From: a virus
Direction: 5' to 3' (one strand)
Virus record (IMG/VR): IMGVR_UViG_3300037042_003402
Coordinates: 1 to 27,679 of that record
DNA length: 27,679 bases
A program made the translations under genes and the position numbers. Positions within the stretch are counted from its first letter, which is position 1. Each line of letters opens with the position of its first letter. A model generated the notes under the pieces. It was not told where the DNA came from. It worked only from the letters and a program-made list of their open reading frames with translations, and did not search any database. Positions 1-27,679 of the stretch are shown in pieces.

Positions 1-53
1 TCGAAACCGTCGACGAAGTTAGGTCGATGTTACATTTTATGGAGACGATGTGA
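1..53 (+). CDS. C-terminal end of an upstream gene (partial)
   Basis: Reading frame 3 is open from the window edge and ends at TGA 51-53; the last residues read ETVDEVRSMLHFMETM, a plausible protein end. Its stop overlaps the GTG start of the ribonucleotide reductase gene (ATGTGA at 48-53), the same coupled spacing seen elsewhere in the window. Too short to assign a function. Confidence 0.45.
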   Translation, partial: ETVDEVRSMLHFMETM

Positions 54-2629
54 CCGAATATTGCCCAACAGGATTTGCGGACAAAATCTTCCGTGACCGA
101 TACGCCATTTCCGAAGATGAAACTTTTGCCCAAGCCTGTCATCGAGTGGCTCTCTGTGTGGCCAACGCAGAACTTGGACACAACCGAGGAGACATGGCGG
201 ATCGGTTTGCCAACCTCCTGATCCATAACAGATTCTCTCCTGGAGGAAGGACGTGGAGGGGGGCCGGACGCCCGAGAGGGCAATGTAGCAACTGCTTCGT
301 ACTCGGAGGAAATCTGGACTCACGAGAGGCATGGGGAAAACTCATCAGTGATATCATAGTGATATCTGGGATGGGCGGCGGAGTCGGAGTGAACATGAGT
401 TCTGTCCGACCAAGGGGGACGGTAATCGTCGGAGCCGGTGGTCATTCGACCGGCAGCGTAAGCCTGATGAGGATGACCAATGCTGTTTGCGAAGAACTGC
501 GCGGAGGAGGGAATAGGCGATCGGCGTTGATGCTGTGTCTGAATTGTAGGCACCCTGACTTGATGGAATTTCTACAGGTCAAGCTAGACAGGAAAGAACT
601 GAACAACGCGAATATCAGCGTATGTGTGGACGCGGGTTTCATCGAGGCCGTCAGAGCGGACACTACGATCGATCTAGTGTGGGCAAACAAGACCATCTAC
701 ACGATCAGAGCCAGAGAGATATGGGACAAAATCATAGATAATTCCCTACGAAGTGGAGACCCAGGGTTGCTGAATTTGGACCAAATGAATCGATGGTCTC
801 CTTACGGATATATCGGGAAAATAGATTCCGTAAACCCATGCCTAGCCAGTGACGTTCGTCTGCATACGGCAAGTGGGATGCAAACAGTTGGCGAGTTATT
901 CGCAAGCCAGCAAAATCCCCAAGTCGTCACGGACATGCGGATCACACGGGACGCTGTCGATGTCGGACACGTCGGCACTACGCTACGAGACGCTACCCCG
1001 GTATTCGAGACCGGAAAGCAGCAGCTAATCTACAGGCTGATCACGCGACGTGGTCACACGATTCGTTGCACCGCTAACCATCGATTTCCAACCACAAGTG
1101 GCACAAAACAACTCGACCAACTCAAGCCTGGCGATGTATTGCTGATTCAGTCTGGCGAGGGCAAGTGGGGGACTCATGGGGATTATTTGGCTGGCGTCCA
1201 GGAATGGATCGATCGTGACGGCGACAGGTCCAAGGCAATATGGGAAGGGTCCCGCGATTTTGTTCGCGGATACCTAGCGGAAGCATTCCAGCGGTCGGCC
1301 TCCGTGACTCTCAACGCTCGCGGTGTACATGTGAGACTGTCTTTGCCGCACGATAGAGCGATGGGCGATATCCAGTTGCTACTGGGGAACTTCGGAATCC
1401 CATCAAGCGTCAATCTTACGCGGGCTCGCAAGGGGATACACGAGATACGGTTGTCACAGGCCGAGTCATACCGATTCAGTGTCGCCATCGGATTCTCCGG
1501 AGACAAGACGAAATATCTTGAGGACATGCTTGATCTGATTGGCAGAACGAAGATTACTTCTCCAGTATACACAGACAGAATTGCGTCGATTGTTCCGGAT
1601 GGAAAAGAAGACGTATATTGCTTGACGCAACCGGAAACGCATAGCATCATAGCCAACGGCATCATAACCATGCAGTGCGCCGAGGAACCGCTCCTGCCAG
1701 ATGGCTCATGCACCTTGGGAAGTATCGTGTTGCCGTCGCACATCACTGATGGTGGAAAAGTTGACTGGAACACACTTGCCGAGACGGTACTGCTCGGAGT
1801 GCGATTCCTAGACAACGTCCTAGACGTGACGCATTACCCACTGCGTACCATCGAAGAACACTCACGAGCCATGCGATATATCGGGCTTGGCGTGACGGGC
1901 CTGCACGACGCTATGCTTAAACGGGGAATCAAATATAGTTCCCCGGAAGCGATCGTGTTCGTCGATAAGGTCTTGCGATTCGTAAAAGAACATGCCTATG
2001 AGGCGAGTGTTGGACTGGCGATAGAAAAGGGACAGTTTGCTCTGCTAGACAGGCAAAAGCATGTTGCCACAGAGTGGGCCAGAAAGTCCTTGACACCATC
2101 GCTTCGACATAGAATTTTGGAGCATGGTATTCGCAACTGCTGTTTGCTAACCTCTGCGCCAACAGGAACTACGTCGATAGTCTGTGGGTGCAGCAGTGGT
2201 ATAGAACCAATCTTTGCGTCTGTGTATAGGAGACGTTACAATATTCAATCGTCGGAGTCGCACGAGAATGGCCAAGAGATTGTGGTCCATCCATTGCTTG
2301 CCCAATTTATCAAAGATGGGCGTGACACATCGCATTTCGAGAACGCGCATTCAGTTCCGGTGGAACAACATCTGAAGATACAGTTAGCGTGCCAGAGACA
2401 TGTTGACGCGGCTGTGTCGAAAACTATCAACTTGCCAAGTACATGCACCAGCGAAGAACTGTCCGAACTGCTACTGACGTACATCGGAAAACTCAAGGGT
2501 GTTACGGTGTACCGGGACGGAAGTAAGGGAGAATCACCGTACGAAGCGCTTGATCCAGCTTTGGCGTCGCAATACATGGCGCAGGGTGCCATCGGTGCTG
2601 ATTGCAAATCTGGACAATGCGACCTTTAG
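50..2629 (+). CDS. Class II (adenosylcobalamin-type) ribonucleotide reductase, intein-containing
   Basis: It reduces ribonucleotides to deoxyribonucleotides for phage DNA synthesis in the cytoplasm. The precursor has 859 residues; removing the intein (264-542) leaves about 580, a compact enzyme without an obvious ATP cone. Visible motifs are QCSNCF (78-83, with one of the two redox cysteines), the glycine-rich GMGGGVGVNMSS (107-118), and, after splicing, NPCAE (N262, C543, E545), which matches the Asn/Cys/Glu active site of the RNR superfamily. Also seen are DGSCTLGS (partner cysteine C554), PTGTTS followed by SSGIEP, and a C-terminal C852/C857 pair suited to re-reduction. The SGIEP and GVTVYRDGS features and the absence of a neighbouring small-subunit gene point to the B12-dependent class. 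The GTG start has GGAGA at 41-45 and overlaps the stop of the previous gene. Family is certain; class II is likely. Confidence 0.93.
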   Translation: MTEYCPTGFADKIFRDRYAISEDETFAQACHRVALCVANAELGHNRGDMADRFANLLIHNRFSPGGRTWRGAGRPRGQCSNCFVLGGNLDSREAWGKLISDIIVISGMGGGVGVNMSSVRPRGTVIVGAGGHSTGSVSLMRMTNAVCEELRGGGNRRSALMLCLNCRHPDLMEFLQVKLDRKELNNANISVCVDAGFIEAVRADTTIDLVWANKTIYTIRAREIWDKIIDNSLRSGDPGLLNLDQMNRWSPYGYIGKIDSVNPCLASDVRLHTASGMQTVGELFASQQNPQVVTDMRITRDAVDVGHVGTTLRDATPVFETGKQQLIYRLITRRGHTIRCTANHRFPTTSGTKQLDQLKPGDVLLIQSGEGKWGTHGDYLAGVQEWIDRDGDRSKAIWEGSRDFVRGYLAEAFQRSASVTLNARGVHVRLSLPHDRAMGDIQLLLGNFGIPSSVNLTRARKGIHEIRLSQAESYRFSVAIGFSGDKTKYLEDMLDLIGRTKITSPVYTDRIASIVPDGKEDVYCLTQPETHSIIANGIITMQCAEEPLLPDGSCTLGSIVLPSHITDGGKVDWNTLAETVLLGVRFLDNVLDVTHYPLRTIEEHSRAMRYIGLGVTGLHDAMLKRGIKYSSPEAIVFVDKVLRFVKEHAYEASVGLAIEKGQFALLDRQKHVATEWARKSLTPSLRHRILEHGIRNCCLLTSAPTGTTSIVCGCSSGIEPIFASVYRRRYNIQSSESHENGQEIVVHPLLAQFIKDGRDTSHFENAHSVPVEQHLKIQLACQRHVDAAVSKTINLPSTCTSEELSELLLTYIGKLKGVTVYRDGSKGESPYEALDPALASQYMAQGAIGADCKSGQCDL
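839..1675 (+). mobile_element. Intein in ribonucleotide reductase, with degenerate endonuclease domain
   Basis: A 279-residue protein intron. It starts at Cys264 (CLASDVRLHTASG, block A) and ends with ITMQ before Cys543 of the host protein. Block B is visible as IRCTANHRFPT (T341, H344), followed by LKPGDVLLI. Block F is VYCLTQPETHSI and block G is ANGIITMQ/C. The C-terminal residue is Gln rather than the usual Asn, and Met replaces the penultimate His; terminal Gln is known in some active inteins. The central part contains FVRGYLAEAF, which resembles one LAGLIDADG helix but lacks the acidic end, so homing activity is doubtful. The insertion is exactly at the catalytic cysteine, so the enzyme should be inactive until splicing. 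Confidence 0.9.
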
Positions 2630-2643
2630 AGAGGATTCGTTAG

Positions 2644-3825
2644 ATGGAAGAGAAGCTCATGCAAGAAGCGGCCGACCTAGTTGCCCAGCACGGAACCATT
2701 ACCAGGGCCGCACAGGCGAGCGGTATACCACGGAAAACACTTGAGGGGCGATTGCGTGCTAACAAAATAACAACCAAGCCATCGAAGGAAAGAACGATCG
2801 AACAGGATGTGAAGCTCTCGAAAGCGAAGGACGAGAGCAAGGACCTGCGACGAAAGTACCAGGAACTTCTCGATCGCATTGGCCAACAGGATCGTGCGAT
2901 GGCATCACTCCTGGAGGCAGACGAGCTACTGGCCAATCGCTTGCCGGGAATCTGGAAGGTTCCGGACGACAAGAAGGGGTCAACGTCGACGGCGGTCGCA
3001 GTATTCTCCGATCTGCACTACGAGGAAACCGTCGATCCATGCACAATAAACGGGCTCAACGAATATAACACGAAGATCGCGGCAAAACGCGCCAGAGCAT
3101 TTTTTACTAACGTCATCAAGCTATCCGAACTTTGTCGATCAAAATCCACAATCGACACGCTGGTCCTGGCCATCCTGGGTGATCTGATCAACGGACATAT
3201 CCACGAAGAATTCATTGCCATCAACAGCATGTCGCCAACTGAGGCGATACTCGGATGTATCGATCTCGTGTGCAAGGGGCTGGACACCTTGGTTGCTAGC
3301 GGTGGATTCAAGCAGATCGTCGTGCCGACATCCTATGGCAACCATGGTCGCACTACCCTGTATAGGCCGGTGTCCACGGGGGCTCGCAACAGCTATGAAT
3401 GGATGATGTACAAGATGCTGGAGAAGCGGTATGCCGACCATCCAGTAATTAAGTTCGTGGTGTCCGACGGTTATTTCAACATGGTCAATGTTTACAACAT
3501 GACCATTCGTTTTCACCACGGGGACAACGTGCGATATCAAGGGGGAGTTGGCGGGATCACGATCCCGCTCAACAAGGCTATCGCGCAGTGGAACAAGGCC
3601 AGGGTGGCTAACCTGGATGTTATTGGGCACTATCACCAGAGGCTCAGTGCGAAGAACTATGTCTGCAACGGGAGCCTGTGCGGATATGGCGCTTTTGCCC
3701 AGAGCATCAAGGCCGAGTTCGAGCATCCACAACAAGCCTTCTTCCTGCTGCATCCTCGCTATGGCAAAACGCTAGAAGCACCTATCATTCTCGAAGATGA
3801 TGGCCAGTCCGTTCCAAAGTCGTGA
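2644..3825 (+). CDS. Calcineurin-like metallophosphoesterase with N-terminal helix-turn-helix
   Basis: A protein of 393 residues. Residues 15-40 (GTITRAAQASGIP onward) look like a helix-turn-helix, and 50-95 is a charged, probably coiled-coil linker. The phosphoesterase core follows with its metal ligands in order: FSDLH (D123, H125), LGDLING (D180), YGNHGR (N233, H234), HHGD (291-294) and GHYHQ (328-332). The family includes SbcD/Mre11-type nucleases and phage phosphatases. The fused DNA-binding-like N-terminus favours a nucleic acid substrate, but that is inference. The start lies 14 bases after the reductase stop, with AGAGGA just upstream. Confidence 0.85.
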   Translation: MEEKLMQEAADLVAQHGTITRAAQASGIPRKTLEGRLRANKITTKPSKERTIEQDVKLSKAKDESKDLRRKYQELLDRIGQQDRAMASLLEADELLANRLPGIWKVPDDKKGSTSTAVAVFSDLHYEETVDPCTINGLNEYNTKIAAKRARAFFTNVIKLSELCRSKSTIDTLVLAILGDLINGHIHEEFIAINSMSPTEAILGCIDLVCKGLDTLVASGGFKQIVVPTSYGNHGRTTLYRPVSTGARNSYEWMMYKMLEKRYADHPVIKFVVSDGYFNMVNVYNMTIRFHHGDNVRYQGGVGGITIPLNKAIAQWNKARVANLDVIGHYHQRLSAKNYVCNGSLCGYGAFAQSIKAEFEHPQQAFFLLHPRYGKTLEAPIILEDDGQSVPKS

Positions 3826-3831
3826 CATTAA

Positions 3832-4410
3832 ATGGAGAAAGGTACCTTGCAGTTGACGGTGCGTGGCACGATTGAAAGATGGCTCCCAGTCCCGGACCAC
3901 GACGGGTTATACGAGGTATCGAATCTTGGACAGGTGGTGTCTCTAGCTGACAGGTGGGGAAAAACGCGCAGGCTAATTTTACGGCCGATTGTCAACAACT
4001 GTGGGTATGGCTATGTTAATCTATATCGTGATGGCACATTTAGACACCACAAGATTCATCGACTCGTGGCCGCATGTTTTGTGCCTAGGTCGAAACCACA
4101 GCATAATGTTGTGCGCCATCTTGACGGGAATCCGTCGAATAACGAATGGTGGAACCTTGCCTGGGGGACAGTGCAAGACAATGTTGACGATCGGCAACGT
4201 GCCGGACACACACACAGCGGCGAATGGCATCGGTGCGCGAAATTGACTAACGTAGAGGTGCGCGCAATTCGACGGCTTCGCGCAGAAACCCCAAAGAAGT
4301 GGACATACAAAGCATTGGGTGACAAGTTCAGAGTGTGTCGGCAAACAGTCTGGAACATTGTGAACGATAGGAACTGTCGTAAAATACCACGCACCGAGGA
4401 GCATCTCTGA
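3832..4410 (+). CDS. NUMOD4-HNH homing endonuclease 1
   Basis: A 192-residue free-standing homing endonuclease. NUMOD4 spans about 13-60 (IERWLPVPDHDGLYEVSN, then GYGYVNLYRDG). The HNH nuclease follows with HRLVAACF (H76), VRHLDGNPSNN (H96, N100) and NLAWGT (N108). A C-terminal helix-turn-helix (TYKALGDKFRVCRQTVWNIV, about 159-178) should read target DNA. It sits 6 bases after the phosphoesterase stop, and its own stop overlaps the next start (TGATG, 4408-4412), so it occupies the operon without disturbing either neighbour. No role in phage replication is expected beyond self-spread. Confidence 0.92.
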   Translation: MEKGTLQLTVRGTIERWLPVPDHDGLYEVSNLGQVVSLADRWGKTRRLILRPIVNNCGYGYVNLYRDGTFRHHKIHRLVAACFVPRSKPQHNVVRHLDGNPSNNEWWNLAWGTVQDNVDDRQRAGHTHSGEWHRCAKLTNVEVRAIRRLRAETPKKWTYKALGDKFRVCRQTVWNIVNDRNCRKIPRTEEHL

Positions 4411-5315
4411 TGGCTGTAGAATGGAGCGGAACCCGTTACAAGAAATTCTTGGAATGCCAGAGGCAGTATTGGTTCAACTACTACGGAGCGCAAGACGGAT
4501 GGCGTCCTACCGCGCCGTACGACACGAAGCATATCTATCGACTGAAGAAAATGACAACCGTTCCGATGCTGATCGGAGAGATTGTCCACGGAGCGGCAGA
4601 GCATTATCTGAAATCGTTCCACGCCACCGACGGGAAGGTACGATTGCCGCAAGCTGAGGTCGAGAAATTCTGTACTGATTGGCTGGAACGTGTCGCTCGC
4701 GAGTCGGAGGCATCAGTGGCCGACGGACACTGGACCCCCAAAACAACAATCCTAATGGAGCATTACTACCACGAACCGCTAGAGCGCAGCTACAAGAGCT
4801 TGGCGCGGCAAAAGATAGCCAGACTGGTAGATGCCCTGATTGGAATGGAATTTTTCGCCAATCCAGCGCCGACACGCCAATGGCTGACCATGGAAGATTT
4901 CAACAAGTTCAGCCTTGCTACTGGGGAACGGATCATCGTCAAGATGGACTGGAGTTATCGGACCAACGACGGGAAGGTCAGGATCGTAGATTGGAAAACA
5001 GGCAAGACAGAACGCGAACTGACCGACCAGCTTGTTGTCTACGCCATGTACGCACTAAAGCAAGGATGGGCTAGCAAAGCCGAGGACGTGGTGGTGTCTC
5101 CTGTTTTTCTGCAAGAACGGGAAGCACTAGATTTCGCAGTTCCACTTAGCACCATGGTATCTCAAGCCGCTGCAATTCGTGCAAACGTAACGGAATTGCA
5201 GGAGAAAGACGAGCACAAAGACGACCGCAATCAGTGGCCAACACATGTTGGTTGGGCGTGCAAGCGATGTCCGTTTCGCGAAATCTGTCAAAATCCGCAG
5301 TCGTCCTCGTTATAG
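4410..5315 (+). CDS. Cas4/RecB-like PD-(D/E)XK nuclease with Fe-S cysteines (first copy)
   Basis: A 301-residue predicted exonuclease for DNA end processing or recombination. The catalytic motifs run in the RecB order: GEIVHG (H60), MDWSYR (D180), IVDWKTGK (D194, K196) and QLVVYA (Q207, Y211). One N-terminal cysteine (FLECQRQYWF, C16) and three C-terminal cysteines (CKRCPFREIC: C284, C287, C293) form the four-cysteine pattern that holds a 4Fe-4S cluster in Cas4/AddB-type nucleases. It is coupled to the upstream HNH gene by TGATG and precedes RNase HI. No CRISPR repeats are present, so the role is most likely in phage recombination or replication rather than spacer acquisition. Confidence 0.88.
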   Translation: MAVEWSGTRYKKFLECQRQYWFNYYGAQDGWRPTAPYDTKHIYRLKKMTTVPMLIGEIVHGAAEHYLKSFHATDGKVRLPQAEVEKFCTDWLERVARESEASVADGHWTPKTTILMEHYYHEPLERSYKSLARQKIARLVDALIGMEFFANPAPTRQWLTMEDFNKFSLATGERIIVKMDWSYRTNDGKVRIVDWKTGKTERELTDQLVVYAMYALKQGWASKAEDVVVSPVFLQEREALDFAVPLSTMVSQAAAIRANVTELQEKDEHKDDRNQWPTHVGWACKRCPFREICQNPQSSSL

Positions 5316-5338
5316 TAGTATGGGAAGTGGAGCGCTTG

Positions 5339-5842
5339 ATGTCCGCAATCGACCCAGAAACTCTGTATGTCGTTTTCACTGATGGCGGTACGAAACAAAA
5401 GATGATGGCGTTTGGTTTTTTGGTATACGACAGTAACGACCCGACGCAGATCATCTATGGACGAAGTGGATTATGTGGTAATGGAACTTCTAATGATGCC
5501 GAGTACGCGGCACTTCGCATAGCCGTCAAGTCCTGCAAGTCTGTCGGGATGAAACGACTTTGGTGCTACACAGACAGCAAGATCATGGCCCAACATGCTA
5601 GCGGAAAATGGGAAGTGAAGGACGCGCAGATGTCGGCTGTCATGGATGACATAATGGATTTAAGTCAATCGTTTTCTGAATTCAGGGTTATCTGGATTCG
5701 TCGACACCACAATAAGCTGGCAGATGCTTTGGTAAGGAGTGTTTTCGTAAACAAGAGGATTCACAATGAGCCGAAGGTTTCGCAGAACAACGTTGATCCT
5801 ATTATTCGTGGTCGCAGGATGCGTCGAGAAGGACGCATTTAA
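5339..5842 (+). CDS. rnhA: Ribonuclease HI
   Basis: Cleaves RNA in RNA-DNA hybrids and would remove primers in replication. The protein is 167 residues from the ATG at 5339, chosen because GTGGAG lies just upstream and the RNase H fold starts right after it; the frame is open further upstream but that part overlaps the Cas4-like gene. Catalytic residues are visible: FTDGG (D15), NDAEYAAL (E55), YTDSK (D79) and RRHHNKLADA (H124, D129). A basic tail of about 35 residues follows the core and overlaps the next gene by 77 bases. Confidence 0.9.
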   Translation: MSAIDPETLYVVFTDGGTKQKMMAFGFLVYDSNDPTQIIYGRSGLCGNGTSNDAEYAALRIAVKSCKSVGMKRLWCYTDSKIMAQHASGKWEVKDAQMSAVMDDIMDLSQSFSEFRVIWIRRHHNKLADALVRSVFVNKRIHNEPKVSQNNVDPIIRGRRMRREGRI

Positions 5843-6257
5843 TAGCCACCTAGGTGCCCTCGAAGATTCCCTGAAGGCTACTGTTGATGTACAGCAAAAG
5901 CAGCAGAATGAAATCAGCACGCAAGCCGAACGAATCGATAAGGTGGAGAATAACGTCGAGCAGAGCATCAAGATGGTGCAAGACGTAACCGCCGGGCGTG
6001 ACTCGATCATCTATAGCGGCGCTGGTTGGGTTGTGGCTGGGGCGGGAGTGGTCGCACTGTTGTTCCTTGGGGCGGGAGTAGCAATGTTCTACCTCGTTCT
6101 GCAACGAACCAAGCTATTGAATCTCGTGACCACGGCAGTATCCAAAGCAACGCCAGAAGCACAGGTATCCGTGAAGGACAATGTAAAATTGCTGGCTAGC
6201 GACGGACTGACCAAGGTTCTCAAGGGATATTTGACCAAGAGAGGAACGGAGGTGTAA
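5766..6257 (+). CDS. Predicted lipoprotein with coiled coil and a second membrane segment
   Basis: A 163-residue protein with no family I can name. The N-terminus MSRRFRRTTLILLFVVAGC is a lipoprotein signal peptide with lipobox VVAG/C19. Residues 27-78 are heptad-like and charged (many Q, E, K), consistent with a coiled coil. Residues 81-112 (IIYSGAGWVVAGAG onward) are a strongly hydrophobic, Gly/Ala-rich transmembrane segment followed by RTK. The protein would be anchored twice in the inner membrane, with a short extracytoplasmic coiled coil and a cytoplasmic tail of about 50 residues. Possible roles are superinfection exclusion or a spanin-like function; neither can be shown. It starts inside the RNase H gene, with GAGG 8 bases before the ATG. 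Confidence 0.75.
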   Translation: MSRRFRRTTLILLFVVAGCVEKDAFNSHLGALEDSLKATVDVQQKQQNEISTQAERIDKVENNVEQSIKMVQDVTAGRDSIIYSGAGWVVAGAGVVALLFLGAGVAMFYLVLQRTKLLNLVTTAVSKATPEAQVSVKDNVKLLASDGLTKVLKGYLTKRGTEV

Positions 6258-6258
6258 T

Positions 6259-6468
6259 ATGCCAAGCTACGATTACCGCTGCAAGAAATGTCATGCAAAG
6301 ATGGAAATCTTCCAGTCGATCAAAGACGAACCGTTGGTGTTGTGCCCGGATTGCGGGCGCAAGACATTGGTGCGTGGGATTGGGACGGGGACTGCGGCGT
6401 TTGTGAAAGACACCAAAAATCCATGTAGTGGGTCACTGAAGAATGCCACAGATAACAGTTCTAATTGA
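6259..6468 (+). CDS. FmdB-type small zinc ribbon protein
   Basis: A 69-residue protein starting MPSYDYRCKKCHAKME, the signature of the FmdB/CxxC_CxxC regulatory family. Two CxxC pairs (C8/C11 and C29/C32) should bind one zinc. The C-terminal half is polar and probably disordered. The ribosome site GGAGGTG overlaps the stop of the previous gene. Such proteins are common small phage genes; the actual role (RNA or protein contact) is unknown. Confidence 0.8.
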   Translation: MPSYDYRCKKCHAKMEIFQSIKDEPLVLCPDCGRKTLVRGIGTGTAAFVKDTKNPCSGSLKNATDNSSN

Positions 6469-6742
6469 CACCAACGGAACACCACATCGTCGCTGTTCGG
6501 CGACAGCACCGAAGCAACGAATGATCGCTGCGAAGTTCTCGCCAAGCGCGACGTACGTTCTGATGACGGACGAGCATAAGCTGTGCGACTTCGCGGGCAC
6601 AACGCGAGCACACTGTTGGTTGCAGAACACCAGCAATGAATGTTTTACGCAATACGTTACCTACCTAAAAACCAGGGACTCATCGCACTTAGCGATAGCA
6701 CAAGGAGCACACAGAAGATGGCGAAACGAGCAAAAGCGGTAA
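6443..6742 (+). CDS. Hypothetical protein
   Basis: A 99-residue open frame that overlaps the zinc ribbon gene by 26 bases and the following gene by 25. It begins MPQITVLIDTNGTPHRRC and ends with a basic tail (RRWRNEQKR). I recognise no domain. Support is its fit to the tight, overlapping gene order and the absence of a better frame over 6469-6717; the ribosome site (GAAG just before the ATG) is weak. Confidence 0.55.
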   Translation: MPQITVLIDTNGTPHRRCSATAPKQRMIAAKFSPSATYVLMTDEHKLCDFAGTTRAHCWLQNTSNECFTQYVTYLKTRDSSHLAIAQGAHRRWRNEQKR

Positions 6743-6951
6743 GCAGACTTTTTTCTGATCTTGTAAGGGAGTGGTGTAGTATCTACTGCCCAAAGGTATC
6801 CGTGTCGGCAAAGCAACGATTGGTTACTGCGATCGTTGAAGCGCACGATGCCGCAAATCAGAACCGCACGGAATGCGTACACAAGATTGGCACGGCGCGT
6901 AATCCGTACCACAGCAGAAGCACCGGCGTCACAGTAATGCTGCCGGAGTAG
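6718..6951 (+). CDS. Hypothetical basic protein
   Basis: A 77-residue protein beginning MAKRAKAVSRLFSDLVREW, rich in Arg and Lys, with no recognised domain. The ATG at 6718 is chosen over the upstream one at 6640 because AAGGAG (6702-6707) precedes it and the longer form would lie inside the previous gene. It is followed by a 16-base gap. Confidence 0.6.
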   Translation: MAKRAKAVSRLFSDLVREWCSIYCPKVSVSAKQRLVTAIVEAHDAANQNRTECVHKIGTARNPYHSRSTGVTVMLPE

Positions 6952-6967
6952 ACAAGAAAGGACAACA

Positions 6968-7330
6968 ATGCACCTCGAAATCTCAATGGCGGATGGACAA
7001 ATTCTTAGTTCGGAAAGCGAAAAGTTCGGGCAGGTTTGGCGAGAGGTTAAAGCTCGCGTGGATGGTGGGGCGATCATCGAACGACTGAGGCTCACCGGAA
7101 TGAGTCAGCGTGCCGATATCACGACACCGTCGGGTATGAAGGGGTATTTCGCAATGCAGAAGCATCTTCTTGCGTACCCGGAGGGCATTCAGACTGGATT
7201 TATCGGCATTGGCTTCTACGATGGTCAACAGGTATCCGTCGTGTGGGCCAGTCTACCGGACGGCGAATCGATCCAGACAGAGAATCGCGACGTAGCGACA
7301 GCCGGGTTTGGATTGATTGTCAACCCGTGA
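6968..7330 (+). CDS. Hypothetical protein, mixed alpha/beta
   Basis: A 120-residue protein with regular alternation of short hydrophobic strands (TGFIGIGFYDG, VSVVWASL, AGFGLIV) and no cysteine, signal peptide or membrane segment. I do not recognise its family. AAAGGA at 6957-6962 supports the ATG at 6968. The stop TGA is shared with the start of the next HNH gene (TGATG, 7328-7332). Confidence 0.7.
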   Translation: MHLEISMADGQILSSESEKFGQVWREVKARVDGGAIIERLRLTGMSQRADITTPSGMKGYFAMQKHLLAYPEGIQTGFIGIGFYDGQQVSVVWASLPDGESIQTENRDVATAGFGLIVNP

Positions 7331-7914
7331 TGGGTATTCCCATGAGAATCGGTAGCGAGATATTTTGCGACATACGCGGAAATGTAGAGATGTGGAGGAC
7401 CGTTGTCGGCGGCGAGGAAATCTATGCAATCTCCAACACAGGAAACGCGAGAAGCAGGCGCATTCCTAGGTCTGGAAAGCGGTTTGGCCACTGGAGATTG
7501 TTGAAACCAATGATCAACTCGTACGGTTATCTGCGCGTGAGCCTGTATCTCAACGGAAAGAAAACCACGCGCCTTATCCACCACCTAGTCGCGGATGCTT
7601 TCCTTCCACCGAAGGGGCCTACCGACACCGTGGTGCGCCACTTGAACGACGACAAGCTGGACAACCGCGTCGAAAATCTGGCAAGGGGAACGTATTCTGA
7701 CAACATGGCCGATTCTATCCACAACGGCAAGCACGTCGTTCCGAAAGGGGTCGCGCATTATCGTGCAAAGTTGACAGAAGATAATGTGAGAGAAATTCGT
7801 CGGCTATACGCTACCGGGAACTTCACGCAGAGAGAATTGGCTTTGCACTTTGGAGTGAGCCAGAAGGCGATATGGCAAATCGTCCTACGTACAAGATGGA
7901 AACACGTCGCCTAA
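7330..7914 (+). CDS. NUMOD4-HNH homing endonuclease 2
   Basis: A 194-residue homing endonuclease. The start at 7330 overlaps the stop of the upstream gene (TGATG), so the longer upstream frame is ignored. NUMOD4: MWRTVVGGEEIYAISNTG and GYLRVSLYLNG. HNH: HHLVADAFLPP, VRHLNDDKLDNRVENLARGT. The C-terminal helix-turn-helix is KLTEDNVREIRRLYATGNFT followed by QRELALHFGVSQKAIWQIV, nearly the same as in copies 3 and 5. Its nuclease core is especially close to copy 5, including at DNA level, so these are recent paralogues. Confidence 0.92.
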   Translation: MGIPMRIGSEIFCDIRGNVEMWRTVVGGEEIYAISNTGNARSRRIPRSGKRFGHWRLLKPMINSYGYLRVSLYLNGKKTTRLIHHLVADAFLPPKGPTDTVVRHLNDDKLDNRVENLARGTYSDNMADSIHNGKHVVPKGVAHYRAKLTEDNVREIRRLYATGNFTQRELALHFGVSQKAIWQIVLRTRWKHVA

Positions 7915-7925
7915 CGGAGAATGCC

Positions 7926-8390
7926 ATGGCAGAGTTTTTGGACTTTTACGGAGACATAACGACTTTACGGCACGAAGCGCTCGTGAACACCGTGAACTGT
8001 GTAGGAGTCATGGGCAAAGGTGTGGCACTTAGTTTCAAGGAGAAATTCCGCGACAACTATGATGCCTATCGAACTGCCTGCCAACAAAAGACGGTGAAGA
8101 CCGGGCGCATGTTCATATTCAGGACTTGCACAAGTGCGCACCCACGGTATATCGTCAACTTTCCTACCAAGAGGGACTGGCGCAACCCTTCGCACATGAG
8201 CTACATCGACACAGGGCTGTGGGACCTCGCCAGGATTATCGTGTTGCTCGGCGTGCGATCCATGGCAATCCCAAGACTGGGGTGCGGCTGCGGGGGACTC
8301 GACTGGGCTGAGGTGTGGCCCAAGGTGTATTGGGCGCTGTATCCGATCAACTGTCTGAAGGAGGTAATGGTATGCCATCCCCTGGTGTAA
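7926..8390 (+). CDS. DarG-like macrodomain (ADP-ribosyl hydrolase)
   Basis: A 154-residue single macrodomain. Visible motifs are the ADP-ribose binding start FYGDITTLRHEALVNTVNCV (7-26) and GVMGKGVALSFK (27-38) with K31. Next come NFPTKRDWRNPS and PRLGCGCGGLDWAEV. The NTVNCVGVMGKGVALxFK block and the lysine are characteristic of DarG, the antitoxin that removes ADP-ribose from thymidine in DNA. No DarT toxin gene is nearby. The ATG at 7926 is chosen because CGGAGA precedes it and the fold begins at once. A lone phage copy could reverse DNA ADP-ribosylation by host DarT; that is inference. The 3' end overlaps the next gene by 19 bases. Confidence 0.87.
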   Translation: MAEFLDFYGDITTLRHEALVNTVNCVGVMGKGVALSFKEKFRDNYDAYRTACQQKTVKTGRMFIFRTCTSAHPRYIVNFPTKRDWRNPSHMSYIDTGLWDLARIIVLLGVRSMAIPRLGCGCGGLDWAEVWPKVYWALYPINCLKEVMVCHPLV

Positions 8391-8851
8391 CGAAACTGGG
8401 CAAGATTTATTGCTCACCAACTACCCCAGGACTAAAGGTGTCGTTTCAATCGTACATCATAGAGCGTCTCTGTCTGAATATTTACTCACGATTGGAACCA
8501 TACTTTTGGCGCGATAAGACACGTTGGGGAAACAAGTTTGTGATGGAACTGCGTGGCGTAAACACCGCGCTAAAGGCTATCGCAGATTGGCATACCGACC
8601 CATCGAAGCGAGCGGCAATTGTTCGCGGAATTGTGCAATTTCGCCTGACTACGTTGGCAGCTACGGCAGAGAGGACGCGACTTCTGGAGTCGTTTGATTC
8701 TTTGTGGAACACTGTCAAAAGCGGTACTCATGGCGTTATAATGTCTGAGGACGCGCGAGTAGAATACACCAAGAAGAACGCAACTCTCAACCGACCATCA
8801 GCAGGAGGACTCTTTGGCAAGCTCAACGAAACCGGCACCGCTATCCCTTGA
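8372..8851 (+). CDS. Hypothetical protein before the recombinase
   Basis: A 159-residue protein starting MPSPGVTKLGKIYCSP; AAGGAGGT (8358-8365) is placed for this ATG. It has aromatic and basic patches (LEPYFWRDKTRWGNKF) and a helical middle (AAIVRGIVQFRLTTLAATAE), with no catalytic motif I know. Its last 38 bases overlap the RecA-like gene, so the two are probably translationally coupled. The position suggests a recombination or ssDNA-handling partner, but that is only context. Confidence 0.7.
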   Translation: MPSPGVTKLGKIYCSPTTPGLKVSFQSYIIERLCLNIYSRLEPYFWRDKTRWGNKFVMELRGVNTALKAIADWHTDPSKRAAIVRGIVQFRLTTLAATAERTRLLESFDSLWNTVKSGTHGVIMSEDARVEYTKKNATLNRPSAGGLFGKLNETGTAIP

Positions 8852-9827
8852 CGATTATCTCGCCAAACAGTACGGCGATGGGTTAATCCAGACGGCGGCG
8901 GTACATGCTAGCAAGCCGCAAAAGATAATCCAGTCATCCCTGTCTCTGGACATTGCGCTTAACGGCGGGATACCGGAGGGGGATATCGTACTGCTTACCG
9001 GCAAAGCGAAGCTGGGAAAAACCACGCTAGCGCTGACTATCCTGCGCAATGCGCATCTTCAGTATGGCAAACCAATTTACTACGTCGATATCGAACGGCG
9101 TGGAGTTGAGAATGTTGCCAAGACCATACCGAACTTTCCTATGGATGCCCTACAAATCGTACGGTCGACACCGGAACACCAGCTTGAGGCCCATCAGTAC
9201 CTCGACATAGTGGAACGCTTGGCGAAAAGTGTTCCAGGTTGCGTGATCGTTGTTGACAGTCTCTCAATGATGAGTACGGCTTCGGAAATCGCAGAAGACG
9301 TTGGTGCCAACAAGGACATGGCCGGTGTGCCAAAGCTGATGGCCTCGTTCATCAGGCGGATGATACAGATTGTGGACAGCAACAACTGCGTCCTGATCTG
9401 TTTGTCGCAACTACAGACCAATCGTGATCCCACAAGTCGGACCAAGTGGGTAGAGAAGGGGGGCTTGGCAGTTCAGTATGCGGCGTCTGTCTGGATAACG
9501 ACGGATTGGGCGGGGAGGTGGATCGCAAACAAAGACGGGGACATTCCTGGCCATGACATTCATATAACAGTCAAGTGCTCGGCGCTAGGTCCCCCATATC
9601 GACCCTGCGTTTTGCCGCTTCGATACGGATTCGGGATAGATAACGCCCGCGATGTCATAACACAAGCAGAGAGCCTCGGCCTTATAGTGCGCAAAGGGGC
9701 ATGGTACGCAATTGCTGAGACAGAAGAGAAAGCACAGGGTATAGATGGCTTGTCCGAACTTTTGAAAGAGAAGCCAGAACTGCTGGTATCGCTTGAGAAG
9801 AAGATTCGTGACATGCTACTGGCGTGA
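8814..9827 (+). CDS. RecA/UvsX-like recombinase ATPase
   Basis: A 337-residue RecA-fold ATPase for strand exchange and recombination-dependent replication. Walker A is GKAKLGKTT (63-71), VDIERRG (91-97) holds the catalytic glutamate E94, and Walker B is CVIVVDSLS (D148). LICLSQLQTN (194-203) is the signal motif with Q199. The short N-terminal region and plain core resemble phage RecA/UvsX proteins more than RadA, which would carry zinc and Lon-like domains. The start is TTG at 8814 with a strong AGGAGG at 8803-8808. It is preceded by an unknown overlapping gene and followed by an HNH gene. Confidence 0.87.
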   Translation: MASSTKPAPLSLDDYLAKQYGDGLIQTAAVHASKPQKIIQSSLSLDIALNGGIPEGDIVLLTGKAKLGKTTLALTILRNAHLQYGKPIYYVDIERRGVENVAKTIPNFPMDALQIVRSTPEHQLEAHQYLDIVERLAKSVPGCVIVVDSLSMMSTASEIAEDVGANKDMAGVPKLMASFIRRMIQIVDSNNCVLICLSQLQTNRDPTSRTKWVEKGGLAVQYAASVWITTDWAGRWIANKDGDIPGHDIHITVKCSALGPPYRPCVLPLRYGFGIDNARDVITQAESLGLIVRKGAWYAIAETEEKAQGIDGLSELLKEKPELLVSLEKKIRDMLLA

Positions 9828-9837
9828 GGTTTGTGCG

Positions 9838-10386
9838 ATGGATGTGGCTAGCAAGATTACCCTGTTCGTCGGTGGCAGCGGAGTATGGAGCGAGGCGTGG
9901 AGACCGATTGCAGGGTGCGAAGGCATCTACGAAGTATCCGACCAAGGAAGGGTGCGCAGAGTTGAGACGGGACGGATATTGAAGACTGTTGCCGATCAGC
10001 ATGGCTACCTGGTAGTATGCCTGTACATCTGGGGAGAACCAACTCCTCGTAAGATATTCCATTTAGTTGCCGATGCTTTTCTTCCGAAGAAACAACCTAC
10101 GGACACGGTAGTTCGACATTTGAACGATGATCCGACCGACAACAGGGTGTGCAATCTGGCGAGGGGGACACGACTAGACAATGCGGCCGATGCAATACGC
10201 AATGGCAAAAGCGCCAAGGGGACTACGCATGGACAGGCGAAGCTAACCGAAGACCAAGTAAGAGAAATTCGTCGGTTGTATGCCACCGGGAATTTCACGC
10301 AACGAGAGATAGCCCTGCAATTCGGCGTAGACCAAACGACGATATCTCCAATTGTCAACCGACAAACCTGGAAACACATCACCTAA
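9838..10386 (+). CDS. NUMOD4-HNH homing endonuclease 3
   Basis: A 182-residue homing endonuclease. NUMOD4: AWRPIAGCEGIYEVSDQGR and GYLVVCLYIWG. HNH: FHLVADAFLPKKQ, VRHLNDDPTDNRVCNLARGT. C-terminal helix-turn-helix: KLTEDQVREIRRLYATGNFT then QREIALQFGVDQTTISPIV. The first histidine of the usual HH pair before LVADAF is replaced by Phe, but the HNH histidines otherwise look intact. The ATG at 9838 follows GAGG at 9826-9829, 10 bases after the recombinase stop; the recombinase is the likely original neighbour of the protein at 10401. Confidence 0.9.
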   Translation: MDVASKITLFVGGSGVWSEAWRPIAGCEGIYEVSDQGRVRRVETGRILKTVADQHGYLVVCLYIWGEPTPRKIFHLVADAFLPKKQPTDTVVRHLNDDPTDNRVCNLARGTRLDNAADAIRNGKSAKGTTHGQAKLTEDQVREIRRLYATGNFTQREIALQFGVDQTTISPIVNRQTWKHIT

Positions 10387-10400
10387 CCTGGGGAGACAAG

Positions 10401-10697
10401 ATGACGAAATGTACGTGCGATGTTTGCGGAACTGAGATCGAAGCGGGGAAACTGTTTGTTGCCTGGCGCGGTAAGGATATCTGTGGTAACTGTGCTGATT
10501 CCATCGGTTATCTGTGGACCGGCAACGGAGCGTTCTGCGAGGATTGCGGCAAAACCTCGGACGAACATCCGCACGATGGCTGCAAGTGGACATGGAATCG
10601 AGGCAAGGACGGCTGGGTAAATAAAAACCTCATCGTCCACGAAAGCCATGTCGCTACTGACGTTTCGGAAGAGAACAATCAAAATGTTTCAGAATGA
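10401..10697 (+). CDS. Small treble-clef/zinc ribbon protein
   Basis: A 98-residue protein, MTKCTCDVCGTEIEAGK onward, with three CxxC pairs (CDVCG, CGNCAD, CEDCG) plus a late Cys and two His (DEHPHDGC). This suggests two zinc sites. The acidic tail is probably flexible. GGGAGA precedes the ATG. It overlaps the next HNH gene by 14 bases. The function is unknown; such proteins often bind nucleic acid or RNA polymerase. Confidence 0.75.
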   Translation: MTKCTCDVCGTEIEAGKLFVAWRGKDICGNCADSIGYLWTGNGAFCEDCGKTSDEHPHDGCKWTWNRGKDGWVNKNLIVHESHVATDVSEENNQNVSE

Positions 10698-11403
10698 AAC
10701 AAACCATCTCGGCTGTTTTGTCGGCGGTGTCGTTGAGGAGTGGCGACCAATCCCCAATTACGAGGGGCTGTACGAAACATCGAATCGTGGGCGGATGGTG
10801 TCGTTGCGAGCTAACCGTGGAAAAATGCGGAGAAAGATTCTGAAGACACCTCCGGGCAATAGGGGGTACTTGCAAGTCAACCTGTATCGCGACGGGAAAC
10901 CCAGGGTACACAATGTGCATCGCTTGGTCGCCATTGCTTTCCTGCCAAAGCCACCAAATTGCGATGTGGTTCGCCATCTGGATGGCAATCCGCGAAACAA
11001 TAATTTGGAAAATCTAGCCTGGGGCACGCAGAAAGATAATGTTGACGATACTGTTCGCTGTGGCCGGACCCCAAAAGGAGAGCGGCACTGGAACAGCAAT
11101 CTTAGGGACGAGGATATTCTTGAAATCCGACAATGGGATGCGGTGGGAATACCGCGCAAAGATATCGGCGAGAACAAGGGGATCAGCCGATCGGAAGTAG
11201 GAAACATAGCAACCGGCCGTTCCTGGAAGCATCTTGGTGGTTCTCTGGCCCACCCCAGGTATGAACCCCCAAACGAAGCGGACATACGAGAAGCTCTCCG
11301 GCTCCGCGCGAAGGACCCAAAGAAATGGACCTACAAAGCATTGGGCGATAGATTCAAACTTTCTAAGAGCGCAATCTGGCGATTTATGCACAGGATTACG
11401 TGA
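10684..11403 (+). CDS. NUMOD4-HNH homing endonuclease 4, with two C-terminal HTH modules
   Basis: A 239-residue homing endonuclease. NUMOD4: EEWRPIPNYEGLYETSNRGR and GYLQVNLYRDG. HNH: HRLVAIAFLPKPP, VRHLDGNPRNNNLENLAWGT. Two different DNA-reading modules follow: DEDILEIRQWDAVGIPRKDI with NKGISRSEVGNIATG, and WTYKALGDRFKLSKSAIWRF. The last matches the single module of copy 1, so the gene looks assembled from shared parts. The ATG at 10684 has GGAAGAG upstream. A Vsr-like nuclease gene follows after 40 bases. Confidence 0.91.
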   Translation: MFQNETNHLGCFVGGVVEEWRPIPNYEGLYETSNRGRMVSLRANRGKMRRKILKTPPGNRGYLQVNLYRDGKPRVHNVHRLVAIAFLPKPPNCDVVRHLDGNPRNNNLENLAWGTQKDNVDDTVRCGRTPKGERHWNSNLRDEDILEIRQWDAVGIPRKDIGENKGISRSEVGNIATGRSWKHLGGSLAHPRYEPPNEADIREALRLRAKDPKKWTYKALGDRFKLSKSAIWRFMHRIT

Positions 11404-11443
11404 CCAAACGCGGTGTGGGTTGGGCTATAATCGGAGCACAAGT

Positions 11444-11827
11444 ATGAACGTGCGATCTCTAAATGGTGGGACCACCCGACTCCAACTGGCAGGCCACAAG
11501 CGACGGACAAATCCAGACGAGAGTAAGTCCAGGTTGCAATTCGACATTGGGGTATGGTTGTCGCAGCAGTATCCATATGACCAGATTTTTGAAGAAGTTT
11601 ACGTACTGGGAGAGAATCTCTATTTAGACTTCTTCATCCCCTCACTAAAACTTGTAGTAGAAGTGAACGGGAGACAGCACGAAACATTTGTTCCGCACTT
11701 CCATGGCACGAAGCGAGACTTCGTATTGCAACAGCAGAGAGACAGACGCAAAGCGGAGTGGTGCTTGAAGAACGGTTTCGAGCTAAGAATGTACACAGCA
11801 AAGGATGTGCCTAGTGGAAACCCTTGA
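11444..11827 (+). CDS. Vsr/DUF559-like small endonuclease
   Basis: A 127-residue protein with the PD-(D/E)XK-type core of Vsr-like enzymes: LYLDFFIPSLKLVVEVNGRQ gives D62 and E73, then H79 and the helix FVLQQQRDRRKAEWCLKNGF with D100 and K103. Upstream acidic residues E50/E51 (FEEVYV) complete the site. DUF559 proteins and EDxHD homing endonucleases share this layout. It may be a mobile endonuclease or a phage repair nickase; its place next to an HNH homing gene favours the first. The ATG at 11444 has CGGAG upstream. Confidence 0.78.
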   Translation: MNVRSLNGGTTRLQLAGHKRRTNPDESKSRLQFDIGVWLSQQYPYDQIFEEVYVLGENLYLDFFIPSLKLVVEVNGRQHETFVPHFHGTKRDFVLQQQRDRRKAEWCLKNGFELRMYTAKDVPSGNP

Positions 11828-12221
11828 CGACCGGATTACCAAATTCAAGGACGAGATCGACAAATGGGAGACAAGCATACTCAGGTCTCCGAACGTCGAC
11901 TTCGGTGTGCTCGAAAAGATTTTGGGGCTGGGGGTAGACGAACTCAATCAGCTAGACGCTTCCCGCGCTGCATCATATGCCTATCTGCTGTCGCAATACG
12001 CCATGGCAGTTCAGTACGAGACGAATCGGCTCAGAGCTTTTCTGGGATGGGCTCGCAAGGTCATGCCGACAACGTACGACACAGAAGCGCGACACGACAA
12101 AACACGGTTGTCTCGGATGGTAACAAGCGCAGAATACAAGGTGGAAAAGACAGTCGACCTCTCCAGGAGGATCGACTCGATGTCATACGCGATGCAGTTG
12201 ATCGCGAAAACAAGGTCTTAG
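11814..12221 (+). CDS. Hypothetical helical protein
   Basis: A 135-residue, almost entirely helical protein (ETLDDRITKFKDEIDKWETS, LDASRAASYAYLLSQYAMAV) with heptad-like spacing and many Arg and Lys. No domain is recognised. The GTG at 11814 is preferred over the ATG at 11805 because AAGGA (11801-11805) is well spaced for it. The start overlaps the Vsr-like gene by 14 bases. It may be a structural or ssDNA-binding accessory, but there is no direct evidence. Confidence 0.7.
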   Translation: METLDDRITKFKDEIDKWETSILRSPNVDFGVLEKILGLGVDELNQLDASRAASYAYLLSQYAMAVQYETNRLRAFLGWARKVMPTTYDTEARHDKTRLSRMVTSAEYKVEKTVDLSRRIDSMSYAMQLIAKTRS

Positions 12222-12231
12222 GAGAAAACGA

Positions 12232-12735
12232 ATGGGAACGAATATCAGAGCAGTATTAGAACAAGCATTCCACAAGCAAGACTGGGCTCCGATCGCGCAC
12301 GTCGTTGAGGCACTAAAGGCAGTAGAATCGTTGTTCAGGGATAATCACCCAGAGCAACCCGATGTGCAAGTGGCTTGTGCGCAAAGCACAAAGGAATGCG
12401 CGTGTTCCGGCGGTCCAGGAAAAACTAGCGGCCATTGCCAGGTCAAGATGTGCGGCCACGCCGTTGAAGAACTGCCTGTCTGTACGTCTACCGCTCCCAA
12501 CATCTTCGGCGTAACGATGACTATGGTGAGTGATCCGGCGGATGATAAAATTCGTGCGGAGAACGAAGCAAGGTCACAACGCACGAACAAGGAACGGCGA
12601 CCGGCACCCCAGAAATATTCTGTGACTTGTGCCACTTGCGGCCTGGCGTTCGATGTACCCGAAAAACTACCCGCAGATTTAGGCGTATACTGTAGTACTT
12701 GCACCCGAAAAGCAAGAACTAACCGCGTTCCGTAA
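12232..12735 (+). CDS. Cysteine-rich hypothetical protein with C-terminal zinc ribbon
   Basis: A 167-residue protein. The N-terminal 40 residues are helical. Residues 49-74 are rich in Cys and Gly (CAQSTKECACSGGPGKTSGH). The C-terminus carries a zinc ribbon, TCATCG (C133, C136) and YCSTC (C154, C157). A basic, polar linker joins them. TAGGAG precedes the ATG. Function unknown; it may bind nucleic acid. Confidence 0.7.
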   Translation: MGTNIRAVLEQAFHKQDWAPIAHVVEALKAVESLFRDNHPEQPDVQVACAQSTKECACSGGPGKTSGHCQVKMCGHAVEELPVCTSTAPNIFGVTMTMVSDPADDKIRAENEARSQRTNKERRPAPQKYSVTCATCGLAFDVPEKLPADLGVYCSTCTRKARTNRVP

Positions 12736-12741
12736 CGAAGA

Positions 12742-13281
12742 ATGGCCATGATGGATAACAAACCCGAAGTCTGGAAGGCTGTTGCAGGACACGAAGGGCG
12801 GTACGAAATTTCGACTTCCTGGCAAGTCGCGTCACTGCCACGTAAGGGGCGGCTGCGCAGGATGATATTGAAGCCAAGGCTTGACCAAAAGGGCTATCTG
12901 TTCGTGACACTATATGCGCACGGGAAACAAACTCACCACCAAATTCACCACCTAGTTGCGGACGCTTTTCTTCCTGCCAAGGGTCCGACCGATACGGTCG
13001 TCAGGCATTTGAACGACAACAAGCTAGACAACCGAGTGGAAAATCTGGCATGGGGGACGCGCTCCGATAACATGGACGATGCTATAAAAAACGGCGTCGG
13101 CTTCGTCGGAAAAGGAACCGCGAATGGAAAAGCGAAACTGACAGAAGATAACGTAAGAGAAATTCGTAGTCTGTATGCTACGGACAATTTTTCGCAGCGG
13201 GAACTTGCCCGGCGATTCGGAGTTGGCCAGATGGTAATTTGTTTTGTTGTCAACCGCACTAGTTGGAAACATGTCGTATGA
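12742..13281 (+). CDS. NUMOD4-HNH homing endonuclease 5
   Basis: A 179-residue homing endonuclease. NUMOD4: VWKAVAGHEGRYEISTSWQ and GYLFVTLYAHG. HNH: HHLVADAFLPAKG, VRHLNDNKLDNRVENLAWGT. C-terminal helix-turn-helix: KLTEDNVREIRSLYATDNFS, QRELARRFGVGQMVICFVV. It is the closest relative of copy 2. Its stop is shared with the helicase start (ATGA, 13278-13281), so it sits directly in front of a conserved replication gene, a usual place for free-standing homing genes. Start choice between 12742 and the nearby ATGs at 12748 and 12751 is uncertain. Confidence 0.91.
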   Translation: MAMMDNKPEVWKAVAGHEGRYEISTSWQVASLPRKGRLRRMILKPRLDQKGYLFVTLYAHGKQTHHQIHHLVADAFLPAKGPTDTVVRHLNDNKLDNRVENLAWGTRSDNMDDAIKNGVGFVGKGTANGKAKLTEDNVREIRSLYATDNFSQRELARRFGVGQMVICFVVNRTSWKHVV

Positions 13282-14720
13282 CAAGTCCTAGTAATGCGCA
13301 AAATAGGCTCAAGCCGTCGAACGTTGGGGCTGAGCGGGCAGTTCTGGCAGGTCTCATCCGCCATGGCGGAGAATTGCTGCTAGACCTGTCGGAGATGCTA
13401 AGCGCCAACGACTTCTGTCACCCAACACTTTCCAAGATATTCACGGTCCTGAGATACATGGGGGTCGACAAAGAGTATTCAGTTTTTGAGACACCGACCA
13501 TGATGGCCTCGATCTCTCAACTGGGAATATCTTTTGACGGCAAGCCAGAACAGATCGAAGAACTCATTGACGGGATGAGAGAAGGCGCTCCCGGAATTGA
13601 AGCTACCAGAGAGCTAGCATCTGTCGTGGCGAAACTCAGCGTTGCACGTAGGGCAGTTCACACTACACAAAACGTAGCAACCATGATGGCTGGGGTTACA
13701 GGCGACGAAACGATCGACACCATCTTGAGCATGATCGAGAACCCAGTGTTCGATCTATCGAATAGCGTGATCAACGCGGGGTCCGATCTGATACAAATGG
13801 GGGAGGGGCTAGAATCTCTCGCCAACGATCTGGCGGCAGCCAAGAAAGACATCGCCGGATTGCCGACAGGGTTCCCGAACTGGGATATTGCCATAGGCGG
13901 TGGGATGCGCCCAGGGACAGTGAACGTGGTGGGAGCCAGACCGAAGGTGGGCAAAAGCACGCTCGCGATCAACATCGGCTATAACCTTGCTATGGCTGGC
14001 GTTCCAGTGCTGTATCTCGACACGGAGTTGACGACACGCTATCAGCAGTGCAAGTTGATCTCCAGACATGCCAACATAGACATGACGACTCTTGAATGCG
14101 GTAATTTCGACCCGGACTCTTTGTCGCATGTATACGAAGAATTGCGTGATATTCCGCTATCGCACCAGAGCATAGCCGGATGTTCTGTGTACAGTGTTTT
14201 GTCGATAGCGCGGCGATGGCTTCTGAAGACGGTTGGTAGAGATTCTAGCGGGCATGTTAAGCCATGCCTGATAATCTATGATTACCTGAAGCTCATGGAC
14301 GCCACAGACTTGCGTGGCGACATGAAAGAATACCAGGTGCTCGGATTCATCATGACCCAGTTGCACAACTTTGCGTTGCGATGGGACCTGCCGATACTGT
14401 TGACCGTGCAGCTAAATCGGGACGGACTAGGCCGCGAGGGCGGGGATGTGCTCTCCGGCTCGGACCGCATCCTGTGGTTGTGCTCAAGCTCGACGTTGCT
14501 CAAACGGAAGAGCCCAGACGAACTGATGGAGGACTCGATATCGAGCGGTGGGCATAAACTGGTCGTGACAGATACGAGGTATGGCCCAGGAATGATGACG
14601 AGCGAATACATCAACGTTCAGACAAACCTAGCGATTGCCAAGATGGTAGAGGGTGCTCCGTTCTATCACACTACGAATTCCACCGTAATCGATAATGCTC
14701 AGATTGCCGATCAGATGTGA
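13278..14720 (+). CDS. dnaB: Replicative DnaB-like helicase
   Basis: A 480-residue hexameric helicase that unwinds the fork and should recruit the primase. The N-terminal helical domain (about 10-125) starts NVGAERAVLAGLIRHGGEL, typical of DnaB. The RecA-like ATPase follows: TGFPNWDIAIGGGMRPG, Walker A GARPKVGKST (219-228), LYLDTELT with E250, Walker B IIYDYLKLM (D335) and TVQLNR (Q378). The ATG at 13278 forms an ATGA overlap with the HNH stop; an in-frame TTG at 13263 is less likely. Length is normal for the family and all key residues are present. Confidence 0.92.
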   Translation: MTSPSNAQNRLKPSNVGAERAVLAGLIRHGGELLLDLSEMLSANDFCHPTLSKIFTVLRYMGVDKEYSVFETPTMMASISQLGISFDGKPEQIEELIDGMREGAPGIEATRELASVVAKLSVARRAVHTTQNVATMMAGVTGDETIDTILSMIENPVFDLSNSVINAGSDLIQMGEGLESLANDLAAAKKDIAGLPTGFPNWDIAIGGGMRPGTVNVVGARPKVGKSTLAINIGYNLAMAGVPVLYLDTELTTRYQQCKLISRHANIDMTTLECGNFDPDSLSHVYEELRDIPLSHQSIAGCSVYSVLSIARRWLLKTVGRDSSGHVKPCLIIYDYLKLMDATDLRGDMKEYQVLGFIMTQLHNFALRWDLPILLTVQLNRDGLGREGGDVLSGSDRILWLCSSSTLLKRKSPDELMEDSISSGGHKLVVTDTRYGPGMMTSEYINVQTNLAIAKMVEGAPFYHTTNSTVIDNAQIADQM

Positions 14721-14728
14721 GGTGATTT

Positions 14729-15079
14729 ATGAGAGAACACTTTCCGGGATTGCTTCGCCATTGCGACGTAACCTGTGGAGGGGGATGGCGATCTACCGTT
14801 TGGACTATGCTGACGGAATCCTTGGCAGCATCTACTGACGTAAGATTTATGGAGATTAGCACCAAATATGGTGGACTGTACGTTACAATGTATTACGTGC
14901 CAGATCACGCCAGGGACAGGGTACTGGCGGCGATCCAAAAGGCAATTCAAACATGTTCAGTAACCTGCGAGGTATGCGGAAATGGCGGACACGCTAGTGG
15001 ATACATCGACACAAAGGTGCGCTGCGACAACTGCGAAAACACACGATTGCCGAGTTGTTCAGGAGGCCGCTATCCATAG
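14729..15079 (+). CDS. Hypothetical protein with C-terminal zinc ribbon
   Basis: A 116-residue protein. Residues 1-80 are alpha/beta (LYVTMYYVPDHARDRVLAAI) without known motif; the C-terminus has CEVCGNGGHASG and VRCDNCE, a zinc ribbon. GAGGTGA precedes the ATG at 14729. It ends one base before the preferred primase start. The ribbon suggests contact with DNA or with the primase or helicase, but this is context only. Confidence 0.72.
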   Translation: MREHFPGLLRHCDVTCGGGWRSTVWTMLTESLAASTDVRFMEISTKYGGLYVTMYYVPDHARDRVLAAIQKAIQTCSVTCEVCGNGGHASGYIDTKVRCDNCENTRLPSCSGGRYP

Positions 15080-15080
15080 G

Positions 15081-16145
15081 GTGCGCGATATCTTCCGTGC
15101 CCTAAGCATAGATTTCGCAGAATCAGACGGATATCTCCGTGCCGCCTGCCCGATTCATCAGGGGGAAAACGACCGTGGGATGTATTGGGTATTCCGTACA
15201 GGACACTGGAAATGCCTAACGCAGCATTGCGAATGCGAGCAGATTACCGGACCATCCAGCAGCATCTTTGGACTGGTACGCGGAACGCTCTCGATCCGTA
15301 CCGGCAAGGACATGTCGTTCAACGACGCTATCGAGACCGTAGCGGGCATCCTGGGGTTATCGGACGTTGAGATACCGGAATTTTCGTCAGTGGTTGACTT
15401 GACACCACGAAGGCGCAAGGCGTCGGCAAAACTGTTACCAGTACTTCGTGACGTATTAAAATTGCTGCGCCCAGACGACATTTACTACCCATTCCGGGGG
15501 ATACCGGAAGAGATTCTCAGGAAATATCATGTGTCATACTGCGACAACCCGTCGAAGCCAATGTACAATCGTGCGTTTTTTCCAGTCCTCGACGAGAACG
15601 GCGAATACGTCATGGGGTGGAGTGGGCGCATCGTGTTCGAGCAATGCCAGCAATGCAAACACTACCATCATCCGCAGGACAGTTGCGATAACTGTTGGAC
15701 CACAAAGGCTAAGTGGTTTCACTCGTCAAACTTCAAATCGTCGAACACCCTATATAATTTGTGGCACGCTAAACCATTCATCTCCAGTTCTCGCGTGGCG
15801 ATTCTGTGCGAGGGGCCGGGGGACTGCTGGGGGTGTGAGGTTGCTGGAGTGAAAAATTCTGTGGGCATACTTGGCAGTACGATCACGAAGCCGCAGATGA
15901 ATCTGCTACAGAAGAGCGGGGCAATTCACGTTGTCGTTTGTCTCGATGGCGATTCAGCCGGACGGAAAGGGACAGAGGGGATCGTGAAGAAGTTGGACCA
16001 GCTTTTCAACGTACGTACGGTGGAATTACCGGACGAAGCAGATATTGGCAGCATGACTTCGGAAAACGTCAGAAATCTGCTCGTCCCGGTGTTACAATCG
16101 TTTGGAGAGCGCGGTACCAAAGCGCTCACGGAGATTGCTCGATGA
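15081..16145 (+). CDS. dnaG: DnaG-like DNA primase
   Basis: A 354-residue primase that makes RNA primers at the fork. Counting from the GTG at 15081, the zinc domain has C23, H26 (AACPIHQ), C45 and C50 (KCLTQHC). The Toprim catalytic part shows CEGPGD (E244) and CLDGDSAG (D289, D291). An extra CxxC...CxxC knuckle (CQQC, CDNC, about 189-205) lies between them. The frame stays open to an ATG at 14982, but that part runs through the zinc ribbon of the upstream gene in another frame and looks unlike a protein. AGGAGG at 15061-15066 is rather far from the GTG, so the start is not certain. The length suggests the helicase-binding C-terminal domain is reduced or absent. Confidence 0.87.
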   Translation: MRDIFRALSIDFAESDGYLRAACPIHQGENDRGMYWVFRTGHWKCLTQHCECEQITGPSSSIFGLVRGTLSIRTGKDMSFNDAIETVAGILGLSDVEIPEFSSVVDLTPRRRKASAKLLPVLRDVLKLLRPDDIYYPFRGIPEEILRKYHVSYCDNPSKPMYNRAFFPVLDENGEYVMGWSGRIVFEQCQQCKHYHHPQDSCDNCWTTKAKWFHSSNFKSSNTLYNLWHAKPFISSSRVAILCEGPGDCWGCEVAGVKNSVGILGSTITKPQMNLLQKSGAIHVVVCLDGDSAGRKGTEGIVKKLDQLFNVRTVELPDEADIGSMTSENVRNLLVPVLQSFGERGTKALTEIAR

Positions 16146-16894
16146 CAATGCCCGATCTAGTAGTGTGTTTGGTTGGTTGTCGCCAAGCTGGTAAAACCAG
16201 CGCTGCCATGTATTGTGCTGGACAAACGCTAGGGTCGTCGTTCAGTATCCACAAAACAACGAGCGATCTTCTAGTCACCAATCACATGTCTCCACTTGGC
16301 AATCGGACCATTTCGCCGCAGGCTTTCAATGCGACGTATCCAGACTGTGACATTGGAATCTATGCCTTTGCCGACGCACTGAAGAGATTCTGTATAGATG
16401 TCTTGGGACTATCAGAAGCGCAATGCTACGGGAGTAATAGCGACAAGAATACTGTGACACAGATTAGCTGGGTAGAAGCGAAAGATTTAGGGGCAGATCG
16501 GAACCACGAGCACGAATCGTCCGACTTTATGACCGCACGCGACGTGATGGAATGGTTCGGAACCGGAGTGATCAGACACCTGAGACCTACGGCGTGGCTA
16601 GACGCAACCGTATCGCGGATAAAGCAATCAAAGGCTCACGTTGCTATCATAACGGATTGCAGATTCGAGAACGAACTGATCGCAATCAAGGAGAACTTCA
16701 AGAATACGCTTAGCATAAAGTTGTTGCGTAAGGCGGACGACGGACAGCAAACTCCAACGGACAGATCGGTTGCGACGATCCCGGACTCACTGATCGATCA
16801 TGTTGTTGACAACACCAACATGATAATGAGCGTGAAGAATCGTAAGATTCATCGGATGATTTTTAAGGCTTGGGGAAAGGCGATCCCATGGTAA
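16142..16894 (+). CDS. Deoxynucleoside monophosphate kinase (P-loop)
   Basis: A 250-residue phage dNMP kinase, phosphorylating dNMPs to dNDPs to feed DNA synthesis. The P-loop is VGCRQAGKTS (11-20). ARDVMEWFGTGVIR and VAIITDCRFENELIAIKE are the family signatures, the second being the acceptor-side RFxNE motif of T4 gp1-type kinases. The ATG at 16142 overlaps the primase stop (ATGA). The 3' end overlaps the next gene by 7 bases. Family assignment is firm; the substrate base is not readable from sequence. Confidence 0.82.
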   Translation: MTMPDLVVCLVGCRQAGKTSAAMYCAGQTLGSSFSIHKTTSDLLVTNHMSPLGNRTISPQAFNATYPDCDIGIYAFADALKRFCIDVLGLSEAQCYGSNSDKNTVTQISWVEAKDLGADRNHEHESSDFMTARDVMEWFGTGVIRHLRPTAWLDATVSRIKQSKAHVAIITDCRFENELIAIKENFKNTLSIKLLRKADDGQQTPTDRSVATIPDSLIDHVVDNTNMIMSVKNRKIHRMIFKAWGKAIPW

Positions 16895-17709
16895 AAGCAC
16901 TTCGCATATCAGCCAGTGACGTGGACGCGCACAAGATATGCCCGTTTCGACATCATCTCTCGCGGGTCATGCGTATCCAGTCCGTTCCTGGCGACGCGAT
17001 GCTGCTAGGGTCAGCTACGCACCAATGCCTTGAGTGGATAGGAAGATTTGCGATCGCCAAACGCCCGATCATCAGCCTACCACGACTGGCCGAATGGGCC
17101 TGGGACACGGTCATTGGTTCGCGAATACCAAAAACAAAACGCGGGAACCTACAGACGGCAGCATACGCCAAGTATCTGCGCAACATCGATACAGTCTTGA
17201 ATTCATCGCTGTGTCCACTTTCACTCAATATTCTGGAGATAGAAACTAAGTGGGAACTGGAAATGCCCAAGGAGATATGGGGAGACGTAGTATTCAGCGG
17301 CATTTTCGACCTGGTCCATGAGATAGACAAAGATACAATCGAGGTTGTAGACTGGAAGACGGGGAAATGTCGCGACTTTGCAACGATGAAGGACCGCGAC
17401 ATGTACGATCTTCTGAAAGCAGTTCAGCCACGCATGTATCACATGGCCGCAACTTACTTGTTTCCGAAATACCGAAACGTGATGGTAACATTCTACTATA
17501 TAGAGGATTGTGGGCCAATGACAATCCCGCTATGCGAGAAGGACGTACCGTTGACTCTCGCCGCATTGTGGAAATTCGCCCAGAAACTCAGAGCCCAAGA
17601 CAAGCCCTGCCGGAACCAAGGATTTCATTGCCGAATGTGTGGATATAGCAAGAACGGGACGTGCGATAGGGAGTGGGAAAAAATGAACAGCCAGGTGGAG
17701 ATAGCGTGA
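16888..17709 (+). CDS. Cas4/RecB-like PD-(D/E)XK nuclease with Fe-S cysteines (second copy)
   Basis: A 273-residue relative of the nuclease at 4410. Motifs: SATHQC (H45), SGIFDL (D141), VVDWKTGK (D155, K157), and QPRMYH (Q180, Y184). Cysteines C18 (KICPFRHHL) and C248, C251, C259 (CRMCGYSKNGTC) give the 4Fe-4S pattern. The two copies share the active-site order but little else, so they are old paralogues or separate acquisitions. The ATG at 16888 has GGGGAAAGG upstream and overlaps the kinase end. Likely roles are exonuclease steps in recombination. Confidence 0.86.
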   Translation: MVKALRISASDVDAHKICPFRHHLSRVMRIQSVPGDAMLLGSATHQCLEWIGRFAIAKRPIISLPRLAEWAWDTVIGSRIPKTKRGNLQTAAYAKYLRNIDTVLNSSLCPLSLNILEIETKWELEMPKEIWGDVVFSGIFDLVHEIDKDTIEVVDWKTGKCRDFATMKDRDMYDLLKAVQPRMYHMAATYLFPKYRNVMVTFYYIEDCGPMTIPLCEKDVPLTLAALWKFAQKLRAQDKPCRNQGFHCRMCGYSKNGTCDREWEKMNSQVEIA

Positions 17710-18047
17710 TGTCAACAAAGAATATCAACCGGGCAATCGAAAAACAGGCACGCTTTCTCGCTTACTCGACGCGCCTGGGCAATCCAGACGTTGTCAGAAT
17801 ATACTGGTTCCCGGACAACGACGAGGTGAGGCTTATTTCTCTGACAGATCGGACACCGCAGGACCATGACGACAAGGTGTGTCCGTTCTATTTTCGAGCG
17901 TCGCCAGAATATCATCTGCACTACGTATCCGCAGTCGCCATGATCCGAGTCGACGACTTCGGAAAGCTCAGGCTACCAGACGGTTGGGGCAACTGGGACA
18001 ATGCTGTTGAGTTGGTCGAGTCAATCCTTGGCGGAGGAGGAAAGTAG
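17709..18047 (+). CDS. Hypothetical protein
   Basis: A 112-residue protein, MSTKNINRAIEKQARFLAYS onward, with aromatic-rich middle strands (VRIYWFP, CPFYFRASPEY) and a Gly-rich end. No family recognised. Both ends are coupled: TGATG with the Cas4-like gene and TAGTG with the next HNH gene. A strong GGAGGAGG run lies at its 3' end and serves the following gene. Confidence 0.7.
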   Translation: MSTKNINRAIEKQARFLAYSTRLGNPDVVRIYWFPDNDEVRLISLTDRTPQDHDDKVCPFYFRASPEYHLHYVSAVAMIRVDDFGKLRLPDGWGNWDNAVELVESILGGGGK

Positions 18048-18838
18048 TGAGCGTTTCTGGCAGCTTGGCTCTTACGATATGCGGAGTGATCGAGGCGTGG
18101 CTTCCTGCCGTTGGTTACGAGGGAACCTACGAGGTTTCGGATTATCGGAGGGTGCGCAGGGTAGCGCCTGGCCATGGCACCTATGTCGGAAAAATATTGT
18201 CGCCATGGATTCACCGGGATGGTTGTCCGATGGTATCTCTGTCTCTTGGCGGGAAGCGAACTAACCGTAAGATTTCCAACCTTGTTGCCGACGCTTTTCT
18301 CCCCCCAAAAAGCTCAACAGACCAAGTCCTTCGACATTTGAACGATGATCCGACAGATAACCGAATCGAAAATCTGGCGTGGGGAACGTACTCTGACAAC
18401 ATGGCAGATTCGATGCGCAACGGCAATTTTCGCGCCCCTGGGACGCGGGGGTCTGCGCACGGAATGACAAAGCTGACAGATGAGAAAGTCGCAGCGATAC
18501 GTCGACAGGACGCAGATGGCGTACCCCATGCCACGATCGCTATACAACACGGTATTGCGACAGGGTCGGTCTCCAAGATTGTAACCGGCCGCACTTGGGG
18601 GCACATAGGCACGGGGGGCATCCGGGCTCCTAGAAGCCCCAGAGGGTCTGACAACGGGAACGCGAAACTGACCGACGATGATGTTCGAGAAATTCGGCGT
18701 CTTCGCGCAACAGACCAGGAGAGATGGACATATCAAGCATTGGCCGACAAGTTCGGCATATCTTTTGGGGGAATTCGTCACGTCGTGCGGCGAGATTCAT
18801 GGGGGCACGTTGCCACGGAGATAAAAGATGTTAAATAA
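18047..18838 (+). CDS. NUMOD4-HNH homing endonuclease 6, with two C-terminal HTH modules
   Basis: A 263-residue homing endonuclease, the largest of the six. NUMOD4: EAWLPAVGYEGTYEVSDYRR. HNH: NLVADAFLPPKSS, LRHLNDDPTDNRIENLAWGT. Two helix-turn-helix modules follow: KLTDEKVAAIRRQDADGVPH with HGIATGSVSKIVTG, and KLTDDDVREIRRLRATDQER with WTYQALADKFGISFGGIRHV. The first histidine before LVADAF is Asn, so nuclease strength is uncertain. The start is GTG at 18047 (TAGTG with the previous stop) with GGAGGAGG upstream. Its end overlaps the polymerase start by 11 bases. Confidence 0.91.
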   Translation: MSVSGSLALTICGVIEAWLPAVGYEGTYEVSDYRRVRRVAPGHGTYVGKILSPWIHRDGCPMVSLSLGGKRTNRKISNLVADAFLPPKSSTDQVLRHLNDDPTDNRIENLAWGTYSDNMADSMRNGNFRAPGTRGSAHGMTKLTDEKVAAIRRQDADGVPHATIAIQHGIATGSVSKIVTGRTWGHIGTGGIRAPRSPRGSDNGNAKLTDDDVREIRRLRATDQERWTYQALADKFGISFGGIRHVVRRDSWGHVATEIKDVK

Positions 18839-21122
18839 TAATTATGTACCACTTCACGTACATAGTCATTACTCCTTACTCGACGGATTGCCTTCACCCA
18901 CACAAATCGCACGCCGAGCAAAGGACCTGGGATGCCGCGCCGTTGCTCTCACGGATCATGGAAACATCTCTGGAATCGTAGAGTTTGATACAGCTTGTCG
19001 CCGATTGGGGATCAAGCCCATATTCGGGATCGAACTGTACGTCTGCCGTCATGACGCCACGATAAAATCGAAGGATAACGGCAAGCCATATCACCACCTG
19101 ACCCTTCTGTCTACCACGCAAGACAGCCTACAGAGGCTGATGGCTATCGTGAGTGCCGCCAATCGAGAGGAGCACTTCTACCACAAGCCCCGGCTGGACC
19201 TAGATCGGCTTGCGGAGTTTGTAGGACCAGACAGTGGCATCCTGTGCCTGTCTGGGTGCATCGCCGGTGAACTGAGTGCGTCCCTATTCGAGAATCTGAA
19301 CGATGCCTGCTCCACCGGGCAACTCGACGGAGCCACGATAAATAATGTCCATCAGTTGCTCAAGCCGGACTGGCGGGACATTTCTGCCAGAATCGTCGAG
19401 AGATACGTTAAAGTATTTGGCAACAACAACTACATGATCGAATTGCAAACTGAGGGTATGCTGGCCCAGGATGTGTGCGTTGGATGCCTGCGTGAAGCCG
19501 CCAAGGCCCTACAGATCAAAAGCGTCGCTACCCAGGACGCGCACTATTGTTTGACGACCGATGCTGTTGACCAGCGCATCCTTCTGTACGCCCAGATGCA
19601 CACGACCGCCGACGAGCAGGACCGACTGAAGGCCGAGGGTGGCGACACCATGGCGTTCTTTCACATGGATACGTTCCACATCCCGACGCTCGGGGAAATG
19701 CAAAAGACGTACACGCCAGCCGAAATAGAGGCCACATTAGAGATCGCTGATCGCGTACAGTCCCCAAAACTAGGGCGACCGCCAATGCTTCCTCATACGG
19801 CGAACTCCGACGCCACGCTGTATTCCCTGTGCATCGAGGGGGCCAAGGTTTTGTTGGCAGGCAAAACTCCCGATGAGAAAGCGACGTATTGGAAACGACT
19901 TCAGTACGAGATAGCCGTTATCAAGGATGCCAAGTTGGCAGACTACTTCCTGATCGTCAGAGATGCCTGTAAGTATGTGGACGGCCTGAAGCTGCCCCGT
20001 GGGGCTGGTCGTGGTTCTGGCGCTGGCTCTCTGGTGAACTATCTGCTGGACATCACAAAGATTGACCCATTGCTGTACGGATTATATTTTGAGAGATTCT
20101 ACAACGCATCACGAAACGTGCCACCGCACTTCAACGCTGGATCGATGCCGTTCCTGGAGTGGCTCGAAAAGGAGTTCGAGGCGACGCTTACGGCCGACAT
20201 GAGCGTGTACAAAGAGACGGTACGCCAGCGGGTGATCAAGGATCGGATGGGTGCATTATTGGCCCAGGCGTTCGAGATGCCAGACAGGATCAGGGCGGAG
20301 GCAGACTGGATAGACGCGCACTCTCCCAAAATGTGGATGTACCTGGCGCAACTGCCAGAATCCTGCGAGGAAAATTCATCGAACAGTACCATCGCCTATG
20401 CCATAGGTACTGTCGGAAGTCTGCCAGCGGGAGAACTCAAGACGGAAACAGGTGGCGTGAGCCTTCCCGATATTGACATAGACATAGGGGTGTACGCTCG
20501 TGACTTACTCATAACTTATTTGACGGGCAAGTGGGGTAGCGATAAAACTTGCCAGATTGCTACGTTCGGTAGACTACAGGGGAAAGCAGCACTCAAGGAG
20601 GTGTTTAGGACACAGCCGGATTTTGTGCGGCATCTGACAAAAGTTAGGATAGCCAAGGAGAATGGCGATATCGACGCCGAGATGGCCAGACCGATGGACA
20701 TCTGCAACGAGATCACTAAGGAAATTCCTGACGAAGCCGCTATTGCCGACGACCTACAAAAAATGGCAGAAGAATCTGGCGATGAAGACTATGGAATTCT
20801 ACGATGGGCCGTTGACAATGTCGCGTCTGTAAAGATCGCGTACAAATGGTACCAACCGCTCTTCGAGCAAGCCATGCGCATAGAGGGCACAAAGAGAAAC
20901 CAATCCAAACATGCTGCGGGAATTATTATCGCTGACAATCCGATAGAGCACTACGCGCCAATGGCTTATGATGTTCGTACTAAGACGCGAATGTGCGCCC
21001 TTGAGATGGCTCACGCCGAGAAGATGGGGCTGGTGAAATTCGATTTTCTTGGCGTCGTCGCGCTCGATAAAATCTGGGGTGTCCAAAACATGGTAAACGC
21101 AAGAGCGGAGATTGCCACATGA
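18828..21122 (+). CDS. dnaE: DNA polymerase III alpha, N-terminal part (PHP and palm)
   Basis: A 764-residue piece of a family C replicative polymerase. The PHP domain begins PLHVHSHYSLLDG (H10, H12, D19), then LTDHGN (H44), GIEL (E69) and TQDAHYC. The polymerase part has RGAGRGSGAGS (391-401), FERFYN (about 420), PDIDIDI (D548, D550) and GLVKFDFLG (D739), so all three catalytic aspartates are here. About 120 extra residues lie between FERFYN and PDIDIDI, where bacterial alpha has only a few. The gene stops after VNARAEIAT, just past the third aspartate; the rest of the enzyme is encoded at 23089. GGAGATAAAAG precedes the ATG. Confidence 0.93.
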   Translation: MLNNNYVPLHVHSHYSLLDGLPSPTQIARRAKDLGCRAVALTDHGNISGIVEFDTACRRLGIKPIFGIELYVCRHDATIKSKDNGKPYHHLTLLSTTQDSLQRLMAIVSAANREEHFYHKPRLDLDRLAEFVGPDSGILCLSGCIAGELSASLFENLNDACSTGQLDGATINNVHQLLKPDWRDISARIVERYVKVFGNNNYMIELQTEGMLAQDVCVGCLREAAKALQIKSVATQDAHYCLTTDAVDQRILLYAQMHTTADEQDRLKAEGGDTMAFFHMDTFHIPTLGEMQKTYTPAEIEATLEIADRVQSPKLGRPPMLPHTANSDATLYSLCIEGAKVLLAGKTPDEKATYWKRLQYEIAVIKDAKLADYFLIVRDACKYVDGLKLPRGAGRGSGAGSLVNYLLDITKIDPLLYGLYFERFYNASRNVPPHFNAGSMPFLEWLEKEFEATLTADMSVYKETVRQRVIKDRMGALLAQAFEMPDRIRAEADWIDAHSPKMWMYLAQLPESCEENSSNSTIAYAIGTVGSLPAGELKTETGGVSLPDIDIDIGVYARDLLITYLTGKWGSDKTCQIATFGRLQGKAALKEVFRTQPDFVRHLTKVRIAKENGDIDAEMARPMDICNEITKEIPDEAAIADDLQKMAEESGDEDYGILRWAVDNVASVKIAYKWYQPLFEQAMRIEGTKRNQSKHAAGIIIADNPIEHYAPMAYDVRTKTRMCALEMAHAEKMGLVKFDFLGVVALDKIWGVQNMVNARAEIAT

Positions 21123-21205
21123 TAGAGGGCGTGGTCATACCAATCTTGTTAGCGATTTCCCTGATGGTCGTGTCGTGGATTATCGCGGATGTTCTTTGTG
21201 AGTAA
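21119..21205 (+). CDS. 28-residue single-pass membrane peptide
   Basis: MIEGVVIPILLAISLMVV then SWIIADVLCE: one uninterrupted hydrophobic helix with a short acidic tail. The ATG overlaps the polymerase stop (ATGA, 21119-21122), and GGAG at 21107-21110 is well spaced. It is the first gene in the insert that separates the two polymerase parts. Small membrane peptides are common in phages; the role is unknown. Confidence 0.6.
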   Translation: MIEGVVIPILLAISLMVVSWIIADVLCE

Positions 21206-21207
21206 AT

Positions 21208-22008
21208 ATGATTTTCCTCAGCCCACGTTCCAATAAGCCCGGCGACTTCTGGAATTCCTGGCCGACCGGAAAGACAACATTCGGCGTACCCGACATCATT
21301 GCGCCAGACGACGTAGTCATCCATGACGTACACCTTGGTCAGCCGGAACATCCGTCGCAGACAATTGGGCTACTGTTGTCTAATGTCCACCGGGCTGACT
21401 GTCGCGATCCGAACGCCCTAGCCCGTATCGCGATTGGGCTACGAACCTGCGCCCGCATCGTAGTCCCGTCGTCCGACATATACTGGCCTGATTCTACGGT
21501 GCTACCATTGGGGGTAGATACAGATTTATTCAGGCCAAGAAGTAACATCGCAGAACTGAGAACGCTGTATGGATTGCCAGTGCAATATCCGGTAGGATTC
21601 TGGCGCGGGGATTTGGAATACAACTGCGGATACGACGATCTGATGCGATACGTCAGACGCAATCCCGGCACACACTGGGTTCTAGTGTTTGACCGGCTAT
21701 GCTATCCCGCGCGTTTACCGTGCCATCGCACCGTCTATTACGATGTGTCGCAAAATACGATGGCCGATCTTATGGGGTGTGCCGATTTCGGACTGAAGAC
21801 GGCTCGCACTGGAGGAACGACGACCGATATCGAAGCAGTGGCGTCTGGACTGGGGCTGATAAGCGTAAGATTGCCGAACAAGGACACACCTCCATTCAAT
21901 TTCACCCGAGAAGACGTTATAAGGTATGGGTGGGATCGTGCGCAGGCAATGAGTCGGTGGAGAAAATACCTGGAGGAATTCCGAGAATGTCTGCAAAGAA
22001 AAGCATAG
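21208..22008 (+). CDS. Glycosyltransferase-like protein (GT-B, GT4-like)
   Basis: A 266-residue protein. VLPLGVDTDLFRP is the classic link between the two Rossmann halves of GT4-type glycosyltransferases. GTTTDIEAVASGLGLISV matches the C-terminal E-containing donor-site region. The length is short for GT4 and the N-terminal half is reduced, so activity is uncertain. It lies in the polymerase gap, and a second, intein-bearing glycosyltransferase is at 25885. Targets could be modified phage DNA bases, host surface glycans or phage proteins. The 3' end overlaps the kinase by 22 bases. Confidence 0.72.
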   Translation: MIFLSPRSNKPGDFWNSWPTGKTTFGVPDIIAPDDVVIHDVHLGQPEHPSQTIGLLLSNVHRADCRDPNALARIAIGLRTCARIVVPSSDIYWPDSTVLPLGVDTDLFRPRSNIAELRTLYGLPVQYPVGFWRGDLEYNCGYDDLMRYVRRNPGTHWVLVFDRLCYPARLPCHRTVYYDVSQNTMADLMGCADFGLKTARTGGTTTDIEAVASGLGLISVRLPNKDTPPFNFTREDVIRYGWDRAQAMSRWRKYLEEFRECLQRKA

Positions 22009-22526
22009 TAGTTCTAGTGTCGCCTCCCGGTGGCGGCAAAAGTACTCTGGCCAGAAAACTTGCCAGAGACTACGGATATTTCATTGTCGATCTGGATGCA
22101 ATCGTGACGATGCTGCATGGAGATTATGCACTCTACAACGAGAGGTACGATCCAATATATAAGCAGATCGAGTGCGACATGGTCGAAGCGATTCTGAAAT
22201 CCGGAGGAACCGTTATCATCGATAGGTGCAACAACAAACGATCTACTCGACAAGTGTGGGTGCAAATCGGAAAGAAGCACAAGGCGAGAACCATGGCCCT
22301 CGTGATCGCTACCAGTAGCGTGAAGGCGATGAAGTTATCCAGGCAACGAGAAGACAAAGGGGTATCCACGAAGGATTGGAATGCCGTTATCGATTGTCGC
22401 ATTAAAGAGATGGAACCACTGGATACAAGCGAGGGTTTCGACAGTGTCGACATGCTAGGTTCGCGAGAAAATGCCATAGAGGCTCGGATGATTTGGCCAG
22501 GAACCAGTTTCAAGCCTCGTGCGTAA
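21987..22526 (+). CDS. P-loop kinase (AAA_33/Pnk kinase-like)
   Basis: A 179-residue kinase with Walker A VSPPGGGKSTLARKLA (11-26), VDLDAIV, GGTVIIDRCNNKRSTRQVW (Walker B-like with the D/R pair typical of polynucleotide kinase-like enzymes), and a lid-type segment SRQREDKG. Possible substrates are nucleic acid 5' ends, nucleosides or modified bases; sequence alone does not decide. The ATG at 21987 has GGAGG upstream and lies inside the glycosyltransferase end. Confidence 0.78.
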   Translation: MSAKKSIVVLVSPPGGGKSTLARKLARDYGYFIVDLDAIVTMLHGDYALYNERYDPIYKQIECDMVEAILKSGGTVIIDRCNNKRSTRQVWVQIGKKHKARTMALVIATSSVKAMKLSRQREDKGVSTKDWNAVIDCRIKEMEPLDTSEGFDSVDMLGSRENAIEARMIWPGTSFKPRA

Positions 22527-22551
22527 CAGTAATCTTGACCAGGAGGTGCCT

Positions 22552-23070
22552 GTGAGTATCGCTGGAGACGAGATAATTAGTAGGTCATGTTCACCGGGGC
22601 ACGACCTAACGATCGAACAAATGTATCGCATAAAAAACGACATTGTGTTTGCAAAGCAAAACGGAAAGGCTTCGCTTCGCCACAAATTCGTGAATATTGG
22701 GCACTATACGTCCGGATGGTCGATGTGTGCGGACGGCATATTGCGACGCAATATCATCCGAGATATCCGGCCTACTGGCACACAGCCGGTATGTAGAGTC
22801 ACGTTATTCGGCGGAGCAACCGTGCGCACAACGCTCGACAACAAATTCCCGACACCGATAGGAGAACGCACAATTTATGATATGTCGGCTGGCGATCTCC
22901 TGTTCGTGAAAGGTAGAGAAGGTCCTCGTGTTAGCACATCTGCCATAACTGCTATCGAACCGGACGGAGAAACGAATACATACGATGTGACCATGGATGT
23001 TCCAAACAACAATTTCATCACGCGGCGGTTGATTATCACTTGCGCAAAACTATCAGCCATGATGTTGTAA
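22552..23070 (+). CDS. Orphan Hint domain: stand-alone, apparently splicing-dead intein
   Basis: A 172-residue protein that is an intein without a host protein. After the start Met it begins SIAGDEII, the block A pattern with Ser in place of Cys1. Block B is VRTTLDNKFPTPIG with Asn97 where the catalytic His belongs, followed by MSAGDLLFVKG. Block F is NTYDVTMDVPNNNFI. Block G is LIIT before Cys164: the final His-Asn (or Gln) is missing. A nine-residue tail, CAKLSAMML, ends the protein. No endonuclease domain is present. The GTG at 22552 has a strong AGGAGG at 22541-22546; the in-frame GTG at 22519 is inside the kinase gene. It lies directly before the second polymerase part. Splicing is unlikely; a retained binding role or simple decay is possible. 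Confidence 0.8.
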   Translation: MSIAGDEIISRSCSPGHDLTIEQMYRIKNDIVFAKQNGKASLRHKFVNIGHYTSGWSMCADGILRRNIIRDIRPTGTQPVCRVTLFGGATVRTTLDNKFPTPIGERTIYDMSAGDLLFVKGREGPRVSTSAITAIEPDGETNTYDVTMDVPNNNFITRRLIITCAKLSAMML

Positions 23071-23088
23071 TAAGGGGGAAATACGCCT

Positions 23089-24633
23089 ATGTCGATCAAA
23101 TTCAAACGTTGCACATGCGAGGTAACGCCCGGCGCGTTCGACATACACAACATACCGCTGGACTGCAAGGCGACATGGGACCTACTGTGCTCTGGCCTAT
23201 CCATCGGTGTGTTCCAGCTAGAACGACCGCTAGGGCAGGAGTGGCTACGAAAAGTCAAACCACGCTCTATCTCAGAGCTTTCGGACGTGATTGCTCTGAT
23301 TCGTCCCGGAAGTTTGTCCTCTGGCCAGGCTGACGAATACGTTAGGAACAAATTCGATGGAGGTATGCGTAGAAGCAAACATGCCTGTCTCGACAAGATT
23401 CTGGCACGTACGTACGGCTGCTTGGTTTTTCAGGAAGATGTACTATCTATCGCGCGCGAGATAGCTGGATTCTCACTTACTTGGGCAGATACGCTAAGAA
23501 AAAGTCTAGGGAAAAAGTTACCAGCACTGATGGCCAAGTGCAAGAAGGAATTCATGGAGGGATGCGCGCGGGTAAGCACTGTCGACGCAAAACAAGCCGA
23601 AGAAATCTTCGGGTGGATTGAGAAGGGACAGCGCTATAGTTTCAACCGGTCACACAGTATCGCGTACGCGATGCTCGCGTTCCAGACCGCTTATTGCAAA
23701 ATACATTTTACAACAGAGTTTTTCGTACAAAGCCTCATCTTCGCTGCCAATAAATCCGACCCGATGGAGGAGAGATACATACTTATCCGGGACGCCCAGA
23801 ATTTCGGAATAACCATTAGACCGCCAGATACGAGACTCAAGAATTCAGACTTCATAATCGACCCGACGACAAGCAACGCCATCATTTTCGGACTTGCCCA
23901 TATCAAGGGGATCAGCGCCGCCACGATCGATCGGCTTATGAAACTATCGATGGGAACATGGGGACAATTCATAGCCGCGATTCCAGCAATCCGCAGAAAC
24001 TACGCCCTGGCACTCGTACAATCTGGGGCGTGCGACTGCTACGGATTGCCGCGAACGTACATGGCAAACGTCGTGAAGGCAGTGATCGACAACATCACGG
24101 ACCGAGAATCGGTAGCGCTTACCCCACTAGTCGAATCGTCGGGGGACATCTCGACGGCCCTTAAAACTTTGGCGGCTGGCGGTCATCTTGCGAGGCTAAA
24201 CAAAAATCGTCGCGCCGTTCTTGAGGGACTTGCCGAAACGCTGAGTATCCAGACCCCGGACACAACGAAGCAGAGAGCGCTCCTGGAGCACTGGTACCTG
24301 GGTGCCTCGGTGTCGTGCAGCGCTGCCGATGGGGTTATGGATGCGAATGACGTACAGCGTTGCTCTGATTTCGTCAAGATTCCGAACGGGAAGAGCCTCG
24401 ACTTGTGTGTCGTTATAGAGCGAGTCAAGATATCGAAGACGAGAAAGGGGCAGGCGATGTGCTTCCTGACGATTTCCGACTCGTCTGGTGGAATAGACCA
24501 CTGCCCAGTTTTTCCAGATGCCTATTCTACTTGCCAGGACAAATGTCAGCCGCAGGCTGTTATAGTACTAGGTGGAACGAAACGCAATGGGTCCCTCATC
24601 GTAGAGTCGATCCGAGAACTTGTTGGAACTTAA
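23089..24633 (+). CDS. dnaE: DNA polymerase III alpha, C-terminal part (fingers, HhH, OB fold)
   Basis: A 514-residue piece that continues where the gene at 18828 ends. FDIHNIPLDCKATWDLL (17-33) aligns with the region after the palm in bacterial alpha. Then come IGVFQLE, VIALIRPGSLSSG, YGCLVFQEDVLSIAREIAGF, LRKSLGKK and YSFNRSHSIAYAMLAFQ (fingers and palm-distal parts), a helix-hairpin-helix region, and an OB fold near the end (about 440-505). No intein C-fragment precedes the coding region; it starts with its own ATG and AAGGGGGA site (23072-23079). Together the parts cover a full alpha (1278 residues), so assembly without ligation is the simplest view. Confidence 0.92.
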   Translation: MSIKFKRCTCEVTPGAFDIHNIPLDCKATWDLLCSGLSIGVFQLERPLGQEWLRKVKPRSISELSDVIALIRPGSLSSGQADEYVRNKFDGGMRRSKHACLDKILARTYGCLVFQEDVLSIAREIAGFSLTWADTLRKSLGKKLPALMAKCKKEFMEGCARVSTVDAKQAEEIFGWIEKGQRYSFNRSHSIAYAMLAFQTAYCKIHFTTEFFVQSLIFAANKSDPMEERYILIRDAQNFGITIRPPDTRLKNSDFIIDPTTSNAIIFGLAHIKGISAATIDRLMKLSMGTWGQFIAAIPAIRRNYALALVQSGACDCYGLPRTYMANVVKAVIDNITDRESVALTPLVESSGDISTALKTLAAGGHLARLNKNRRAVLEGLAETLSIQTPDTTKQRALLEHWYLGASVSCSAADGVMDANDVQRCSDFVKIPNGKSLDLCVVIERVKISKTRKGQAMCFLTISDSSGGIDHCPVFPDAYSTCQDKCQPQAVIVLGGTKRNGSLIVESIRELVGT

Positions 24634-24645
24634 CAGGAGACAGAA

Positions 24646-25083
24646 ATGCCTAAGCCGTACGTTGTAGCAGTTGGTCGTCTTACCAAGGACCCAGAGGGCG
24701 GGAAGACAGGGGCCGGAGCAGAGTGTGCCAAGCTCTCGATTGCGTGCAATGGCCGCAAGAAGGACGACGTAACTTTTCTGAACGTCAAGGCGTTCGGGCA
24801 ATCGGCGACGTTCGTGCTTCAGTACGTCAAGAAGGGCGATACCATTATGGTTCGTGGGTCCCTTGAAATCTACAAGGTTCCCGACTCGAAGACCAGCATT
24901 CCATTCCTCAACGCAGACGACGTACAGTCGGTAGCCCGTGGTAGCGCCGACGGGAAGCCCGCCAACGCTGGCGGGAATCGGCCCACGCAGCCAAGTCGTC
25001 CTCCGCCTCCTCCTACGCCCCAACCGCAACCGCAAGATCAGCCGCAAGATTCGCAGTATGATGGGGCTGAAATTCCCTTCTGA
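24646..25083 (+). CDS. ssb: Single-stranded DNA-binding protein
   Basis: A 145-residue SSB. The OB fold covers about 1-105 (YVVAVGRLTKDPEGG, AKLSIACNGRKKDDVTFLNV, KKGDTIMVRGSLEIYK). A Pro/Gln-rich linker follows, and the C-terminal tip YDGAEIPF matches the acidic partner-binding tail of bacterial SSBs. CAGGAGA precedes the ATG. It coats ssDNA at the fork and should bind the polymerase, primase or nucleases through its tip. Confidence 0.92.
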   Translation: MPKPYVVAVGRLTKDPEGGKTGAGAECAKLSIACNGRKKDDVTFLNVKAFGQSATFVLQYVKKGDTIMVRGSLEIYKVPDSKTSIPFLNADDVQSVARGSADGKPANAGGNRPTQPSRPPPPPTPQPQPQDQPQDSQYDGAEIPF

Positions 25084-25090
25084 TACGTGT

Positions 25091-25191
25091 GCGGCGGCTG
25101 GAGCATGGCACCGTTAAGGTGTCCCCGGCCCGTTCGACTCGGGCTTAGAGCTTGGCGCAGGGTAGGGGGAGTTCAATTCTCCCCCCGCTGT
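25091..25191 (+). ncRNA. tRNA-like structured element with two T-arm-like hairpins
   Basis: The 120-base gap between SSB and the next gene can fold as a closed element. GCGGCGG (25091-25097) pairs with CCGCTGT (25185-25191), with two G-U pairs. Inside are hairpins GGCAC-CGTTAAG-GTGTC (25107-25123), GCCCG-TTCGACT-CGGGC (25128-25144) and GGGAG-TTCAATT-CTCCC (25167-25183). The last two carry the T-arm consensus GTTCRANNC. A GGCTGGAGCA stretch resembles a D-arm end. At 101 bases it is too long for a normal tRNA, U33 is lacking in the first hairpin loop, and no CCA is encoded, so it looks like a degenerate, composite or two-tRNA remnant. The last hairpin followed by GCTGTTT could also act as a weak terminator after SSB. 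Confidence 0.45.
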
Positions 25192-25204
25192 TTAGGAGAG
25201 ATGG

Positions 25205-25888
25205 ATGGCTGAGGAAAAACACTGCTACAAATGCCATAAGTTCCTACCGCTGATGGCGTTTCACAAGCATCCGAAGATGGCGGACGGCCATCTCAACAAG
25301 TGCCGCGACTGCACGAGGATTGATCGCAAGAAAATCAGCGATCGACTGGCGGGCACGCCGATAGTGGGCCGAACGACGATCACGCACAAGAAATGTCCGA
25401 GTTGTTTGCGCGACCTACCACTGGAGCATTTCTACTATTGCCCTACTGCTGCCGACGGTCATGAATCTTGGTGCGCGGAGTGCAAACAGGCGCAATCCAG
25501 GACCTATCGTAACGACCACCCCGATTTATACCAACAGTACTATAAAGCGAACAACGGTAAACCCGAAAGAAAGATAAAGTACGCTACATATAGGAGGAAC
25601 TGGGGAATCGTAGGTACCAAGAAGTATAATGCGCGACGCGCGGCCCATAGTGCCTTGAAGTCCGGCCTATTGCATCGAGAACCATGCTACTTCTGTGGGT
25701 CCACACGAGACATGGAAATGCACCATCCAGATTATTCCAGGCCGCTTATGGTATACTGGTTGTGCCGAAAGTGCCATCGTCGACTCGACGGAATGATGCG
25801 CACAAGCCGTGTCGCGTCTGAAATCCAAGAAGTAGACAAAATTACTAGCAGGTTAAGTCTCGTGATTTCAGGGAGACAGGCGATATGA
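25205..25888 (+). CDS. Zinc-ribbon and HNH endonuclease (endonuclease VII-like)
   Basis: A 227-residue protein with two similar zinc modules (CYKCHKFLPLMAFHKHPKMA with CRDC, and CPSCLRDLPLEHFYYC with CAEC) and a C-terminal HNH/treble-clef unit. The latter has CYFCG (C161, C164), EMHHPDY (H173, H174) and CRKCHRRLDG (C187, C190, H191). Phage proteins of this build are often called recombination endonuclease VII-like or HNH homing endonucleases. The first role would resolve branched DNA, the second would spread the gene; context with SSB allows either. AGGAGAG precedes the ATG. It is unlike the six NUMOD4 genes. Confidence 0.8.
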   Translation: MAEEKHCYKCHKFLPLMAFHKHPKMADGHLNKCRDCTRIDRKKISDRLAGTPIVGRTTITHKKCPSCLRDLPLEHFYYCPTAADGHESWCAECKQAQSRTYRNDHPDLYQQYYKANNGKPERKIKYATYRRNWGIVGTKKYNARRAAHSALKSGLLHREPCYFCGSTRDMEMHHPDYSRPLMVYWLCRKCHRRLDGMMRTSRVASEIQEVDKITSRLSLVISGRQAI

Positions 25889-27679
25889 GTAAGAGACGGA
25901 TTCTTTTCGTTGGTGAGGCCAGTTTTTTGGCTACGGGCTTCGGGGTTTATTACAACGAAGTCCTGAAGCGATTGCATAAGACTGGTAAATTCGAGATCGC
26001 AGAAATCGGAGGATACGCATCTGTAGACGACAATAGAATCCATGGAATACCATGGAAGTTCTATCCGACAATGCCAGCCCAAGGCGATCAGCAAGGAATC
26101 GATCGGTACAGATCATCGCCTACCGCCCAGTTTGGGGAGCACGCATTTGACAGCGCATGTTTGGAATTCAAACCAGACGTGACGTGCGTCGTGCCGGGCG
26201 CGCCAATTGAAACCACAAGCGGTCCGGTTCCAATCGAGCACATCAGCGTTGGAGACTACGTGCTCACCCATACTGGCGCGTTCAGGCGGGTGCGTAAGGT
26301 GTACGTCAGGCCGTACCATGGGGAGGTAGTTCGCATACTTCTTGAGTCGGACAGTGTTCCGATCAAGGTCACGCCAAACCACAAGCTGTTGGTTCTCCGG
26401 AACTGCGACAACAACCCCGAGTGGATAGCCGCATCATACCTAACCAGGTCGGATCGACTATTTCTGCCGAAGATGAAAGCGATCACTCCGGATGATTACA
26501 TCGACGTGTTGGATTACATCACGGATGACGTGGTCAGTAACCAGATCACCATCACGCACAAGACGGATATCGACCAACAGTTGCCGCGTCGATTGCTGGT
26601 AGATGAAGACTTTGCATACTTTCTTGGCTTTGTTTCTCGTCGATTGTGGCATCCTGCGGATTACGAATACTCTGCTGTGTACAATGTGCCGGACGACATC
26701 CGGCGCATCTACAACATGAAATTTGGCAGATCACTTTCCGGGAATAGCATCAAGTTTCGTGGCGCTCTTGTGCAATCGCTCTTCGTCGGGATGCTTGGCG
26801 GAAACAGGATACCAAGGGCGATCTATCTGTCCCCGTCGTGGGAGACCGCAAAAGCATTCGTTCGTGGCGTATTGTTGCGTCGCCTAAGCGTCGAGGACGT
26901 TGCCGGATCGGTGACATACAGCGATAGCAACGAATATTTCATTAGACAGTTGCGCAACATGCTTTGGCGCTTTGGGATTTGTGGCGAGATCAGCGGAGCA
27001 AAGAACAAGTGGGCGCTGACTTTTACGGACGAAAGTGCCGGAGTGATACTGGCAATCGCCAGCAACAAGCCATGCGAACCATTATGGCACGATCTTTCGC
27101 ACCCCGACTCACTAACAATTCGCACCGTCATCAAGGGGAAAGAATACTCTGGATTGGTTTACAATCTTGAGGTTGAGGGCGACAACAGCTATGTGTCAAC
27201 GTGCGCGTTGCATAACTGTGACATCAGAGACTACTGGATGTGCGAGTTTCAGGACCGAGCGCCATCGCGCCATCTATGGACGATGCTATGGATGCCCACT
27301 GTGGACGGACTTCCGCAAAAGGACCTATGGATCGATAGCTACAAGAAATGTGACCACATCCTGACCTACTCACAATTCGGATACGATGCCCTCCAGGATG
27401 CCGGTGTAAAAAATCTACTTGGTCTTGCATCGCCCGGTAGCGACCTGGACATCTTCAAGCCAGTCCCGGACAAGCGCGCCCACAAGAAGCAGTGCGGCAT
27501 TGATCCGGACGCATTGATTGTTGGAACTACTGCTCGCAATCAGTCTCGCAAACTGTTCTATGACCTGATCGAAGCATTCGCCGCATGGTATCACCAGACG
27601 CTCAGGACTAATGAAAAACTGGCGCGCAGAGCATTCCTGTACCTGCACACATCGTACCCGGATGTTGGTTACGACATCG
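25885..27679 (+). CDS. GT4-like glycosyltransferase interrupted by an intein (partial, runs off the window)
   Basis: The ATG at 25885 forms ATGA with the previous stop (25886-25888), and the frame stays open to the window end (598 codons). The N-extein (1-100) begins MSKRRILFVGEASFLATGFG, a glycosyltransferase Rossmann start, and ends KPDVT. The C-extein starts at C445 as CDIRDYWMCEF, then has DHILTYSQFGYDALQDAG, LASPGSDLDIFKPVP (the GT4-type linker) and IVGTTARNQSRKLFYDLIEA. Joining T100 to C445 gives a continuous KPDVTCDIRDYW. The acceptor is unknown: host surface sugar, phage protein or modified DNA. An intein at 101-444 must be removed for a normal fold. Confidence 0.87.
   Translation, partial: MSKRRILFVGEASFLATGFGVYYNEVLKRLHKTGKFEIAEIGGYASVDDNRIHGIPWKFYPTMPAQGDQQGIDRYRSSPTAQFGEHAFDSACLEFKPDVTCVVPGAPIETTSGPVPIEHISVGDYVLTHTGAFRRVRKVYVRPYHGEVVRILLESDSVPIKVTPNHKLLVLRNCDNNPEWIAASYLTRSDRLFLPKMKAITPDDYIDVLDYITDDVVSNQITITHKTDIDQQLPRRLLVDEDFAYFLGFVSRRLWHPADYEYSAVYNVPDDIRRIYNMKFGRSLSGNSIKFRGALVQSLFVGMLGGNRIPRAIYLSPSWETAKAFVRGVLLRRLSVEDVAGSVTYSDSNEYFIRQLRNMLWRFGICGEISGAKNKWALTFTDESAGVILAIASNKPCEPLWHDLSHPDSLTIRTVIKGKEYSGLVYNLEVEGDNSYVSTCALHNCDIRDYWMCEFQDRAPSRHLWTMLWMPTVDGLPQKDLWIDSYKKCDHILTYSQFGYDALQDAGVKNLLGLASPGSDLDIFKPVPDKRAHKKQCGIDPDALIVGTTARNQSRKLFYDLIEAFAAWYHQTLRTNEKLARRAFLYLHTSYPDVGYDI
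26185..27216 (+). mobile_element. Intein in the glycosyltransferase, with degenerate LAGLIDADG domain
   Basis: A 344-residue intein, residues 101-444 of the precursor. Block A is CVVPGAPIETTSG followed by HISVGDYVLTH. Block B is IKVTPNHKLLV (T163, H166). Block F is VYNLEVEGDNSYVS and block G is CALHN/C with the full His-Asn and a Cys nucleophile at +1. All splicing residues are therefore present and it should be active. The central region has two LAGLIDADG-like helices, DFAYFLGFVSRRL and AKAFVRGVLLRRLS, in which the acidic DG end is replaced by RR; DNA cleavage is probably lost. Block sequences differ clearly from the reductase intein, so the two were acquired separately. Confidence 0.88.

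What the first reader, a model, noticed from the sequence alone, without database searches (positions are those of the whole stretch)
18828..24633. DNA polymerase III alpha split into two genes by a four-gene insert
The N-part (764 residues) ends just after the third catalytic aspartate and the C-part (514 residues) begins where bacterial alpha continues, so nothing essential is missing. Between them are 1.97 kb with a membrane peptide, glycosyltransferase, kinase and orphan Hint gene. Neither part carries an N- or C-intein fragment, so this is not the cyanobacterial DnaE split-intein arrangement, whose break is at the FNKSHS motif. The two parts probably assemble non-covalently, a rare layout for the catalytic core of a family C polymerase.
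Basis: partly seen in the sequence, partly recalled or inferred. Interest (0 to 1): 0.85.

Follow-up and report, generated by a model that had tools for sequence, protein, structure and literature searches.

The report
Phage DNA polymerase built from halves
A large, so far uncultured group of bacterial viruses makes its main DNA-copying enzyme as two separate proteins, cut exactly between the catalytic 'palm' and the 'fingers', and has kept it that way through very deep evolution; this would be an unusual and directly testable two-piece form of the standard bacterial replication enzyme.

Summary
Structure models tile E. coli α without loss: αN 1-580, αC 581-1074. The break is no artefact: all 146 relative loci holding both parts are split at this point; bacterial and isolate-phage homologues are unbroken there. 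The split genes form one clade (support 100/100) under strong purifying selection. Twenty-one relatives of 112-238 kb carry no detected family A or B polymerase. The split is ancestral; what lies between varies. In 131 of 138 loci it is a DnaQ-like exonuclease gene, usually overlapping the αC start. The window's subclade lacks that gene there, keeps all nine PHP metal ligands, and its halves lie 2 bp to about 18 kb apart. No intein halves or intron were found. Most likely αN and αC assemble non-covalently. Split α was known, but with other breakpoints: new variant of a known kind.

The parts
18828..21122 (+). αN gene (dnaE N-part): PHP, palm, thumb; catalytic D548, D550, D739; all nine PHP metal ligands
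   Evidence: Pfam; PDB alignment; AF2 pLDDT 87.6, aligned to E. coli α 1-580, Z 37.6; metal ligands
20109..20457 (+). About 115-aa variable insertion in αN (residues ~428-543), low model confidence; the region where L118 and the L061 group are broken a second time
21119..21205 (+). 28-aa hydrophobic peptide ORF, ATGA overlap with the αN stop
   Evidence: sequence read directly; no homology test
21208..22008 (+). Glycosyltransferase-like gene (cargo)
   Evidence: no Pfam match; weak NCBIfam glycosyltransferase match, E 7e-4
21987..22526 (+). P-loop kinase, polynucleotide-kinase-like (cargo)
   Evidence: AAA_33 8.5e-16; phrog_505 8.5e-15
22552..23070 (+). Orphan Hint-like gene, starts after AGGAGG; lacks a Cys1 and the terminal HN of inteins
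   Evidence: weak Intein_splicing match E 0.14; one phage-collection hit E 2e-9; none in viral contigs
23089..24633 (+). αC gene (dnaE C-part): fingers, HhH, OB; no region matching E. coli α beyond 1074
   Evidence: Pfam; PDB alignment; AF2 pLDDT 92.8, aligned to E. coli α 581-1074, Z 21.2
23089..23166 (+). αC start peculiar to the split clade: CxC (C8, C10) and LDC (C26)
   Evidence: 92-94% in 141 split sequences, 0% in 91 unbroken ones

Best explanation
This is the phage's own replicative polymerase, a bacterial-type family C α subunit, encoded as two obligate subunits. αN supplies PHP, palm (all three catalytic Asp) and thumb; αC supplies fingers, HhH and OB. The chain is broken in the linker between palm and fingers (E. 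coli α 580/581). The two chains fold separately and dock non-covalently through the palm-fingers interface to rebuild the active site. The break arose once in an ancestor of a large uncultured phage clade. In most of that clade a DnaQ-like proofreading exonuclease gene sits between the halves, usually overlapping the αC start codon, so αN, exonuclease and αC are probably made and assembled together. In the window's subclade that gene is absent from this place, the gap holds cargo genes, and the PHP site, with all nine metal ligands, may proofread instead. Shown: gene structure, tiling, clade-wide conservation, single clade, selection, no other polymerase family detected in large relatives. Inferred: docking, activity, co-assembly, PHP proofreading.
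For: Tiling on E. coli α: αN 1-580, Z 37.6, 562 aligned; αC 581-1074, Z 21.2. Break in all 146 relative loci with both parts, 0 unbroken in the clade. One clade, UFBoot/SH-aLRT 100/100. Catalytic Asp kept in all split sequences, bar one gap. dN/dS 0.013-0.040 (αN) and 0.009-0.056 (αC) in the close pairs that could be measured, one more divergent αC pair 0.115. One palm and one fingers gene set per record in 27 of 28 records. No PolA or PolB in 21 records. αN and αC distances correlate, r = 0.87, Mantel 0/2000. Exonuclease between the halves in 131/138, overlapping αC in 82/127. Precedent: split T4-type gp43A/43B of Aeromonas phage 25 co-purify and are active (PMC2988022).
Against: No experiment and no two-chain structure model (the tool folds single chains). 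Family D, X and Y or other polymerases were not searched, and the relatives may be incomplete contigs. The window's own αN and αC have no close relative (nearest about 54% and 45% identical), so selection was measured only in relatives. The tree correlation shows co-inheritance, not contact.
Confidence: 0.87

Rival explanations
1. Artefact: assembly error, frameshift or decayed gene.
For: One near-duplicate contig has an in-frame TGA in αN (L113), so such errors do occur.
Against: The same break in 146 loci from many metagenomes, with different genes between; dN/dS about 0.03; new conserved residues at the αC start.
Confidence: 0.01
2. The halves are joined covalently, by split-intein trans-splicing or by removal of an intron from mRNA.
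For: A Hint-like gene lies just before αC in the window; true inteins occur in this clade (L194 and L181 αC, the window's 25885 gene).
Against: αN ends 21-47 aa after KFDxLG in all split loci measured, with no room for an N-intein, and no C-intein precedes αC. Inteins found in αC are in frame at other sites. No Rfam intron in 18000-25900. The gap reaches 10-18 kb and holds ordinary genes. The Hint gene was not found in the relatives compared.
Confidence: 0.03
3. The halves have separate jobs (αN a PHP nuclease, αC a DNA-binding factor) and the host polymerase copies the phage genome.
For: PHP domains can be nucleases on their own; αC has no region matching E. coli α beyond 1074, where the host clamp loader binds (prior knowledge).
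Against: Palm Asp triad and conserved finger residues kept in essentially all sequences; αN and αC always occur together where the record is long enough; the window also encodes helicase, primase, SSB and UvsX homologues.
Confidence: 0.05
4. Origin variant: the DnaQ-like gene, or a mobile element carrying it, entered dnaE and split it; the window's subclade later lost it.
For: 131/138 loci have it exactly in the break; HEG-like ORFs break αN a second time in L118 and the L061 group.
Against: L007, sister to the rest of the window's subclade, has adjacent halves with nothing between; the clade root lies between the two states, so gain and loss cost the same.
Confidence: 0.35

Closest known systems
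Bacterial Pol III α (DnaE), e.g. E. coli 2HNH/5FKU, Taq 2HPI, M. tuberculosis 7PU7
   Same: Domain order and catalytic residues; αN and αC together align over α 1-1074
   Different: Two genes; no region beyond the OB fold; a ~115-aa insertion in the palm in the window's subclade; CxC start of αC
Actinophage split DnaE (Microbacterium EF, PMC7302621; Gordonia BiteSize/Suzy; Rhodococcus MacGully)
   Same: Phage family C polymerase in two genes
   Different: There the first gene is ~310-345 aa and covers the PHP part, the second holds palm, thumb and fingers; outside this clade in the tree
Minimal split Pol III α of group 2.2 jumbo phages (PMC7824862)
   Same: Pol III α core in two stand-alone proteins thought to reassemble
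   Different: Minimal, no other Pol III domains, halves defined as NTP-binding and Mg/template-binding, accompanied by a family B polymerase
Split gp43A/43B of T4-like Aeromonas phages
   Same: Replicase in two genes; co-purify and are active (PMC2988022)
   Different: Family B; associated with a homing endonuclease or an untranslated spacer
Cyanobacterial DnaE split intein
   Same: dnaE in two genes
   Different: Intein halves rejoin the protein; break at FNKSHS, intact here

Membership tests
Family C DNA polymerase (Pol III α, DnaE type) | PHP, palm, thumb, fingers, HhH and OB in order | tested here: met
   (over two chains)
Family C DNA polymerase (Pol III α, DnaE type) | Three catalytic Asp | tested here: met
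Family C DNA polymerase (Pol III α, DnaE type) | DNA polymerase activity | not testable with these tools
   needs purified proteins
Cyanobacterial-type DnaE split-intein gene pair | Intein halves at the αN end and αC start | tested here: not met
Cyanobacterial-type DnaE split-intein gene pair | Break at FNKSHS | tested here: not met
   FNRSHS whole in αC
Actinophage PHP|palm split DnaE | Break between PHP and palm | tested here: not met
   break lies after the palm
Iyer group 2.2 minimal split Pol III α | Minimal core lacking the other Pol III domains, beside a family B polymerase | tested here: not met
   αN has PHP and αC has HhH/OB; no PolB in 21 large relatives
Group I/II intron-interrupted gene | Recognisable intron structure in the insert | tested here: not met
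   no Rfam intron match in 18000-25900

The most novel reading that the evidence does not exclude
An obligate two-subunit replicase in which αC gained a split-specific metal or structural clasp (CxC + LDC, perhaps with C410/C425) that stabilises docking to αN, made from an αN-exonuclease-αC operon so that proofreader and fingers subunit are translated together; the window's subclade gave up the adjacent exonuclease and proofreads with its PHP domain.
Probability: 0.3. Interest if true: 0.8.

Novelty: new variant of a known kind. Interest (0 to 1): 0.66.

Why it matters
A replicase cut between palm and fingers and kept so across a deep clade would show that the family C active site can be rebuilt from two chains. 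It would give two parts with which to study that interface and a natural split-polymerase tool, and would mark out a large undescribed phage lineage by its replication machinery.

Tried and rejected
Split intein, cis-intein and intron at the break: rejected. Relatedness of the Hint gene to the window's other intein: no significant match. Hint relatives in viral contigs: none. Hits in records MT835885 and OQ572403: both lie in bacterial chromosomal dnaE surroundings (L085, L086), not used as phage evidence. A wider scan with unbroken phage sequences failed for lack of conserved stretches, so independent palm|fingers splits in other viral groups cannot be excluded. A scan with L197, one of the longest-branched split members, found only close relatives; their gene structure was not examined. 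An Rfam hit to a human lncRNA at 24229-24307 is below its gathering score and was dismissed. Nine open-access paper searches that ran found no description of this break (one more was run for precedents); subscription papers and bioRxiv were not searchable. A two-chain model was not possible with the tools.

Full report
What is there. The window is an IMG/VR virus record of 27,679 bp holding a replication module: ribonucleotide reductase, exonucleases, UvsX, DnaB helicase, DnaG primase, SSB, several HNH genes. αN (18828-21122) and αC (23089-24633) are separate ORFs in different frames. Pfam gives PHP and palm for αN, fingers, HhH and a weak OB match for αC.

Nothing is missing. By sequence, αN covers Taq α 7-626 and αC 642-955 plus a weak 1029-1102. 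AlphaFold2 models from alignments of clade members alone reach pLDDT 87.6 (αN) and 92.8 (αC). αN aligns to E. coli α 1-580 (2HNH, Z 37.6, 562 residues) and αC to 581-1074 (5FKU, Z 21.2, 458 residues, rmsd 8.6, so domains shift; 5LEW fingers Z 22.1, 314 residues, rmsd 3.1). The break therefore falls after the helix that follows the third catalytic Asp, in the palm-fingers linker.

It is not an artefact. Scans gave 80, 2 and 80 viral loci. Profile classification of all loci: 146 with both parts, every one split here; 91 unbroken, all bacterial DnaE or isolate-phage records. The 146 include duplicates and overlapping fetches; 48-50 rows remain after dereplication. Two MAG contigs labelled Flavobacteriales and Lokiarchaeota (L200, L201) are also split and are probably phage contigs binned wrongly. 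The split genes form one clade in a broad tree (SH-aLRT 100) and in a bootstrapped smaller tree (100/100). Catalytic Asp residues are kept and dN/dS is about 0.01-0.06 for both halves in close pairs.

The insert is not the cause. In 131 of 138 loci the gap holds a DnaQ-like DEDDh exonuclease gene, whose stop overlaps the αC start in 82 of 127. L001 has macro domain + uracil glycosylase, L081 has ThyX among others, L007 nothing (protein names here are my reading of the sequences). In the window's subclade αN and αC lie from about 2 bp (L007) through 1.1 kb (L001), 2 kb (window), 5 kb (L013) and 8-10 kb (most) to about 18 kb (G002, if circular), on the same strand where both are seen. The window's glycosyltransferase, kinase and Hint genes are cargo.

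It is probably the replicase. Of 28 records searched, 27 carry the palm family and 28 the fingers family, one gene set each (the exception is cut at its end). In 21 records of 112-238 kb no family A or B polymerase was detected, while the same search rang in control genomes. Completeness of these records is unknown.

Proofreading. All nine PHP metal ligands (HHDHEHCDH) are present in the window and in 13 of 14 members of its subclade; the exonuclease-bearing sister clade mostly has HHDHEHHDH. So PHP proofreading in the window's subclade is possible, not shown. Three records of the subclade (G003, G007, G010) have an RNase_T-type exonuclease elsewhere.

A mark of the split. αC in the split clade begins with a short new segment carrying CxC (C8, C10 in the window) and has Cys at 26 where unbroken enzymes have Asp or Glu; C410 and C425 are also split-specific (85-94% against 0%, whose window numbers count five residues upstream of the start Met). 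L007 lacks the first three. αN C335 is 99% against 20%. A metal clasp is a guess.

Other breaks. L118/L012 and the L061 group have αN broken again inside the variable region by a nuclease-like ORF, making three pieces. Inteins sit in frame in αC of L194 and L181 at other sites. This clade's polymerase is thus a repeated target of mobile elements, which fits, but does not prove, that such an element caused the first break.

Known cases. Actinophages with PHP|palm splits, a minimal split α in jumbo phages and split gp43 in Aeromonas phages, whose halves co-purify and are active, show that split phage replicases occur and can work. None of these has this breakpoint in a full-length family C enzyme; the open-access searches found no report of it.

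Noticed in passing
window 25885-27678: Glycosyltransferase gene interrupted by an in-frame intein (about residues 101-444, LAGLIDADG remnant); absent from several relatives (e.g. L001, L004, L008), present in L003, L005, L010.
   Followed up: partly
L118:729-3720; L119 (L061 group): αN broken a second time by a nuclease-like ORF in its variable region: polymerase in three pieces.
   Followed up: partly
L194:9072-11987; L181:8733-11021: In-frame inteins at two different sites in the αC gene.
   Followed up: no
gap of L016-L080: Short ORF of about 62 aa between αN and the exonuclease gene in many loci; function unknown.
   Followed up: no
window 18047-18838, 3832-4410, 10648-11403: Free-standing HNH/NUMOD genes; the first overlaps the αN start.
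   Followed up: no
L085, L086 (MT835885, OQ572403): Public 'phage' records whose dnaE lies in bacterial chromosomal surroundings: likely contamination.
   Followed up: partly
L200, L201: MAG contigs labelled Flavobacteriales and Lokiarchaeota carry the split phage polymerase: probably misbinned phage contigs.
   Followed up: no
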